Below are positions 1 through 64,000 of a stretch of 64,000 bases of DNA, piece after piece. Position 1 is the stretch's first letter; every line of letters starts with the position of its first letter. The translations under genes and the position numbers were made by a program. Source of the stretch: Chloroflexota bacterium (lineage in GTDB: Bacteria > Chloroflexota > Dehalococcoidia > Tepidiformales > Tepidiformaceae). Below the pieces are notes generated by a model. The model made no database searches and was not told where the DNA came from. It saw only the letters and a program-made list of their open reading frames with translations. The DNA lies in contig JAPPBY010000033.1 in NCBI GenBank assembly GCA_026702615.1, positions 62,001 to 126,000 of the forward strand, in the 5' to 3' direction.

Positions 1-1729
1 GGTGCGTGATCTCCAGCGCCGCGCGCACGGCTTCGCCCGCATCCGAACCGCCGTTCTCGGCGTAGTTCGGGTTCTCGGGGTTGACCCACGGGTCGGAGAT
101 GTTGACGCCCTTGTACCAGTTGCCGCCCCAGATGGCGCCGTAGCCATCCGGCGTGTAGGCCACCAGTGCGTTCCAGTCCGGCATCGTCGAGACGGCGTTG
201 TTGCCGGCGATGAAGAAGTGCCAGTCCTTGGTGCCCGTGGGGCCGTTCGCGGAGGCGATGTAGGTCGCCAGCTCAAGCGGGTTGTAGTTCACCGGCACCC
301 CGAGGGAGTCCTCGAAGCTTTGCCCGATGAACTGCACGTGGCTGTAGTCCGTACTCCAGGCCGCAACCGTCGTGTCGAGCTCGGGGAAGATCTCGGGGCC
401 GTTGTTGGCCTCCCACAGCTGGCGTGCGCCCTGCGGGTCGTACACCTGGTACTCGCGGATCTCCTCCTGGGAGAGCGCGTACTTGGGGAACGCCGTCGGG
501 CTGACCGGCGCGCTGCGGCGGCCCTCGCCGCTGAGAATGACGTCGATGTAGCCGTCCCAGTCCATCGCCATCGAAAGGGCCTTCGAGAGCTCCGGATACG
601 GCGTCCACTTGGCCGCGGCCAGCTGGATCATGATCCCGCCGTCGTCGATCGCCGGCCCCGTCATGACGTTGACGTTCGGCTGGTCCGCCCACGCGTCGGC
701 GTCGATCTTGGAGACCGCGCCCCAGTAGTCGGAGTCACCGGCGAGGAAGCGAGCCTGCCGCGCCGCGCCGTCGGTAATGATGACGTGCTCCATAGCGTCG
801 ATATAGGGGAAGTCGGCGTTGAAGCGCGTCCCCGCAATCTGCTCCGGGTGCTCGTAGTAGTTCGGATTCCGCTTCAGCGTCATCCGCGTCTCGGACACGT
901 CGTCGAACATGTACGGGCCGGAACCTGCGTTGATGCCGGAGACCTGGCCCAGATCGCCCGACTCCTCAGCCGCGAGCCGCTCCGGTGAGACGACCACAAG
1001 CGAGGCTGCGGCGAACGCGCGTGTGTTCGACGCAAACGCCTTGTTCTGGTTGATCCGGAGTGTCAGGTCGTCCGGTGTGTCGAACGTCGCGCCCTGGCTC
1101 TCGTCCATGAACGAGAAGAACAGCTCGTTCACGTTCGAGCCACGGTTGGCGCGGGAGTCCGGGTACCGCCTCAGGCTGATGTACCAGTCCTCCGAGTTCA
1201 CCTCGCGTCCGCCCTCCGCTTCCGGGTTGAAGCGAACGCCTTCCCGCAGGTTGAAGACCAGCGTCTCCGGATCGATCTGCTCCCAGCTCTGAGCCGCATC
1301 CGGGTAGAACTCGTCGTTGGTGATCGAGAACGCCATCAGCTGGCTGTACGTGGTCGACATCCCCTGCGGGAACGTGATCGTGATCGAGGGGTCGAAGCCC
1401 GTCGGGTAGGCCACCAGGCTGTAGTTGAAGGTGCCGCCGTACCGTGAGCGGTCCTCGGCGGCCGCGGCCTGCTCCTCGGGCTCGTCCGCGGCATCGGTTT
1501 CCGCGGCCTGCGAATCCTCGGCAGGCTCATCGTCGTCGGCCGCTGCCGCTGCGGCCTGGGTGGCCGCAGCCTGCGTGGCCGCCGGAGCGGCTGCGTCGTC
1601 GTCATCGTCGTCATCGCCGCAACCCGCGAGGATCGCGGCAGAGCCAGCCGCGAGCGTCGCTCCACCCGCCAGCACACGCCTCCGCGAGACGCGCCTGCGC
1701 CAGTACTTGCCCCAGTAGCTTTCTTTCAC
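1..1729 (-). CDS. ABC transporter family-5 solute-binding lipoprotein, copy 1 (C-terminus off window)
   Basis: Extracytoplasmic solute-binding protein of the peptide/nickel (SBP_bac_5) type, presumed to deliver an oligopeptide-like ligand to an ABC permease that is not in the window. About 576 codons are visible; the last ~80 residues lie beyond the left edge, judged from its 659-residue paralogue next door. The GTG start (1727-1729) has a perfect AGGAGG 6 bases upstream. The N-terminus has an Arg-rich Tat-like stretch (SRRRVLAGG), a lipobox ending LAGC, then a poly-Asp run and an Ala/Gln/Thr-rich linker, followed by the binding domain. It is nearly identical to the downstream-numbered copy in the signal and linker and diverges most in the mid and C-terminal part, as expected of duplicated binding proteins that separated in ligand range. 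Family assignment is firm; ligand unknown. Confidence 0.85.
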   Translation of the reverse strand, partial: MKESYWGKYWRRRVSRRRVLAGGATLAAGSAAILAGCGDDDDDDDAAAPAATQAAATQAAAAAADDDEPAEDSQAAETDAADEPEEQAAAAEDRSRYGGTFNYSLVAYPTGFDPSITITFPQGMSTTYSQLMAFSITNDEFYPDAAQSWEQIDPETLVFNLREGVRFNPEAEGGREVNSEDWYISLRRYPDSRANRGSNVNELFFSFMDESQGATFDTPDDLTLRINQNKAFASNTRAFAAASLVVVSPERLAAEESGDLGQVSGINAGSGPYMFDDVSETRMTLKRNPNYYEHPEQIAGTRFNADFPYIDAMEHVIITDGAARQARFLAGDSDYWGAVSKIDADAWADQPNVNVMTGPAIDDGGIMIQLAAAKWTPYPELSKALSMAMDWDGYIDVILSGEGRRSAPVSPTAFPKYALSQEEIREYQVYDPQGARQLWEANNGPEIFPELDTTVAAWSTDYSHVQFIGQSFEDSLGVPVNYNPLELATYIASANGPTGTKDWHFFIAGNNAVSTMPDWNALVAYTPDGYGAIWGGNWYKGVNISDPWVNPENPNYAENGGSDAGEAVRAALEITH

Positions 1730-1879
1730 GTCGTTCCTCCTCTCGGGCTACTCCCGCGCAGCCCGCAAGCGAACCTGCACCAAATTCGGAACACATGGCC
1801 CCGATGCAGATTCGCCATTCTACTCACGGTGTCAATGGGAATCGCGACCTCGGCCGGCGGGGACGGGGCGCCCCTGGCC

Positions 1880-1975
1880 GGCCTCCGCCAGGTTGCCGAA
1901 TCCCACCGTGATGGGCGCGTTCGCGCGGCGGCCGGGGCTCACGTTGGGGTTGTAGCTCTCGACGCTCTCCTCGGT
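1880..1975 (-). pseudogene. Remnant of the mscS 3' end left by tandem duplication
   Basis: Read on the minus strand this stretch encodes ESVESYNPN...APITVGFGN, which matches the last ~30 residues of the intact MscS at 4177-5397 (EIVEGYSPN...TPITSGFDN). No channel body precedes it. It sits about 150 bases upstream of copy 1 of the solute-binding protein, the same distance that separates the real mscS stop from copy 2. This is therefore the leftover of a duplicated unit that carried the mscS tail plus the binding-protein gene. The match is read by eye from translated sequence. Confidence 0.75.
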
Positions 1976-1985
1976 CTCACGCGGA

Positions 1986-2011
1986 ACGCCGCCCCCGAGC
2001 GGGGGCGGCGT
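1986..2011. terminator. Perfect GC hairpin between the two binding-protein genes
   Basis: An 11-bp perfect stem (ACGCCGCCCCC pairing with GGGGGCGGCGT) closes a GAGC loop. It lies 39 bases downstream of the stop of copy 2 on the minus strand. There is no U-tract on either side, so it may be a pause or mRNA-stabilising hairpin rather than a textbook intrinsic terminator. It also lies next to the inferred duplication junction. Confidence 0.5.
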
Positions 2012-2049
2012 CGGTGAGGCCTGCTGGCCGGTGCGATGCTGGCCGGGAT

Positions 2050-4029
2050 TTAGCCCTCCAGCCAGATGTTGTGCGCCCGCCACATGCCGAACGCTGCCGT
2101 CTGGTCGCCGTCCGGCGGCGGCACGAGGCCCTTCAGGCGCGAGCCCACCGCCACGTACTTCGTCGTGGGCGTTGGGAGCGGCAAGGTGCAGCAGTACCGC
2201 GAGAAGATGCGATGCTGAAGCTCCTTCAGGATTTCGGCCCGCTCGTCGTCGTCGAACGTGGCCGCCTGCCGGTCGGCGTAGTCCTGCAACTCCCTGGCGT
2301 ACGGGTGCGTGACCTCCAGCGCTGCGCGTACGGCCTCGCCGTTCGGGCCGCCGCCGTTCTCGGCGTAGTTCGGGTTGTCGGGGTTGACCCACGGGTCGGA
2401 GATATTGACGCCCTTGTACCAGTTCCCGCCCCAGATGGCGCCGTAGCCGTCCGGCGTGTAGGCCACCAGCGCGTTCCAGTCCGGCATCGTCGCGACGGCG
2501 TTGTTGCCGGCGATGAAGAAGTGCCAGTCCTTCGTGCCCGTGGGGCCGTTCGCCGAGGCGATGAACGTCGCCAGCTCGAGCGGGTTGTAGTTGACCTTGA
2601 CGCCGAGGGAGTCCTCGAAGCTCTGGCCGATGAACTGCGTGTTCGGGAAGGCCGCCACCCAAGCGGGGACGGTCGTGTCGAGCTCGGGGAAGATCTCGGG
2701 GCCGTTGTTGGCCTCCCACAGCTGGCGGGCGCCTTGCGGGTCGTACACCTGGTACTGCTTGATTTCTTCCTGGGAGAGCCCGTACTTGGGGAATGCCGTC
2801 GGGCTCACGGGAGCGCTGTAGCGCCCCTCGCCGCCCAGCACGACATCGATGTAGCCGTCCCAGTCCATCGCCATCGAAAGCGCCTTCGAGAGCTCCGGAT
2901 AGGGCGTCCACTTCGCCGCCGCCAACTGGATCATGATGCTGCCGTCGTCGATCGCCGGGCCTGTCTGGATGTTGACGCTTGGCTGGCCTTCCCACTGCTC
3001 GGCGGTGATCTTGTCGACGGAACCGTAGTAGTCGGCGTCGCCGGCAAGGAAGCGCGCCTGGGACGCAGCGCCGTCCGTGATGATGACCGTTTCCATCTCG
3101 TCGATGTACGGCATGTCCCGGTTGAACCGCGTTCCCGGGAGGTCCTCCGGATGCTCGTAGTAGTTCGGGTTCCGCTTCATCGAGATCCGCGTCTCCGACA
3201 CGTTGTCGAACATGTACGGACCCGAGCCCGCGTTAATCCCCGACACCTGGCCCAGATCGCCCGACTCCTCCGCCGCCAGGCGCTCAGGCGAAACCACCAC
3301 CAGCGAGGCTGCCGCGAACGCGCGGGTGTTGGAAGCGAAGGGCTTGTTCTGGTTGATTCGCAGCGTCAGGTCGTCCGGTGTGTCGAAGGTCGCGCCCTGG
3401 CCCTCGTCCATGAACGAGAAGAACAGCTCGTTTACGTTCGAGCCGCGGTTGGCGCGCGAATCGGGGTACCGCCTGAGGCTGATGTACCAGTCTTCCGAGT
3501 TCACCTCGCGTCCGCCCTCCGCCTCCGGGTTGAAGCGAACGCCCTCCCGCAGGTTGAAGACCAGGGTCGTCTCATCGACCTGCTCCCAGCTCTGCGCCGC
3601 GTCCGGGTAGAACTGATCCTCGACGATCGAGTACGCCATCATCTGGCTATAGCTCGTTGCCATCCCGAATGGGAAGGTGATCGTGATCGAGGGGTCGAAG
3701 CCGGTCGGGTAGGCCGGGTAGGTGTAGTTCAGCTTGCCGCCGTAGCGCGAACGGTCCTCGACGGCCGCAGCCTGCTCTTCGGGCTCATCCGCAGCTGTGT
3801 CCTGGGCCGCGCTGTCCTCTGCCGGCTCATCGTCGTCGGCCGCTGCCGCCGCGGCCTGGGTGGCCGCGGCCTGGGTGGCCGCCGGAGCAGCTGCGTCGTC
3901 GTCATCATCGTCGTCGCCGCAACCCGCGAGGATCGCGGCAGAGCCGGCCGCGAGCGTCGCTCCGCCCGCCAGCACGCGCCTCCGCGAGACGCGCCTGCGC
4001 CAGTACTTGCCCCAGTAGCTTTCCTTCAC
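2050..4029 (-). CDS. ABC transporter family-5 solute-binding lipoprotein, copy 2
   Basis: Complete 659-residue paralogue of the gene at the left edge, same presumed role in peptide-like substrate uptake. The GTG start follows AGGAGG at 6-base spacing. Residues 1-35 form an Arg-rich, Tat-like signal with lipobox LAGC; residues 36-100 are a poly-Asp then Ala/Gln/Glu-rich linker that probably spans the cell wall or surface layer; the rest is the two-lobed SBP_bac_5 fold, with recognisable stretches such as ELSKALSMAMD and ARQLWEANNGPEI. It lies 147 bases downstream of mscS on the same strand and shares its 5' leader with copy 1. No permease or ATPase of the Opp/Dpp type is present in the window, so the cognate transporter would have to lie to the left or elsewhere. 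Confidence 0.88.
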   Translation of the reverse strand: MKESYWGKYWRRRVSRRRVLAGGATLAAGSAAILAGCGDDDDDDDAAAPAATQAAATQAAAAAADDDEPAEDSAAQDTAADEPEEQAAAVEDRSRYGGKLNYTYPAYPTGFDPSITITFPFGMATSYSQMMAYSIVEDQFYPDAAQSWEQVDETTLVFNLREGVRFNPEAEGGREVNSEDWYISLRRYPDSRANRGSNVNELFFSFMDEGQGATFDTPDDLTLRINQNKPFASNTRAFAAASLVVVSPERLAAEESGDLGQVSGINAGSGPYMFDNVSETRISMKRNPNYYEHPEDLPGTRFNRDMPYIDEMETVIITDGAASQARFLAGDADYYGSVDKITAEQWEGQPSVNIQTGPAIDDGSIMIQLAAAKWTPYPELSKALSMAMDWDGYIDVVLGGEGRYSAPVSPTAFPKYGLSQEEIKQYQVYDPQGARQLWEANNGPEIFPELDTTVPAWVAAFPNTQFIGQSFEDSLGVKVNYNPLELATFIASANGPTGTKDWHFFIAGNNAVATMPDWNALVAYTPDGYGAIWGGNWYKGVNISDPWVNPDNPNYAENGGGPNGEAVRAALEVTHPYARELQDYADRQAATFDDDERAEILKELQHRIFSRYCCTLPLPTPTTKYVAVGSRLKGLVPPPDGDQTAAFGMWRAHNIWLEG

Positions 4030-4176
4030 GTCGTTCCTCCTTTAGGGCTGCTCCCGCGCAGCCTTCAAGCGACCCTGCACCAAATTCGGGGCATATGCCC
4101 GCAATGCAGATGCGTCATTCTACTCACGCCGTCAATGGCAGTCGCGAACCCGGGATCGGCAAAGGAAGAGCGGCCC

Positions 4177-5397
4177 CTAGCTGGCGTCCGGCGTGTTGTC
4201 GAATCCCGAGGTGATGGGTGTGTCGATGCGCTGCCCGCGCGCGCCGTTGGGGCTGTACCCCTCCACGATTTCGCCGAGCGCCTGGCGTTCCGCCGCTGAG
4301 GGGATCTCCTCCGGCTGCCCCGGAGCCGAGGCTACGTGCAGCGTCTGCGTCGGGAAGGCGAACTCGACCCCGAGGTCCTCCGCCAGCCGCATGATGTCGA
4401 GGTTGAGCACGTGCCGCGTGCGCAGCTCGTCGTTCCAGTTGGGCGCATCAATGAAGCAATACACCAGCACGTCGAGCGTGGAAGCGCCGAACCCGTGGAA
4501 CTCGACGATGTAGTAGTCCTTCCGCATCCCCGGATTCGCCCGGATGAGTGCCCGCACGCCTTCGACGAACGCCTGCACCTGGTCCGGAGTCGTGTGGTAG
4601 GCGAGTCCCAGCGTCGTCTTGTAGCGCCGCCACTGCCGCAGCCCCATGTTGTCCACGTGCGTATCGACGATGCGCGCGTTCGGCACCGTCACCACCGAGT
4701 TGTAGAAGGTGCGAACACGCGAGGAGCGGAAGCCCACGTGCTCCACCGTCCCCTCAATGTCCTTCAGCACCACCCAGTCCCCCACCTGGAAGGGCCGGTC
4801 GGCGAAGATCGTGACGCCCCCAAGCAGGTTGCGCATCGTGTCCTGTGCGGCAAGCGCGACGGCCAGGCCGGTAAGACCCAGCCCCGCCACCAGCGATGTC
4901 ACGTTCACGCCCAGGTTCCCCAGGATGAAGATGATCCCGATCACCACCATCACGCCCTTCAGCGTGGTGTTCAGCAGGGGGACGAGCTGGTCGTCGAGCC
5001 GGCTCTCCGTGGCCTCGGCCCGCCGCGCGAGGACGTCCGTGAAGATGTCGACCCCGCGGAAGCCGAGCCAGACCAGCGCCGCGGCGCCAAACAGGGTCGC
5101 GATCTGGTTGACCACGTGCTCGACGGTCGAGTTGAAGTCGAGGAGAGGGAATCCCAGCCCTACCGTGATCGCCACCATCAGGGCCCACAGCGCGCGGCCC
5201 AGCCGCTCCCGCTCCTTGTGCCAGAACTCACGGTCCTCTTGCGCAGCCCGTGCGTGCACGAACAGCTTCAGCGCCTGTGTCAGGAGCACCTGCGCCGCCA
5301 CCGCCACCAGGACCATCACGCCTATGCCGATGAACTGCTCGACTTCGATCCCGATGTACGTATCCTCGAACCAGTCCGGCGTCAGAAACAGGGGCAC
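4177..5397 (-). CDS. mscS: MscS-family small-conductance mechanosensitive channel
   Basis: Membrane channel that opens on membrane tension to release solutes during hypo-osmotic shock. The 406-residue protein has hydrophobic segments near residues 22-45, 68-86, 98-116 and 148-163, followed by the Gly/Ala-rich pore helix at about 165-186 (SLVAGLGLTGLAVALAAQD) and the beta domain hallmark ADRPFQVGDWV near 199-209. It is longer than E. coli MscS (286 aa) because of one extra N-terminal segment and a ~50-residue polar tail. A fragment of that tail recurs at 1880-1975. It is divergent from the VOC gene on the right, with 80 AT-richer bases between the two starts. Confidence 0.9.
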   Translation of the reverse strand: MPLFLTPDWFEDTYIGIEVEQFIGIGVMVLVAVAAQVLLTQALKLFVHARAAQEDREFWHKERERLGRALWALMVAITVGLGFPLLDFNSTVEHVVNQIATLFGAAALVWLGFRGVDIFTDVLARRAEATESRLDDQLVPLLNTTLKGVMVVIGIIFILGNLGVNVTSLVAGLGLTGLAVALAAQDTMRNLLGGVTIFADRPFQVGDWVVLKDIEGTVEHVGFRSSRVRTFYNSVVTVPNARIVDTHVDNMGLRQWRRYKTTLGLAYHTTPDQVQAFVEGVRALIRANPGMRKDYYIVEFHGFGASTLDVLVYCFIDAPNWNDELRTRHVLNLDIMRLAEDLGVEFAFPTQTLHVASAPGQPEEIPSAAERQALGEIVEGYSPNGARGQRIDTPITSGFDNTPDAS

Positions 5398-5477
5398 GGC
5401 GTCCTCCGGTACGCCGTTAGCCTATCATTTGCTAAGGCGCACAAGCACATACGCAAGAAACAGCACGGAGCCCCCAG

Positions 5478-6008
5478 ATGCCCCACCGCCCCTTCGTCCA
5501 GCTTGCCTACCACGTCCCCGACATCTTCGAGGCTGCCGAGCGCTGGGCCGCCGAGCGCGGCGCCGGGCCCTTCTATATCAACGAACACATCCCCGTGGAG
5601 CGCGCTCTCTACCGTGGCCAGCCCGGTGAGTTCGACCATTCCTCCGCCTACGGCCAGCTCGGCTCCGTCATGCTCGAGCTCGTCCAGCAGAACAACGACG
5701 GCCCTTCCGGCGTCCGCGACATGTACGCACCCGACGAGCAGGGCCTGCACCACTGCGCCACCATCGTCCCCGACTTCAAGGACGAGCTCGATCGCTACGA
5801 GGACCTCGGTTTCACCGTCGCCAACGAATTCTGGCTCGCCGGGGGTATGCAGTTCGCCTTCATCGACACGGTTGCGGTCTACGGACACATGGTCGAGGTT
5901 TACGAAGGCCAGCCTGGGCTGCTCCAGTTCTACGAGCTGATCGAAGCCGCTGCCGAAGGCTGGGACGGCTCCGACCCCATCCGCTTCGTCGCCGACATGA
6001 ACCGCTAG
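5478..6008 (+). CDS. VOC (glyoxalase/bleomycin-resistance fold) family protein
   Basis: A 176-residue single-chain protein of the vicinal-oxygen-chelate superfamily, closest in look to glyoxalase_4 / methylmalonyl-CoA-epimerase-type members. It opens with QLAYHVPDIFEAAERWAAE, carries a mid-protein LHHCATIVPDF (candidate metal ligands) and ends with GHMVEVYEG, where a Glu ligand is expected. The substrate cannot be read from sequence. GGAG lies 7 bases before the ATG. Its stop is 4 bases from the convergent MBL-fold gene. It lies near a Rieske oxygenase and a ThDP enzyme, so a role in the same small-molecule catabolism is plausible but inferred. Confidence 0.8.
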   Translation: MPHRPFVQLAYHVPDIFEAAERWAAERGAGPFYINEHIPVERALYRGQPGEFDHSSAYGQLGSVMLELVQQNNDGPSGVRDMYAPDEQGLHHCATIVPDFKDELDRYEDLGFTVANEFWLAGGMQFAFIDTVAVYGHMVEVYEGQPGLLQFYELIEAAAEGWDGSDPIRFVADMNR

Positions 6009-6012
6009 CCGC

Positions 6013-6765
6013 CTACGGCGCTGCCCCCGGCATGATCCAGGTCGAAGGCGGGACCGCCTCGAAGCGCAGGCCTTCGCGGTCCGGTTCCAGGTTCGTGATC
6101 GTGAGCGTGAACGGCTCCAGGTAGTCCGCCTCGCCGTCCATTACCCGGAAGGGGCGGTCGTGCCCCGGGTAGATGATGTCGGCGGCGCTCAGCCCCTTGG
6201 CCACGCTCTCCCGGGCCTGTGTGAGCGACCCGAACACGATTGGCGGTTGCCGCGACTCGAGCACCCAGCTCGAGTGCACCGCGTCCCCCGATACGAGTGC
6301 CGCGCCCGCCGCCGTCTCCACCACCAGCCCGATGCTCCCCACTGAGTGCCCCGGCAACTCGATCACGCGCACGCCCGCCGCCAGCTCATCCCCCTCCACC
6401 ACCTCTTGCAGCTGATGCGTCTCCAGCGCGAGCCCGGTCCAGTACGGTGTCGCCCAGTCGTTCTCGTGCGGAGAGCTCGCGTAGCTCCGCTCCCGCGGGT
6501 GCAGCAGCACCGGCGCCTCCGCGAAGCAGTCGAAGTTCTGGGCGTGGTCCCAGTGGGCGTGCGTCAGCACCACCGCGTCGATGTCCGCCTCCGTCAGGCC
6601 GCGTCGCCCCAGCGCGCCGCTTACCTCCCGTCGCCGCCCCACGTACGCCGGATCGACGAGGATGAACCGGCCCTCCGATTCCACCAGCGTCACCGAGCAG
6701 AACGCCGGCCGCCCCTGGTTGGTCGAGAACGAGAACCCATGCAGCAGAACGTCAACGGTAGCCAC
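6013..6765 (-). CDS. MBL-fold metallo-hydrolase, N-acyl-homoserine-lactonase-like
   Basis: Zinc-dependent hydrolase of about 250 residues. The metal motif HAHWDH followed by AQNFD matches the HxHxDH motif in the form typical of lactonase-like MBL proteins (AiiA/AttM group); further ligands are the His in ELPGHSVGS, the Asp in VSGDAVH and the His in YPGHD. The start is taken as GTG at 6765 (VATVDVLLHG), because the upstream in-frame extension is Ser/Arg-rich and lies in the leader of the divergent Rieske gene. Whether it hydrolyses acyl-homoserine lactones or another lactone or thioester is unknown; quorum quenching should not be assumed. Convergent with the VOC gene. Confidence 0.82.
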   Translation of the reverse strand: MATVDVLLHGFSFSTNQGRPAFCSVTLVESEGRFILVDPAYVGRRREVSGALGRRGLTEADIDAVVLTHAHWDHAQNFDCFAEAPVLLHPRERSYASSPHENDWATPYWTGLALETHQLQEVVEGDELAAGVRVIELPGHSVGSIGLVVETAAGAALVSGDAVHSSWVLESRQPPIVFGSLTQARESVAKGLSAADIIYPGHDRPFRVMDGEADYLEPFTLTITNLEPDREGLRFEAVPPSTWIMPGAAP

Positions 6766-6841
6766 GAGCCGGAGCCTACGCCGCTGCCGCCCGCGCTGGG
6801 TAGAATCAGCCACGCGCGGCGTTCCGCCGCCGGAGGTCGCC

Positions 6842-8050
6842 ATGAGCAGGGAGCAGTTGATCGAGATGGCCCGCCGCGAGGTCGAGAACCTCGCCGCCGA
6901 CCGTATCGACCTCGCCGACGACGTCTTCAGGATGCCCACGAGCGCCTACTACGACCCCGACCGCTGGCGCCTCGAGGTCGACCGCATCTTCAAGCGGCTC
7001 CCCCTTGCCCTCGGCTTCTCCTGCGAACTGCCCGATCCCGGCGACTACCGCTCCCTCGATGTCTGCGGCGTGCCCGTCCTCATGGCGCGCGACATCGACG
7101 GCGAGGTTCGTGCCTTCGTGAACATGTGCAGCCACCGCGGCGCCATCGTGGTCGACGAAGGTCGTGGAAACTCCCGCGGCTTCCGCTGCCCCTACCACGC
7201 CTGGAGCTACGACCTCCAGGGGAACCTCGTCTCCATCTTCGACTCCGACAACTTCGGCGATGTCGACAAGTCCTGCTACGGCCTCACGCCCCTTCCGTGC
7301 TCCGAGCGCGCCGGGCTGGTCTGGGTCACCCTCAACCCATCCTCCGATGTCGACATTGACCTATTCCTCGCGGGCTACGACGAGATGCTCGACCACCTCG
7401 GCTTCGCCGACTGTCACGTCATCGGCCGCCAGAACCTCGACGGCCCCAACTGGAAGGTCGCCTACGACGGCTACCGGGACCTCTACCACATCCCCATCCT
7501 CCACCGGAACAGCTTCGGCCCCGACTCCGCCTACCAGCCCGACTACTACGCCTGGGGCTCGCACGTGCGCATGGTGTCCCCCACTCGCTTCACCCGCGCC
7601 GCCGACCTCCCCGAGGACCAGTGGCGCCTGGAGGATCTGACCCCCGGCATCTGGACCATCTTCCCCAACATCTCCATCGCCGGGGGCCGCGGCTCCGCCG
7701 CCTACGACGGCCAGGGCGGCACCACCCCCTTCATGGTTTCCCAGATGTTCCCCGGCAAGACGCCCGAGGAGTCCGTCACCATCCAGAACTTCCTCCTGCC
7801 CGAGGAGCCAGACCCCGACGACGAAGAGCGCTACGCCGAGATCATGAAGATGTACTTCGATGTGGTCGGCGACGAGGACTACTACACCGGTTTCCGCGTG
7901 CAGCGCGCCCTCAAGACCGGCGCCAAGGACCACAACCTCTTCGGTCGCAACGAGGGCGGCGGGCAGATGTTCCACAAGTGGGTTCAGGCCCTTATCGACA
8001 CCGAGGACAAGGACCTGAACGCCCTCCTTGAGCGCGGCGTAGAGGCCTGA
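6842..8050 (+). CDS. Rieske non-heme iron aromatic-ring-hydroxylating oxygenase, alpha subunit
   Basis: A 402-residue terminal oxygenase. The Rieske [2Fe-2S] motif is seen near residues 95-120 as CSHRGAI ... CPYHAWSYD (CxH-x17-CxxH). The mononuclear iron site follows near 210-220 (DLYHIPILH), the spacing expected for alpha subunits; the third (acidic) ligand would be in the C-terminal half. The ATG has GGAGG 5 bases upstream, which fixes the start over longer in-frame extensions. No ferredoxin, reductase or beta subunit is adjacent, so electrons must come from elsewhere. It is followed 59 bases on by a ThDP enzyme and an MFS transporter on the same strand, which suggests a small uptake and breakdown operon. 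Confidence 0.9.
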   Translation: MSREQLIEMARREVENLAADRIDLADDVFRMPTSAYYDPDRWRLEVDRIFKRLPLALGFSCELPDPGDYRSLDVCGVPVLMARDIDGEVRAFVNMCSHRGAIVVDEGRGNSRGFRCPYHAWSYDLQGNLVSIFDSDNFGDVDKSCYGLTPLPCSERAGLVWVTLNPSSDVDIDLFLAGYDEMLDHLGFADCHVIGRQNLDGPNWKVAYDGYRDLYHIPILHRNSFGPDSAYQPDYYAWGSHVRMVSPTRFTRAADLPEDQWRLEDLTPGIWTIFPNISIAGGRGSAAYDGQGGTTPFMVSQMFPGKTPEESVTIQNFLLPEEPDPDDEERYAEIMKMYFDVVGDEDYYTGFRVQRALKTGAKDHNLFGRNEGGGQMFHKWVQALIDTEDKDLNALLERGVEA

Positions 8051-8109
8051 CGCCCGCCCGGACGATGTAGGCTTGCCCGCGCGAGCTCGACTCGCGCAGG
8101 GGTGTCGTC

Positions 8110-9840
8110 ATGAAGGGCTCCGAGTACATCGCGAAGAGCTGGCTTGCCTACGGCGTCGAAGCCATCTTCCTCGTCCCCACGAACCTCTTCGACTCCCTCG
8201 TCATGCTCGAAGGGACCGGCGTGCGCCGCGTCCTCACGCACGGCGAGAAGGCCGCTGGCTACATGGCTGACGGCTACGCCAAGGCGGCGGGACGCCCCGG
8301 CATCGTCATCAGCCAGGGTGGACCCGGCGCGACCAACCTTGCCGCCGGCCTCGCCGAGCCCTGGCAGGCCTCGACCCCCGTCATCGCCTTTACCGGGGCC
8401 CGTTCCGGCGCTCAGGCCTACAAGAACGCCTACCAGGACGTCCGCGCTCACTTCGAGAGCGTCACCAAGTTCAGCGCCGATGTGACCCGCACCGAGCGCC
8501 TGGCCGACCTCATCCCCCAGGCCTTCCGCGAGGCCACCTCCGGCGACCCCCGGCCCGTCCACCTCGCTATCGCCGCCGAAGCCGAGGCCGGCGAGGCCGA
8601 CCTCCCCGAGCCCGTCGGCGACCCCCGCTACGCCACCTGCCCCTCCGTCCGCGCCGAGCCCCCCGCCGAGGGTATCGACGAGGCGCTGGCGCTCCTGCTC
8701 CAGGCCGAACGGCCCGTCATCATCGCCGGTGGCGGCGTCATGACCGCCGGGGCCTGGCCCGAGCTCATCGAGCTCGCCGAAAAGCTCGCCATCCCCGTCG
8801 CCACCTCCCTCTCCGGGAAGGGCGCCATCAACGAGAACCACCCCCTCGCCGTCGGCGTGCTCGGCTCCTACGCCCGCAAGTCCGCCAACGAGATCGTCGC
8901 CAACGCCGACCTCGCGCTCATCGTGGGAACGCGCACGGGCAGCCAGAGCACGAACGGCTGGACCCTTCCGAGCCGTGAGGCCGACATCATCCACATCAAC
9001 GTCGACCCCTCCGAGCTGGGCCGAAACTTCCCCGCGAACACGAAGGTTGGCATCGCCGCCGACGCGAAGGTTGCCCTCTCCGCCCTCGTCGCCGCCGCCG
9101 GCGACACGGTCCGGCCGCCCGGTGAGTGGGTGGCCGAGGTCCAGCGAATCGTCCGCCATTGGTGGGAAGGCAAGGAACCCCTCCTCGCCTCCGCCGACGC
9201 CCCCATCCGCCCCGAGCGCCTCTGCCGCGAGCTGACCGAGACCCTCCCCCCCGACGCCGTCGTCGTCGCCGACACCGGCTACGCCGCCGCCTGGTCGGGC
9301 GCCTTCTTCGAGCTGCGTCAGCCCGGCAAGCGCTTCTTCCGCTGCGAAGGCTCGCTGGGCTGGGCCCTGCCTGCCGCCCAGGGCGTAAAGGTCGCCGTCG
9401 GCGACACGCCTGTCATCTGCTTCACCGGCGATGGCGGCTTCTGGTATCACCTCGGCGAACTCGAGACGGCGGTCCGCTACGGGCTCAACGTCGTCTACGT
9501 CGTCCTCAACAACCACGCCCTCGCTTTCGATACGCACATCCTCGACTTCCGCTTCGAGAGCAAGGCCTACGAGCTCGCGGAGTTCGGCGACGTCGACTTC
9601 TCCGCTGTCGCCCGCGCCGTCGGCTGCGACGGCGTCCGCGTGACCGATCCCGCCCGCCTCCGCGGCGCCATCGAGGACGCCCTCGGCAACGCCCGCCCGA
9701 CCGTCATCGACGTGGTCATCGACCACGATGCGGTCGCTCCCGTGACCGCCTACGACCGCGCCGGCCGCCGCGAGCGGATGGTGGTCGACGACCTCGACGA
9801 GATCGTCACCAGCCGTGGAGACGGCGGCCCGCCCGCGTGA
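8110..9840 (+). CDS. Thiamine-diphosphate enzyme of the acetolactate-synthase / benzoylformate-decarboxylase superfamily
   Basis: A 576-residue ThDP-dependent enzyme with the full three-domain layout. The N-terminal PYR domain carries the catalytic Glu (E46 in THGEKAAGYMADGYA) and QGGPGATN. The central domain has PVIIAGGGV. The C-terminal PP domain has the GDG...NN cofactor motif starting near residue 438 (GDGGFWYH ... VVLNNH). It catalyses carboligation or decarboxylation of a 2-keto acid; the exact substrate is not readable. No small regulatory subunit (IlvN) is adjacent, so a biosynthetic AHAS role is unlikely. Its stop overlaps the GTG start of the MFS gene (GTGA), so the two are translationally coupled and probably share a substrate. 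Confidence 0.87.
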   Translation: MKGSEYIAKSWLAYGVEAIFLVPTNLFDSLVMLEGTGVRRVLTHGEKAAGYMADGYAKAAGRPGIVISQGGPGATNLAAGLAEPWQASTPVIAFTGARSGAQAYKNAYQDVRAHFESVTKFSADVTRTERLADLIPQAFREATSGDPRPVHLAIAAEAEAGEADLPEPVGDPRYATCPSVRAEPPAEGIDEALALLLQAERPVIIAGGGVMTAGAWPELIELAEKLAIPVATSLSGKGAINENHPLAVGVLGSYARKSANEIVANADLALIVGTRTGSQSTNGWTLPSREADIIHINVDPSELGRNFPANTKVGIAADAKVALSALVAAAGDTVRPPGEWVAEVQRIVRHWWEGKEPLLASADAPIRPERLCRELTETLPPDAVVVADTGYAAAWSGAFFELRQPGKRFFRCEGSLGWALPAAQGVKVAVGDTPVICFTGDGGFWYHLGELETAVRYGLNVVYVVLNNHALAFDTHILDFRFESKAYELAEFGDVDFSAVARAVGCDGVRVTDPARLRGAIEDALGNARPTVIDVVIDHDAVAPVTAYDRAGRRERMVVDDLDEIVTSRGDGGPPA

Positions 9841-11159
9841 CCGCTCCCCCCGGCCTTCCCCTCCGCCGCCCCCTCGCCGCGCGGCTCCTCCCCTCGCGCT
9901 ACTACTACGGCTGGTACGTCGTGGTCGGCGTGGCGCTCGTCATGCTCTGCGGCATCGGGGTGGGCTACTACGGGCTCGCCGTCTTCCTGAAACCCCTGCA
10001 GCAGGCCCACGGCTGGTCGAACGCGAGCGTCAGCGGCGCCACCGCGGTCTACTTCGTCGTCTCCGGAATCTCCGCCGCCGCCGTAGGCCCCGCCATCGAC
10101 CGGCGGGGTCCCATGCTCTTCCTCGTCGTCGGGGTCGTCGTCACCGCCGTCACCGTCGGGTGCATCGGCTTCGTCGAGGAGCTGTGGCAGCTCTACGCCG
10201 TGTACGTGGTCCTTGCCGCCTCTTTCGGCATGGCTGGCGGCGTCTCGACGAATGTCATCATGGCGCGCTGGTTCATCCGCCGCCGCGCCCGCGCCATGAG
10301 CATCTCCGCGACAGGCGTCTCCTCCGCGGGCGTGATGTTGCCGCCTCTCGGAGCCTGGCTCATCGCCTCGGGCGGCCTCGAGCTCACGACCCCCGTCATC
10401 GCGGCCTTCACCCTCGTGGTGGGGCTCCCCGTCATCTTCCTCGTGCTCGTCTGGGACCCGAGCCAGATGCGCCTCCCGCCCGACGGCGCCGTCCCCCAGA
10501 CCGGCCCGCCGCCGTCCGCCTCCCTCAGCGAGGAGGTCCAGACGCGCCGCTGGACCCTCACCCAGGCCATGCGCACCCTTTCCTTCTGGGCCGTTGCGAT
10601 TGCCTTCGTCCTCGTCCTGCTGGCCCAGACCGGCTTCCTGATCCACGAGATCGCGTTCCTCGAGGATCGCACCGGCTCGCGCACCGCCGCCTCGCTCGCG
10701 CTCAGCATCGGCGCCGTCGGCAGCATCGTCGCCCGCCTCATCCTCGGCGGATACGCGGACAACCTGAGCAAGCGCCACATCACCGCCGGGCTCTTCGCCT
10801 GGCAGGCCGCATCCGTGCTCCTCATGGTCTACATCGACACGGCCGCAACCAACTACCTCTTCGCCTTCACCTTCGGCTGCACGATCGGGAACGTCTACAT
10901 GATGCAGTCGCTGCTCACGAGCGAGATCTTTGGGTACGTCTCCTTTGGCGCGGTCTTCGGCATGATCTCCTTCACGAGTCAGGTCAGCAGCGGCGCCGGC
11001 CCCCTCCTCGTCGGCCTGCTCGAACAGGCCACCGGCCGATACGAGTCGGCCTTCCTCGTAACCGCCGCCATCACTCTTGCCGCCGCCCTCGTCGTCCTCC
11101 TCGCCCGCCCCGTGAGCCCGCCGGAGCGAGCATCCTCCCCTGCCTACGCCCCCTTGTAG
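9837..11159 (+). CDS. MFS transporter (OFA/monocarboxylate-like)
   Basis: Twelve-helix major-facilitator protein of 440 residues. It starts on the GTG that overlaps the stop of the upstream ThDP gene. The short N-terminal tail is followed by the first helix at YYYGWYVVVGVALVMLCGIG, a pattern common in the OFA / monocarboxylate-porter group, then GPAIDRRGPM (motif-A-like loop after helix 2) and a central loop rich in Pro and Arg near residues 215-240. The likely role is uptake of a carboxylate or aromatic acid that the adjacent oxygenase and ThDP enzyme process; this is inferred from coupling. Its last 16 bases overlap the convergent NadD-like gene. Confidence 0.87.
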   Translation: MTAPPGLPLRRPLAARLLPSRYYYGWYVVVGVALVMLCGIGVGYYGLAVFLKPLQQAHGWSNASVSGATAVYFVVSGISAAAVGPAIDRRGPMLFLVVGVVVTAVTVGCIGFVEELWQLYAVYVVLAASFGMAGGVSTNVIMARWFIRRRARAMSISATGVSSAGVMLPPLGAWLIASGGLELTTPVIAAFTLVVGLPVIFLVLVWDPSQMRLPPDGAVPQTGPPPSASLSEEVQTRRWTLTQAMRTLSFWAVAIAFVLVLLAQTGFLIHEIAFLEDRTGSRTAASLALSIGAVGSIVARLILGGYADNLSKRHITAGLFAWQAASVLLMVYIDTAATNYLFAFTFGCTIGNVYMMQSLLTSEIFGYVSFGAVFGMISFTSQVSSGAGPLLVGLLEQATGRYESAFLVTAAITLAAALVVLLARPVSPPERASSPAYAPL

Positions 11160-11848
11160 AGCCCCCGCTCCCGGATGTAGTCCGCGACCCCTTCGGGAAG
11201 GTCGTCGCTCCCCTCCCCTGCCTCGATACGGGCACGGATTTCGCTCGAGGAGATGCGCCCATGCTCCTCGTCGAGCGCCATCGTGATGATGCGATCGGCG
11301 TACCGCGAAGCTTGCTCCGCTACCCACTCCCGCATCGCTCCCGGCGTGACCTCCCCGCGGTTGGCCGCGATCACGCGGTGGCGCTCGAAGAACGGGTCCA
11401 GCACGACTTCCATCGGGCCATCGTAGTACTGCTCGTCGAAGAGCCGGATGAGCGTGTCGTACCCCAGCACGAAGTCGAAGCTCGCCTCCGGCCAGGCATC
11501 GCGTAGCCCTGCTGCTTGATCCACGATGCGCGCCTGGTTCGCCCCCAGCACCGCCAGCCCCGACCGCGATTCCCTCGCGGCCAGCAGCATCCCGATGCGG
11601 TCCTCCAGCGACGCCCCCTCGACCCCCTTGGCCACGTTCCGCGTCGTCAGCAGCGCCGCGCCCCCCGTCACGCCCACCACCCCCTGCGCGAGGTCGAGCA
11701 GGCGCAGGTGCGCCCGCGTCGGTGGGTTGAAAGCCGAAGGCAGCACCGCCCACCCGCCCCGCAGCCCTTCGCCCGCATCGAATCGCGTGACCGCTGGCGC
11801 TTCGCTCCCCGCCAGTTCCGCCAGCCGCTCCTCGATCGTTCCCGCCAT
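11144..11848 (-). CDS. NadD-like nucleotidylyltransferase
   Basis: A 234-residue Rossmann-type nucleotidylyltransferase resembling nicotinate-nucleotide adenylyltransferase. Seen directly are PSAFNPPTRAHLRLLDLA, which carries the T/HxxH-type phosphate-binding motif near residues 37-47, and ISSSEIRARI near the C-terminus, the ISSTxIR signature of NMNAT enzymes. FVLGYDTLIRLFD matches the middle region (GxD) of the family. The first motif has TRAH where canonical NadD has GH, so it may be a divergent paralogue rather than the housekeeping enzyme. Convergent with the MFS gene and divergent from the EamA gene. Confidence 0.7.
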   Translation of the reverse strand: MAGTIEERLAELAGSEAPAVTRFDAGEGLRGGWAVLPSAFNPPTRAHLRLLDLAQGVVGVTGGAALLTTRNVAKGVEGASLEDRIGMLLAARESRSGLAVLGANQARIVDQAAGLRDAWPEASFDFVLGYDTLIRLFDEQYYDGPMEVVLDPFFERHRVIAANRGEVTPGAMREWVAEQASRYADRIITMALDEEHGRISSSEIRARIEAGEGSDDLPEGVADYIRERGLYKGA

Positions 11849-11919
11849 CCCGCGATTCTAGGGCGTCGCGGCCACACTCCCGCCGCCGGCCTTGCCTCCC
11901 CGCCCTCCGCCCCCCTAGC

Positions 11920-12822
11920 GTGGCGACCGTGCCGGTTTCGCGGACACCGATGGCCGTGCTCCTCGTTGGCGTCCTTGGCATCTCCTGGGCCGCCATCTTC
12001 GTGCGCCTCGCCGATGAGGCTCCCGCCCTCACGATCGCCGCCTACCGGCTCCTCTTCGCGGCCGGACTACTCCTGCTGTTCGTCGCCGTCGCTCGCGCCC
12101 GCGGCAAGCTCTCCCTCCCGCCCCGCTCCAGCCTCCCGTTGCTGGCGCTCTCCGGTGTGTTCCTCGCCGGCCACTTTTGGAGCTGGTTCGCGTCCCTTGA
12201 ACACACCTCGGTCGCCTCGAGCGTCGTCATCGTCGGTCTGCAGCCCCTCCTCGGCGCGCTCATCGCCTACGCGGTCCTCCGCGAACGCCCCTCCTCCCGC
12301 GAGTACGGCGGCCTCGCCGTCGCCGTCGTCGGGCTCGTCTGCATCGCCGCCACCGACCTCGCCCGCGGCATTGAGTTCTTCATCGGTGACCTGCTCGCCC
12401 TTCTCGCCGCCCTCTTCGTCGCCGTCTCGCAGACCATCCGCCGCAAGACGCGCCACGAAACCGGCGCCCTCCCCTACTCCGCCGTCGCCTACACCGCCGC
12501 TGCTGTCACGCTCTGGCTCGCCGTCCTCATCGTCCGTCCTTCGATCAGTGGGTTCGCCGCCGACGCCTGGATGTTCATCGTGCTGCTCGCGCTCATCCCC
12601 CAGCTCGTCGGGCACACGTCCATCAACTGGGCCCTCGGGCACCTGCGCGTCGTCACCGTCGGCCTCGCGATCCTCGGGGAGCCTCTACTCGCGACGCTCT
12701 ACGCCATCCCGGTGCTGGGCGAGACGCCGCCGATCGGCGTCCTCATCGGTGGACCGCTCATCGTCGCGGGCGTCGCCCTCGGACTCAGCGGTTCCCGCGC
12801 GCCCGTCGAGCCGCCAGCGTGA
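11920..12822 (+). CDS. EamA/DMT-family transporter
   Basis: Drug/metabolite-superfamily exporter of 300 residues with ten predicted transmembrane helices arranged as two EamA repeats. The first covers about residues 10-140 (ISWAAIFVRLADEAPALTIA, then LLGALIAYAVLRERP), the second about 150-290 (ending ILGEPLLATLYAIPVLGE). The paired E-R-P and L-G-E endings are the usual repeat signatures. Substrate is unknown; amino acids or metabolites are typical for the family. The start is a GTG, and the 3' end overlaps the convergent DinB-like gene by 38 bases. Confidence 0.88.
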   Translation: MATVPVSRTPMAVLLVGVLGISWAAIFVRLADEAPALTIAAYRLLFAAGLLLLFVAVARARGKLSLPPRSSLPLLALSGVFLAGHFWSWFASLEHTSVASSVVIVGLQPLLGALIAYAVLRERPSSREYGGLAVAVVGLVCIAATDLARGIEFFIGDLLALLAALFVAVSQTIRRKTRHETGALPYSAVAYTAAAVTLWLAVLIVRPSISGFAADAWMFIVLLALIPQLVGHTSINWALGHLRVVTVGLAILGEPLLATLYAIPVLGETPPIGVLIGGPLIVAGVALGLSGSRAPVEPPA

Positions 12823-13351
12823 GCGTCGTCACGTCGGGGGGCGTCGCGATCGCCCGGCGGATGGCCGCCTCGTGCTCGCCGTCGTGCTCCACCCAGACCG
12901 CCAGGTAGCCTCGAAGCGGGAACGCCAGCTGCTCGCCCCACTCGTTCAGCGCCCCTGCCACCCGCACCTCCCGATCCAGCGTTTCGACCGACATCCCCAG
13001 CACCGTCCCCACCGCCCGTTCCCGGGACTCCCGCATCGTTTCAACCAGCGCCTCGACCGATTGCTCCCGTACCCGGTCCATGAGCTCAACCCGCCGTGCT
13101 TCCAGAACCTCCACGTCGTCCGTCTTGCCCGCCCACAGCTCCTCGTACGGGTCCCGCGCGGCCTCCACCAGCTCCAGAAGCATCTGGTCGACCGTGGCGA
13201 CATGCCGCAGGTGGTCCAGCGCGGTCCAGGCGTCCCCGGAATCCTGTCGCTCCCAGTAGTCGTCCGGCACCGACTCGATCAGCCCCTCCAGCACCTGCCG
13301 CCGCGCAGCCCCCCGCTCGACCAGTGTCCGTATCTCCGGAACCGCAACCAT
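12785..13351 (-). CDS. DinB-fold protein
   Basis: A 188-residue four-helix-bundle protein of the DinB/YfiT-like superfamily, members of which bind a divalent metal through three His residues and often act as thiol transferases. Candidate ligands are His46 in ALDHLRHVATVDQ and the pair in WVEHDGEHEAAIRRA near residues 154-159. The spacing (one His in helix 2, two near the last helix) is that of the family. Substrate and thiol cofactor unknown. It overlaps the convergent EamA gene and is divergent from the HAD gene. A second DinB-fold protein lies at 36019-36525. Confidence 0.72.
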   Translation of the reverse strand: MVAVPEIRTLVERGAARRQVLEGLIESVPDDYWERQDSGDAWTALDHLRHVATVDQMLLELVEAARDPYEELWAGKTDDVEVLEARRVELMDRVREQSVEALVETMRESRERAVGTVLGMSVETLDREVRVAGALNEWGEQLAFPLRGYLAVWVEHDGEHEAAIRRAIATPPDVTTLTLAARRARGNR

Positions 13352-13425
13352 GCCCCGACTGTACCAGACCCCTCCGCCACCCCCGCGACCTGCCCCTGAG
13401 AACCTCGCGGGCTACACTTCCTTCG

Positions 13426-14097
13426 GTGCGCCTCCTCCTCTTCGACATCGACGGCACCCTCATCGCGAGCGGCGGCGCCGGGCGGGACGCCATTGCCGAT
13501 GCCTTCTCCGACGAATTCGGCCTCGCCGGCCTCGACGGTGTCCAGATCGATGGCCGCACCGACACCGGCATCTTCGAGGACGCCCTCCGTCTCGCCGGCG
13601 TCGACCCCACCCCCGCCGCTATCGACCGCATGACCGAGGCCTATATCGCCCGCCTCCCCGAGGCGCTCCGGACCCACAAGGGCCGCGTCCTCGAAGGCGT
13701 CGTCGACCTCCTCGACGCCCTCGACGGCGCCGGCGCCGTGGTCGGCCTCGCCACCGGGAACGTCGCCCGGGGCGCCGAGCTCAAGCTGCGCCACTACGGC
13801 ATCTGGGACCGCTTCGTGGGGGGCGGCTTCGGCGATGTCTCCTCCGACCGGGACAGGGTTCTCGCCGCCGCCGTCGAAGAGCTCGCCCGAGTCGGCGGCG
13901 TCGAACCGTCCGCCGCCAGCCCCGTGGTCATTGGAGACACGCCCCGTGACGTCAGCGCCGGGCACGCCGTCGGCGCCCGCGTCCTCGCGGTCGCGACCGG
14001 CAACTACGATGAGGCCGCCCTCCGCGAGAGCGGCGCCGACTTCGTCCTGCCCGACCTGCGCGACACGCAGGCCGCCCTCGAAATCCTGCTCGGCTAG
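13426..14097 (+). CDS. HAD-family hydrolase (phosphoglycolate-phosphatase-like)
   Basis: A 223-residue haloacid-dehalogenase-superfamily phosphatase. All four motifs are visible: FDIDGTLI at residues 5-12 with the nucleophile Asp and acid/base Asp, a Thr in GLATGN near 110, Lys in ELKLRHYG, and VIGDTPRD near 170. The cap domain between motifs I and II is alpha-helical (type C1), as in phosphoglycolate phosphatase. The start is GTG (VRLLLFDID), since upstream in-frame sequence is Pro/Arg-rich and lacks a ribosome site. Its stop overlaps the valS stop on the other strand by 4 bases. Confidence 0.85.
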   Translation: MRLLLFDIDGTLIASGGAGRDAIADAFSDEFGLAGLDGVQIDGRTDTGIFEDALRLAGVDPTPAAIDRMTEAYIARLPEALRTHKGRVLEGVVDLLDALDGAGAVVGLATGNVARGAELKLRHYGIWDRFVGGGFGDVSSDRDRVLAAAVEELARVGGVEPSAASPVVIGDTPRDVSAGHAVGARVLAVATGNYDEAALRESGADFVLPDLRDTQAALEILLG

Positions 14098-16805
14098 CTC
14101 CCCAGCGCCCCGATTCGCTCGCGCAGCCCTTCCGCCCGCGATTGCGCCTGCGCCAGCCGGTCGCGCTCGCCCTGCACCACCGCCTCGGGCGCGCGCTCCA
14201 GGAAGCGCTCGTTCGCGAGCTGCTTCTCCAGCCGCGCAATCTGCCCGTCCGCCTCCGCCAGTTCGCCCTCGAGCCGTTCACGCTCGGCCGTCAGGTCGAC
14301 CTCCGGCAGCGCCAGCGCCACTTCCGTGTCGCCGACGCGCGCGAACGCGTACTCCCCTTCGGGGAGCCCTGCGTCCGCCGCCGTCACCTGCGGCTCGACC
14401 CGCGACGTGAACGCCGTCGCCGCCGCCGTCTCGCCCAGCGCTGTGGCCTGACCGCTTGCGCGCAGGTACACGGCCGGACGCGCGCCTGCCTCCAGGCCCT
14501 TCTCGGCGCGCAGGTTGCGGATGGCGCGGTTCACGTCGATCACGTGACCCATCGCCGTCTCCGCCGCTGGGTCGTGCCAGACACCCGCGCTCTTTGGGAA
14601 CCACGCCACGATCAACGCCGGGGCGAGGTCGTCGTCGAGGTGCTCTCGCAGCTTCCCCCAGAGCTCTTCGGTCACGAACGGCATGATCGGGTGCAACAGG
14701 CGCAGGCCGTGGTCGAGCACGTGCGCGAGCACCGCCAGCGGACGCTCGTCGCCCTCCCGCAGCCGCACCTTGCTCATCTCCACGTACCAGTCCGCCAGCT
14801 CGTTCCAGAGGAAGTCGTGGATGCGCCGCGCCGCCTCCCCCACCTGGTACGCCTGCAGCAGCGAGTCGACGTCGCCCTCAAGCCCTTCGAGCCGCGAGAG
14901 CAGCCAGCGGTCCTCCAGGGCAAGCGTGTCCCGATCGGCCGCATGGGGACGCTTCACGCGCCGCCCCTCCAGCTGCATCAGCACGTAGCGAGTGGTGTTC
15001 CACAGCTTGTTGGCGAAGTTCCGGGCCGCGACCATCCGCTCCTCGGTGTACTTCATGTCTTGGCCGAGCGTTCCCATCGTCAGCAGCGCGAAGCGGAACG
15101 CGTCCGCCCCGTACTGGCCCGCCGCCACCAGCGGATTCACCACGTTCCCGCGCGACTTCGTCATCTTCACGCCATTCGCGTCGCGGATGAGCCCGTGGAA
15201 GATGACCGTGCGGAAGGGGATGTCGCCGTCCGGCGCGTGCTCGCGCATGTTGTAGAGCCCGAACAACACCATCCTGGCGCACCAGAAGAACATGATGTCG
15301 TAGCCCATCTGCATGTCGGTCGTCGGGTAGAAGTAGCGCAGGTCCTCGGTATCCTCCGGCCAGCCCAGGTCCGCGTGCGGCGCCAGCGCCGAGGAGAACC
15401 ACGTGTCGAGCACGTCCTCCTCCTGCCAGATTTCCCTGCTCCCGCACGACGCGCACATATCCGGATCCTCGACGGCGACGGTCATCTTCCCGCAGTCGCA
15501 GTACCACACGGGAATCTGGTGCCCCCACCAGAGCTGGCGGCTGATGCACCAGTCGCGCAGGTTGTCCGTCCAGTTCAGGAACGTGGTCGCCATCCGACCC
15601 GGCACGATGCGGATGCGTTCGTCCCGAATGGCCGCGCTCGCCGCGCTCGCCAGCGAGACGCCCGGCTCGTACTCCTTGTTCACGTCGACCCACCACTGCT
15701 CGCTCGGCAGCGGCTCGATCACGAAGTCGCATCGCTCGCAGCGGCCCACGCTGTGCGTGTACGGCTCCGTCTTTTCGAGGAAGCCGCCATCCTCCAGGTC
15801 GCGCACGATTGCCGTCCGCGCTTCATCGACGGTCATCCCCTCGTAGGGGCCCGCCTCGTCATTCATGTGGCCGTCCTCGTCGACTGCCACGATCACGTCG
15901 AGGTCGTGCCGCTGCCCGATCTCCCAGTCGAGCGGGTCGTGCCCGGGGGTGACCTTCAGCGCGCCCGTGCCGAACTCGGGCTGGATCGAGTCGTCCGCCA
16001 CCACCGGCAATTCGCGGCCCATGATCGGCAGCAGCACCGTCCGCCCGATGCGGTCCTCGTAACGCTCGTCCTCGGGGTGCACGGCCACGCCCGTGTCCGC
16101 CACCATCGTCTCCGGACGCACTGTCGCGACGGTCACAGCGTCGGGCAGCGGCATGCCGCCTTCTCCCACCACCGGGTAGCGCACGTAGTAGAGCTGCGCC
16201 TCCTCCTCCTCGTGCTCGACCTCAAGGTCGCTCAGGGCGGTGCTGCAGCGTGTGCACCAGTTGATCATCCGCAGCCCGCGATAGATGAGGCCGTCGTTGT
16301 AGAGGTTCACGAACGTCGTGCGCACCGCCCGCACGATGTGCGGGTCCAGCGTGAACGTGTCGCGGCTCCAGTCGGCGCTCGCGCCCAGCCTGCGGTGCTG
16401 CTCGTAGATGCGCGGCCGCAGCTGCCGCACCCACTGCCAGACGCGCGCCTCGAACCCCTCACGCCCGAGGTCGTGTCGCGTGAGCCCTTCCTTCTGGAGC
16501 TCGCGCTCCATCACGTTCTGCGTGGCGATGCCGGCGTGGTCCTCGCCCGGCAGCCAGAGCGTCGGCTCGCCCTGCATCCGGTGCCAGCGCACGAGCGTGT
16601 CCGTGAGCGCGTCCTCGAGCCCGTGGCCGAGGTGCAGCTCGCCCGTCACGTTCGGAGGCGGCATCACGATGCTGTAAGGCGCCTCGCCCGGTACGACGCG
16701 CGCGCGGAAGTACTCGCCTTCCTCCCAGAAGGCGTAGATGCGGTCTTCCACCGTGCTCGGCTCGTAGGCGGAGGCGAGCCGCGTGCTTGCTGGCGCGTCG
16801 GTCAT
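14094..16805 (-). CDS. valS: Valyl-tRNA synthetase
   Basis: Class I aminoacyl-tRNA synthetase, 903 residues, the normal length for bacterial ValS; it charges tRNA-Val with valine. The HIGH motif is HLGH at 58-61 inside PPNVTGELHLGHGLEDAL, a ValS hallmark. The KMSKS motif is present as KMTKSRGN near residue 545. The editing (CP1) domain sits between them and includes a Cys pair cluster (CDCGKM ... CASCGS) likely to bind zinc. The C-terminus ends in the ValS coiled-coil arm (about residues 840-900, Leu/Glu/Arg heptads). Preceded by a hairpin terminator of the upstream nucleosidase gene. Confidence 0.97.
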   Translation of the reverse strand: MTDAPASTRLASAYEPSTVEDRIYAFWEEGEYFRARVVPGEAPYSIVMPPPNVTGELHLGHGLEDALTDTLVRWHRMQGEPTLWLPGEDHAGIATQNVMERELQKEGLTRHDLGREGFEARVWQWVRQLRPRIYEQHRRLGASADWSRDTFTLDPHIVRAVRTTFVNLYNDGLIYRGLRMINWCTRCSTALSDLEVEHEEEEAQLYYVRYPVVGEGGMPLPDAVTVATVRPETMVADTGVAVHPEDERYEDRIGRTVLLPIMGRELPVVADDSIQPEFGTGALKVTPGHDPLDWEIGQRHDLDVIVAVDEDGHMNDEAGPYEGMTVDEARTAIVRDLEDGGFLEKTEPYTHSVGRCERCDFVIEPLPSEQWWVDVNKEYEPGVSLASAASAAIRDERIRIVPGRMATTFLNWTDNLRDWCISRQLWWGHQIPVWYCDCGKMTVAVEDPDMCASCGSREIWQEEDVLDTWFSSALAPHADLGWPEDTEDLRYFYPTTDMQMGYDIMFFWCARMVLFGLYNMREHAPDGDIPFRTVIFHGLIRDANGVKMTKSRGNVVNPLVAAGQYGADAFRFALLTMGTLGQDMKYTEERMVAARNFANKLWNTTRYVLMQLEGRRVKRPHAADRDTLALEDRWLLSRLEGLEGDVDSLLQAYQVGEAARRIHDFLWNELADWYVEMSKVRLREGDERPLAVLAHVLDHGLRLLHPIMPFVTEELWGKLREHLDDDLAPALIVAWFPKSAGVWHDPAAETAMGHVIDVNRAIRNLRAEKGLEAGARPAVYLRASGQATALGETAAATAFTSRVEPQVTAADAGLPEGEYAFARVGDTEVALALPEVDLTAERERLEGELAEADGQIARLEKQLANERFLERAPEAVVQGERDRLAQAQSRAEGLRERIGALGS

Positions 16806-16830
16806 CGTGATTCCCTCATCGATGCGGAAA

Positions 16831-16848
16831 CGCCGCCCCCCGGCGGCG
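16831..16848 (-). terminator. Putative intrinsic terminator between the nucleosidase gene and valS
   Basis: A 7-bp perfect stem, CGCCGCC with GGCGGCG, closes a 4-base loop and is followed on the minus strand by a short T-run (GGCGTTTCC). It lies between the stop of the nucleosidase gene and the valS start. Short stem and short T-tract make it a moderate call. Confidence 0.5.
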
Positions 16849-16894
16849 CGTTCTCAAAGTGTAGCAGCAGGCCCCGCAACGCTCGGGCGAGGCG

Positions 16895-17572
16895 TCAGGG
16901 CGCGGCCAGCCGCGCGACCACGGCGGCGACGTTCTGCATGACATCCGGCAGGTTCGCCTCAAGTTCAGTGAGGATGTCGCCCTCGGCCATGTCCGAGATC
17001 CCCCGCACCTCCAGGAAAGGGACTCCGGAGAAGAGCGCGCTCCGTGCGCCTCCCGCGCCCTCGAACGCAACCGCCAGCGCCTCCGTGCGGGCGCGAATGT
17101 CCTCCTTCCGCTCCCGGTCGGAGATGCCCTCGTCGCCGCTCGCGATCGGCGCGAAATGGACCCGGAAGGGAGCGTCTGCCTCAGCGACCGTCCCGGCGAG
17201 CATGGTGAGGTGCTCGCCGGATCCGTCGATCCGCGGAGGCACCCGCCGGAGCACTTCCGAGTAGAAGTCGTGCTCGACCGTAGCCGTCCCGACGACGACG
17301 TCGCCCACCCCAACCGAATCGGCGAGCGCCCCTGCCACCCCCGCGCAGACGACCAGGTCGACATCGGGCAGGTGGTCCAGCAGGTGCTGGGTCGTCACGC
17401 CGTACTGGACCTTGCCGAAGCCGCCCTCGGCGAGGACGACAGCGGGGGCGGTGTACTCCCGTACAGGAATCCTGCCCGCCGCCCGGAGCATGGGAAGTCC
17501 CCAACGCTCGTCGAATGCTCCCGCAAGAGCCTCAAACTCGGCCGTTATCGGGGCGACAACCAGCATCGGCAT
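16895..17572 (-). CDS. 5'-methylthioadenosine/S-adenosylhomocysteine nucleosidase family protein
   Basis: Nucleoside-phosphorylase-fold enzyme (PNP_UDP_1), 225 residues, the size of MTA/SAH nucleosidases. Conserved elements seen: CAGVAGALADSVGVGDVVV near residues 75-95, the substrate-side FEGAGGA that matches the MEAAA motif, and RGISDMAEGD near 190 carrying the catalytic Asp. It would split MTA or SAH into adenine and a thioribose. It lies 5 bases downstream of a class I aminotransferase in the same operon. That pairing would suit methionine salvage (ribose removal at one end, transamination of the keto acid at the other), but this link is inference. Confidence 0.78.
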   Translation of the reverse strand: MPMLVVAPITAEFEALAGAFDERWGLPMLRAAGRIPVREYTAPAVVLAEGGFGKVQYGVTTQHLLDHLPDVDLVVCAGVAGALADSVGVGDVVVGTATVEHDFYSEVLRRVPPRIDGSGEHLTMLAGTVAEADAPFRVHFAPIASGDEGISDRERKEDIRARTEALAVAFEGAGGARSALFSGVPFLEVRGISDMAEGDILTELEANLPDVMQNVAAVVARLAAP

Positions 17573-17577
17573 GGTGC

Positions 17578-18741
17578 CTACATCGCCCCCAATCGCCGGG
17601 CCGCCTCGGCCAGCGTCTCGTCAGACTTCGAGAACGTGAACCGCACGAACCGCGACCCCGCTGCCTGGTCGTGGTAGAAGCTCGACCCCGGCACCGGCGC
17701 CACCCCCACCCGCTCGATCAGGTGCAGCGCGAACGCCGTGTCGTCGCCTCCGAAGCCGAGGTCGCCGAAGTCCGCCATCACGTAGTACGCCCCCTCAGGC
17801 CTGTGGCACTCGAATCCCGCCTCCCGCAATGAGATGAGCAGCCGGTCGCGCTTCCCCTGGTACATCGCGCGCAGCTCCGGGTAGTACGGCTCGCCCTGCT
17901 CCAGCGCGACCGCTCCCGCCTGCTGCAGCGGCGCCGGCGCGCCCACCGTCAGGAAGTCGTGCACCTTGCGAATCGCCTCGCTCAAGTCCGGCGGCGCGAC
18001 CACGTACCCCAGCCGCCACCCCGTCACGCTGAACGTCTTCGAAAGCCCGCTGATCGTCACGGTGCGGTCGTACATCCCGGGCAGCGTCGCCATCGGCAGG
18101 TGGTGGTGCTCGTCGAAGAGGATGTGCTCGTAGATCTCGTCGGTGAAGCAGAGGCAGTCGAACTCCTGGCAGAGCGCCGCGATCTGCCCCAGCTCCTCGC
18201 GGTCGAACACCTTGCCGCTCGGGTTGTTCGGCGAGTTCACGATGATTGCCTTCGTCCTCGGGCCGAACGCCGCTCGCAGCTCTTCCGGGTCGAACACGAA
18301 GTCGAGCCCCCGCAGCGTCACGAACTTGAGCGTCGCCCCGCTCATAGCCGCGTCGGGCACGTAGTTCTCGTAGAACGGCTCGAAGACGATGACCTCGTCG
18401 CCCGGCTCCACGAAGGCGAGCATCGTCGCCATCATCGCCTCGGTCGCCCCGCAGGTGACCGTCACCTCGCGTTCTGGGTCTACGTCGAGCCCGTAGTGGC
18501 GACCCACCTTGCTGGCGACTGCTGCCCGCAGGCGCGGGTCGCCCCACGTGATCGCGTACTGGTTCACGTCCGCCTCGATTGCGTCGATGGCCGCGCGCTT
18601 CACGAAGTCGGGTGCGGGAAAGTCGGGGTAGCCCTGGGCGAGGTTGATGGCGTCGTGCTCGAACGCGAGCCGCGTCATCTCACGGATGACGGACTCCGAG
18701 AACACCGACGTTCTCGCAGCGACGACAGGATGCTGGGACAT
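17578..18741 (-). CDS. Class I/II PLP-dependent aminotransferase
   Basis: Fold-type I aminotransferase of 387 residues. The Schiff-base Lys is in SGLSKTFSVTGWRLGY near residue 230. Upstream are NSPNNPSGKVF (the NNPSG motif near 170) and the Asp/Tyr pair FTDEIYEH near 200 that contacts the pyridine ring and phenolic oxygen; the substrate-carboxylate Arg is in RFVRFTFSK near the end. The overall pattern (AQGYPDFP near 38-45) is that of kynurenine/glutamine-transaminase-like or methionine aminotransferases. First gene of a two-gene operon with an MTA/SAH nucleosidase. Confidence 0.87.
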   Translation of the reverse strand: MSQHPVVAARTSVFSESVIREMTRLAFEHDAINLAQGYPDFPAPDFVKRAAIDAIEADVNQYAITWGDPRLRAAVASKVGRHYGLDVDPEREVTVTCGATEAMMATMLAFVEPGDEVIVFEPFYENYVPDAAMSGATLKFVTLRGLDFVFDPEELRAAFGPRTKAIIVNSPNNPSGKVFDREELGQIAALCQEFDCLCFTDEIYEHILFDEHHHLPMATLPGMYDRTVTISGLSKTFSVTGWRLGYVVAPPDLSEAIRKVHDFLTVGAPAPLQQAGAVALEQGEPYYPELRAMYQGKRDRLLISLREAGFECHRPEGAYYVMADFGDLGFGGDDTAFALHLIERVGVAPVPGSSFYHDQAAGSRFVRFTFSKSDETLAEAARRLGAM

Positions 18742-18791
18742 GCCCGCGATTTTACGGACGGCCCCCGAACGCGCTTCTGGACCTGGGACCG

Positions 18792-19247
18792 CTAACCCGA
18801 AGCCCGCAACAGCACGATCGGGATCTGGCGGTCGGTTTTAGTCTCGTAGCCCGCGTACTGGTCGGAGGCGGCCTTGAAACGGTCGTACAGGCGCTGCCGG
18901 TCCTCATCCGCCGCCGTCTCGGCCAGCATCTCGCGGCGGCCGTCGCGAGTGTGCACCTCGACGGTCGCATTGGCGACGAGGTTGCCGTACCACGCCGGGT
19001 TCCGGGGCGCGCCCGCGGCCGACGCCACCACCACCAGCGCGCCGTCCTCCTCCAGATAGAGGAGCGGCATCGTGCGCCGTTGCCCCGACCGCCGCCCCGT
19101 CGTGGTCAGGAGCAGCACCGGCAATCCCCCGAGCCTGCCGAGCAGCCGCCCGCCGCTGAGGCGGTACACGAGGACGTGGAACGGAACGAACAATCGTTGA
19201 AACAGACTCATCGTGGGCATCCTGCGCAGTTGGGCCGCTTGCGACAA
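18792..19247 (-). CDS. Ddn-like deazaflavin (F420)-dependent nitroreductase family protein, copy 1
   Basis: A 151-residue split-barrel protein of the Ddn/DUF385 group that usually binds F420. Signature pieces are LLTTTGRRSGQRRTMPLLYLE near residues 46-66 and RNPAWYGNLVANATVEV near 81-97, where the cofactor phosphate and Arg/Tyr contacts fall in known members. The true start could be one of the Met residues at positions 1, 10 or 13; MSLFQRLF at 13 aligns best with the paralogue. A paralogue follows at 19317-19748. No F420 biosynthesis genes are in the window, so cofactor use is inferred from family. Confidence 0.8.
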   Translation of the reverse strand: MSQAAQLRRMPTMSLFQRLFVPFHVLVYRLSGGRLLGRLGGLPVLLLTTTGRRSGQRRTMPLLYLEEDGALVVVASAAGAPRNPAWYGNLVANATVEVHTRDGRREMLAETAADEDRQRLYDRFKAASDQYAGYETKTDRQIPIVLLRASG

Positions 19248-19316
19248 GCCCCGCGCCTCCGCCCCGCGCTACGCGACTCGCTTGACGGTCCCGAACGAGC
19301 TCCCCGACGAGCGCGT

Positions 19317-19748
19317 CTAGCCTTTCAGCTCCCGCAGCATCACGACCGGTATCTTCCGGTCGGTCCTCGCCTCGTGCCCGGCGTAGTGGCCCGACCCCTC
19401 TTTGAACAGGTCGTAGAGGCGTTGCCGGTCCTCTTCCGGCGCCGGGTCGGCCCGCATCGTGCGCTTTTTCCCGCGGGTCTCGACCACCACCTCGGGATTC
19501 GCCACGCAGTTGTAGTACCAGGCGGGGTTACGCGGCCCGCCCCAGAGCGAGGCCGGGATGAGGAGGGCTCCCTCGTGCTCGACGTAGAGCAGCGGCGAGG
19601 TCTGCTGCCTGCCGGTCCGGGCACCCGTGGTCGTCAGCAGCAGGACCGGCAGCCCGAACTTCCCCATCAGCCATCCACGGGTCAGCCGGAACACGAACGT
19701 GTGAAATGGCGCGAACAGCTTCAGGAAGAACATCTGCAACCGGAACAT
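19317..19748 (-). CDS. Ddn-like deazaflavin-dependent nitroreductase family protein, copy 2
   Basis: A 143-residue paralogue of the neighbouring Ddn-like protein, with LLLTTTGARTGRQQTSPLLY near residues 37-56, GGPRNPAWYYNCVANPEVVV near 70-89 and the same RKIPVVMLR C-terminal strand. Its ATG overlaps the stop of the upstream dehydrogenase gene in the order TGATG, so the two are translationally coupled. The coupling suggests the pair acts on one substrate (a 2-hydroxy/2-keto acid dehydrogenase plus a flavin/F420 reductase), which is inference. An in-frame upstream extension exists but reads through the dehydrogenase gene in another frame and is rejected. Confidence 0.82.
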   Translation of the reverse strand: MFRLQMFFLKLFAPFHTFVFRLTRGWLMGKFGLPVLLLTTTGARTGRQQTSPLLYVEHEGALLIPASLWGGPRNPAWYYNCVANPEVVVETRGKKRTMRADPAPEEDRQRLYDLFKEGSGHYAGHEARTDRKIPVVMLRELKG

Positions 19749-20803
19749 CAGCGATTCGGACCCCGGTTCATCGGGAACGGCTGCCAGCGGCGCAGGTTGG
19801 TACGTGGCAGCACCTCCGGATTCACCGCGCTCCGCGGCCAGCGACCCTGCAGGGCCGTGGCGATCTCGCGCCCCGTGCGCCTGCGCGTCTCCGGCATCAT
19901 CCGGGCCGTCGCCGAGGCCACGTGCGGCGTCACGATCACGTTGTCCATGTGCAGGAGCGGGTTCTCCGCGTTGGTCGGCTCTACCTCGAACACGTCTAGC
20001 GCCGCCCCCGCGATCTCTCCGTCCTCCAGCGCCGCGATCAGCGCCGTCTCGTCGACCGTCGGACCCCGCCCGTTGTTCACGAAGATCGCCGAGGGCTTCA
20101 TCGCAGCGAAGTGCTCGGCCTTCATCAGGGGTCGCGTCTCCTCGTTCAAGGGCGCGTGCATCGAGACGAAGTCGGAGCGCTCCAGCATCTCCATCAGGCC
20201 CACCGGCTCGACGCCTTCGGCCGTCATCGTCAACTCGCTCACGAACGGGTCGAAGGCGATCACGTGCAGCCCAAACGGCTGCAGCCGTCGCGCCACCGCC
20301 CGCGCGATGTTCCCGAAGGAGATCAGCCCCACCGTCTGTCCCCACAGCCGCGGTACGTCGCGGAAGACCGGTCGCGCCCCGCGCCAGTCGCCCTCGCGCA
20401 TGAGCCGGTCCATCAGCTTCAGGCGGCGCGCGGCGGCCAGCAGCAGCGCCACCGTGTGGTCCGCCACCTCCTCGACGAAGATGTCGGGCACGTTCGTCAC
20501 GACGATGCCCTTCTTCGTCGCTGCCTCCACATCGACCGTGTCCGCGCCGACGCTGCTGAGGCCGATCACGACGCACTTGTCGAGCCCCTCGATGATCTCG
20601 GCGGTGATGCGCCGCCCCGGCGCGATCACTGCGTCGGCGTTTCGAGCCGCCTCGGCGAACTCGGCGTCCGTCTTCGCCGGGATCTCCAGGATCGTCGCGC
20701 CGATTGGGTCGAGCGCCTCCCGCTCGTAGCGGAAGTCGCCCATCCCTGAACCCTGGCGCGCCTGCGCCGCAACCACATAGCCGCCTGACTCGTCAGCCAT
20801 CAT
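19748..20803 (-). CDS. D-isomer-specific 2-hydroxyacid dehydrogenase (CtBP / phosphoglycerate-dehydrogenase-like)
   Basis: NAD-dependent dehydrogenase, 351 residues. The Rossmann motif is present as GLISFGNIARAVARR near residue 158, with Ser-Phe replacing part of the usual GxGxxG, as seen in C-terminal-binding-protein-like members. The catalytic triad is visible: Arg in NNGRGPTVDE near 243, Glu in DVFEVEPT near 270 and His in TPHVASATAR near 292. The N-terminal ~45 residues are an extra extension. Coupled to a Ddn-like gene by a TGATG overlap. Whether it makes 3-phosphohydroxypyruvate for serine synthesis is doubtful, as no ACT domain follows. Confidence 0.85.
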   Translation of the reverse strand: MMADESGGYVVAAQARQGSGMGDFRYEREALDPIGATILEIPAKTDAEFAEAARNADAVIAPGRRITAEIIEGLDKCVVIGLSSVGADTVDVEAATKKGIVVTNVPDIFVEEVADHTVALLLAAARRLKLMDRLMREGDWRGARPVFRDVPRLWGQTVGLISFGNIARAVARRLQPFGLHVIAFDPFVSELTMTAEGVEPVGLMEMLERSDFVSMHAPLNEETRPLMKAEHFAAMKPSAIFVNNGRGPTVDETALIAALEDGEIAGAALDVFEVEPTNAENPLLHMDNVIVTPHVASATARMMPETRRRTGREIATALQGRWPRSAVNPEVLPRTNLRRWQPFPMNRGPNR

Positions 20804-20884
20804 CCATCTCCCTGTCCTGCTGGGTGCGCGCGATTCTCACGCCCGCGGTCGGGCCTGTCTACGGTGCCGGGGATAGAGGAGGGG

Positions 20885-23329
20885 TCAGGCGGGAACTGGC
20901 ACGCCTGCGCGTACCGCCGGCACTGCCGCGCTGCGGAAGAACCCGACGACCGCGCCGCCCTGCAGCAGGCTCGACACGTACACAGCGCCCTCCGGCACCC
21001 GGTCCGTGACCGTTGCCGGGGCCCGCAGCGTGACTTCGCCGTCGGTCAGCTCAATCTCGTCGTCGTTCGAGATGCCGAGGCGCTCGGCGTCCTCTTCGCT
21101 GACCTGGATGTGGTCGTAGCGGTGCAGCTGCTCCGCCTCGGGATGTCGCAGCGCCGCCGCGTCGGCCGCGGTGTACTGGTCACGACCGGTGATGATGCGC
21201 AGTCCTCCGCCGCTGGCCGGGGCGTCGGCTACCGGCGCCGTCGAGCCCTGGCCCGACGCCGCCACCTCGAGCCGCACGCCCTCGCCAATGATGATGTCGG
21301 CGGCGGGCTGGTAGGCGGGCGTCTCGTTCGCGATGGCGGCGAGTGCTGTCTCCGGGTCGGCGGGAACGTCGACGTCGAGTGCGCCCGCGAGCGCTGAGAG
21401 CGCCGCGAAGCACGTCACCGCGTCGCCCTCCGGCGCGATCGCCGGTTCGAGGCGCTGTACGCGGAAGTCGCCCTGCGTGTAGGTGCCGCGTGAGGCGTAG
21501 GAGCGTCCCTCGGCGAGCACGGCCGTCGCGCGCTTCGCCGTCTCGTGCGCCACATTGTCGATGACGACCAGCGCGTCGAGCTCATCGAGCGCGGCTGCCG
21601 CGCCCGGCAGGCGCATCGTGGGGTCGTCGCGTACGACGACGAGGCCGCTCAGCCCTTCGAGCGGGTTGTCGCTCCCCTCGGCTGCCACGCCCACGTCGAG
21701 CAGGCCGTGTGTGTTCACTTCCGGCGGCGCGACCACGAGGTGGTCCGAGGCCGCATCGCCGTGCAGCGCGACCGCAAGGTTCGCCGCCCCGCCCGCCATC
21801 GCCCCCGCAAGCGCGGGCGAGACCGGGTTCGGCGCGCAAACCACGATGGCGCCTTCGGAGCCGCGCAGCGCGTCCGCGGCTGCGGCGATGTCGCCGGTTG
21901 CCGCCCCGCCCGCGACGGCGTCCGCGAGGGCGGCAGCCGCCTGCCCCTCCTCGCCGGCTGCCGGACGGATCCAGTGGGTCGCGAAGTCGACAAGCTCGCT
22001 CCGCAGCGCGCCGATGACGACCAGCGTCGCCTTCTCGTGCGCGACCGCGTCCTTGATGCGGACGCTGAGGACGTTGTGGCTCTCCTCGAGGTCGTCGGCG
22101 ACCACGACGATCGCCTTCGCCTTCGGGATGCGGGTCATGTCAGTGGCCACCCGCCACGTGCCCAGGCGCGCTTCCAGCGCGTCCTTCGCGGCCCGCATCA
22201 CCGGCCCGAGGGGGCTGTCGGCCGTCGTGCCGAAGGCGCCGCTGGCGATGAGCCTCGCGAGGTACGCCTCTTCGTTCGTGACGGTGCCGCCCACGAGCAC
22301 GCCCACGCGACCCTTGCCGGCGGCCTCGCGCAGGGCGCTCGCCGCCTCCGTCGCCGCGTCCTCGATCGAGGCTGGCGCCTGGATGACCCCGCGCTTCACG
22401 AGGTGGCGTGAGAGTCGCTCGCGCGGCTTCAGGGAGTCGTAGTGGTAGCGCCCGCGGACGCAAATCTGGTCACCGGAGAACTCGTTGCCGGGTCCGGGCC
22501 GCACGATCACGCCGCGCCCCTCGCGGGAGCCCATGCTGATGCTGCACCCGACCGCGCAGGAGTCGCAGGTCGTCGTCGTCCAGGTGTCCGGCTTCGCCAC
22601 CCACTTGTTCGGATGCTCCATGAGCGCCGCCGTCGGGCAGACGTCGATGCAGGCGCCGCTGAAGTCGCAGTTGCTCTCGTGGATGGCGCCGCCCGCCCCG
22701 AACGTGATCTGCAGGTCGAAGCCGCGTCCGCCCAAGGTGATCGCGCTGGTGTGGCGCTTCTCCTCGCAAACCCGCTGGCAGCGCGTGCAGATGATGCACA
22801 TCTGGGGGTCGAACTCCATGTACGGGTTCGCCCGGTCCGCCGGTGGCTGCGGCGCCTGGTAGTAGGTGCGCTCCTCGCCCACCCACGGCTCGTACCCCGA
22901 CATTCCCACCATCTCGCAGGTCGCCTGCAGTTCGCACCGGTAGTTCTTCGAGCAGGTCAGGCAGCGATGCGTGACCACGTCGTCGCGCAGGCAGATGTCG
23001 CCCGGGTGGCAGTGCTCGCGCCGGTGGCACGTCAGGCACCGCTCGCTGTGATTCGAGATGAGCACGGAAAGGACGGCACGGCGCCCTTCCTGCACCTCGT
23101 CGGTGTCGGTGCGCACCACCATCCCGTCCTGCACGACGCTCGTGCAGGCCAGCTGCAGCCCGGGAGGCCCTTCGATGTCGACCAGGCAGGTGCGGCAGCC
23201 CGCGTACGGCTTCAGCCCGTCCACGTAGCACAGGTTCGACATGTAGATGCCGTTGTTCTTCAGAACCTCAACGAGGGGCGCCCCTTCGGGCGCCTCGATC
23301 GTGCCGCCATTCGCCGTGATCGTCGCCAT
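20885..23329 (-). CDS. NuoG-like iron-sulfur / molybdopterin-fold subunit
   Basis: An 814-residue NADH-quinone-oxidoreductase subunit-G-like protein. Residues 1-80 are a [2Fe-2S] ferredoxin domain (C34, C45, C48, C62). Residues 98-138 hold eight Cys in two copies of CLTC-x5-C (C98-C107 and C123-C132), where ordinary NuoG has one. A two-cluster ferredoxin follows with C178, C181, C184, C188 and C221-C231. Near 255-262 is CDSCAVGC, the [4Fe-4S] site of the molybdopterin-oxidoreductase fold, then a degenerate Mo domain and a small C-terminal barrel (RIITGRDQYTAADAAA ...). It is preceded, 3 bases away, by a NuoI-like subunit. The other complex I genes are absent here, so a role outside complex I (dehydrogenase electron relay) is possible. 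Confidence 0.82.
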   Translation of the reverse strand: MATITANGGTIEAPEGAPLVEVLKNNGIYMSNLCYVDGLKPYAGCRTCLVDIEGPPGLQLACTSVVQDGMVVRTDTDEVQEGRRAVLSVLISNHSERCLTCHRREHCHPGDICLRDDVVTHRCLTCSKNYRCELQATCEMVGMSGYEPWVGEERTYYQAPQPPADRANPYMEFDPQMCIICTRCQRVCEEKRHTSAITLGGRGFDLQITFGAGGAIHESNCDFSGACIDVCPTAALMEHPNKWVAKPDTWTTTTCDSCAVGCSISMGSREGRGVIVRPGPGNEFSGDQICVRGRYHYDSLKPRERLSRHLVKRGVIQAPASIEDAATEAASALREAAGKGRVGVLVGGTVTNEEAYLARLIASGAFGTTADSPLGPVMRAAKDALEARLGTWRVATDMTRIPKAKAIVVVADDLEESHNVLSVRIKDAVAHEKATLVVIGALRSELVDFATHWIRPAAGEEGQAAAALADAVAGGAATGDIAAAADALRGSEGAIVVCAPNPVSPALAGAMAGGAANLAVALHGDAASDHLVVAPPEVNTHGLLDVGVAAEGSDNPLEGLSGLVVVRDDPTMRLPGAAAALDELDALVVIDNVAHETAKRATAVLAEGRSYASRGTYTQGDFRVQRLEPAIAPEGDAVTCFAALSALAGALDVDVPADPETALAAIANETPAYQPAADIIIGEGVRLEVAASGQGSTAPVADAPASGGGLRIITGRDQYTAADAAALRHPEAEQLHRYDHIQVSEEDAERLGISNDDEIELTDGEVTLRAPATVTDRVPEGAVYVSSLLQGGAVVGFFRSAAVPAVRAGVPVPA

Positions 23330-23332
23330 TGC

Positions 23333-23806
23333 CTAGAGCCGGTGGAAGTCGCCGTCGGGGTCGGGCGCCTTCATCCCGTTCGGGTAGGTGTTGTCGTTCC
23401 GCTTCAGGAACGACTGCGCCATCCGGCTCAGCGCGTGCTTGTCGCGGTACATCTCGTCGAAGTTCGTGACCGCGTCGTCGAGCGGTCCGCCCGGCTGGAT
23501 CGCCTCGTAGGGGCAGGCCTCGGTGCACAGTCCGCAGTACATGCAGATGCGGAAGTCGATCTCGTAGCGGTCGATGTTGCGGCGGCCCTCGGCGTCCTGG
23601 CTGGTCGCCACCAGGATGCAGCCGTCGGGACAGGCCTGCGCGCAGGTGCTGCAGCCCGTGCAGCGCTCCTCGAACCAGAGCAGGTTCGTGCGCGCGTACA
23701 CCGGAACCGGTCGCGAGACCTCCGGGTACTCAAGCGTATCCACGGGCTTGAACAGCTGGCGCAGCGTCAAACCCAGTCCGCGCGCGATGCCCGTGCCGTA
23801 GGCCAT
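23333..23806 (-). CDS. NuoI-like 2x[4Fe-4S] ferredoxin subunit
   Basis: A 157-residue electron-transfer subunit with two complete [4Fe-4S] motifs: CTGCSTCAQACPDGC near residues 49-63 and CMYCGLCTEACPYEA near 88-102. The N-terminal GLGLTLRQLFKP and the EYPEVSRPVPVYAR stretch are typical of NuoI, as is YEAIQPGG after the second motif. It is the first gene of a two-gene unit with the NuoG-like gene (3-base gap). The divergent NIPSNAP gene lies 115 bases away. Confidence 0.88.
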   Translation of the reverse strand: MAYGTGIARGLGLTLRQLFKPVDTLEYPEVSRPVPVYARTNLLWFEERCTGCSTCAQACPDGCILVATSQDAEGRRNIDRYEIDFRICMYCGLCTEACPYEAIQPGGPLDDAVTNFDEMYRDKHALSRMAQSFLKRNDNTYPNGMKAPDPDGDFHRL

Positions 23807-23921
23807 CCGATCCTCCCCGGAGAAGCGGCCCGATCGTAGCCGCCCCGCCTCGTGATGACAATCACGAGCCCTCCGCGAACGCGTAGACTCCGCCGGTCAA
23901 TCACCCCTACGGAGGCGAACC

Positions 23922-24242
23922 ATGCTCTTTGAGCTGCGTCAGTACCGCATCAAGGCCGGACGGCAGGCGGCCTGGGTCGAGTTCATGGAGAACACGATCA
24001 TCCCCTTCCAGCAGTCGAAGGGCATGGTCATCCTCGGCAGCTTCACCGACGAGGAAGACGAGACCGTCTACATCTGGGTTCGCCGCTTCCGCGACGAGGC
24101 CGAGCGCGAGGCGCAGTACGAGGCCGTCTACCAGAGCGACGAGTGGAAGAACGACATCGGCCCCCAGATCCCCGAGATGATGGAGCGCGAAGGCGTCGTC
24201 GTCCGCCGCCTCAACCCCACCCCCCACTCCGCCATCCAGTAG
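23922..24242 (+). CDS. NIPSNAP family protein
   Basis: A 106-residue single-domain dimeric alpha/beta-barrel protein of the NIPSNAP family. The family pattern is seen in MLFELRQYRIKAGRQ at the start, FMENTIIPFQQSKGM, VYIWVRRFRDEAERE and the short C-terminal strand. Function in bacteria is unknown; it is commonly found beside oxygenases and CoA-linked catabolism. GGAGG is 7 bases from the ATG. It is convergent with the ACT-domain gene, 10 bases between stops. Confidence 0.85.
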   Translation: MLFELRQYRIKAGRQAAWVEFMENTIIPFQQSKGMVILGSFTDEEDETVYIWVRRFRDEAEREAQYEAVYQSDEWKNDIGPQIPEMMEREGVVVRRLNPTPHSAIQ

Positions 24243-24252
24243 CGCGGGTCCC

Positions 24253-24651
24253 TTACACCACTTCGTCGGGGCTGAGCAGGGCCGCGGTGGCCTCCCGATC
24301 CTCGGTGTTCAGCGCGACCGTCGCGTACCCCTGGTGGCGGTCGAGGATGTGCAGGCTCTGGATATTGATGCCCGCATCGCGAAAGCGCGCCGCCACCTTC
24401 GCCAGCGCCCCCGGCTCATCTCGCAGCCGGATCAGCAGCGCCTCGTCCGTCACCGCGCGGTAGCCCGCGTCCACCAGGCAGTGGAGCGCCCGGTCGTGGT
24501 CGCCCTCCTCCGTCGAGAGCGTGACCAGTCCGGTCTCCCCGGTGCGCTCCGTGTTGATCGCCACGAGGTTCACGTCGGCGCGCGCCAGCGCCTCCGTAAT
24601 CTCCGCGATGATGCCGACCCTGTTCTGAACCGCCACCGTTATCTGCTTCAC
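24253..24651 (-). CDS. Tandem ACT-domain protein
   Basis: A 132-residue protein made of two ACT domains. The first spans about residues 1-65 (QITVAVQNRVGIIAEITEAL), the second about 70-130 (LLIRLRDEPGALAKVAARF, then GINIQSLHILDR). ACT pairs bind amino acids and act as sensors or regulatory subunits. It is the last gene of an operon, 10 bases after a PLP decarboxylase gene, so feedback sensing of that enzyme's amino-acid substrate or product is a fair guess, not shown. Confidence 0.83.
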   Translation of the reverse strand: MKQITVAVQNRVGIIAEITEALARADVNLVAINTERTGETGLVTLSTEEGDHDRALHCLVDAGYRAVTDEALLIRLRDEPGALAKVAARFRDAGINIQSLHILDRHQGYATVALNTEDREATAALLSPDEVV

Positions 24652-24661
24652 CGAAACCCCC

Positions 24662-25837
24662 TCATGTCTCCGTCGAGCCGCTGCTGCCTGCGCAGGCGTC
24701 CACGATCTCGTCGACCATCGCGCGGGTGACGTGCGGCATCGTGACGATGTGCGCGATGTCGCCGAGCGGCGCGAGCTGCCACGCCTGCACGATCGCTTCC
24801 GCTGGTCTCGGGAAGACCACCGTCACCGAGTGCCGGTTGCGCCAGGCGGCGATGCCCTTCTCGTTGAAGCGCTCGACCGCGTACGCGGCCGTGTCGAGCA
24901 TGTCCCCGACGAGCGTTCGCAGACCGTCGAGCCCGTAGTGCTCGAGGGCGTACCAGAGGATGAGTGGTGTGAACCCGCTGCGTGAACCCGGCACGGTCGT
25001 GTCGAGCGTGCCCAGGTACTCGACCGAGCGCGCGACGGTGTTCACGTAGTCGCTCTTCGTCAGGACGACGCCGCAGGGCAGTGGCGCGCCGATCACTTTG
25101 TGCCCGCTCAGCGAGACGCTGTCGATGCCCGCGTCGAACCCGTATGGCTGCGGGTCCTCGACGAACGGCAGGATCAGGCCGCTGAGCGCTGCGTCGGCGT
25201 GGATGTAGTGGTTCGTGATCGCGAGGTCCTCGAGGATGGCCCGCACCCGCGTGAGGTCATCGACGGCTCCCTTCATGGTCGTGCCGATGTTGGCCATCAC
25301 GATGACCGGCGTGTCGCGGTGGATGCGCACGGTCTCGTACAGATCCTCGTAGTCGAGCTCGCCGTTCTCCTGGCTCTTGATCATGATGTTGCGCATGTTC
25401 AGCACGCTCAGGTTCTTGAGCACGCTGTAGTGGGTGTCTTGCGAGAAGTAGACGATGCCGTCCGGGTGCAGCTTCCGCGCCAGGTAGAGCCCGTACATGT
25501 TGCCCTCGGTGCCTCCCGAGGTGACGTAGCCCCACGCCTCGTCCGTCGGAAGATGCATGAGCTCCGCGAACGTGGCCACCACCTCGCGCTCCATCGCGCG
25601 CGTGTTGACCTGGTAGTTGCTCTCGTGGAAGGGGTCGCCGATGTTGTTGAGCGAGTAGCGCAGGAACGGCGTGAGGGCGGAATAGTCGTAGGCGAGGTTC
25701 GCCGGGTACCCGGCCTGCCGTTGCGTCGCCTCTTCCAGGGTCTGGTGAAGTGCGTCGAGCCGCGCGCGGGTCTCGGCGCGCGGTGCGCCCATTCCCTGCG
25801 ACGCGTGCCCTCCCGATGCGCGCGGTTGCCGGGACAT
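24662..25837 (-). CDS. PLP-dependent group II decarboxylase, histidine-decarboxylase-like
   Basis: A 391-residue fold-type I decarboxylase closely resembling the PLP-dependent histidine decarboxylase of enterobacteria and the plant serine decarboxylases. Key stretches are NNIGDPFHESNYQVNTR near residues 63-80, TSGGTEGNMYG near 105-115, FSQDTHYSVLKNLSVL near 130-145, ADAALSG near 215 and the cofactor Lys in SLSGHKVIGAPLPCGV near 240. It would release histamine or another amine from the amino acid. Second gene of an operon: NHL propeller, decarboxylase, ACT pair, with gaps of 4 and 10 bases. Confidence 0.83.
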   Translation of the reverse strand: MSRQPRASGGHASQGMGAPRAETRARLDALHQTLEEATQRQAGYPANLAYDYSALTPFLRYSLNNIGDPFHESNYQVNTRAMEREVVATFAELMHLPTDEAWGYVTSGGTEGNMYGLYLARKLHPDGIVYFSQDTHYSVLKNLSVLNMRNIMIKSQENGELDYEDLYETVRIHRDTPVIVMANIGTTMKGAVDDLTRVRAILEDLAITNHYIHADAALSGLILPFVEDPQPYGFDAGIDSVSLSGHKVIGAPLPCGVVLTKSDYVNTVARSVEYLGTLDTTVPGSRSGFTPLILWYALEHYGLDGLRTLVGDMLDTAAYAVERFNEKGIAAWRNRHSVTVVFPRPAEAIVQAWQLAPLGDIAHIVTMPHVTRAMVDEIVDACAGSSGSTET

Positions 25838-25841
25838 CGGG

Positions 25842-26783
25842 CTACAGCCGGCGCAGCTTCGTGAAGCTCTTCAGCTCGCGTGGCGGGTCCAGCGTGCGAC
25901 CCACGATGCTGAACGACACCTCGCCCACGTAGATGTCGCCGCGCGAGTCGACGGCCACCCCGTGCGGGGCGATGAACTGACCCGGCCCCTCGCCCTCTTC
26001 CTCGTCCCCGAAGCGCGCGAGCAGGTCGCCGCCGCGGCTCAGGATGCTGACGCGGTGTCCGAGGCCGGGACACCCCTCCATGCCGCCCATCCCGTTCAGC
26101 TCCCCGATGTAGATGTTCCCGTCCGGCCCCAGCACCATCCCGTCGGGCCGGTGGATGTTGTTCCACATCTCGAGGAAGTTCCCCTCGGAGTCGAACACCT
26201 GCACCCGGTGCGCTTCCCGGTCCGCGACGTAGACACGGTCCTCTTCGTCCACGGCCACGTTGTGCGGCCGGATGAACTGCCCCGCGTCGATGCCAGGGCC
26301 GCCCCACGAGAGCACGTGCTCCCCTTCCGCCGTGTAGCGATGCACGTTCGAGTTCCCGTAGCCGTCCGTGATGTAGAGGTCGCCGCTCGTGGGCGAGACC
26401 GCCGCGTGCGTTGGCCGGTTGAAAGGCGCGCCGCTCCAGATCGGGGCCGGGTCGCCCCCGAGCGTCAGCAGCAGCTCCCCTTCCTGCGACCACTTCGTGA
26501 TCGAGTGCGTCCCGTCGTCGACGCACCACACCGCCTCGTCCGCCCCGATGAACATCCCGTGCGTGCGCGCGTCGAACGTCCCCCGTCCGAAACTGCGCAG
26601 GAAGCTCCCCTGCTGGTCGAAGACCATGACCGGGTAGTCCGTGTTGCGCGTCAGGAGGAACACCTCGTCGCGCGAATTGACCGCCACGCCGGGCGTTTCC
26701 CGCAGCGTGACCCCCTCGGGAAGCTGCTCCCAGCCCTCCACCACCTCGTACCGGAAATCGCCATCGCCCAGGGTGACTGCCAT
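25842..26783 (-). CDS. NHL-repeat beta-propeller protein
   Basis: A 313-residue six-bladed propeller resembling the peptidyl-alpha-hydroxyglycine amidating-lyase (PAL) and other NHL proteins. Blades are marked by the recurring pattern -P-x-G-V/M-A-V-D/N-x-x-D-x-V/I-Y-V/I-x-D, for example TPGVAVNSRDEVFLLTRN, RPHNVAVDEEDRVYVADR and APHGVAVDSRGDIYVGEV. There is no signal peptide, so it acts in the cytoplasm. It is the first gene of the decarboxylase operon. Function is unknown; a lactonase or lyase role is possible. Confidence 0.8.
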   Translation of the reverse strand: MAVTLGDGDFRYEVVEGWEQLPEGVTLRETPGVAVNSRDEVFLLTRNTDYPVMVFDQQGSFLRSFGRGTFDARTHGMFIGADEAVWCVDDGTHSITKWSQEGELLLTLGGDPAPIWSGAPFNRPTHAAVSPTSGDLYITDGYGNSNVHRYTAEGEHVLSWGGPGIDAGQFIRPHNVAVDEEDRVYVADREAHRVQVFDSEGNFLEMWNNIHRPDGMVLGPDGNIYIGELNGMGGMEGCPGLGHRVSILSRGGDLLARFGDEEEGEGPGQFIAPHGVAVDSRGDIYVGEVSFSIVGRTLDPPRELKSFTKLRRL

Positions 26784-26851
26784 CGCTCGACTCCTCCAGT
26801 GTGACCGCCGCCGATTGACCCCACCCGCGGACCGATCACAGACTGCGGGCG

Positions 26852-28270
26852 ATGGTAACCGCTCGACAGCCCGCTGGGGACGCTCCCCCCGCCGGAGTCG
26901 AGGCTGACCAACGCCTCGCGTTCCTCTCCTCCTTCCCCCGGCGCGCGTCCCGGTGGCTGCGCTGGCCCCGCAGCGGCGCCATCCTCGCCGTCCTGGCGTA
27001 TGCCGTGCTGCTCATCGCCGGCACGCTCCTCCTCCTCGTCCCTGCCGCCTCCACCGCCCACACGACTGCCGCCGATGCGTTCTTCACGAGCGTCTCCGCC
27101 GTCACCCTCACGGGACTCGTCACCGTGCCCGTGCAGGAGCACTGGACGCTCCTCGGTGAGGGCATCCTCGCCGCCCTGACCGTCTCCGGCGGCCTTCTCT
27201 ATCTCGTCGGCGCGACCGTCATCCTCTGGCTCCTCGGGCGCCGCCTCGGGATGCGTGACTCCGGCATGAGGCGCCTCTTCCGCGGCGTGCCCGGCGTGGG
27301 CGAAGTGCTGGGCGTCGTGCGCACCGTCCTCGCGGTCGCCATCGTCGTGCAGGCGATCGGCGCCGTTGCCCTCTTCCTTGTCATGCTCGCCGCCGACGTC
27401 CCCGCCGACCGCGCCCTCTGGTGGGGACCGTTCCACGCCGTCAGCGCCTTCAACAACACCGGATTCGCCCTCCCCGACGGCGGCTACGCCGAGTTCCACG
27501 ACGACGTACCCGTCCTCGCCGTCACCGGCGCCCTCGCGATGCTCGGCGCCATCGGCCCCATCCCCCTGGCGCTCTACGCCTCCCGGCGCTCCCTCCGCCG
27601 CCTCCCCCTCGATACGCGCGTCATCCTCGTCGCGATGGCGGCCGTTCTTATCGGAGGCGCAGGTGTGCTCCTCATCGGCGAGTGGACCAACCCGGCTACG
27701 CTCGCCGCCGAACCCGGCTGGCGTCGGCCCTTCCTCGCCCTCTTCGAGTCATCCGCCCGCACCACCGGCTTCACGACCCTCGACACCGCCGCCTTCCGCG
27801 AGGAGAGCAAGGTCTTCGGCACTGGCTTGATGCTGATCGGCGGCGCTGCGGGCTCCGTCAGCGGCGGCCTCAAGGTGGCGACCATCGCCGTCCTCGCGAC
27901 CGGCCTCCTGAACGCCCTCGCCGGCCGCGATCGCCTCTCCCTCCTCGGCAGCGAGCTGCCGGCCTCCGCCTTCCGCCACGCGCTTGCCATCACCTTCCTC
28001 TTCGGAGGGGCCGTGACGTTCCTTTGCGCGGGCATCATCGCCGCCTCTCACGCCGCGCCCATCGACGCGCTCTTCGAGGGCATCTCCGCCATCACCCTCT
28101 CGGGCTGGTCCGTCGGCCAGACCGCCGAGGCCGGCGTCTGGGAGCGAGGCCTCCTCATCACGGGCATGCTCCTCGGTCGTTTCATCCCGCTTCTGCTCGT
28201 CATCCAGATGGCCCGCGAGCGCCGCCAGCCCCCCATGCGCCACGTCGAGGACAGCATCCGCTTCGGCTAG
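26852..28270 (+). CDS. trkH: TrkH-type potassium uptake channel subunit
   Basis: Membrane subunit of a Trk/Ktr potassium uptake system, 472 residues. The four pore loops are visible: VTLTGLVTV near residue 86, FNNTGFALP near 205, RTTGFTTLD near 307 and ITLSGWSVG near 415, each with the conserved filter Gly. The cytoplasmic N-terminus has a ~45-residue polar extension. The partner TrkA (NAD-binding RCK subunit) is not in the window. Divergent from the NHL/decarboxylase operon. Confidence 0.92.
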   Translation: MVTARQPAGDAPPAGVEADQRLAFLSSFPRRASRWLRWPRSGAILAVLAYAVLLIAGTLLLLVPAASTAHTTAADAFFTSVSAVTLTGLVTVPVQEHWTLLGEGILAALTVSGGLLYLVGATVILWLLGRRLGMRDSGMRRLFRGVPGVGEVLGVVRTVLAVAIVVQAIGAVALFLVMLAADVPADRALWWGPFHAVSAFNNTGFALPDGGYAEFHDDVPVLAVTGALAMLGAIGPIPLALYASRRSLRRLPLDTRVILVAMAAVLIGGAGVLLIGEWTNPATLAAEPGWRRPFLALFESSARTTGFTTLDTAAFREESKVFGTGLMLIGGAAGSVSGGLKVATIAVLATGLLNALAGRDRLSLLGSELPASAFRHALAITFLFGGAVTFLCAGIIAASHAAPIDALFEGISAITLSGWSVGQTAEAGVWERGLLITGMLLGRFIPLLLVIQMARERRQPPMRHVEDSIRFG

Positions 28271-28322
28271 ACGCCCCCTGACAGCCACCGGCGCAGGCAG
28301 CCCTACCGGTTGCAGCCCTAGG

Positions 28323-29138
28323 ATGGCTCTCATGGAGCGCATCCGCGGAGCGGTAAGGCTGGTGTGGGTCCAGGTCGTCCTGGGCGTGGTGGTTGCAGCG
28401 GCGGTCGCCGTGGGGATCTTACTGGCCGTGAGAGGTGGCGGTGGGGAAGCGGTCGTCACTCCGACCTCAACGTTCACGATGGAGACTTGCCTGGCCTCCT
28501 TAAGGTCGGGCGACACCGTGCCCGAAGGCGGTCCCTGCCTGATCGTCGTGTCCGATGGCTCGCCCGACTCGCTCCTCCTGGAGTGGGTAGGTGGCCCCGA
28601 CGACGCCACCAGGTGGCAGTACCGGAGAACGACCTGGAATAGCGGCGAGGCTCGCCAGAACCCGTGGGGCCCGTGGACGGACATCCCCGCCAGCGACTCG
28701 GCGACCCGCGCCTACCGCTTGACCGGCCTCAGCAGCGGCACCGGGCACCGCTTCGAGGTTCGAGCGGTCGCTGGCGGGGTCGAGGGCGTCCCCTCCAACC
28801 TTGAGGGCGGCATCACCCACCGGCCGGGAGAGCGGCCCCTCATCTACGTGGGCAAGGTCGTCGAGGGCGATGGTCGCACGGAGTGGCAGCTGGGTTCCTT
28901 CATCTTCACGATCCCCGAGGGGCTGCGCCTCGTCGGCGACCTCTCCTGGGAGTCAGGCAATGGAGATTCGGGTACGTCCGTCCGTGACTTCAAGGGGCGG
29001 GGCAGCCTGAGTTTCATCCACACGCAAGATGTTGTGCGAACACACCTGCGGGACGATCTGTCGGCCGGCGACCGGCTCCGCTTTCAGGTGCTGCTGAACG
29101 CCCTCATCGCCTCGGTGCGTGTGGTCGCGGACGAATAG
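28323..29138 (+). CDS. Membrane-anchored protein with a fibronectin-III-like domain, function unknown
   Basis: A 271-residue protein I do not recognise as a named family. One N-terminal transmembrane helix (about residues 15-37) anchors it, then a short Thr/Ser linker. Residues ~70-165 look like a fibronectin type III domain: a paired LLLEWVGG, a WQYRRTTWNSGE strand, then YRLTGLSSGTGHRFEVRAV. The C-terminal ~100 residues include LIYVGKVVEG and a beta-rich segment (FIFTIPEGLRLVGDLSWES). Initiation may be at Met1 or Met4. Predicted to face outside the cell. It sits between TrkH and a HAD gene with no clear functional tie. Confidence 0.6.
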   Translation: MALMERIRGAVRLVWVQVVLGVVVAAAVAVGILLAVRGGGGEAVVTPTSTFTMETCLASLRSGDTVPEGGPCLIVVSDGSPDSLLLEWVGGPDDATRWQYRRTTWNSGEARQNPWGPWTDIPASDSATRAYRLTGLSSGTGHRFEVRAVAGGVEGVPSNLEGGITHRPGERPLIYVGKVVEGDGRTEWQLGSFIFTIPEGLRLVGDLSWESGNGDSGTSVRDFKGRGSLSFIHTQDVVRTHLRDDLSAGDRLRFQVLLNALIASVRVVADE

Positions 29139-29156
29139 GGGACGCCGGAGGCTTCG

Positions 29157-29783
29157 CTACTGCCACTCGTAGCCCGCTGCCCGCAGGTCTGCCTGCAGCG
29201 CCTCGTAGTCCCCCTGGAAGTGGTGCGCCCGCATCCCCACGCCCCGCGCCGCCTCGACGTTCTGTTCGAGGTCGTCGATGAAGAAGCAGGCCGCCTCGGG
29301 CAGGCCGATGCGCTCCGCGGCGAGGTGGTAGATGGCCGGGTCCGGCTTCGCCAGCCCGACCAGCCCCGAGATCACCCGATCGTCAAACTCGATCCCCACG
29401 AAGAAGTCCGTGCTGAGCCGCGTCTCGAGGTCGGGAGCGGCGTTGCTCAGCAGCCCCACCCGGACGCCCGCCGCCTGCAGCGCGTTCGCCAGCTCGATGT
29501 TCGGCTGGTGCAGCGCGATGGGGCGAGCGTACCACTCCTCGAAGAGCCCCTCCGCCCGGTCCCCGCAGTGCTCCGCCAGCGAGGCGATGGCCGCCGCCCG
29601 CCAGACGGCGCGGTCGCTGATGCGCCCCGTCTGTAGGTCGCGCCACTCGTCGGTGCCGTAGAGCGCGCGCCGCAGCGCCCGCGCCGGCAGGCCGTTCCGC
29701 TCGCAGAAGGCGTCGTACTCGTCCCAGTCCTGGCGCAGCAGCACGCCGCCGAAGTCGAACAGGACCGCCCGATCGCCGGACAT
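29157..29783 (-). CDS. HAD-IA family hydrolase
   Basis: A 208-residue haloacid-dehalogenase-superfamily hydrolase of subfamily IA. Motif I is LFDFGGVLL (residues 8-16), in which the second Asp of DxDGT is replaced by Gly, a pattern of the YihX/epoxide-hydrolase-N-like group; motif II is LLSNAAPD near 115; motif III KPDPAIYHLA near 148; motif IV FFIDDLEQNVEAA near 168. Substrate likely a small phosphoester or haloacid. Ten bases upstream of it on the same strand is the SDR gene, so they form an operon. Confidence 0.82.
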   Translation of the reverse strand: MSGDRAVLFDFGGVLLRQDWDEYDAFCERNGLPARALRRALYGTDEWRDLQTGRISDRAVWRAAAIASLAEHCGDRAEGLFEEWYARPIALHQPNIELANALQAAGVRVGLLSNAAPDLETRLSTDFFVGIEFDDRVISGLVGLAKPDPAIYHLAAERIGLPEAACFFIDDLEQNVEAARGVGMRAHHFQGDYEALQADLRAAGYEWQ

Positions 29784-29793
29784 TGCGCCCCCG

Positions 29794-30723
29794 CTAGCTT
29801 TGCTGCGCGCGTTGGTAGAAGTTCAATCCCTCGATTGCCGGTCGGAAAACCGCCGGCATGCGCTGGAACATGTCGTCCACCGTCCACGGCTCCCTGCCCT
29901 GGATCTGGCGGATCATCTCGGGGGTGTTGAACAGCGAAACCTGGTAGCCCGAGGCTCCGATCACCTGGCCGTTGATCCAGCCCGATTCCGTGCTCGCCAG
30001 GTACACCACCGGCGGCGCCACGTTGTCCGGCGACATCTCCCGCGCGCGGTCTTCCGCCGCCCGCTGCTGGGCCGCGTCGAGCTGTCGACGCCGATCCGGC
30101 GGAATCGTGTCGCCCATGCGCGTCGCCGCGCCCGGGCTGATCGCGTTCGAGGTCACCCCGTAGCGGCCGAGCGCGTTCGCGCACGAGTATGTAAGCCCCA
30201 CGATGCCGAGCTTCGCGGCGGCGTAGTTCGGCTGCCCCGGCGAGCCCGAGAGGCCCGACACCGACGTGAAGTTGATCAGCCGGTAGTCGCCCTTGCGCTC
30301 CGCCCGCCAGTAGATCGACGCGTACTTGGAGGTGTTGAACGTGCCCTTCAAGTGCACCGCGATAACCGCGTCCCACTCGGCCTCGGTCATGTTGAAGATC
30401 ATGCGGTCGCGCAGAATGCCGGCCACGTTGCAGAGGATGTCGAGCTGTCCGTACTCGTTCAGCGCCGTGCGGATGATCTGCTCCGAGGCGTCGTAGTCCG
30501 AGACGTCGTCGAAGTTGGCGACGGCCGTGCCCCCGGCCGCTTCGATCTCGCGCACGACCTCGCGCGCCGGCGCGTCGTCCGCGCCCTCCCCGTCGACGCT
30601 GCCGCCGAGGTCGTTCACGACCACCGCCGCGCCTTCCGCCGCCATCAGCTTCGCGATCGAGGCGCCGATACCCCGCCCCGCGCCCGTCACGATCGCCACG
30701 CGATCCTTCAGTCGATCCGCCAT
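29794..30723 (-). CDS. SDR-family 3-hydroxyacyl-CoA-dehydrogenase-like oxidoreductase
   Basis: Short-chain dehydrogenase/reductase of 309 residues. TGAGRGIG (residues 14-21) binds NAD(P), NVAGIL is the NNAG-equivalent, the catalytic Ser lies in INFTSVSGLSG and the YxxxK pair in PNYAAAKLG. NDLGGSVDGEG after strand 2 and the overall length recall the dehydrogenase unit of peroxisomal multifunctional enzyme 2, so beta-oxidation of CoA esters is a reasonable role. The ATG at 30723 has AGGAG upstream; the longer in-frame extension lacks one. First gene of a two-gene operon with the HAD hydrolase. Confidence 0.85.
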   Translation of the reverse strand: MADRLKDRVAIVTGAGRGIGASIAKLMAAEGAAVVVNDLGGSVDGEGADDAPAREVVREIEAAGGTAVANFDDVSDYDASEQIIRTALNEYGQLDILCNVAGILRDRMIFNMTEAEWDAVIAVHLKGTFNTSKYASIYWRAERKGDYRLINFTSVSGLSGSPGQPNYAAAKLGIVGLTYSCANALGRYGVTSNAISPGAATRMGDTIPPDRRRQLDAAQQRAAEDRAREMSPDNVAPPVVYLASTESGWINGQVIGASGYQVSLFNTPEMIRQIQGREPWTVDDMFQRMPAVFRPAIEGLNFYQRAQQS

Positions 30724-30868
30724 TCGGTTCTCCTCTGCCCTGTACTGTCTGGTCTCGCGGGCGCTCGCGGCCCGTGTATTCACCAAGCCGTTTCATTCTG
30801 CCACCCGCCCCCGAAGGCGCGAGCGCGCCCCGCCCGCCGCCCCTTCCGCGTGGCAGAATGCCCTCCCC

Positions 30869-31519
30869 ATGACCGAGCAGGACGACAAGCACCGCCCCTA
30901 CGACCGCGACAGTGTCGACCACGTCCTCACGACCACCCGCTCTGTCCGCCGCCGCCTCGACTTCGACCGACCAGTTGAGCCCGAGGTCATCGAGGAGTGC
31001 ATCGGGATCGCCATCCAGGCCGCCCCCGGCGGCGGCGAGGCCCGCCGCTGGCACTTCATGGTCGTGACCGATGAGGCCAAGCGCGACTTCATCGGCGGCC
31101 TCTATCGCGAGGGCTTCTACGAGTTCGCCGGCGCCCGCCCCATGCGCCCCGTCATCGCCTACCTCGCCGACAACATCCACCGTTGCCCCGCCCTCATCAT
31201 CCCCTGCATCGAGGGTCGCGCGGAGAACGATGGCCAGGGCGCCCAGGCGAGCCTCTACGGCCAGATCCTGCCGGCTGCCTGGTCGCTCCAGATGGCGCTC
31301 CGCACGCGCGGGCTCGGCACCGCCTGGACCGGCATCCACCTCCGCTACGCGAACGAGGTCGCCGAGCTCCTCGCCATCCCCGACGACATCAGCCAGGCGA
31401 CGCTCTTCCCCGTCGCCTACTTCACCGGCGACGACAACTTCAAGCCGGTCGAGCGCCCGCCCGTTTCCGAGGTCATCCACTGGGACGCTTGGGGCTCCCG
31501 GGACAAACCAATCGCCTGA
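30869..31519 (+). CDS. Nitroreductase family protein
   Basis: FMN-dependent nitroreductase-fold protein, 216 residues. Seen are the N-terminal TTTRSVRRRLDFDRPVE (FMN-phosphate Arg cluster, about residues 22-38), AIQAAPGGGEARRWHFMVVT near 50-68, and the C-terminal GLGTAWTGIHLRYANEVAE. The start is the ATG that follows the AT-poor leader; upstream extension in frame overlaps the divergent SDR gene. Electron acceptor unknown. Convergent with the alpha/beta hydrolase. Confidence 0.83.
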   Translation: MTEQDDKHRPYDRDSVDHVLTTTRSVRRRLDFDRPVEPEVIEECIGIAIQAAPGGGEARRWHFMVVTDEAKRDFIGGLYREGFYEFAGARPMRPVIAYLADNIHRCPALIIPCIEGRAENDGQGAQASLYGQILPAAWSLQMALRTRGLGTAWTGIHLRYANEVAELLAIPDDISQATLFPVAYFTGDDNFKPVERPPVSEVIHWDAWGSRDKPIA

Positions 31520-31524
31520 CCCGA

Positions 31525-32160
31525 CTACCCGCCCGTCACCTCGAACACGAACCGCGCCGCCTCCCCCACCGCCTCCGCCAGGTTCTCCGCCTCCGTCCGC
31601 CCCGAGGCCTTGCGCGGCTTGAGCCCGTGGTCGCCGTCGACCAGCCAGTGCACCCGGACCCGTTCCGAGAGCGCGTACCCCGCCACCTCCTCCCGCCGCC
31701 CGAACGGGTCGCGCTCGCCCTGCAGGATGAGCACCGGCGTCTGGATCGCCTCAAGGTGCGTCGTCCGCAGCCGGTCCGGTTTCCCTGGCGGATGGAACGG
31801 GTACCCGAAGCAGACCACCCCCGCGACGCCCGCCTCCTCCGCCACCATGCTCGCGATGCGCCCACCCATCGATTTCCCCCCGATGACGAGCCCCTCCGCC
31901 CCGAGGTCGTCGATGACCTCCCGCCACGCCGCCTCCAGCACCCGCGACGGGTTCGGACCGGGACGTTTGCCGGTCGTCCGGCGCGCGGCCATGTAGGGAA
32001 ACTCGAAGCGGACGGTGCGCACGCCCTCCCCCGCCAGCAACCCGGAGACGCGCTCCATCCAGGGGTGGTCCATGGGGGCCCCCGCCCCGTGCGCCAGCAC
32101 GAGCGTGCGCGCGTGCTCCGGCCCGTCGATCAGATAGCCACGGCTGGTCTCCGCTGCCAT
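31525..32160 (-). CDS. Alpha/beta hydrolase (KANL3/Tex30- or dienelactone-hydrolase-like)
   Basis: A 211-residue alpha/beta hydrolase. The oxyanion strand is VLAHGAGAPMDHP near residues 21-33, the nucleophile elbow GGKSMGGRIAS near 94-104, the acid Asp in LQGERDPFG near 147-155 and the His in VDGDHGLKP near 174-182. The GAGAPM and GGKSMGG patterns are those of the TEX30/KANL3-like group. No signal peptide. It sits 13 bases downstream of the DUF35-thiolase pair on the same strand and may be part of that operon, acting as esterase or thioesterase. Confidence 0.8.
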   Translation of the reverse strand: MAAETSRGYLIDGPEHARTLVLAHGAGAPMDHPWMERVSGLLAGEGVRTVRFEFPYMAARRTTGKRPGPNPSRVLEAAWREVIDDLGAEGLVIGGKSMGGRIASMVAEEAGVAGVVCFGYPFHPPGKPDRLRTTHLEAIQTPVLILQGERDPFGRREEVAGYALSERVRVHWLVDGDHGLKPRKASGRTEAENLAEAVGEAARFVFEVTGG

Positions 32161-32173
32161 CGCCCGGCGGTGC

Positions 32174-32626
32174 CTACTCGACCACCCGCCACTGCACGAG
32201 CGTGTAGGCCTCGTCGCCTTCGCCCTTGTCCTCGAACACGGCCTCGACCTCCGCCCCGATGACGACATCCTGCGTGCGGTCGCCGAGCAGGTTGCCGGCC
32301 ATGCGCACGTTGCCCGCGTCCGGCAACTCCACCAGCACGACGATGTAGGGCGTCGCCTCCTGCAAGGCCGGGTGGACCGGGTGCCAGACCCGCTCCCAGC
32401 TGTAGATGATCCCGCGCCCGGAAACACGCGTGTAGGTCAGGTCGTCCGAGTGGCATTGGTAGCAGATCCACTCCGGACCCCACTGGAACGCGCCACAGGC
32501 GCGGCACTGCTGCACGACCAGCTCGTGGCGCTTCGCCGCCTCCCAGAACTCCGCCCCCAGACCATCGATCGCGGGGCCGGGTCGGGGCAGTCCCTCTGGC
32601 AGGTAGGCGCCCGTCTCCGCGCTCAT
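32174..32626 (-). CDS. DUF35 zinc-ribbon/OB-fold acyl-CoA-binding partner protein
   Basis: A 150-residue partner of SCP-x/Ltp-type thiolases. The zinc ribbon is seen as CRACGAFQWGPEWICYQC (C41, C44, C55, C58), followed by an OB fold that starts with GRGIIYSWERVWHPVHPAL. Its ATG overlaps the thiolase stop by ATGA, as usual for these pairs. In the steroid side-chain pathway such a pair (ChsH2-DUF35 with Ltp2) works as a retro-aldolase; whether this one acts on steroids or another branched acyl-CoA is not shown. Confidence 0.85.
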   Translation of the reverse strand: MSAETGAYLPEGLPRPGPAIDGLGAEFWEAAKRHELVVQQCRACGAFQWGPEWICYQCHSDDLTYTRVSGRGIIYSWERVWHPVHPALQEATPYIVVLVELPDAGNVRMAGNLLGDRTQDVVIGAEVEAVFEDKGEGDEAYTLVQWRVVE

Positions 32627-33813
32627 CCGTCCACCCCCCGGTCCGCCGCCAGGATCAGGTCGCTCACCGGCTGCACCATCGGCCCCGACGTCACCATCGA
32701 GACGTTCGCGTCCGGCACCTGGCAGGTCGATTCGCCCCGCACCTGCCGCACCGCCTCGTGCACCAGCTCGAGGCCGTGCATGTAGCACTCCGCCAGGTTC
32801 CCCCCGCTCGTGTTGAGCGGCAGCTTCCCGTCGGGCGCGGAGAAGTTCTCCAGCGTGAAGAAGTCGTTCACCTCGTCCGGCTCGCAGAACCCGTGCTCGA
32901 CGATGCTCATCAGCACCCCGCCCGTGAAGTTCTCGTAGCTCTGGAGCACGTCCACGTCCTCCGGACCCATGCCCGCCATCGCGTACAGCCGTGGCGCCAG
33001 CGTTTTGAAGTTCGAGGTCGCGTAGTCGGGGGAGTTGTGCGCCGTCGCCGCCTGCCGGTAGTCCGACCCCTGCGCCGCACTCATCACCCACGCCGGCTTC
33101 TGCTTCATGTCTCTCGCCCGCTCCGCGGTCGTCACGATCAGCGCCGCCGCTCCGTCGTTCTCCTGGCAGCAGTCGAACAGGTGGAAGGGCTCCACGATCA
33201 TGCGTGAGTTGTCGTACATCTCCTCCGTCAGCTCGCGCCCGTACATCACCGCCCGCGGGTTCGACTGCGCGTGCCGGTAGGTGGCCATCGAGATCGCTCG
33301 CAGGGCGCTCTGCTCGGCGCCGTGCTCGTGCATGAACCGCCGGATGCGCATCGCGAACGACTGCGCCGGCGAGAGCAGCCCGTAGGGCGCGGTGAACGCC
33401 CCCGGACCAGCGGCCACGGCCGCCTGTGGCCCCTGGCCGAAGCGTCCGAACTGGCCCTGCGCCAAGCCCCGGTAGACGACCACGTACTTCGAGTACCCGG
33501 CGAGCACCGCCGCTACGGCGTTCGCCACCGCTGCGGACCCGCCGCCTCCGCCTCCACCCCAGACCATGTTGTTGAAGGTCATGTCCTTGCTGCCGAACGC
33601 CGTCATCAGCCGGGACGGGTCATTGCGGTCGTTCGCGTAGGCCGCGAACCCGTCGATCTCGCGCACGTCGATGCCCGCGTCCTCGGCGGCCAGCTGGATC
33701 GCGTCGAGCACCAGCTTGACCTCGGGGTCGGGCGACTGGCCGCGCTTGTAGTAGGTGGTCTCGCCGATGCCCACGATGGCGGCTTTCCCCCGCATGGTGG
33801 CGTCCTCTGACAT
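32623..33813 (-). CDS. SCP-x-like thiolase / lipid-transfer-type aldolase
   Basis: A 396-residue thiolase-fold protein of the lipid-transfer group. The N-terminal IVGIGETTYYKRG is typical. At the site of the nucleophilic Cys there is a run of seven Gly then SAAVANAVAAV, so the classical thiolase Cys is missing, which fits the aldolase-type (Ltp2-like) branch. SGGNLAECYMHGLELVHEAV near 340-360 and CCQENDGAAALIVTTAERA near 210-230 match family motifs. It overlaps the DUF35 gene by 4 bases. The 5' leader carries a sequence repeated in the divergent gene's leader. Confidence 0.82.
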   Translation of the reverse strand: MSEDATMRGKAAIVGIGETTYYKRGQSPDPEVKLVLDAIQLAAEDAGIDVREIDGFAAYANDRNDPSRLMTAFGSKDMTFNNMVWGGGGGGGSAAVANAVAAVLAGYSKYVVVYRGLAQGQFGRFGQGPQAAVAAGPGAFTAPYGLLSPAQSFAMRIRRFMHEHGAEQSALRAISMATYRHAQSNPRAVMYGRELTEEMYDNSRMIVEPFHLFDCCQENDGAAALIVTTAERARDMKQKPAWVMSAAQGSDYRQAATAHNSPDYATSNFKTLAPRLYAMAGMGPEDVDVLQSYENFTGGVLMSIVEHGFCEPDEVNDFFTLENFSAPDGKLPLNTSGGNLAECYMHGLELVHEAVRQVRGESTCQVPDANVSMVTSGPMVQPVSDLILAADRGVDG

Positions 33814-33821
33814 GCCTACCT

Positions 33822-33921
33822 CCGGACACTCTCAGGCTATGGGCGAATCGTACACGTCACCCCACCGCAGCGGCCTGTACGATCCCGGCAACGGCTGAAT
33901 CCGACGCCCCGGGAGTGTCCG
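33822..33921. repeat. Divergent-promoter inverted repeat (10 bp arms)
   Basis: CCGGACACTC at 33822-33831 and its reverse complement GAGTGTCCGG at 33912-33921 flank 80 bases between two divergent genes. In each transcript direction the same GAGTGTCCGG precedes the start codon, 8 bases before the thiolase ATG and 18 before the VOC ATG. It could be a shared regulator site or 5' leader element. Confidence 0.5.
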
Positions 33922-33939
33922 GTAACCGGAAGGAACGCC

Positions 33940-34779
33940 ATGGACCGCTACGTCGACCCAACCGAGCAGCTCGTCACCGAGATATTCGTGCGGGACATCA
34001 AGCGGTCGGCGGCGTTTTACCGGCGCCTGGGCTTCGAGCCGGTCAGGGACGACGGCGACTTCGTCGAGCTGACCTGGGAGGGCCATCTCCTCTTCCTCGA
34101 CGAGCGTCCCGAGATGGGCCCCGTGCCGGACACGACCCAGGCCAACGTTCGCGTGATGGTTCCCGATGTCGACCGGTACTGGGAGCTGGCGGCGCAGATG
34201 GGCGCCCGCGTCCTCGCCCCGATCCAGGACAAGTCCTACGGCCTGCGCGACTTCGCCATCGCCGACCCCGATGGGTTCGCCGTGCGGTTCGCCACCCGTC
34301 TCGAAGACCTGGACCGAGGTTATTCGCCTCCATGTCCGATTCAGCTACCCGCTGCGAGTGGGCCGGCGACGACCCCCTCATGCAGCACTACCACGACGAG
34401 GAATGGGGAGTCCCCACGCACGGCGACCGCGACCTCTTCGAGCTGCTCATCCTTGAGGGGGCACAGGCGGGACTCTCGTGGCGCACGGTCCTCCACCGCC
34501 GCGAGGGCTATCGCGCTGCCTTCGACCGCTTCGACATCGCGACCGTCGCCGCCTACGCCGACGCCGACCGTGACCGCCTCCGAGGCGATGCGGGCATCAT
34601 CCGCAACCGCGCCAAGATCGACGCCGCCATCGCCGGCGCCCGCGCGACGCTCGTCGTGCAGGCCGAGCACGGCTCCCTCGACGCTTACCTCTGGTCGTTC
34701 GTCGGCGGAGAACCGCGGCGTAACGCCTTCGAGGCTCTCGCCCACCTCCCCGCCCAGACCGACGAGTCGCGCGCCATGA
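33940..34779 (+). CDS. VOC-family protein whose reading frame runs on into tag
   Basis: The first ~125 residues are a good single VOC domain: TEIFVRDIKRSAAFYRRLGF at the start, VELTWEGHLLFLDERPE, NVRVMVPDVDRYWELAA and the ending DFAIADPDGFAVRFA, close to the family's usual length. After about base 34310 the frame stays open to 34779, but this part is Ser/Thr/Pro/Arg-rich and is an out-of-frame reading of the tag gene. So the functional domain ends near 34310 and either a stop was lost by a small indel or the protein truly carries a ~155-residue tail. GGAAGG precedes the ATG. Confidence 0.65.
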   Translation: MDRYVDPTEQLVTEIFVRDIKRSAAFYRRLGFEPVRDDGDFVELTWEGHLLFLDERPEMGPVPDTTQANVRVMVPDVDRYWELAAQMGARVLAPIQDKSYGLRDFAIADPDGFAVRFATRLEDLDRGYSPPCPIQLPAASGPATTPSCSTTTTRNGESPRTATATSSSCSSLRGHRRDSRGARSSTAARAIALPSTASTSRPSPPTPTPTVTASEAMRASSATAPRSTPPSPAPARRSSCRPSTAPSTLTSGRSSAENRGVTPSRLSPTSPPRPTSRAP

Positions 34780-34901
34780 GCAAGGCCCTGAAACGCTACG
34801 GCTATTCCTTCGTCGGGCCGACCATCTGCTACGCCTTCATGCAGTCCGCGGGCCTTGTGAACGACCACGTCACGAGCTGCTTCCGGTACGGACAGGTGTA
34901 G
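34332..34901 (+). CDS. tag: DNA-3-methyladenine glycosylase I
   Basis: Base-excision repair enzyme of 189 residues that removes 3-methyladenine. Zn-binding and catalytic features of Tag are visible: CEWAGDDPLMQHYHDEEWG at residues 8-26 (Cys ligand and His, Glu base contact), LLILEGAQAGLSW near 36-48, and C-terminal FVGPTICYAFMQSAGLVNDH, with the final Cys/His region CFRYG that completes the zinc snap. Length fits the family. It overlaps the open tail of the VOC frame by 448 bases in a different frame. Confidence 0.92.
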   Translation: MSDSATRCEWAGDDPLMQHYHDEEWGVPTHGDRDLFELLILEGAQAGLSWRTVLHRREGYRAAFDRFDIATVAAYADADRDRLRGDAGIIRNRAKIDAAIAGARATLVVQAEHGSLDAYLWSFVGGEPRRNAFEALAHLPAQTDESRAMSKALKRYGYSFVGPTICYAFMQSAGLVNDHVTSCFRYGQV

Positions 34902-34907
34902 CGAGGA

Positions 34908-35303
34908 CTACGCCGCGGGAATCTCCTTCGGCCACATCCCCCGGGGAAGCCAGCGCGAGAAGAACTGCACCGCCTCCTCGTCGCGCCGGTCCGGCGAGAG
35001 CATGTACTTCGCCTTCCCCTTGCCCGAGAGGGAGAACGCGAACGTCCCGTTGGCCGTCTTCCCGATTGCGATGAACCCGTTGGCGTTGTTCGAGCTGATG
35101 GCGATGACCCCGTTCGCGTTCACGCTTGAGAACGCGAACACGCCGGTCGCGTTGATGGTTGCGAAGGCCACAACCCCGATCGCGTTGGCGCTGCAGATGG
35201 CGACCACGCCGATCGCGTTCACCGCGCTGACCGCGATGACCCCGATGGCGTTCACCGCGCTGATGGCGATCAGGGCGATGGCGTTGTTGGTGTCGAAAAC
35301 CAT
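34908..35303 (-). CDS. Undecapeptide-repeat (NAxGxxA) putative beta-solenoid protein
   Basis: A 131-residue protein with no recognised family name. Residues 7-83 are seven direct 11-residue repeats, each of the form N-A-x-G-V/F-x-A-x-x-x-x (NAIALIAISAV, NAIGVIAVSAV, NAIGVVAICSA, NAIGVVAFATI, NATGVFAFSSV, NANGVIAISSN, NANGFIAIGKT), then a partial eighth. A stacked Asn every 11 residues suggests an Asn ladder in a beta-solenoid. The polar C-terminal ~45 residues (KYMLSPDRRDEEAVQFF ...) are not repetitive. No signal peptide is seen. Function unknown. It sits convergent to tag and upstream of the ABM-domain gene. Confidence 0.7.
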   Translation of the reverse strand: MVFDTNNAIALIAISAVNAIGVIAVSAVNAIGVVAICSANAIGVVAFATINATGVFAFSSVNANGVIAISSNNANGFIAIGKTANGTFAFSLSGKGKAKYMLSPDRRDEEAVQFFSRWLPRGMWPKEIPAA

Positions 35304-35351
35304 GCGTCCTCGCTCTTCCTGGGTGAAGCCGCGAGCCTACAGACCCCGCGT

Positions 35352-36017
35352 CTACGTCGCGACCACGCGGTAGCGCCCCGACTCCAGCGACTCCATCAGG
35401 TCCGCGATGCCCGCCGGCAGGCCCTCGACACCCTCGGTGCCCCGCGGGCGGCCGTAGCGCTCCTCGAGTGAGGCCACCCGCGCATCCAACACGTCCTGAT
35501 CCCGCCACTGCTCGAACCAGCAGATGAGCCCCGGCACATCCTCCCGCTCGTGCGCGATGTGCGTGATGTTTCCGGGGAACTCCTGACCCGTTCGGCTCAG
35601 ATCCACGGCCAGCTCCCGCAAGTCCCCCTCCCGTCCAGGCTTCGCCTGCGCGATCGCCCACCCCGTGATCGACGCCTCGTACCAGTCCCGCTCCTGGTTG
35701 ATGTGGTTGCGGAGCAGGTCGTAGCCGAGCTGTTCGCGCCGCTGGATCGAGGTGTACAGCCGCGACCCCTGGGGCCCCTCTGGCCCGCCCGCCAGCATCG
35801 GCTGGATGCGCTCAACGTGGCGCTCGAGCAGCGGCATCGTCGCCCACTGCTCGTACCAGAGGAAGTCGCGCGGGTCATCGAGGTTCTGCAGGCAGATGTA
35901 GATGTCGCAGCCCTCGTCTAGCCGGTTCGAGGTCTCCGTCAGCTCGTTCGCGATCGCGATGAAGCTGTTCTCCCGTTCCGGACGCGCCGTCAGCCCCACG
36001 GTCCACGTAATCACCAT
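35352..36017 (-). CDS. Tandem antibiotic-biosynthesis-monooxygenase (ABM) domain protein
   Basis: A 221-residue protein with two dimeric alpha/beta-barrel ABM units, about residues 1-105 (WTVGLTARPERENSFIAIAN, then FLWYEQWATMPLLERHVERI) and about 118-205 (GWAIAQAKPGREGDLRELA, then LICWFEQWRDQDVLDARV). The paired Y/F-E-Q-W is the family signature. ABM proteins include heme-degrading and quinone monooxygenases; the specific reaction is not clear. The ATG at 36017 is chosen because the in-frame upstream portion is Arg-rich and lies in the DinB gene. It starts one base after that gene's stop. Confidence 0.72.
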   Translation of the reverse strand: MVITWTVGLTARPERENSFIAIANELTETSNRLDEGCDIYICLQNLDDPRDFLWYEQWATMPLLERHVERIQPMLAGGPEGPQGSRLYTSIQRREQLGYDLLRNHINQERDWYEASITGWAIAQAKPGREGDLRELAVDLSRTGQEFPGNITHIAHEREDVPGLICWFEQWRDQDVLDARVASLEERYGRPRGTEGVEGLPAGIADLMESLESGRYRVVAT

Positions 36018-36018
36018 G

Positions 36019-36525
36019 TCACGACTCCGGCCAGCTGTCCGGCACGCGCGGGAGTGGTCCCGGGAAGTCCGCCCCTGTCCCCCTCCGCGTCGCCACCTCC
36101 CCGGTGTGGTAGTAGGAGTGCGCGACCTGGCGGAGCACAAAGTAGCGGAGCGTCGTTGGCGCGAACGGCCCCCAGGCGGGCACGACAGTCGCCGCCAGGT
36201 CCGCGTCGCTCATCTCCCCGAGGTACGTCTCCAGCTCCGACCGCACCTCCCCCGCTGCCTCCGCGATCGCGTCCCAGTCCCCGCACTCCCCGCTGAACTC
36301 GTACTCGGCGTGCTCCCGCGCGAAGGTCGGATGCATCGCCCCGCCCCGCAGCAGCTCGTTCACGAAGAAGTCCGCTCCGCCGATGAGGTGCCGCAGCGTC
36401 CATCCGAACGCGCTCGCCCCGTCCGGCCGCGCGGTCGCCTCCTCCGCCGTCATCCCCGAATAGGCGCGGTCAAGGTCATCCCACGCATCGAACAGCAGCG
36501 GCACGAGGGTTTGGTCGCCGGCCAT
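36019..36525 (-). CDS. DinB-fold protein (second copy)
   Basis: A 168-residue four-helix-bundle DinB-superfamily protein. Metal-binding His candidates are in TLRHLIGGADFFVNELL near residue 45 and QVAHSYYHTGEVATRR near 135-139, matching the three-His pattern. No mycothiol or bacillithiol genes are in the window. First gene of a pair with the ABM protein (one-base gap), which suggests joint action on one substrate. Confidence 0.72.
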   Translation of the reverse strand: MAGDQTLVPLLFDAWDDLDRAYSGMTAEEATARPDGASAFGWTLRHLIGGADFFVNELLRGGAMHPTFAREHAEYEFSGECGDWDAIAEAAGEVRSELETYLGEMSDADLAATVVPAWGPFAPTTLRYFVLRQVAHSYYHTGEVATRRGTGADFPGPLPRVPDSWPES

Positions 36526-36564
36526 GCACGCCTCCCCGGCAGGTACCCGGAGTCTACGCTCCCT

Positions 36565-37332
36565 CTACCCCTTGGAAGCGCCGTCCAATGCCGCCAGCAG
36601 ACGCGCCTTGTCCGCCACGAACTCCGGCTCCGTCACGATCTCGGGCCGCCGAGGCCGCGGGTAGTCGACCTCGAAGCGCGCGGCCATGCGCGCCGGCCGC
36701 GGCGACATCACGTAGGCCACGTCCGAGAGGATGAGCGCCTCTTCCACGTCGTGCGTCACGAAGAGCACCGTGCGCGCGTCGCTCGCCCACACTTCCTGCA
36801 GCCACTGGTGCATCTCGCGACGCGTGATCGCGTCCAGCGCCCCGAAGGGCTCGTCCAGCAGCAGGACGTGCCGGGGAATCAGGAACGTCCGCAGCAAGGC
36901 GAGCCGCTGACGCATCCCCCCGCTGAGCTGCGAGGGCCAGCTCTCCTCGAAGCCCGCCAGCCCGAACCGTTCGAACAGGTCGAGCGCGTGCTGCCTCGCC
37001 TCCGCCTTCGGTTCTCCTGCGATCTCGGCGCCCAGCACGGCGTTCCCGATCGCCTTGCGCCAGGGCAGCAGCAGGTCCTTCTGCGGCATGTAGGCGGCCA
37101 GGCCCGGTTCCCCGACCGTCGACTGCCCTTCGATGAGCGACTCGCCCGCGTCAGGCGCGAGCAGCCCCGCGAGCACCTGCAGCAGCGTGCTCTTGCCGCA
37201 GCCGCTCGGCCCCACGAGGCTCACGAACGCGCCCGGCGCCGCCTCCAGGTCCACCCCGTCGAGCACCTCGACGGGGCGGGACCCCGGAAACGTGTGTCGC
37301 AGCCCGCGTATGGCGACGGCTGCTTCGCTCAT
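36565..37332 (-). CDS. thiZ: ABC transporter ATPase of the thiamine-precursor operon
   Basis: A 255-residue NitT/TauT-type ABC ATPase. Walker A GPSGCGKST at residues 41-49, Q-loop YMPQKDLLLPW near 80, signature SQLSGGMRQR near 133, Walker B VLLLDEPFGALD near 155 and the switch His in FVTHDVEEAL near 192. It would energise uptake of a thiamine pyrimidine precursor. Last of four genes in the TPP-riboswitch operon; the gap to the binding-protein stop is 8 bases. The symbol is given by analogy with ThiXYZ. Confidence 0.85.
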   Translation of the reverse strand: MSEAAVAIRGLRHTFPGSRPVEVLDGVDLEAAPGAFVSLVGPSGCGKSTLLQVLAGLLAPDAGESLIEGQSTVGEPGLAAYMPQKDLLLPWRKAIGNAVLGAEIAGEPKAEARQHALDLFERFGLAGFEESWPSQLSGGMRQRLALLRTFLIPRHVLLLDEPFGALDAITRREMHQWLQEVWASDARTVLFVTHDVEEALILSDVAYVMSPRPARMAARFEVDYPRPRRPEIVTEPEFVADKARLLAALDGASKG

Positions 37333-37340
37333 CGCTCCTC

Positions 37341-38339
37341 CTACGGGAGGAAGTCGTTCGTGAACGCGTCCTCCACGTCGATCGCCGACTCGGTCAGCCC
37401 CGCCTCACGCAGGAAACTCTCGAACCGGGTCCAGACGTCCAGCTCCTGGCGACCCCAGTTGTCGGGGTCCGAGGTGTATCGCCCGGCAAGATACGCCGCG
37501 CTCGCCTTCACCAGCGCCTCGTCGAGCTCCGGCGCGGCCTCCAGCAGGATCTCGGCCGCTTCCTCCGGGTTCTCGATCGCGTAGCGGTAGCCCCGCGCCG
37601 TCGCCTCCATGAAGGCCTCGATCAGGTCCGGGTCCTCATCGATCAGCGACTCGCTCGTCACGATCATCGGCGTGTACCAGTCGGGGATGCAGTCCGTGTG
37701 GTCGATGAACCGCACGAACGACACGTCCCGGCCCAGCACCTCCGTGTAACGGATGCCGTCCCAGGCGTCGAAGATCCAGACGAAGTCGTAGTCGCCCTGC
37801 TCCATCCCGACGATGTAGTCGACGTTGCCGATGACGGCGTACTCGACCGTGCTTGGGTCGCCCCCGCCGCACTCGACGAGCTTCGAGATGAGCGCGGTCT
37901 CCAGCGCTCCGCCCCAGCCGCCGTACGTCTTGCCGGCCAGGTCGCCGGGGCCCTCGATCCCCGCTTCGGCGAGGGCGATCAGGCTCGACGTGTTGTGCTC
38001 GATAACGGCCGCGATCGCGACAATCGGGATGCCCTGCTCGCGCGCCGGAATCACGGCCTCCTGCACGGAAATGCCGAAGTGCGCCCCCCCGGAGGCGACC
38101 GTCTGATCGACGCCGCCTGCCCCGGGCTCGACGATCTCCACGTTGAGGCCGGCTTCCTCGTACCACCCCTTCGCTTTCGCGATGTAGACGCCCGCGTGGT
38201 TCGTGTTCGGCGTCCAGTCGAGCATGAAGGTGACGTCCGTGGGCTCGTCCGGGTCGTCATCGCCGCAGGCGACGACGACCAGCCCCAGCGCCACCAGCAG
38301 CAGGGGTATGAGCAGGTACCGTGCATTCAGGAATCTCAT
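37341..38339 (-). CDS. thiY: NMT1/THI5-like pyrimidine-precursor-binding lipoprotein
   Basis: A 332-residue substrate-binding lipoprotein. Residues 1-25 are a signal with lipobox VVAC. The mature part starts with TDVTFMLDWTPNTNHAGVYI (about residues 34-53), then KAKGWYEEAGL and HFGISVQEAV, the signature of the NMT1/THI5 family whose members bind formylaminopyrimidine or HMP. Its ATG overlaps the permease stop (ATGA). Role: capture of a thiamine breakdown product or pyrimidine outside the cell. Ligand is inferred from operon and riboswitch. Confidence 0.85.
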   Translation of the reverse strand: MRFLNARYLLIPLLLVALGLVVVACGDDDPDEPTDVTFMLDWTPNTNHAGVYIAKAKGWYEEAGLNVEIVEPGAGGVDQTVASGGAHFGISVQEAVIPAREQGIPIVAIAAVIEHNTSSLIALAEAGIEGPGDLAGKTYGGWGGALETALISKLVECGGGDPSTVEYAVIGNVDYIVGMEQGDYDFVWIFDAWDGIRYTEVLGRDVSFVRFIDHTDCIPDWYTPMIVTSESLIDEDPDLIEAFMEATARGYRYAIENPEEAAEILLEAAPELDEALVKASAAYLAGRYTSDPDNWGRQELDVWTRFESFLREAGLTESAIDVEDAFTNDFLP

Positions 38340-39178
38340 GAGCCGTTTTCTCCTTGGTCGTTGGCGTATTTCCATGGCGAAGCGACCCTCGCCAGCAGGT
38401 GCACCGCCACGAAGAGGGCGATGCTGAGCAGCGCGATCACGGCGATCGCGACGAATATCTGGTCGATCCGGAAGGAGGCCTGGGAGCGGATGATGAAGAT
38501 CCCCAGCCCCTCCTTGGCCGCCACCCACTCCGCGATCACCGCGCCGATCACCGAGTAGGCGGCCGCGATCTTCAGTCCTGCGAAGAACCCCGGGATGGCC
38601 GAGGGAATGAGGACGTGCCGCAGCTCTTCTAGCCGGCTCGCGCCCATGCTCCGCACCAGCGCCACCATGTCGCGATCGGCCGAGGCGAGCCCGTCGACCG
38701 TGCTCACCACTATTGGGAAGAACCCAACCAGCGCCACCACGATCAGCTTCGACTCCAGCCCAATGCCGACCCACACCATCAGCAGCGGCGCCAGCACGAT
38801 CGCCGGCACCGTCTGCGAGGTCACGATGATCGGGTAGAGCACCCGCCGCGCCAGCGGGATGCTCGCGATGAGCACCGCCAGCAAGACCCCGCCGCCGGCG
38901 GCCGCCAGGAGCCCTAGCACCGCCTCGGTCGCCGTGGCCTGGATGTGGTTCGGCAGCAGGTGTCCCTTGTCGATCAGGGCGTCCCAGATCGCGCTGGGGG
39001 CCGGAAGGATGTACGGGCGCGTGTCGAGCACCTGGACCATCAGCTCCCACAGCCCAACCAGCGCCGCCAGCAGGACGAGCGCCGGCGCGTACTCCCAAGC
39101 CGCCCCACCCCAGCGACCCAGCAACCTCCCCCCTCTCAGGGGCAGCCTGCGCGGCAGGAAAGGAACCTCAACCGCCAC
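38336..39178 (-). CDS. thiX: ABC transporter permease of the thiamine-precursor operon
   Basis: A 280-residue BPD_transp_1 permease with about six transmembrane segments. The EAA loop is ALVRSMGASRLEELRHVLIP near residues 174-193, followed by SAIPGFFAGLKIAAAYS and the final GLGIFIIRSQASF, a TauC/SsuC-like layout. The start is GTG at 39178, which overlaps the upstream thiamine-binding gene by 11 bases. The 3' end overlaps the binding-protein gene by 4. Confidence 0.86.
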   Translation of the reverse strand: MAVEVPFLPRRLPLRGGRLLGRWGGAAWEYAPALVLLAALVGLWELMVQVLDTRPYILPAPSAIWDALIDKGHLLPNHIQATATEAVLGLLAAAGGGVLLAVLIASIPLARRVLYPIIVTSQTVPAIVLAPLLMVWVGIGLESKLIVVALVGFFPIVVSTVDGLASADRDMVALVRSMGASRLEELRHVLIPSAIPGFFAGLKIAAAYSVIGAVIAEWVAAKEGLGIFIIRSQASFRIDQIFVAIAVIALLSIALFVAVHLLARVASPWKYANDQGENGS

Positions 39179-39467
39179 CGCGGAACTTCCCCGTCAAGCT
39201 GTCGATGGTCGGTCCGCCGACACTTGAGGTCTGCTCGACCTTGATGACGGTGACCAGCCCCCGCGCGCCGGCGTTGAGGCAGGCCTCGTGTACCTGCCGC
39301 ATCAGCGGCCAGACCTCGTCGGGCTCACCCTCGACGGTCGTCCCGAGGGCTCCTACCTCGTACCTCAAGCCCGAGCCCTGTACGACTCCGATGGCGGCGT
39401 CGATGTGCTTGTACGGGTCGTCGGGTGTGCCGGCGGGACTCGCCAGGCACTGCAACTCCACGATCAT
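39168..39467 (-). CDS. Thiamine-binding (MTH1187/YkoF-like) small protein
   Basis: A 99-residue cytoplasmic protein of PF01910-type, first gene of the operon. MIVELQCLAS at the start, HIDAAIGVVQGSGLRYEVGA, TTVEGEPDEVWPLMRQVHEA and VTVIKVEQTSS match the family, which binds thiamine. The ATG follows AAGGAGG at 7 bases. Just upstream of that ribosome site is a GC hairpin (GCGC arms at 39481-39495), a possible riboswitch output. The last 11 bases overlap the permease start. Confidence 0.85.
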   Translation of the reverse strand: MIVELQCLASPAGTPDDPYKHIDAAIGVVQGSGLRYEVGALGTTVEGEPDEVWPLMRQVHEACLNAGARGLVTVIKVEQTSSVGGPTIDSLTGKFRGGG

Positions 39468-39627
39468 GCGCGCCCTCCTTGCGCTCCGGGGGCGCCTGAT
39501 CGATGCGGGACGAGGGGAGGAGGAAGGTGGCTCAGCCGCTTGTGGCCGGGTCCCAGCCCGGCGGGCGCGAAGCACCGTCGCGCTCGTGCGCTGGACCTGT
39601 GCTGCCTGCCGTTGCTGTTACCTTCAC

Positions 39628-39710
39628 GCCGCTTCCCTACGCTCGCATTACCGAGATCAGGTTCCTGGGGTGGTCCTTGCGGATCTCAGCCTTTCGGCCC
39701 CCCCGGCGGC
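39628..39710 (-). promoter_or_regulatory. TPP (THI-element) riboswitch
   Basis: Read on the minus strand, the region contains the full TPP-riboswitch core in order: GGGGGGGCC, GGCTGAGA, ACCACCCC, GAACCTGATC, GGTAATGC and GCGTAGGGAA. It is closed by a P1 helix of GCCGC (39706-39710) with GCGGC (39628-39632). It precedes the thiamine-transport operon by about 160 bases. The leader between it and the first ATG has two GC hairpins (39545-39562; 39481-39495), the second abutting the ribosome site, so translational control is plausible; neither has a U-tract. Confidence 0.95.
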
Positions 39711-39738
39711 AGATTCCATTTCGGAATTTGCACCTTCC

Positions 39739-39767
39739 ACGCTAGGCGGGGCATTCCCCTGCGTCAA
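39739..39767 (-). promoter_or_regulatory. Sigma-70-type promoter of the thiamine operon
   Basis: Minus-strand TTGACG (39762-39767), a 17-base spacer and TAGCGT (39739-39744), which would start transcription just before the TPP riboswitch. The -35 is 5/6 to consensus, the -10 is weaker. Confidence 0.5.
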
Positions 39768-39786
39768 CCGCCCGCCCTTCGCCTGC

Positions 39787-39815
39787 CTGACCCTGTACCC
39801 ACATGGCGGTATACT
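39787..39815 (+). promoter_or_regulatory. Sigma-70-type promoter of the flavin-oxygenase gene
   Basis: CTGACC (39787-39792), a 17-base spacer and TATACT (39810-39815), giving a start about 40 bases ahead of the GTG at 39864. The intergenic stretch 39468-39863 is thus a divergent regulatory region: riboswitch leader to the left, this promoter to the right. Confidence 0.55.
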
Positions 39816-39863
39816 CACCGAGCTTTAGCGCATCCATTCTCAGGTAACAACAGGGAGGCCCCA

Positions 39864-41081
39864 GTGGCAGTAGCCCCAACGACGCTCGAAGGCACCGCAC
39901 TCGAGCGTGTGCACAAGCTCACCCAGGTCATTCGCGAAGGTGGCGATGAAGCCCAGAAGCTGCGCCGTCTGCCCGACGAGACCGTCAACATCCTCATCGA
40001 TGAGGGCATCTTCCGCTTCACCCTTCCGCCCGAGCTCGGCGGCGAAGACGCAAGCTCGATGGAGACCATCGAGGTCCTCGAGGCCATCTCCGCCATCGAC
40101 GCATCCGTCGGCTGGAACGTGATGATCGGCTCCGAGATCAACGCCATGGCCGCGGGCGGCATGGACAAGGATCTCGCCAAGGAGGTCTACCTCGATAACC
40201 CGCGCGTCATCATGTGCGGCGGCGGCGGCCCCGGCACCATCCCCGGCAAGGCCGTCGAGCAGCCCAACGGCGACTACAAGATCTGGGGCCAGACCACCTT
40301 CCAGAGCGGCTGCCACCAGGTCGAGTGGGCCTTCATGTCCTGCCCCATCTACGAAAGCGAAGACGCCGAGGGCCCGATCATGGACGAGGCCATGGGCATG
40401 CCCAAGATGAAGATGTTCTTCGTCAACAAGTCCAAGTTCGAGATCGTTGACACCTGGGACGTCGCCGGCCTCCGCGGCTCCGGCAGCCATGACGTCAAGT
40501 GCGACGGCGCCATCATCGAGAAGAAGTGGCGGGACGTGGAGCTCGTGTCGCTCCCGGCGCACTACCCCAACCCCGTCTTCCGTATCCCCGTGCCCCTGCG
40601 CCTTTCCTACAACAAGGCAGCCGTGGCGCTGGGCGTCGGCCGCGGCGCCCTCGACGTGTTCGAGGACCTCGCCCAGAACAAGGTGCCGATGCTTTCGTCC
40701 GGCACGCTGCGCGAGCGCCCCGTCGCCCAGTACCGCACGGGCGAGGCCGAGGCCACCGTGCAGGCCGCCCGCGCGTTCGTGATGGAGTCGATGCGCGAGG
40801 TCGAGGACGAGCTCCACGCCGGCGCCGAGCACCCCAGCGCGGAAATCACGAAGAAGGCGCGGCTTGCCTGCACCTTCGCCGCCAACGCCTGCATGCACGC
40901 CGTGGACCTGATCCACAACACGGCCGGCACCACCGGCGCCCGCATGTACAGCCCGCTCGAGCGCAAGCTCCGCGACGCACACGGCTGCGCTTCCCACCGC
41001 TGGGTCGCGCATCCGCTGTACGAGACCATCGGCAAGCTCTACCTGGGCCACGAACCCGACTTCGAGTTCCAGGGCGCCTAG
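39864..41081 (+). CDS. Acyl-CoA-dehydrogenase-like flavin-dependent oxygenase (group D type)
   Basis: A 405-residue flavoprotein of the acyl-CoA-dehydrogenase fold, closest in look to group D monooxygenases (HpaB/DszC/HsaA-like). It starts with the helical LRRLPDETVNILIDEGIFRF, has ELGGEDASSMETIEVLEAI near 56-75 (family hallmark), the strand GQTTFQSGCHQVEWAFM near 144-160, WDVAGLRGSGSHDVKCDG near 200-217, and the C-terminal helical domain with AGTTGARMYSPLERKLRDAH. The CoA-dehydrogenase catalytic Glu is not obvious. GGGAGG lies 6 bases ahead of the GTG start. A separate FMN/FAD reductase would be needed and is not adjacent. Confidence 0.83.
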   Translation: MAVAPTTLEGTALERVHKLTQVIREGGDEAQKLRRLPDETVNILIDEGIFRFTLPPELGGEDASSMETIEVLEAISAIDASVGWNVMIGSEINAMAAGGMDKDLAKEVYLDNPRVIMCGGGGPGTIPGKAVEQPNGDYKIWGQTTFQSGCHQVEWAFMSCPIYESEDAEGPIMDEAMGMPKMKMFFVNKSKFEIVDTWDVAGLRGSGSHDVKCDGAIIEKKWRDVELVSLPAHYPNPVFRIPVPLRLSYNKAAVALGVGRGALDVFEDLAQNKVPMLSSGTLRERPVAQYRTGEAEATVQAARAFVMESMREVEDELHAGAEHPSAEITKKARLACTFAANACMHAVDLIHNTAGTTGARMYSPLERKLRDAHGCASHRWVAHPLYETIGKLYLGHEPDFEFQGA

Positions 41082-41105
41082 CCGACCCACCTCTCCGCAC
41101 CCAAA

Positions 41106-41135
41106 CAAGAGGCCGGGCAATCGCCCGGCCTCTTG
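41106..41135. terminator. Bidirectional hairpin terminator
   Basis: A 13-bp perfect stem (CAAGAGGCCGGGC with its complement) closes an AATC loop, between the convergent flavin-oxygenase and AbrB genes. It is flanked by A-rich bases to the left and TTG to the right, so it may serve both strands. Confidence 0.8.
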
Positions 41136-41168
41136 CTTGGGTGCAGAATTCTGCTGCTTCCCCTCTCG

Positions 41169-41447
41169 CTACTCCCTAGTGGCTTCGCCTCTGCGTTCGG
41201 TCAAGAGCTCGTCAGCGAGCGACCCCCTCCCGTCCGTGTGCTTCGCCACCAAATCCTGCGCCTTCTTGATCGCCGCTTCCCGAGTGAGAATGCTGAGCAC
41301 GCCTTCGCCAAGCTGTAGCACGACTGCACCTCCTCCCTCCAGGGCGAGCGTGTCCCTGAAGTCAGCTGGGATGGTCACTCGCCCGCGCGAGTCCACTCTT
41401 GCCCGTCGTCGCTCCACCTTGCTGTTTGCCTCCAGTCCTTCGTCCAT
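41169..41447 (-). CDS. AbrB/SpoVT-family DNA-binding protein
   Basis: A 92-residue swapped-hairpin protein. The AbrB core is RARVDSRGRVTIPADFRDTL at residues 15-34, followed by LEGGGAVVLQLGEGVLSILTR. The tail (to residue 92) is polar and helical. Such proteins serve as transition regulators or as antitoxins of VapBC/MazEF-type systems, but no toxin gene lies next to it. It starts 2 bases after the CaiB stop, so it is co-transcribed with that gene. Confidence 0.75.
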   Translation of the reverse strand: MDEGLEANSKVERRRARVDSRGRVTIPADFRDTLALEGGGAVVLQLGEGVLSILTREAAIKKAQDLVAKHTDGRGSLADELLTERRGEATRE

Positions 41448-41449
41448 TC

Positions 41450-42640
41450 CTACCCGATAACCCCCGCCTCCACGAGCTCTCCGAGCTCGTCGTCACCGAG
41501 GCCCAGGTCCGCCGTCAGCACCTCGTGCGTGTGCTGACCCAACAGTGGTGAGGCCACGAGCGGCACCTCGCTCTCCGACATACGCGGCGGCCACCCCAGC
41601 AGCTGCACCTCCCCCAGCACCTCGTGCTCGACCGTCTGCACGAAGCCGCGCTCGTTCAGGTGCGGGTCGTCGTAGATGTCCTGCGTGTCGAGCACGGCCC
41701 CGCAGGGCACCCCTGCCTCCCCGAGGATGCGCATCACTTCGCGCTTCTCGTGCTGGCGTGTCCAGGCCGCGATCTCCCCGAAGAGTGCATCGCTGTTGTC
41801 GCGACGGGCCTCGGCTGACTCGAACCGCGGGTCGTCGCGCAGCTCCGGGCGCCCGATCGCCTCGCAGAAGGCCTCCCACATCCGGGGCGTCACGATGAGC
41901 ACGACGGCGTAGTCGTTCGCTCCCCCCGGAGCGCACGGGTACACGCTCGATGTGGCGGTGGCCCCTCCGCCCGTGCGTGGCGCCGCTTTGCTGCCCCAGT
42001 CCGCCCCGCTCGAGATGGCCGTCCGCAACCAGTACGTCATTGCCTCCTGCATCGCGATCTCGATCGACTGGCCCTCGCCCGTGCGCAGCCGCTGGATGTA
42101 AGCGGCGCAGATCGCGAGCGCCATCTGTACGCCGGTCCCAGAGTCGCCCACCGTGATGCCGGGGCGCACCGGCGGCCGGTCCGGCTCGCCCGTCACCGCG
42201 ATGGAGCCCCCCGCCGCCTGCGCCACTGTGTCGAAGCATTTGTAGCCGGAGTACGGCCCCGAGAGGCCGAATCCCTTGATGCGGGCGTGGATGATCGCGG
42301 GGTTGATCGCCTTCATCACCTCGTACCCGATGTCGAGCCGCTCGATGACGCCGGGTCCGTAGTTCTCGACGAACACGTCGTAGTGCGGAACGAGCCGCAG
42401 GAGGAGTTCCCTGCCCCGCGGGTCCTGCAGGTCGAGCGCGAGGCTCCGCTTGTTGCTGTTCCAGTTGACGAAGTACGCGGAGTGGTCCTGGCCTGTGAAG
42501 ATTCCGCGCCCCGGATCGCCCGCGCCCGGACGCTCGATTTTCACCACGTCCGCGCCCAGCCAGGCGAGCGCCTGCGTACACGAGGTTCCCGCCTCGTACT
42601 GCGTCATGTCCAGGATTCGCACTCCATCCAGCGCCGGCAT
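41450..42640 (-). CDS. CaiB/BaiF (class III) CoA-transferase
   Basis: A 396-residue formyl-CoA-transferase-family enzyme that moves CoA between acids without a covalent-CoA class I/II step. Family marks: LDGVRILDMTQYEAGTSCTQ (residues 3-22), GADVVKIERPGAGDP, NWNSNKRSLALDLQDPRG, and the catalytic Asp in KCFDTVAQAAGGSIAVTG near residue 148; PVRPGITVGDSGTGVQMA follows. The C-terminal GVPCGAVLDTQDIYDDPHL is also typical. Start ATG 42640. In operon with AbrB. Substrate unknown. Confidence 0.9.
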   Translation of the reverse strand: MPALDGVRILDMTQYEAGTSCTQALAWLGADVVKIERPGAGDPGRGIFTGQDHSAYFVNWNSNKRSLALDLQDPRGRELLLRLVPHYDVFVENYGPGVIERLDIGYEVMKAINPAIIHARIKGFGLSGPYSGYKCFDTVAQAAGGSIAVTGEPDRPPVRPGITVGDSGTGVQMALAICAAYIQRLRTGEGQSIEIAMQEAMTYWLRTAISSGADWGSKAAPRTGGGATATSSVYPCAPGGANDYAVVLIVTPRMWEAFCEAIGRPELRDDPRFESAEARRDNSDALFGEIAAWTRQHEKREVMRILGEAGVPCGAVLDTQDIYDDPHLNERGFVQTVEHEVLGEVQLLGWPPRMSESEVPLVASPLLGQHTHEVLTADLGLGDDELGELVEAGVIG

Positions 42641-42747
42641 GAGGAACCTCCGGGGGCGTTGGCCCGTCGTCCAGCCGCAGTCTAGAGCGTTGCCGCGCGC
42701 CGGTGGCCCGATTTGTCGCTGCCCCACGGGCTGCCTACGCTGACTCG

Positions 42748-43287
42748 ATGGCCCCCGACCGCATTCGTGTCGACTTCCGCAAGTACCCGGACACCCAGCA
42801 CTGGCAGTACGACCTGCGGTGGCTTGCGGAGGACGAATACGGCACCTGGCTCTGGGGCCCGCCCGGCACCCGCGCCCAGCGGAGCGACGAGCCCCCTATC
42901 ACCTTCAAGTCCACCAACCTCAAGCTGGTCACCGACGACTGGTGGGCGGGCATCTGGCAGGAAACGGGCGAGCCCGAGGTCTACGTTGACATCTGTACCC
43001 CGGCTGTCTGGAGCGAGGGCCGCGCCACGATGGTCGACCTCGACCTGGATGTCGTGCGCCTCCGTTCGGGGGCTGTCCGCGTCCTCGACGAGGACGAGTT
43101 CGCCGAACACCAGGTCGCCCTCGCCTACCCTCCCGATCTCATCGAGGGCGCCCTCGCCGCCTGCGAGCGCGTGCGCGCCATGATCGAACGCAACGAGGAA
43201 CCGTTCGCGACCGTTGCCGCTGGGCGTCTCGCGGAGGCGGTCGCACTCGCGCAGGGGCTCCCGCCGGAGAGCCAGCCGGACGCCTGA
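42748..43287 (+). CDS. DUF402 (FomD/Ntdp-type) phosphohydrolase
   Basis: A 179-residue protein of the DUF402 family, whose members hydrolyse nucleotide di/triphosphates or cytidylyl esters with metal ions. The family core is EVYVDICTPAVWSEGRATMV then DLDLDVVRLRSGAVRVLDED, followed by EFAEHQVALAYPPDLIE with the conserved Tyr/Pro. The ATG at 42748 suits the first family strand; the longer in-frame extension has no ribosome site. Divergent from CaiB. It ends just ahead of the tRNA cluster. Confidence 0.8.
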   Translation: MAPDRIRVDFRKYPDTQHWQYDLRWLAEDEYGTWLWGPPGTRAQRSDEPPITFKSTNLKLVTDDWWAGIWQETGEPEVYVDICTPAVWSEGRATMVDLDLDVVRLRSGAVRVLDEDEFAEHQVALAYPPDLIEGALAACERVRAMIERNEEPFATVAAGRLAEAVALAQGLPPESQPDA

Positions 43288-43315
43288 ATGGGGTCGCGGT
43301 CACGTGAATGGGGAG

Positions 43316-43391
43316 TGGTACGCCAGAGAGGATTCGAACCTCTGACCTCTACCTCCGCAGGGTAGCGCTCTATCCACTGAGCTACTGGCGC
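43316..43391 (-). tRNA. tRNA-Arg(GCG)
   Basis: A 76-base cloverleaf with encoded CCA. Acceptor GCGCCAG pairs with CTGGCGT (one G-U). The D arm is GCTC-AGTGGATA-GAGC with A20, an Arg identity element; the anticodon arm is CTACC-CTGCGGA-GGTAG with anticodon GCG (reads CGC and CGU); the T arm is AGAGG-TTCGAAT-CCTCT. Most bacteria use an ACG (inosine) tRNA here instead. Confidence 0.93.
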
Positions 43392-43399
43392 ACGTTCTC

Positions 43400-43487
43400 T
43401 GGTGCCGAAGGTGAGATTTGAACTCACACGCCCGCAAGGGGCACTACGCCCTGAACGTAGCGCGTCTGCCTGTTCCGCCACTTCGGC
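43400..43487 (-). tRNA. tRNA-Leu(CAG)
   Basis: An 88-base class II tRNA with a long variable arm and encoded CCA. Acceptor GCCGAAG pairs with CTTCGGC; the anticodon arm is CTACG-TTCAGGG-CGTAG (anticodon CAG, codon CUG). It lies 8 bases upstream of tRNA-Arg on the same strand, so both likely come from one transcript. Confidence 0.95.
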
Positions 43488-43581
43488 GCCAACGACCATT
43501 ATCTTCCGGCGTCCCCTCGCCTTCAAACGCCGCCCCGAACGGTGGCGGATGAGGTGGCCCGGCCCTAGACTCAAAAGGCTT

Positions 43582-43658
43582 GGGCGGTTAGCTCAGATGG
43601 TTAGAGCGCGTCGTTCACACCGACGAGGCCACTGGTTCGAGTCCAGTATCGCCCACCA
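43582..43658 (+). tRNA. tRNA-Val(CAC)
   Basis: A 77-base cloverleaf with encoded CCA. Acceptor GGGCGGT pairs with ATCGCCC; the anticodon arm is CGTCG-TTCACAC-CGACG (anticodon CAC, codon GUG). A -10-like TAGACT lies 10 bases upstream. Divergent from the Leu-Arg pair. Confidence 0.95.
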
Positions 43659-43736
43659 CTTTCCGCCGAACTTGACGGCAGACCGCGCCGGAGGTGGGGA
43701 CCACCTCTCGCGACCCGGTACCCAGGTTGAGCCGAA

Positions 43737-45044
43737 TTACGCGAAGAGGCCGTCGCCGAGGTAACGCCCGGGCTCCGGGACGCCGGGAAGGGCGAAGAAG
43801 AAGCCGCCGCCCTCGGGCAGGATGTACTCCTCCAGTGGTTCGCCGGCGAGGCGTTCCTGCACTGCCAGGAAGCCTTTGACGAAGCTCCGCTGGTAGGAGA
43901 CGAAGGCCAGCCCCATATCGAGGCGGCCGGCGCCGTCGTAGCCGCGGGTGTAGGAGAAGCCGCGACGGAATATGAGGCTCTCGTCGGTTGCGGCAGTGCG
44001 GGGGTTTGCGAGGCGGATGTGGGCGTCGAGGGGGGTGGTTTCGCCGTCGGGATCGTTCGAGAAGTTCGGGGTGTCGGACTCGTGCACCTGGCCGAGGGGT
44101 GCTCCGGAGAGCTTGTGCCGCCCCATGATCGCCTCCTGCTCGGCGAGCGGCGTGCGGTCCCAGAACTCGACGAACATGCGGATGATGCGCACTGCCTGGT
44201 AGGAGCCGCCCACCGACCACTCCGGCTGGTTGTCCTCGGGCTGCACCCAGACGAACCGGTTCATGGCCTCGTCATCGCTGGAATCGAGGTTGGCCGTGCC
44301 GTCCTTGAAGCCGAGGAGGTTGCGGGGCGCTCCTGCGGTCCCGTCGTTGACCGTGCCTCCGCGGGTGTAGCCGTCGATGATCCAGTGCAGGACGAGGTCG
44401 CGGCGGCGGCGGCGCATCAGCTGGCGCAGGGCGAACTGGATGGTGTCGGGGTGGCGCGCATCGATGTTGAGGAGCAGGTCGCCGTGGGTGCGGGCGGGGT
44501 CGAGGCGGTCGTTCGCGAGGAACGGCATCCGCAGGAGCTCCACGGGCTGCTTACCTGCGAGCCCGTAGCGGTCGTCGAAGAGCGAAGAGCCAACGCTGAC
44601 CACCACACTCAGGTCATCCGGTTCGGGCTCGGCGCCAAGCAACCCGGAATCCGTCGGCGGGTAGGCCTCGGGGCGGATGGTGGGCGGCCTGCCCGCCATC
44701 AACCCCTGGATTTCGTCGGTCAACTCCACGAACGTGTCGCGTAGCGACTCACGATCCGGGGACAGCACCTTGAATGAGGCCATGAGGCCCAGGGTGGGCA
44801 CGGGTCGGGCCGTGATGCCCGTCTGGTGCGGTCCGTAAAAGTCGACGAACCGAGGTTCGATTTCCTCCGGATCGATGACGGCAGCGGAGTCATCGTCATC
44901 ATCGCCACAGGCGGTGAGCAGCACGGAGCCACCCGTTAGCGCTGCCGCACCGCCCGCGACCGCTCCGGCCTTGAGGAAGGCGCGACGGGAGAGCCTGGGG
45001 CGTGGCCCTCTCCGCCGTCCTCCTTCCTCTGGCTGATCCGGCAT
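43737..45044 (-). CDS. efeB: Dyp-type heme peroxidase, EfeB-like, Tat-exported
   Basis: A 435-residue heme peroxidase. The N-terminus has a twin-Arg signal (LSRRAFLKAG) and a C-G-D-D-D segment (lipobox-like LTAC). The DyP motif GFKDGTAN near residue 245 carries the distal Asp; the proximal His is in LDAHIRLANPR near 340 and the distal Arg in IFRRGFSYTRG near 360. In the EfeUOB system it works outside the membrane on ferrous iron or heme. It is 9 bases downstream of the EfeO gene. The permease EfeU is not in the window. Confidence 0.88.
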   Translation of the reverse strand: MPDQPEEGGRRRGPRPRLSRRAFLKAGAVAGGAAALTGGSVLLTACGDDDDDSAAVIDPEEIEPRFVDFYGPHQTGITARPVPTLGLMASFKVLSPDRESLRDTFVELTDEIQGLMAGRPPTIRPEAYPPTDSGLLGAEPEPDDLSVVVSVGSSLFDDRYGLAGKQPVELLRMPFLANDRLDPARTHGDLLLNIDARHPDTIQFALRQLMRRRRRDLVLHWIIDGYTRGGTVNDGTAGAPRNLLGFKDGTANLDSSDDEAMNRFVWVQPEDNQPEWSVGGSYQAVRIIRMFVEFWDRTPLAEQEAIMGRHKLSGAPLGQVHESDTPNFSNDPDGETTPLDAHIRLANPRTAATDESLIFRRGFSYTRGYDGAGRLDMGLAFVSYQRSFVKGFLAVQERLAGEPLEEYILPEGGGFFFALPGVPEPGRYLGDGLFA

Positions 45045-45053
45045 GCAGTCTCG

Positions 45054-46079
45054 CTACTGCAGCGACAACGCCCCGGCCGTCTGGGAGATGTTCTCCGAGA
45101 GACTCGCGAGCTGCGCCTTCAGCTGATCGACCGTGGCCTGAGAGACGGTCGGGCCGTTGGGGCAGTACTCGTCCGAGTGGTACTCGTCGTTCTCCTGGCA
45201 GTACGGCACCCAGCCGTTGCCGTGGCGAAGCGGAGCGAGGGTCTCGTCGAGCTCGTCGAACCCTGCGTTGATCGACGCCAGCAGGTCCGGATCGGCTTCC
45301 TCAAGGGCAGGCGTGAGGAGTCTGATCAGAGCCTTCGAACCTTCGAGGTTCGCATAGAAGTCCCACAGGTCCGTCTTCGAGTAGCGGTCTTCCTCGCCAG
45401 TGATCTTGCCCTGGGAGACCTCCTCGATGAGCTCGGCCGCGCCGATCGCGAGAACGGCGGGCGGGAGCTCGAGATCGGGGATGGAGTCCCGGAGGATGCG
45501 GAGGTCAGAGTCGAGCTTGTCGGCGAACTGAGCCGCACCGTCGGTGGTGTTCAGCGAGAAGAGGATGTACTCGAGACGGTGCCAGCCGGTGAACTCCGGA
45601 TCGTCCTCGTTCTCGAAGTCATCGACGCGGGCATCGACGGCGCCGTCGATCTCCTCGACGAGTCCGGCGATGGGCTCGATGCGCTCCCAGGCCAGGCGCG
45701 AGACCGCGTAGGCGGCCTTCGCCGCCTCAAGGTCGCCGGCGCGGATGGCATCGGTGAACGCGTCCGTATCGGAGATCATCTGGTCGACCTGGGCCATCAG
45801 GTAGCCACGGTAGCCGTCGACGGCGGACTGGATGAGGTCGTTCGACGTGGTTGTCTCAAGACCCTCGGTTGAAATGCCGGTGGCCGATCCGGATGCGGAC
45901 CCCGTGTGCGTGTGCGTACCGGAACCCGATGCGCTGCCCGTACCGGACGGGGAACCACCCTCGTTTACGGCAATGGGCCGGACCTCGCCTTCGTCGTCGC
46001 CGCACGCCACTACGAGGGCCGCAAGCGCAGCGACTGCCAGTAGCGCTGCAGCGCCCCTGACAAGGAATTGTGTCGCCAT
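45054..46079 (-). CDS. efeO: EfeO/imelysin-family iron-binding lipoprotein with His-Thr linker
   Basis: A 341-residue lipoprotein (signal and lipobox VVAC about residues 8-26). The linker after it, residues 30-70, is Ser/Gly/Thr-rich with the motif GTHTHTG. The imelysin (peptidase M75) domain follows, with the HxxE-type GWHRLEYILF near residue 165 as the metal-site signature; DFENEDDPEF lies just before. It presents iron to a permease. Strong ribosome site CAGGAGG 7 bases before the ATG. A single TTAGG half-site lies about 80 bases upstream. The same leader-plus-linker occurs in the lipoprotein at 49077-50468. Confidence 0.85.
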   Translation of the reverse strand: MATQFLVRGAAALLAVAALAALVVACGDDEGEVRPIAVNEGGSPSGTGSASGSGTHTHTGSASGSATGISTEGLETTTSNDLIQSAVDGYRGYLMAQVDQMISDTDAFTDAIRAGDLEAAKAAYAVSRLAWERIEPIAGLVEEIDGAVDARVDDFENEDDPEFTGWHRLEYILFSLNTTDGAAQFADKLDSDLRILRDSIPDLELPPAVLAIGAAELIEEVSQGKITGEEDRYSKTDLWDFYANLEGSKALIRLLTPALEEADPDLLASINAGFDELDETLAPLRHGNGWVPYCQENDEYHSDEYCPNGPTVSQATVDQLKAQLASLSENISQTAGALSLQ

Positions 46080-46295
46080 GAAAATGCCTCCTGTTTCTTT
46101 GGATAAGCCAGAACGAGCCCTCGTGATCGTCTTGACTTATCTTTTGAGCAAGTGGAGCCTAATCAGTGGCTGGCTCTCAAGCAAGTCAGCGACCTGCAGG
46201 AGCCCGCGAAACGGGAGCACCGCCTCGGCGATCTCCCCAGGGAGCGTTGATGGGCTGTCACCCTCGCTGGTACGAAGCCCCAGAATGGCCATGCC

Positions 46296-47792
46296 ATGGG
46301 AGGTGAAGTGGGGCTGCCCGTCCACGCGCGTCGACTGCTGGCGCACGCGCGGGCGCGTCCCGCGCTGACCGGCGCGGTCGCGCTCTTCGTGGTGCTGACG
46401 CTGGCGTACAGCGCCTCTATCGACGTCCGGGCGAGCCGGGGGGCGTCGATCACGGGCGACGAGCCGTTCTACCTGATCACGACGCAGAGCCTGCTGCAAG
46501 ACGGCAATTTCGACCTGCGCAACCAGTACGACACCCACTCGTACGAGTCGTTCTTCGACCACGCGGACGGCCTCTGGCGGCAATCAGTGCCGCTGAGCGA
46601 TGGGCGCGTGCTGAGCCCCCACAATCCCGGGCTCGCGGTACTCTTGGTGCCGGGCTTCGCACTCGGGGGTCTGGCGGGTGCGCAGTTCCAACTCGTGCTG
46701 ATCGCGGCGCTTACGTGGGGGCTGGCGTACGTGCTCGCGCTGCGGCTGACGGGCGCACGGCCGGCGCTCGTCTGGCTGGCGACGGCGGTGGTGGGACTCA
46801 CCGCGACCGCCTTCATCTACTCCTCGGAGATCTACCCGGAGATTCCGGCGGGACTGGCGCTTGTCGGCGCCCTGCTGGTTGCGACGCGCCGCGAGCGGCT
46901 CTCGGCGCTTCCGGTGCTGGCGATCGTGGTGCTGCTCTCCGTCCTGCCGTGGCTGGGGGCGAAGTACGCCCCGCTCGCGGCGTTGGTCGCGCTGTACGTG
47001 CTCTGGCGGGCGTGGCCGGCGGGGAGGGTCGTGCTGCTCGCGGGCGCAGCGGTCTCCGCAGCTGCCTATGCCGCCTTCCACCTCGCCGTGTACGAGTCGC
47101 TGACGCCTTACAACGTGAACGTCATCTACGCGGGGGAGACCACCGCCAGCACGATCGGCCAGCACGTCGAGATTGGTGACCGCGTGTACCGGCTGTGGGG
47201 GCTGCTCATCGACCGGCGCTTCGGCGTGGCGCGCTGGGCGCCCGTGCTGTTCGCGGTGGTGCCGGGAGCCGTGCTGCTGCTCCGGGGCGACGCGCGGTTG
47301 CGCCTCGTGCTGGGGCTGGTGGTGGTGCAGGTGCTGATCGCGACGTTCGTCGTGATCACGATGATGGGGTGGTGGTTCGCGGGGCGGACGCTCGTGACGG
47401 TGTTTCCGCTGCTGCCCATCCCGGTGGCGCTGCTGGCGATGCGATACGGCCGGTGGGGGCGGACGGCCCTCGCGGTGCTCGGACTCTATTCGCTGGGAGT
47501 CACGGCGGCGCTGGCCGAGGCGGGGAGGTCACGCGAGGTCGTCATCGCCGTTGACCCGTTCGACATGGGGGCCAACCTCTTCCAGGGGGTGTCGCGATTG
47601 TTCCCGCAGTACACCTCGTGGACGACGGAGACCTGGGTGCTCACGGTTCTGTGGCTGGCGCTGGGCGGGCTGGCGCTGGCGGCCTGGGCGACGCTGGACA
47701 GGGACCCGGGGAGGGAGAGCCAGCGCCGGCCAGCACCGCCGGATCAGCCGGAGGAATCCTCCAGCAGCCCCAGTTCCGCGAGGGCTTCGTGA
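46296..47792 (+). CDS. Polytopic membrane glycosyltransferase (GT39/ArnT/PMT-like)
   Basis: A 498-residue integral membrane protein with about 11-12 helices. After the first helix comes TGDEPFYLITTQSLLQDGNF (about residues 53-72), where the Asp-Glu pair matches the GT-C-fold D/E motif in the first outside loop. It would use a polyprenyl-phosphate sugar to glycosylate a lipid or protein outside. The start could instead be GTG at 46308, which has GGGAGG at 4-base spacing. The last 49 bases overlap the convergent BFN-like gene. Specific donor and acceptor unknown. Confidence 0.7.
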   Translation: MGGEVGLPVHARRLLAHARARPALTGAVALFVVLTLAYSASIDVRASRGASITGDEPFYLITTQSLLQDGNFDLRNQYDTHSYESFFDHADGLWRQSVPLSDGRVLSPHNPGLAVLLVPGFALGGLAGAQFQLVLIAALTWGLAYVLALRLTGARPALVWLATAVVGLTATAFIYSSEIYPEIPAGLALVGALLVATRRERLSALPVLAIVVLLSVLPWLGAKYAPLAALVALYVLWRAWPAGRVVLLAGAAVSAAAYAAFHLAVYESLTPYNVNVIYAGETTASTIGQHVEIGDRVYRLWGLLIDRRFGVARWAPVLFAVVPGAVLLLRGDARLRLVLGLVVVQVLIATFVVITMMGWWFAGRTLVTVFPLLPIPVALLAMRYGRWGRTALAVLGLYSLGVTAALAEAGRSREVVIAVDPFDMGANLFQGVSRLFPQYTSWTTETWVLTVLWLALGGLALAAWATLDRDPGRESQRRPAPPDQPEESSSSPSSARAS

Positions 47793-48202
47793 TACACATC
47801 GGGAATGGCCGTGCCGGTCTTCCTGGCCGCCTCCGCAGCCCCATCCGCGAGGAGGATCGGTAGCCCGATCCGTTCCGCCACGAGCAGGGCCACGCCCGGG
47901 TCACACTCGATGTCCGTCTCCGAGCCGTTGTTCCAGAGGCGCATCCAGATGTGCCCCTTTCGGTTCTCGTCACATGTCAGGACGACGGCCCGAGGCTCCC
48001 AACCGATCCCTCGCAGGATGTCGTCGATACCCGTCACGAGGCACCGAACGCCATCCTTGTCGGGCGCGAACCAGTCTTCGATGTCGGTGTGGATGGGAAC
48101 CCGCACGCGGGTCTTTCCGCCACACTCGTGTAATACGACCGACGAGTGCTGCCCGCAGTCACAGGGCTGGATCTTGCCGATCTTCAAGCGTCTCTCGTTC
48201 AT
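47744..48202 (-). CDS. Bifunctional-nuclease (DUF151)-like domain protein with Cys-rich N-terminus
   Basis: A 152-residue protein with a divergent BFN-type domain: HTDIEDWFAPDKDGVRCLVT, then RAVVLTCDENRKGHIWMRLW, then IECDPGVALLVAERIGLPIL, which parallels the family pattern VVIxDLxDxxFYAxLxL ... DARPSDAIALAxRxxxPI. The RPSDA core is replaced by ECDPGVA. A CDC-x10-C cluster near residues 14-27 could bind zinc. Its ATG overlaps the upstream dehydrogenase stop (TGATG). Function not established. Confidence 0.45.
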   Translation of the reverse strand: MNERRLKIGKIQPCDCGQHSSVVLHECGGKTRVRVPIHTDIEDWFAPDKDGVRCLVTGIDDILRGIGWEPRAVVLTCDENRKGHIWMRLWNNGSETDIECDPGVALLVAERIGLPILLADGAAEAARKTGTAIPDVYHEALAELGLLEDSSG

Positions 48203-49014
48203 CAACTTGCTCCCTGGGCGATGGCCTCCAGCAGGTTCGTTTCGGATTCGCCTCGGGCTCGGTGGCGGGCGTTTGCCTCCTGAACGGCCTCGAGGATCGC
48301 CATCGGCGATCCCAGCGAGCGCGCAGTGGCGCTGACCGCAGCCGTGTCCTTGGGGAGGCACTGGCCTCCGTAACCGCGCTCGGCGGTGACGACGGTGTGG
48401 CTGGGATTGATGCGGTCGTCCTGGAGCCAGAGCAGGCGCACCCACTCGTAGTCGACGCCCACCGTCTCACAGAGGTCGAAGAACTCGTTGCAGAACGCGA
48501 CCTTCGTCGCGAGGAACGCGTTCTCCATGTATTTGACGATCTCGGCGGTCGTCGGCGGTACGCGGTAATGGCGCAGGCCGGGCCCGTAGGCCTCCTCGTA
48601 GAGCTTCCGCACGGCCGAAGCGGCAGGGTCGTACCCGCCGTAGATGAGGAAGCGGCGGTTGGCGGGATCACGGAGGGGATGGTCGTCGGACTCGCCGGCG
48701 TACTCGGGCATGAAGACGAGCCGCTTGCCCGTCTCGGCAATGATGCGCTCGGTCGTACCTATCGCGATCGTGCTATGGCAGACGATGGCGATTCGGGGAT
48801 CGGAGAGGCCCACGACCTCCTCGACGATCGACGTGTCGCAGTCGCCGGACGGCAGCTGGGCCGTCGGGACACAGACGATGACAAAGTCGGTATCGCTGAG
48901 GTCGTCGATCGTGCCGAATCCCAGGGGTGGGTCATAGATGGCCAGTTCGTGGTCGTTGAACAGCCCGGCTACGTAGCTGCCTACGGAGCCATAGCCTGCG
49001 ATGGTTACTTTCAT
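48202..49014 (-). CDS. Short nucleotide-sugar-dehydrogenase-like protein
   Basis: A 270-residue protein with the UDP-glucose/GDP-mannose-dehydrogenase fold. The NAD motif is IAGYGSVGSYVAGLF at residues 5-19, with DFVIVCVPTAQL and VCHSTIAIGTTERI following. The catalytic-Cys motif is GYGGQCLPKD near residue 223 (family GFGGxCxPKD). It stops about 45 residues after that, so the C-terminal UDP-binding domain of ordinary ~430-residue enzymes is missing. It may work with a partner or be an altered enzyme. Translationally coupled to the BFN-like gene. Confidence 0.75.
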   Translation of the reverse strand: MKVTIAGYGSVGSYVAGLFNDHELAIYDPPLGFGTIDDLSDTDFVIVCVPTAQLPSGDCDTSIVEEVVGLSDPRIAIVCHSTIAIGTTERIIAETGKRLVFMPEYAGESDDHPLRDPANRRFLIYGGYDPAASAVRKLYEEAYGPGLRHYRVPPTTAEIVKYMENAFLATKVAFCNEFFDLCETVGVDYEWVRLLWLQDDRINPSHTVVTAERGYGGQCLPKDTAAVSATARSLGSPMAILEAVQEANARHRARGESETNLLEAIAQGAS

Positions 49015-49076
49015 GGGGTGCCTCCCTGGTTGGAGGGTCGCCGGCGACCGAGGGCTGCCGCCGGCGACCCGTGGGT

Positions 49077-53689
<4,613 letters not shown>

Positions 53690-53711
53690 GCAGGTACTGA
53701 GTCCGGACGGG

Positions 53712-53746
53712 AGTCTAGACTAAGACTTTAATAAAGGTCAACCTAA
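53712..53746 (-). promoter_or_regulatory. Promoter with DtxR/IdeR-like box
   Basis: Minus-strand TTGACC (53736-53741), an 18-base spacer and TAGACT (53712-53717), 22 bases before the fusion-gene start. A 19-base element at 53728-53746 overlaps the -35; it agrees with the DtxR/IdeR consensus at 13 of 19 positions by eye (TTAGGTT to the left, TTAA at the right). Repression by iron is inferred. Confidence 0.5.
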
Positions 53747-53845
53747 TCTTTTCTTTGGGTCGCAGCGCACGCCCGCGGATAGCTTCCGCAATTCCCTGTT
53801 GCAGTCTCGACTATCCCTGGCTGGAATCCAGATCCGGGGTCGATC

Positions 53846-54120
53846 CCGGGCGATCGCGACCAGCGCATCCGGCCACAGGTCGCCGGCATTGACGCACGGG
53901 GCGAGCGACAGTTCCTCGCCGCCGTGTTCGCGGAGGTCGCGGCCCCGCGGATGCCGATCTCTTCGAGCGTCTCCAGACAGTCCGCGACAAAGCCGGGCAT
54001 GATCAACGGAGACGCGCCGCACGCCCTGCCGGGCAAGCTCCGCGAGCACGCGGTCGGTGTGGGGCTCCGTGGTGTCCCGAGGTTGAGCAGCAGCAGGCCT
54101 GGTTTGTGGGGTGAGGCCAT
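53846..54120 (-). pseudogene. hemH: Decayed ferrochelatase gene
   Basis: The 5' end reads MASPHKPGLLLLNLGTP, the exact style of a ferrochelatase start, but is joined after about 20 codons to C-terminal ferrochelatase sequence. Pieces then alternate between two frames: VLAELARQGVRRVSV (54049-54005), PGFVADCLETLEEIGIRG (53997-53944), then REHGGEELSLAPCVNA and DLWPDALVAIAR (to 53846). So some 200 internal codons are gone and there are about three frameshifts. No intact hemH is in the window. The remaining bases of 53747-53845 and 54121-54338 hold nothing I can identify. Confidence 0.8.
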
Positions 54121-54338
54121 GCGGTGGCTAGGGGAGGCGAAGCGGTCGGGGCTTGCGTGAGAACGGCGTCATCTCAGCGAAGGCCGCGGCGGCGCCAGCG
54201 GCTCGGGCCCGCGAGCCGCAGGAGCGCTGCGAGGATGGGGATGAGCAGGCGCGTCACGTACCGGGCCAGGGCTTCCGCGTCTCGTTCTCGCAGTCTTCGA
54301 CGCTGGAAGGCCATGGCCATTGCGCGCTCCCCGGAGCC

Positions 54339-54815
54339 CTACTCGCCCGTCCCGAGTTGCTGGGCGAGGTATTGCTCGGTCCCAAGCTGGCCGATCGCCT
54401 CGATCTGCGTCTCCAGCCAGTCGATGTGGGTCTCTTCGTCCCGAACCATCTCCTCGAGCCGGGAGCGCGTGCCGTAGTCGTCGACCTCGACGCAGAGGTT
54501 AACACCCTCGGTGAGGGCTTCGATGGCAGCCTGTTCGCTCTCAAGGTCGAGCTCGAGGTTCTCGAGAACGGTCTCTCCAACCTTGACGACGTCAATGCGC
54601 TGGAGATTGGGCAGACCTTCAAGGTAGAGGATGTGCTTGACGAGCTCCTCGATGTCACGCATCTCCCCCATGCTGATGGCGCGAAGCCGATCGGCGAGGT
54701 GGTCGTAGCCCCAGTTCCGGACGATCTCGGACTGCAGGAAGTACTGGTTGACGGCGGTTACTTCGATGGTGAGCAGGCGGTTGAGGGTATCGACAACCCC
54801 TGGTTTCGCTCTCAT
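54339..54815 (-). CDS. bfr: Bacterioferritin with altered ferroxidase site
   Basis: A 158-residue heme-binding ferritin, the normal length, that stores iron. Numbering matches E. coli Bfr: E18, E51, E94, E127 and H130 of the dinuclear iron site are present, and M52, the heme ligand, is kept. Position 54, normally His, is Asp (EMRD). The inner-surface residues 46, 47 and 50 are Ala, Ile and Gly in place of His, Glu and Asp. Its ATG overlaps the bfd stop (ATGA). Third gene of the iron-binding-protein/bfd/bfr operon. Confidence 0.93.
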   Translation of the reverse strand: MRAKPGVVDTLNRLLTIEVTAVNQYFLQSEIVRNWGYDHLADRLRAISMGEMRDIEELVKHILYLEGLPNLQRIDVVKVGETVLENLELDLESEQAAIEALTEGVNLCVEVDDYGTRSRLEEMVRDEETHIDWLETQIEAIGQLGTEQYLAQQLGTGE

Positions 54816-55081
54816 TCGGTTCCCTCTGGGGCAGTTGCCCCCGCGCAGGCTACCTGTTGCCCGGAGCGTTGGCACACTGCAGCGCTTGCCCCCTGAGGCG
54901 AGCCGGCAGGGCCGGGAGCAATCTCCACCAGGAGATCCTCGAGCACTGACAGGCAGGTGCCACAGCTGTCGTCGTCGCCGAGGGAAAAGCGGGTGACCAG
55001 CTCGTCGAAGTCGCAAGGACCGGCTTCGGCCGCTTGTCGCACTTCGGCCACCGTCACGGCGTGGCAGATACACAGGTACAC
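54812..55081 (-). CDS. bfd: Bacterioferritin-associated ferredoxin
   Basis: A 89-residue [2Fe-2S] protein that reduces bacterioferritin to release iron. CICHAVT (C4, C6) and SCGTC (C40, C43) give the CxC-x33-CxxC arrangement of Bfd. The C-terminal ~35 residues beyond the domain are an Ala/Gly/Ser-rich tail with two more Cys, not usual in Bfd. The start is GTG. It overlaps bfr by 4 bases and lies 24 bases after the iron-binding-protein gene. Confidence 0.88.
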   Translation of the reverse strand: MYLCICHAVTVAEVRQAAEAGPCDFDELVTRFSLGDDDSCGTCLSVLEDLLVEIAPGPAGSPQGASAAVCQRSGQQVACAGATAPEGTE

Positions 55082-55105
55082 CGACTCCCTCCCTTTCTGC
55101 TCTTC

Positions 55106-56143
55106 CTACGGCTCGAAGCCGGCCTCGCGGATGAGCTCGATGGTGCGTTCGAGGCTGGTGCCGAGACGATCGAACTCGCCGAGGTCGATCGGTCCGGGGG
55201 ACTGGGCGACTCCTTCAAGCTCGACGCCCGTGGCGAGCGGGTACTCGAAGTTGGCCTTGCCGAAATACTCCTGCGCGACCTTGCTGGTGAGGAAGCGGAT
55301 GAGCTTCTGAGCCACATCCTTGTCGCCGGAGGCGGTAGCGCCGATGGCGGTAGCGATGGTCACGCCGCCGGGATCGCCATCCCTGAAGCGGTGGTTCTCG
55401 CTGGGGGTAGAGGGGTCCTCCACCTGGATGCGCAGGTTGTAGTAATGGTTGACCAGCCCCAGCTCGATCTCGCCGCGGGCCACGGCCTGCACGATGGAGA
55501 CGTTGTTCGGGTAGACGGGCGCACCCCCATCGTGGAGAGCCTTGAGCCATGCGAAGGCAACGTCGTCTCCATCAGACAGACGGAAGAGGGTGAAGAAGTC
55601 CTGGAACGACCCGTTGGTGGGGGCGAGGGCGACGCGACCGAGCCACTTCTCTTCGGTGAGCTCGTGGATGGAGGTGGGGAGGTCGGCCGGGTCGAACAGC
55701 TCCTTGTTGTAGACGAGCACGCGCTGGCGCCCGGTGAGCGCAACCCAGTAGCCGGAGGGGCTGGAGGGAGCGAGCTCGAGGACATCGTCGTCGAGCTCGG
55801 CCAGCAGGTCGCGCTCGGCGAGGAAGCCGATGGGGCCGGGGCTGCGCGAGATGAACACGTCGGCGGGCGTCCGGTCGCCTTCCTCCTGGAGGAGGAGGGC
55901 GAGGTCGGTGGAGCCGCCATACCGCACACGGACGTCGATCCCCGTGTCCTCGGCGAACCGCTCGAGGAGGGGGCCGATGAGGTTCTGGCTACGCCCCGCG
56001 TAGACCGTGATCGTCTCATCGTCATCGGAGCAGCCCATGGCCGCTACGGCGCCAAAGACGAGGGCGAGCATGAGGGCGAGGGCGATCCAGGTCCGCCTGA
56101 TGGGTGCAGTGCGCCGCGAGGCTTGAGTGGTTGACACAGTCAC
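55106..56143 (-). CDS. Ferric-iron-binding lipoprotein, FbpA/FutA-like
   Basis: A 345-residue iron(III) substrate-binding protein. Signal peptide with lipobox MGC near residue 38; then TITVYAGRSQNLIGPLLERF, typical of FbpA/FutA. The double-Tyr iron ligand is in LVNHYYNLR near residue 230; IGFLAERDLLAEL and VYPNNVSIVQAVARGEIELG also match. It starts at GTG with a weak ribosome site. No permease or ATPase is adjacent. Leads the iron operon with bfd and bfr; a DtxR-like box sits upstream. Confidence 0.88.
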   Translation of the reverse strand: MTVSTTQASRRTAPIRRTWIALALMLALVFGAVAAMGCSDDDETITVYAGRSQNLIGPLLERFAEDTGIDVRVRYGGSTDLALLLQEEGDRTPADVFISRSPGPIGFLAERDLLAELDDDVLELAPSSPSGYWVALTGRQRVLVYNKELFDPADLPTSIHELTEEKWLGRVALAPTNGSFQDFFTLFRLSDGDDVAFAWLKALHDGGAPVYPNNVSIVQAVARGEIELGLVNHYYNLRIQVEDPSTPSENHRFRDGDPGGVTIATAIGATASGDKDVAQKLIRFLTSKVAQEYFGKANFEYPLATGVELEGVAQSPGPIDLGEFDRLGTSLERTIELIREAGFEP

Positions 56144-56155
56144 ATCACCGGGAAA

Positions 56156-56169
56156 TTAGTAGCACCTAA
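56156..56169 (-). promoter_or_regulatory. DtxR/IdeR-like box upstream of the iron operon
   Basis: Minus-strand TTAGGTGCTACTAA, 13 bases before the start of the iron-binding-protein gene. It is an imperfect palindrome (TTAG..GC..CTAA) and matches 10 of 14 positions of the core DtxR/IdeR consensus TTAGGTTAGCCTAA. By-eye call. Confidence 0.5.
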
Positions 56170-56280
56170 GTACCCTCGATAGGCGCAGCGCAATAGTGGA
56201 CTACGTTCGTATGGGGTGCAAGAGCCTGTAGCACCGACACGCGGGGTCCCTGGGTGGAGTCCTGAATCAGAAGCCCGCGC

Positions 56281-57072
56281 TCAAAAGCCCAGAACGCTGT
56301 AGTCGCCGTCCAGGATCAGGCGGATGGAGACGTACAGGCCCAGCACCGGGAACAACACCCAGATGGCGTTCGGGTTGAAGATGTAGATCCAGAACTCTCG
56401 CGTCGTGATACGGGTTTGCTTCTGTCCCACGAAGAAACTCACCACGTAGAGCGAGGACGCGTACACCCACTGCCAGAAGAGCATCGCCCCGAGAATGCCG
56501 GCGGCGACAGCCGGCAGAAGCCCACCGGTATAGGTCACATAGAGAATCAGGGTCGATGCAGGCGTGGTGAACCCGTTCGCGATGTCGATGTTGAACCCGT
56601 ACGTGTTGCGATCGGCGTACGCCGAGTCGTACATCGAGTACGTCGCCCAGACGTCCGCCCAGACCGTCGGCGAGAGGACCCGGTTGAGCGGCACGCTGGT
56701 CGTGAGGAACTCCACGGCGGGGGTCTTGCCGGTGTCCTCCCACCGTCCGCGCCAGAATTCGACACGCTCCTCGATGTAGTCCCTTCGGAAGAACAGGCAC
56801 ATCTCCCAGTAGCTGATCAGGAGATTGATCGAGAAGAACAGGGCGAGCAGGCAGTAAACGACGTCGAGGTCACCGTGGAGGAGGTAGCTAACGCCAATGC
56901 CAGGCAGTGCCAGGAGTGCGACCGCCACGACAGCGATGACGATGGCCGGCGCCCCCCACCGGTGCGTTCGCCCGCCTCCGACATCAGGGGCTGCCTGAGC
57001 GGAGCCGTTTCCCTCCACTACCTGGCGTCCTCGTCGCCCGAAGCCGTCCCGCGCTGCAGGGCAGGGAAACAA
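56281..57072 (-). CDS. Multi-spanning membrane protein, function unknown
   Basis: A 263-residue membrane protein I cannot place in a named family. Helices are near residues 42-65, 70-92, 165-185, 187-212 and 232-255. The central loop has charged FFRRDYIEERVEFWRGRWED and YSMYDSAYADRNTYGFNIDI, probably on one side of the membrane. The first ~35 residues are polar, so the start may be later. It stands alone between the iron operon and the divergent amidohydrolase. Confidence 0.6.
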   Translation of the reverse strand: MFPCPAARDGFGRRGRQVVEGNGSAQAAPDVGGGRTHRWGAPAIVIAVVAVALLALPGIGVSYLLHGDLDVVYCLLALFFSINLLISYWEMCLFFRRDYIEERVEFWRGRWEDTGKTPAVEFLTTSVPLNRVLSPTVWADVWATYSMYDSAYADRNTYGFNIDIANGFTTPASTLILYVTYTGGLLPAVAAGILGAMLFWQWVYASSLYVVSFFVGQKQTRITTREFWIYIFNPNAIWVLFPVLGLYVSIRLILDGDYSVLGF

Positions 57073-57258
57073 GCTGGAGAAGTGTGGGGAACTGTTGGCA
57101 CTCGGTCACGACTCCGGCAGGTGTGGCCGTGGGATATCCCGACGGGTCAGGCTTGCATCATAGCGACAGCGCGCGTGGGGCCGCGTGCGTACTGCTATCA
57201 TCCCGCCAGTCCGCAGTCTTGCCCAACCCCGGATGTCGTTCCCGCAGAGAGGCGCAGC

Positions 57259-58467
57259 ATGATCAACGGAATCAAGGTTGCCGACATGGACACCCACGTC
57301 GACCCCAACCTGACGGTGCTGGAGAAGTACGTAGACCCCAGCTTCAGACACCGCCTGCCGGAGTTGGACCCGTACAAGCTCGTGCGCAAGAACATCCGCA
57401 GGGGGCCGGGCGAGGAGCTGGTCAGTTCAGTGGGGTTGAGCGTGGGCGCGCTTCCGTTCAATCGATGGCCGGGCACCAAGCTGGAGGCCGGTCACCAGGC
57501 CGCTGGAGCCCCCGGACGGGGGGGCGCTCGGCCGGGGACGGTCAGCATGCACCGCGGACCCGTGACCCCGGGTGTTGAAGATGAAAACTCCGAGGGGCGC
57601 CTCGTCGACATGGACACCGAGGGGCGGGACCTGGACTTCATCTTCCCCGGCATGTGGGCCTCCAGCCTGACGGGTCTCTACGACCAGGACGTCACGCTGG
57701 CCGAGGGGATGTACCGGGCCTACCACAACTACATGGACACCTACACGTCGGTGGCGCCCGACCGCTTGAAGAGCAGCCTCCAGGTGCCGGGGGCAGACCC
57801 TGAATGGGCTATCGCAGAGATCAAGAAGTGGGCCAACAGCAAGTGGGTGGCCGCTGTGTGGATCCATCTTCCTCCGGGCCTGCCGGTGGATGATCCCGAT
57901 CTGGACCCGGTCTTCGCCACCATGAACGACCTGGACCTGCCGCTGGTGCATCACAGCTTCTTTATGGAGCCTCCCTACTTCCCCGGCCACCAGGACATCT
58001 GGGGCAACTCGGTGGTCGCCCGAACGGCGGCCCATCCCTGGGGCGCGGCGAGGCTCTGCGCCTACCTGATCCTGTCGGGCCTGTTCGACAAGTACCCCAA
58101 CCTGCGGGCTGCGGTTTCCGAGGTCGGTCACGGCTGGCTGCCCAACTGGGTGATCCGCCTCGGCTTCAACAAGAGCTACGCGCAGGGGCTCACGCCCAAG
58201 CTCAAGTACACGCCTCTGGAGTACGTCCAGATGGGACGATTCCGGTGTGCGGCCGAGCCGTTCGAGGGGGCGCTGATGACCGAGGCGTGCGTGAAGATCC
58301 TGGGAGAGGACTGCCTGATGCATCAGTCGGACTACCCCCACGGCCAGGCATTCTTCCCCGACACGGCCAGGGAGGTCATGGAGTGGGACTTCTGGGGCAA
58401 GTTCAGCCCGGAAGCCCTGCAGAAGCACATGTACGGCAACGCCGTCAGCTTTCTGCGCATGGCCTAG
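57259..58467 (+). CDS. Amidohydrolase-2 family metal-dependent hydrolase
   Basis: A 402-residue TIM-barrel hydrolase/decarboxylase of the ACMSD-like amidohydrolase-2 group. It begins with ADMDTHVDPN (residues 7-16), the DxH metal motif in its DxDTH form. A His follows in LVHHSFFMEPPYFPG near 235, another in VSEVGHGWLPNW near 290 and the catalytic Asp in MHQSDYPHGQ near 355. An unusual Gly/Arg/Pro-rich insert is near residues 75-105. Reaction could be hydrolysis or non-oxidative decarboxylation of an acid. AGAGG precedes the ATG. Stands alone on its strand. Confidence 0.85.
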   Translation: MINGIKVADMDTHVDPNLTVLEKYVDPSFRHRLPELDPYKLVRKNIRRGPGEELVSSVGLSVGALPFNRWPGTKLEAGHQAAGAPGRGGARPGTVSMHRGPVTPGVEDENSEGRLVDMDTEGRDLDFIFPGMWASSLTGLYDQDVTLAEGMYRAYHNYMDTYTSVAPDRLKSSLQVPGADPEWAIAEIKKWANSKWVAAVWIHLPPGLPVDDPDLDPVFATMNDLDLPLVHHSFFMEPPYFPGHQDIWGNSVVARTAAHPWGAARLCAYLILSGLFDKYPNLRAAVSEVGHGWLPNWVIRLGFNKSYAQGLTPKLKYTPLEYVQMGRFRCAAEPFEGALMTEACVKILGEDCLMHQSDYPHGQAFFPDTAREVMEWDFWGKFSPEALQKHMYGNAVSFLRMA

Positions 58468-58596
58468 AGCCTAGAAAAGGCCCGCCTCGACCCGGTTCAA
58501 CGCTGGCCGTGTAGCCCGCCAAGGGAGCACGGTCGTCCCGATGCTTCTCGTTTCGGAACGGGCGCGACTCCGGGTCCCTGGGACGCTACCGAGGGG

Positions 58597-58824
58597 TCAA
58601 TCGCCTTCGGCAGCTGCAAGCGTTGCGATGTTGGCCACCAACCATGCGGATGCGGCGCATACCTGCAGCACATCCCCAGGGGAGTTGATCCCGTAGGCCA
58701 GCATGCTGCTAATCCAGCAAACGCTGGCAACCGTCTGTCCGAGCCACTTGAGGCTCCACGCCCTGGCCAGCCGGCTTCGCACCGCTCCAGACACGGCAGC
58801 CTCGCCTGCGTTTCCACTCAACAT
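58597..58824 (-). CDS. Small two-helix membrane protein
   Basis: A 75-residue protein with two transmembrane helices, about residues 28-46 (LGQTVASVCWISSMLAYG) and 51-69 (LQVCAASAWLVANIATLAA), and a basic first 25 residues. No family recognised. The ATG overlaps the stop of the FAD-oxidoreductase gene by seven bases, so it is the last gene of that operon. It may anchor or assist the oxidoreductase; inferred only from coupling. The bases 58468-58596 between it and the amidohydrolase hold nothing clear. Confidence 0.5.
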   Translation of the reverse strand: MLSGNAGEAAVSGAVRSRLARAWSLKWLGQTVASVCWISSMLAYGINSPGDVLQVCAASAWLVANIATLAAAEGD

Positions 58825-59948
58825 GCGCACTCTATCCCGCAACAGGAAAGGTCATCGAGATACATGCCCCAATCGCGGTAGGCCTCCAGGTCTTCCGCGG
58901 GCAGCCCCAGCGAGGTCGCGACGGCCTTGGCGACAACGGCGAATCGCTGGCGGAACTTGAAAATGAAGCAGAAGACGTGGTCGTTGTGGCGCACTGCGGG
59001 GCCGCAGAGAAATATCCCCGGCACGATTGTTGATTCATCGTCTTCGCTGAGAAACAGCGAGCCATCGTCGCGTTGTTCAAACAAGTACGAGATCATCCTG
59101 TGACTGCCCTCGAAGCCGCCCGCCAAGAGCGGCGGCACGGAGGTTTGAAACCGTTGCCCGTCCTGAGACGTGACCTCATAGGTGCCGTCCACACAAGTCA
59201 CCGATTCGACAGGTGTGTTCGGAAACAGCTCCACCTGCCTCATGAACTGCCGTTCACGCATCCGCTCGAGCGTGAACGGGGAAAGCGTAATGCTGGGGTC
59301 GGAGCTCTCCGCCTCCCACGGGCAGTCCATGTCGAACAATCGCACTCGTTTGTCGCGATAAGCCAGGTGGAAGGCCGCATCGACACCACTCTCGTAGCCA
59401 CCGACCACGATGAAGTCGTCACCGTCAAGCTCGTCATAGCTGGGGATGGTCGCGGTGTGGCGACACAGCTCGCTCCCGGCAAACCCAGTCAGGCGTGGGT
59501 ACTGGAACTCGCCCGCAGCCCAGATGACGTTCCTGGCCTGCAGGGTCTCGCGGGCCGTCTCTACGAGAAAGTTGTCTCCATCCCTCGTGATCCCCATCAC
59601 GTCGGTGTACTCGCGTACGGGTAGCTCAAAGAATCGTGCGACTGTACGCAAATGCGTCGCGTACTCTGCACCTGTCGGGTGCTCGACGCCCAGACTGAAC
59701 GCAGGTGACGTTCCAATTGCGATCGAGTTCAAATCGAGCATGCCGATCGAATTGGTGGCGTACGAGGGCGTGATGAAGCGAGTTTCGGCCGGCCACGAGG
59801 CGAACGACGCCCCCACCGTTTGACGCTCGAGAACGACGAAGTTCTCGATGCCGGCGTGCCTGAGCGCCACCGAGACGCCCACGCCTGCGGCGCCGCCACC
59901 GACGACTACTACGTCATAGAGGACTTCACTGCTCCTGGTGCCGGTCAT
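58818..59948 (-). CDS. FAD/NAD(P)-dependent oxidoreductase with Cys-rich C-terminus
   Basis: A 376-residue flavoprotein of the two-dinucleotide-binding-domain type (FMO/thioredoxin-reductase-like, CzcO/YpdA group). VVVGGGAAGVG near residues 14-24 binds FAD; FIVVGGYESGVD near 178 binds NAD(P). The FATGGF-like element reads ATIPSYDELDG. The last eight residues, CCGIECAC, form a Cys cluster suggesting a thiol redox centre or metal binding. The ATG follows AGGAGG. It follows the zinc-protein fusion gene by 254 bases on the same strand. I see nothing definite in that 59949-60202 gap. Confidence 0.8.
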   Translation of the reverse strand: MTGTRSSEVLYDVVVVGGGAAGVGVSVALRHAGIENFVVLERQTVGASFASWPAETRFITPSYATNSIGMLDLNSIAIGTSPAFSLGVEHPTGAEYATHLRTVARFFELPVREYTDVMGITRDGDNFLVETARETLQARNVIWAAGEFQYPRLTGFAGSELCRHTATIPSYDELDGDDFIVVGGYESGVDAAFHLAYRDKRVRLFDMDCPWEAESSDPSITLSPFTLERMRERQFMRQVELFPNTPVESVTCVDGTYEVTSQDGQRFQTSVPPLLAGGFEGSHRMISYLFEQRDDGSLFLSEDDESTIVPGIFLCGPAVRHNDHVFCFIFKFRQRFAVVAKAVATSLGLPAEDLEAYRDWGMYLDDLSCCGIECAC

Positions 59949-60202
59949 GCTGACTCCTCCTGTCGACCTTCAAATCAGTCGTGTTTCGATCTCCTGCCGC
60001 ATTCTCTTGCTGGCCGACCGGCCCTGGCAGAGGCGAAAACCCTACGGTGAGGCTCCGGTTGGCGCCAGAGGCGCGGGCCGTGCGGGCCCAACAGTCCCGG
60101 GAGCTTCCCCGCCCGAGCCACCGCGACAACACATCCTCCGGATAGGCGTGTGGTCGCGGTGGTCCGTCGTCAGGGTCTGCCTCGATTGCCGGCGCGGCCT
60201 CC

Positions 60203-62605
60203 TTACTTCGCGATGCCGTTGGCAATGGCGCGGAGGAACTCAACGTACGTTGGATACTCCTCAGCCAGGGCCCCGGAAGGAATCGTGCGGACGGTCGTGC
60301 CGGTGTCGCGGGCGATCTGCTCGATCACGCGCGCACTGAACTGCGGTTCGCTGAAGATGTAGGGGATCCCCAGTTCCGTGATGCTCTCCACCAGCTCGGT
60401 GATTGCCGATGCGCTCGGCTCCTCTTCCGGACCTTCCACCACGAAGCCCAGGATCGTCAGCCCGTAGCGGTCCGCGAAGTAGCCGTAGGCATCGTGGAAC
60501 GTGACCAGGTAGCGGCGCTCCTCGGGGAGTCCGGCGAGTTGCTCGCGGATCTCCTCGTCGAGCTCCCGCAGCTCCGCGATGTAGGCGTCTGCCCGCTCGC
60601 GGTAGTAGTCGGCTCCATCCGGATCGAGGCGTGACAGCTCGTCCCGAATTGCCTCGACGGCTTCGATCGTGAGGTCGATGTCCATCCAGAAGTGCGGGTC
60701 GAACTCGCCATGGGCGTGCCCATGGTGGCCGTGCTCGTCTTCGTGCTCGTCCTCGTGCTCGTCCTCGTGCTCGTCTTCGTGCTCGTGCTCGTCCTCGTGC
60801 TCGTCTTCGTGCTCGTGCTCGTCTTCGTGCTCGTGCTCGTCCTCGTGCTCGTCCTCGTCATGGTCGTCGTGCGCATCGTCGATGACGCCCACGAATGCGA
60901 GGCTGGACGGAGCACCGCCGACCTCCCACTCCTCCTCGATCTCCATGTGCTCGAGATGGACCCCGAGGACATGACCGCTATTCGGGTCGGCGACGTAGAG
61001 CCACTCGCCGACGACGATCATCGAGGGCGAGGGACGTCCGAACACCATCTCAAACGGGTCGACCAACTGCATGGTCCCGGTCAGTTCGCCGTCGTGAGAG
61101 TCGAACGCGCGCAGAACACCGTCAGCGGCGAGCATGTAGAAGGTCTCGCCGTCGCTCGAGAACGCAGCCGCAGCGCTCGGCCCGGGGAACACCTCGCGCA
61201 TTTCGCCGTTGACCACGTCGACCAACCAGACGCCGCCCAGGGCACAGCACTGGCCGTCGGGGAAGAGGGTCGCGGGGGCGAAGAAGTTGTCGCTGTGCTG
61301 ATGTCCGTAGTACTGGCCGAGCGCGAACTCTCCCTCTTCACCCACCTCCGGTGGATAGGGGATGACTTCGTGCTCGTAGTGCCCGTCGTGGGCGTGTACG
61401 AAGAGCACACCTTCCCAGCAACCGAAGACGGCGCCGTGTGCGTTGTTCGCCTCGCCGTGCAGGTTTGTGCAGGAGCGGTTGGCTGCGTCGTACACGACCT
61501 CGTTGTCGAACGTGCGCACCTCAACACCGAGTGGCAGGCATTCCCATGTCCCCGGGATGAACTCGGTGCAGGCCGGGTTGTTGGAGCTGAGGATGACGTG
61601 GTCATCGGCAATGACGAGCGCCGCGCCGTGCTGGATTCCAGCCTCAAGCACGATCGGCTCGTAGTCACCGGCCGAACTGGCCAGATCTTGCTCGTTTATC
61701 AGGATTACGTGGCCGTTGGTGTCGGCGAAGATCGTGGTCCAGCCGTGGCTGTTGACGTAGTGGACCGGCCACTCCTCGACGATCTCAAGCGCGTGCCGTG
61801 AGACGGGCTTGCGGACCAGGTCGTAGTGATCGCCGTGTGGGACGTAGAACACGCCGCCGTCGAAAACGTGGATGCGGTCGTCGCCGGCATCTGGCCCGCG
61901 AGCGACAACGATGCCGTAACGGTGCGTGGGGCTTGCGTAGACGGTCGCGTTGGGCCCTGCGATGTCGAAGGCTCCGCTGTCGACGTCATCGGTCGAGAGG
62001 TCGATGACGGAGAGGTGAGCTGCTAGGCCATCGGCAACGAGCAGGCGGCCAATGAGGGTCGGGCCGTGGTCGTCCTCGTGCATCCCCTCGTCTTCATGCT
62101 CGTGCTCGTCTTCATGCTCGTGCTCATCTTCGTGGTCGTGCTCGTCTTCGTGCTCGTCTTCGTGCTCGTCTTCGTGCTCGTGCTCGTCTTCGTGCTCGTC
62201 GTGGTCATCGTGGTCATCGTGGTCATCGTGCGCCAGCGCCTCCGGGAACGGCCGCAGCTCCATGTCGTGCGTTAGTTCCAGCACGGAGCCCCTGGCGCTT
62301 TCCGCAAGCTGCTCCTCGACCACGCTTAGTGAGCTGCCCACGATTACGAGCAGGTCCGCCTCGGTGGTCTTGCTGATGTCACTCGGTGTGACGTGGAACG
62401 TGTGCACGTCCGCGTTGAGGGGAACAATGCTCGTGGTCGACACGCGGTCGCCGCCCACCTGCTTCACCAGGTCCTCGACGATCGTCGTGGATGTCACGAC
62501 TGAGAGCGTGGTTGTGGTGTCTTCCGCCCTCTCCTCTTCGCCACCGCAGGCGATCACCAGCATGGCAACGGCGATGACCGCTGCGGTTCCAAGTCGACTG
62601 AGCAC
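60203..62605 (-). CDS. Nested fusion: ZnuA/AztC-type zinc-binding lipoprotein with an AztD-like beta-propeller inserted
   Basis: An 800-residue lipoprotein (GTG start at 62605; lipobox VIAC, Cys20). Residues ~30-125 are the N-lobe of a zinc/manganese binding protein (VVTSTTIVEDLVKQVGGDRV; His in NADVHTFHVTPSD). Residues 126-180 are a His/Glu/Asp tract. Residues ~181-575 read as an AztD-type metallochaperone propeller (YVPHGDHYD, PVHYVNSHG, CTNLHGEANN, FGCWEGVLFV, YVADPNSGHVLG). Residues ~577-632 are a second His/Glu/Asp tract ending in HGHHGHAHG. Residues ~635-800 are the C-lobe (DPHFWMD, VTFHDAYGYFADRYGL). The propeller thus sits in the loop where normal ZnuA has a His-rich stretch. The usual C-terminal Asp ligand is not obvious (IPSGAL). 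Zinc delivery within one chain is the inferred role. Confidence 0.88.
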   Translation of the reverse strand: MLSRLGTAAVIAVAMLVIACGGEEERAEDTTTTLSVVTSTTIVEDLVKQVGGDRVSTTSIVPLNADVHTFHVTPSDISKTTEADLLVIVGSSLSVVEEQLAESARGSVLELTHDMELRPFPEALAHDDHDDHDDHDEHEDEHEHEDEHEDEHEDEHDHEDEHEHEDEHEHEDEGMHEDDHGPTLIGRLLVADGLAAHLSVIDLSTDDVDSGAFDIAGPNATVYASPTHRYGIVVARGPDAGDDRIHVFDGGVFYVPHGDHYDLVRKPVSRHALEIVEEWPVHYVNSHGWTTIFADTNGHVILINEQDLASSAGDYEPIVLEAGIQHGAALVIADDHVILSSNNPACTEFIPGTWECLPLGVEVRTFDNEVVYDAANRSCTNLHGEANNAHGAVFGCWEGVLFVHAHDGHYEHEVIPYPPEVGEEGEFALGQYYGHQHSDNFFAPATLFPDGQCCALGGVWLVDVVNGEMREVFPGPSAAAAFSSDGETFYMLAADGVLRAFDSHDGELTGTMQLVDPFEMVFGRPSPSMIVVGEWLYVADPNSGHVLGVHLEHMEIEEEWEVGGAPSSLAFVGVIDDAHDDHDEDEHEDEHEHEDEHEHEDEHEDEHEHEDEHEDEHEDEHEDEHGHHGHAHGEFDPHFWMDIDLTIEAVEAIRDELSRLDPDGADYYRERADAYIAELRELDEEIREQLAGLPEERRYLVTFHDAYGYFADRYGLTILGFVVEGPEEEPSASAITELVESITELGIPYIFSEPQFSARVIEQIARDTGTTVRTIPSGALAEEYPTYVEFLRAIANGIAK
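60710..60877 (-). repeat. Second His/Glu/Asp-rich coding tract of the zinc protein
   Basis: In-frame coding repeat, mainly of GAC/GAG/CAC codons for D-E-H-E units, after the propeller domain (residues ~577-632). Ends in HGHHGHAHG, a likely strong zinc-chelating patch, directly before the DPHFWMD metal-site strand. Confidence 0.9.
62066..62230 (-). repeat. First His/Glu/Asp-rich coding tract of the zinc protein
   Basis: In-frame repeat of HD, HE and HED units (residues ~126-180), starting with four H-D-D units. It lies between the N-lobe and the propeller. The two tracts share hexamer units, making slippage or recombination between them possible; a recombination event would excise the propeller exactly. 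Confidence 0.9.
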
Positions 62606-62632
62606 TACGTTCGCTCTCCTTCGTGTCGGGGC

Positions 62633-62673
62633 ATACTGAGACGCAGTATCAGTACCGATTCGGTGAGCGTCAA
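62633..62673 (-). promoter_or_regulatory. Promoter with palindromic operator for the zinc-protein gene
   Basis: Minus-strand TTGACG (62668-62673), a 17-base spacer and GATACT (62645-62650), followed by AAGGAGA and the GTG start. A perfect 6-bp inverted repeat ATACTG-AGACG-CAGTAT (62633-62649) covers the -10 and the start site, the position expected of a metal-responsive repressor (Zur-, MntR- or Fur-like). Its sequence does not match a consensus I know. Confidence 0.65.
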
Positions 62674-62726
62674 ACCGCATGCGGCGCGCAGTCAGAGCCA
62701 TCGGCTCCGATAGCCTCGGCGGGGAG

Positions 62727-63413
62727 CTAGGGGAGGGGGCGGTCGGCGAGGATGCGACCGTCGCGAATCTCGACGAGACGGTCGGCGCGCTGCGCCATGC
62801 GGTCGTCGTGCGTGACCATGATGCAGGCCTTGTCGCGCGAGTGAACCTCGCTCAGGAGGGCATCGACGACGCGGCTGCCGAGCTCGAAATTGAGGCTGGC
62901 GGTGGGCTCGTCGACGAGGAGGAGGGAGGGGTCGCGCATCAGCGCGCGGGCGATCGCGACACGCTGGCGTTCGCCGCCGGAGAGGCTCGTGGCGACCTGG
63001 TTGCGGACGGGGGTGAGGTCGAGCTGGTCGAGGAGTTCGTCGGCGCGACGGCGGAGGGCGGAACGGTCGGCGCCCCCAAACTGGCCGACCACGAGCAGGT
63101 TCTCGCGGGCGGTGAGGAAGGGGACCATGTTGCTGCCCTGGAAGACGAAGCCGACGCGGTCGCGCCGGTAGCGCGTGCGGGCTCGGGTGCCGTAGTTCGT
63201 TATGTCGTCTCCGCCGACGCGAATGGCGCCGTCGGTCGGGGTGAGGAGGGCTCCGGCAAGGGCGAGCAGGGTGGTCTTGCCTGAGCCGGACGGCCCCTCA
63301 AGCGCCACCACCTCACCGCGATCGACCTCGAGCGTGACCTTGCGGACGGCATCGACCCGCCGGGCGCCAGACCCGAAGGATTTGGAGACATCGCGCAGTT
63401 CGAGGATGGCCAC
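62727..63413 (-). CDS. LolD/MacB-type ABC ATPase
   Basis: A 228-residue ATPase of the lipoprotein-export/MacB/FtsE group. Walker A GPSGSGKTT near 38-46, Q-loop VFQGSNMVPFL near 95, signature TSLSGGERQR near 142, Walker B SLLLVDEPTASL near 160 and switch His VTHDDR near 200. It pairs with the FtsX-like permease 9 bases upstream. It precedes the zinc-protein gene by 121 bases on the same strand, but that gene has its own promoter. It does not resemble AztA/ZnuC-type importers. Confidence 0.88.
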   Translation of the reverse strand: MAILELRDVSKSFGSGARRVDAVRKVTLEVDRGEVVALEGPSGSGKTTLLALAGALLTPTDGAIRVGGDDITNYGTRARTRYRRDRVGFVFQGSNMVPFLTARENLLVVGQFGGADRSALRRRADELLDQLDLTPVRNQVATSLSGGERQRVAIARALMRDPSLLLVDEPTASLNFELGSRVVDALLSEVHSRDKACIMVTHDDRMAQRADRLVEIRDGRILADRPLP

Positions 63414-63422
63414 GGGAATGCC

Positions 63423-64000
63423 CTACTGCTGCTGCATCGCGATGATGGGGTCGACGGAGGCGACCTGTCGGGCGGAGAGCAGCGAGCCCACGACGCCGGC
63501 GATGACCACGGAGATGGAGCTCGTCGCCATGGCGTTCGCGGTGAAGTCGATGGGGATGGTGTCGGAGGAGAGCACGGTGGCTTCGGTGAGGAGCGCGAGC
63601 CCGACGGCGACAACGGCGCCGACGACGCAGACGATGAGCACCTGCAGCAGCCCCTGCACGACGAGGTAGCTTCCGGGCGCGCCTATCGCCTTGAGGATCC
63701 CGAGGAGGGACACCTTCTGGAGGGTGATGACGTAGAAGAAGACGCCGATCACCATCGCGCCGATGAGCAGCCCCATGTAGCGGAGGGCGTCGACGGTGGA
63801 CTGTTGGGCCTGAACGCCCTCGATGTTGTTGAAGCCATCCTGCTTGGTGACGATGCGCCAACCCTCGCCGCGGACTCCGTCGAGGTCACGCCCCTGAATC
63901 AGGACCAGGCTGGCGGCGGGCTGCTGGTCGGCATCGCCGATGAAGACGAGGTCCCTCCACGAGGCGAGGTCGACGAACATGGCGGGCTGGAAGAAGAAAT
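63423..64000 (-). CDS. FtsX/MacB-type ABC permease (N-terminus off window)
   Basis: C-terminal ~190 residues of an FtsX-like permease; the open frame continues past the right edge. Three helices of the family's terminal domain are seen: ALRYMGLLIGAMVIGVFFYV, LVVQGLLQVLIVCVVGAVVA and SVVIAGVVGSLLSA, with VSLLGILKAIGAPGSYLV between them and the usual ending RQVASVDPIIAMQ. Before them is a periplasmic segment (DVASW-like). Works with the adjacent LolD-type ATPase in mechanotransmission or lipoprotein/peptide export. Confidence 0.85.
   Translation of the reverse strand, partial: FFFQPAMFVDLASWRDLVFIGDADQQPAASLVLIQGRDLDGVRGEGWRIVTKQDGFNNIEGVQAQQSTVDALRYMGLLIGAMVIGVFFYVITLQKVSLLGILKAIGAPGSYLVVQGLLQVLIVCVVGAVVAVGLALLTEATVLSSDTIPIDFTANAMATSSISVVIAGVVGSLLSARQVASVDPIIAMQQQ

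Follow-up and report, generated by a model that had tools for sequence, protein, structure and literature searches.

An AztD-type zinc metallochaperone nested in the D-loop of an AztC-type lipoprotein, a recurrent architecture in Chloroflexota

Within the window analysed here (a stretch of 64,000 nucleotides of a Chloroflexota genome, denoted G000), a single uninterrupted frame on the minus strand, running from a GTG at 62605 to a stop at 60203, encodes a protein of 800 amino acids in which an AztD-type beta-propeller is nested between the two lobes of an AztC-type zinc-binding protein. This architecture is recurrent in Chloroflexota and by no means unique to the genome at hand. We consider it likely that the product is one surface or periplasmic lipoprotein in which the AztD part, held in the AztC D-loop, gathers zinc and loads the AztC cleft of its own molecule, which would in turn supply an AztB-type permease.

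Architecture, insertion point and zinc sites

The features of the gene and of its surroundings are the following (coordinates in the window).

63423..63998, minus strand: FtsX-type permease gene, extending past the window edge; a conserved neighbour
62727..63413, minus strand: upstream ABC ATPase gene of the FtsX/MacB type, not AztA; the neighbour is conserved in the genomes G003 and G004
62637..62651, minus strand: Fur-family-like 7-1-7 palindrome, TGATACTGCGTCTCA, with a putative regulatory role
62614..62620, minus strand: ribosome-binding site AGGAGAG, 8 bases 5' of the GTG
60203..62605, minus strand: whole gene, nested AztC[AztD] lipoprotein, 800 residues, GTG start (frame and profile matches)
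62546..62605, minus strand: signal peptide, residues 1-20, with the lipobox VIAC and Cys20
62240..62512, minus strand: AztC N-lobe, residues 32-122, with the zinc ligand His68
62051..62239, minus strand: first His/Asp/Glu tract, residues 123-185, 17 His, disordered
60887..62050, minus strand: AztD beta-propeller, residues 186-573 (profile, structure matches and model)
Ligands of the AztD part: site 1, His282, His326 and His383; site 2, His257, His260 and Asp262; cysteine pair Cys379 and Cys396
60707..60886, minus strand: second His/Asp/Glu tract, residues 574-633, 18 His, disordered
60206..60706, minus strand: AztC C-lobe, residues 634-800, with the ligands His638 (in DPHFW) and His704 (in TFHDAYGYF)
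58818..59948, minus strand: downstream FAD/NAD(P) oxidoreductase gene (Pyr_redox_3), conserved in G002, G003 and G004

With Cys20 in its lipobox, the 800-residue protein is a predicted lipoprotein, and N-termini of the lipobox type are also found in nested relatives. An in-frame ATG at 62701 would extend the protein to 832 residues, but without a lipoprotein start. At the DNA level, both tracts consist of repeats of 12, 18 and 30 bp.

An earlier note on this DNA had read N-lobe, tract, propeller, tract and C-lobe in one frame, with boundaries that are right to within a few residues, and profile searches bear out this reading. Both Pfam ZnuA (PF01297, E 1.8e-62) and NCBIfam AztC (NF040870, E 5.8e-61) match the protein in two stretches, and NCBIfam AztD (NF038015) matches it once, at residues 190-572, over positions 1-354 of the 356 in the profile (E 9.8e-32); by sequence, residues 176-573 align with AztD proteins of solved structure. 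AlphaFold2, run on the whole protein with an input alignment of nested and un-nested relatives, produced a model with a pLDDT of about 90 in both domains and below 50 in both tracts, the disordered stretches being 123-180 and 578-632. When this model was compared with solved structures using VIA-align, residues 183-578 matched the AztD of Paracoccus denitrificans (6ck1) with a Z score of 44.5 (2.6 Å, 364 residues aligned), and the outer pieces 32-122 and 634-800, taken jointly (model 32..800), were found to build one AztC/ZnuA fold, with the AztC loop-deletion mutant 5kzj as the best match (Z 31.1, 2.0 Å, 259 residues). Both folds agree with the expectation of the earlier note, namely, a ZnuA fold formed by the outer pieces together and an AztD propeller at 181-575. 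The placement of the domains relative to each other is not fixed in the models, with a pTM of 0.57 for the window protein as well as for a homologue with short tracts (L089, CATOSD010000001.1).

The point of insertion can be defined with the P. versutus AztC as the ruler, the residue numbering of which is identical to that of the solved P. denitrificans AztC. In AztC, the D-loop (117-133) lies just ahead of the DPHAW motif, and this is the position that the first tract, the AztD part and the second tract occupy in the window protein; the flexible His-rich loop at which the earlier note had placed the insert is, by this alignment, the D-loop itself. In P. denitrificans, AztC cannot take up zinc from AztD without the D-loop and its three His, which have been modelled inside the AztD pore (PMC7463823, PMC6689063). 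Site 2 of AztD is built by the N- and C-terminal strands of the protein together with the blade-2 hairpin and has been docked in the AztC cleft, about 10 Å from the final site (PMC6689063). It follows from the location of the insert in the D-loop that the terminal strands of the donor, which contribute to site 2, are attached at the edge of the receiver's cleft.

The residues that bind zinc in the separate proteins are, with one exception, retained. The ligands His61, His138 and His204 of AztC correspond to His68, His638 and His704 of the window protein and are conserved without exception in the 41 nested proteins that were compared. The exception is the fourth ligand, Asp279 of AztC/TroA, which is Gly in the window protein and Gly or Gln in 38 of the 41; given that, of 33 un-nested relatives, only 6 have Asp at this position, so that the residue is mostly lost there too, the loss was not caused by nesting. 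Among 42 nested inserts, site 1 of AztD is kept in 39-41, site 2 in 41-42 and the disulphide cysteines in all. In some homologues, the linking tracts are as short as 15-18 residues, with only 1-3 His.

Relation to known zinc-binding proteins and chaperones

We assign the nested protein to neither of the two equivalog families, AztC and AztD, because both curated cut-offs and several of the defining features of these families are missed, although it very probably works like both together. The score for AztC, collected in two pieces, is 206.4 bits against a cut-off of 350, and that for AztD is 110.1 bits against 400, the insert belonging to a divergent AztD lineage that is 24% identical to the P. 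versutus AztD. By definition, AztD is a separate secreted protein with a signal peptide of its own, whereas here it lies between the AztC lobes in one frame; AztC has a short flexible D-loop with three His, the place of which is here taken by tract, AztD and tract; and the operon of AztC with aztA and aztB is absent from the window, though present in 16 nested relatives. Thus, current family models do not name the nested form at their cut-offs.

The closest comparison is with the AztABCD system of P. denitrificans, which has in common with the nested proteins both folds, the three His of AztC and both zinc sites of AztD, and the aztA and aztB genes of which have counterparts following the nested gene in many relatives. 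In P. denitrificans, however, AztC and AztD are separate proteins that dissociate after transfer, whereas the AztD of the window lies inside the D-loop and has no signal peptide of its own, and Asp279 is Gly. The streptococcal AdcA resembles the window protein in that a zinc-binding protein and a zinc chaperone are combined in one lipoprotein, but the chaperone, ZinT, has a different fold and is C-terminal, joined by an 11-residue linker (PMC7858048), rather than nested in the receiving loop. No ZinT domain is found in the window protein with Pfam, and its ZnuA-like part alone accounts for its score of 136 bits against the AdcA model (NF033605), the cut-off of which is 700. The anchored-repeat ABC substrate-binding proteins (TIGR03772), one of which, DIP0438 of C. 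diphtheriae, is zinc/Zur-regulated (PMC6711530), carry an insertion at the same place, with some 210 extra residues between the lobes (the model comprises 486 residues with the C-lobe from 311, compared to 277 residues with the C-lobe from 99 for AztC), but this insert falls far short of AztD in length; against this model, the window protein reaches 197.5 bits where the cut-off is 350.45, and its best-matching stretch is the C-lobe. In the ZnuA/ZinT pair of Gram-negative bacteria, too, the chaperone is proposed to contact the receiver through the latter's His-rich loop, but the two are separate proteins, and zinc transfer between them has not been demonstrated (PMC6689063). Hence a chaperone fused to a zinc-binding protein (AdcA) is already known, as is a protein with extra residues inserted in this loop (TIGR03772), whereas the part of the literature that the search reached contains no description of an AztC-AztD fusion, in line with the earlier note, the author of which knew of none.

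Recurrence and history of the insert

The repetitive tracts raise the question whether an assembler could have joined pieces of two genes, all the more so as the canonical aztC of the same genome is interrupted within its own tract, where contigs end. This explanation can be given practically no credence. A second species of the same genus (G004, a genome of 9 contigs) encodes a nested protein that is 94% identical and is flanked on both sides by the same genes, those for the FtsX permease and ATPase and for the oxidoreductase. Nested genes are also found in single-contig chromosomes (G336, OX638324.1, OX638292.1) and in large contigs, and, altogether, the architecture is represented by more than 40 further proteins from at least eight families, some in other families at 53% and 47% identity. 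On these grounds, an assembly chimera, which the earlier note had named as a possible refutation, is rejected as the source of the architecture.

The domain order proposed in the earlier note was thus found well beyond the window. A domain scan of all fetched loci yielded 42 distinct nested proteins, invariably in the order N-lobe, AztD, C-lobe and in one frame in 41 cases, and three more came in addition; a single scan of contigs rested on two short peptide patterns (DPHFW and an acidic tract), and its coverage outside Chloroflexota is uneven. In the class sample, AztD is present in 38 of 393 genomes, and the nested form is the commoner one, with 30 of the 44 AztD loci lying in frames of at least 763 residues. 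Matches in plasmid records are to standalone AztD, with aztD annotated as a gene of its own where annotation exists. One nested gene appears to be broken, with an N-lobe frame about 1 kb from a frame for AztD and the C-lobe (L095, CATOSK010000006.1, 5713-9307).

The histories of the insert and of its host differ. In the AztD tree, the nested inserts cluster with two standalone groups in a single lineage that excludes the AztDs of proteobacteria and Deinococcota, and the nested and solo states are separated by 3 changes. In the tree of the host lobes, nested and un-nested AztCs are mixed, and well-supported branches force at least 10 changes. The AU test rejects trees in which the inserts are forced to follow the host lobes (p-AU 1.3e-4, 8.9e-5 and 4.2e-5), in which the hosts of one insert group are forced together (2.4e-47) and in which all nested hosts form one clade (8.8e-8); the groups were named after the trees had been seen, which weakens these p-values but hardly the differences in likelihood (80 to 981 units). 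Among long-read genomes only, the lobes of L107 and L074 are 75% identical and their AztDs 37%, compared to 62% and 75%, respectively, for L089 and L091, so that chimeras of short-read assembly do not explain the conflict. Given the strong conflict between the insert tree and the host-lobe tree, we conclude, from these comparisons of sequences, that AztD entered the loop of AztC, or was swapped into it, several times.

At the window itself, the insert shares 86-88% identity with standalone AztDs from a different family, whereas the lobes group with those of their own genus and are 33-46% identical to nested proteins outside it. The same locus with the same neighbours is found without AztD in G003, where the tract contains a scaffold gap of 10 N, and an AztD of the kind inserted in the window gene was found neither elsewhere in this genome nor in six other members of the genus. 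Furthermore, two AztC paralogues of G007 (L049 on contig C7 and L050 on contig C6) have a near-identical tract and C-lobe but diverged N-lobes, with tracts that differ by in-frame indels, a pattern that points to recombination at the tract. Taken together, the standalone-like insert, the G003 locus and the further genomes of the genus in which no such AztD was found, and the G007 paralogues suggest that AztD was probably a recent acquisition of the window copy, a second and orphan AztC, brought about by recombination of repeats in the His tracts. The closest relatives of the window insert are the standalone AztDs of the genus g75 (L069 in G366; G277), which has two copies per genome, adjacent in tandem in G366.

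Could all nested proteins nevertheless descend from a single ancient fusion, such that ordinary AztCs are the products of recurrent AztD loss and no repeated gain took place? The 3 changes required in the AztD tree and the ease with which loss by recombination between the two tracts can be imagined speak for such a history, and losses of AztD elsewhere are likely in any case; but the 10 or more changes among the host lobes, the mutual rejection of the two histories in the AU tests, the insert of the window gene, so much closer to foreign standalone AztDs than its lobes are to foreign nested proteins, and the discordance that persists among long-read genomes make it quite improbable. On balance, we lean, if only somewhat, towards the view that AztD is a moving cassette in Chloroflexota, and that repeats of His, Asp and Glu codons at its flanks and in the D-loop would allow in-frame entry, exit and swapping, repeatedly and independently, each entry making a self-loading zinc receptor. 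Recurrent insertion combined with conflicting trees of insert and host provides a clear case of a domain of about 400 residues entering a functional loop via repeat tracts.

Partners, zinc transfer and putative regulation

No aztAB genes adjoin the nested gene in the window. Elsewhere in the genome, a canonical aztC is followed by ATPase and permease genes (AztAB), and a standalone aztD is present as well. In 16 relatives (14 + 2), a nested gene is the first in an operon with aztA and aztB, the frames of which mostly overlap, and in several others an aztB homologue lies beside the nested gene in convergent orientation. These operons are the strongest evidence, albeit indirect, that nested proteins serve zinc import. 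The C-lobe of the window gene (60206-60706) is 94% identical in DNA to the C-lobe of canonical aztC (G000:C37; G004:C4:826890-827540), which suggests that the two proteins supply the same permease; the N-lobes share no more than 62-71% identity at the protein level, and the combination of a near-identical C-lobe with diverged N-lobes points to gene conversion with an edge in the tract. The canonical aztC of G000 is split inside the His tract over contigs C27 (157008-157478) and C37 (1-582), between a gene for a Fur-family regulator and aztA/aztB, and tracts of this kind will break the gene in many short-read genomes.

In the proposed mechanism, the AztD part, together with the low-affinity His/Asp/Glu tracts, would collect zinc; site 2 of AztD, located where the tether is attached, would pass it on, within the molecule, to the AztC cleft; and the loaded AztC lobes would deliver it to an AztB-type permease, in the case of the window protein presumably to the AztAB encoded elsewhere in the genome. 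Transfer in cis is supported by the linkers of 15-18 residues that hold AztD near the cleft in some homologues. Points against the mechanism are the lack of aztAB beside the window copy and the replacement of Asp279 by Gly, which is seen in most un-nested relatives too, and the retention of a standalone AztD makes transfer in trans possible. The weak point is geometry, given that the models do not place the domains and that the D-loop, the plug of the AztD pore, is itself opened by the insert, so that the docking proposed for P. denitrificans cannot be transferred unchanged.

The same uncertainty of placement, the interrupted D-loop and the abundance of His, Asp and Glu in the tracts would be compatible with another function, a store or buffer that raises the local concentration of zinc, from which the AztC lobes load from solution without any direct hand-over. 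We regard this as rather unlikely, considering that site 1 and site 2, the latter docked in the cleft, are both kept with hardly an exception, that the insert occupies the very loop on which transfer depends rather than a terminus, and that the tracts of some homologues are so short and so poor in His. Alternatively, the window copy might not be a transporter-binding protein at all but a scavenger acting in trans, for example, by feeding the canonical AztC, an idea that draws on the orphan location of the gene and on the canonical aztC-aztA-aztB set and standalone aztD of the genome. This appears very improbable in view of the near-identity of its C-lobe to that of the canonical AztC, with which it probably has the permease contacts in common, and of the 16 relatives in which a nested gene provides the binding protein of the aztAB operon. 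Loading in cis followed by delivery to an AztB-type permease thus remains the best explanation.

Direct transfer of metal from protein to protein is known mostly from docking models of short-lived complexes, and the AztC-AztD complex has itself only been modelled since it dissociates after transfer (PMC6689063). A donor tied to its receiver at the contact loop, in some species by linkers of 15-18 residues, could be crystallised or imaged as a complex, and transfer could be measured as a first-order reaction.

A palindrome of the 7-1-7 type is common to the upstream regions of the window gene, the canonical aztC and the standalone aztD of G000, the last of these in the perfect form TTGATACTAAGTATCAA. 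With up to 2 mismatches, the pattern has 10 matches among those listed for this genome, in about 6 places, compared to 0 for the reversed pattern. The obvious reading is that the palindrome would be the operator of a Fur-family regulator, with TGATACTnnGTATCA as a candidate target of the regulator encoded beside aztC on contig C27. More copies are located at G000:C17:7330-7361, C30:57822 and C5:101672 and at G004:C6:220297 and C7:107219; one set precedes a pair of ABC exporter genes, and a small metal regulon is possible. Not far from the zinc gene, on the minus strand of the window at 54339-56143, genes for a ferritin-like protein, a BFD-type [2Fe-2S] protein and an extracellular solute-binding protein adjoin one another and likely represent an iron storage and uptake group.
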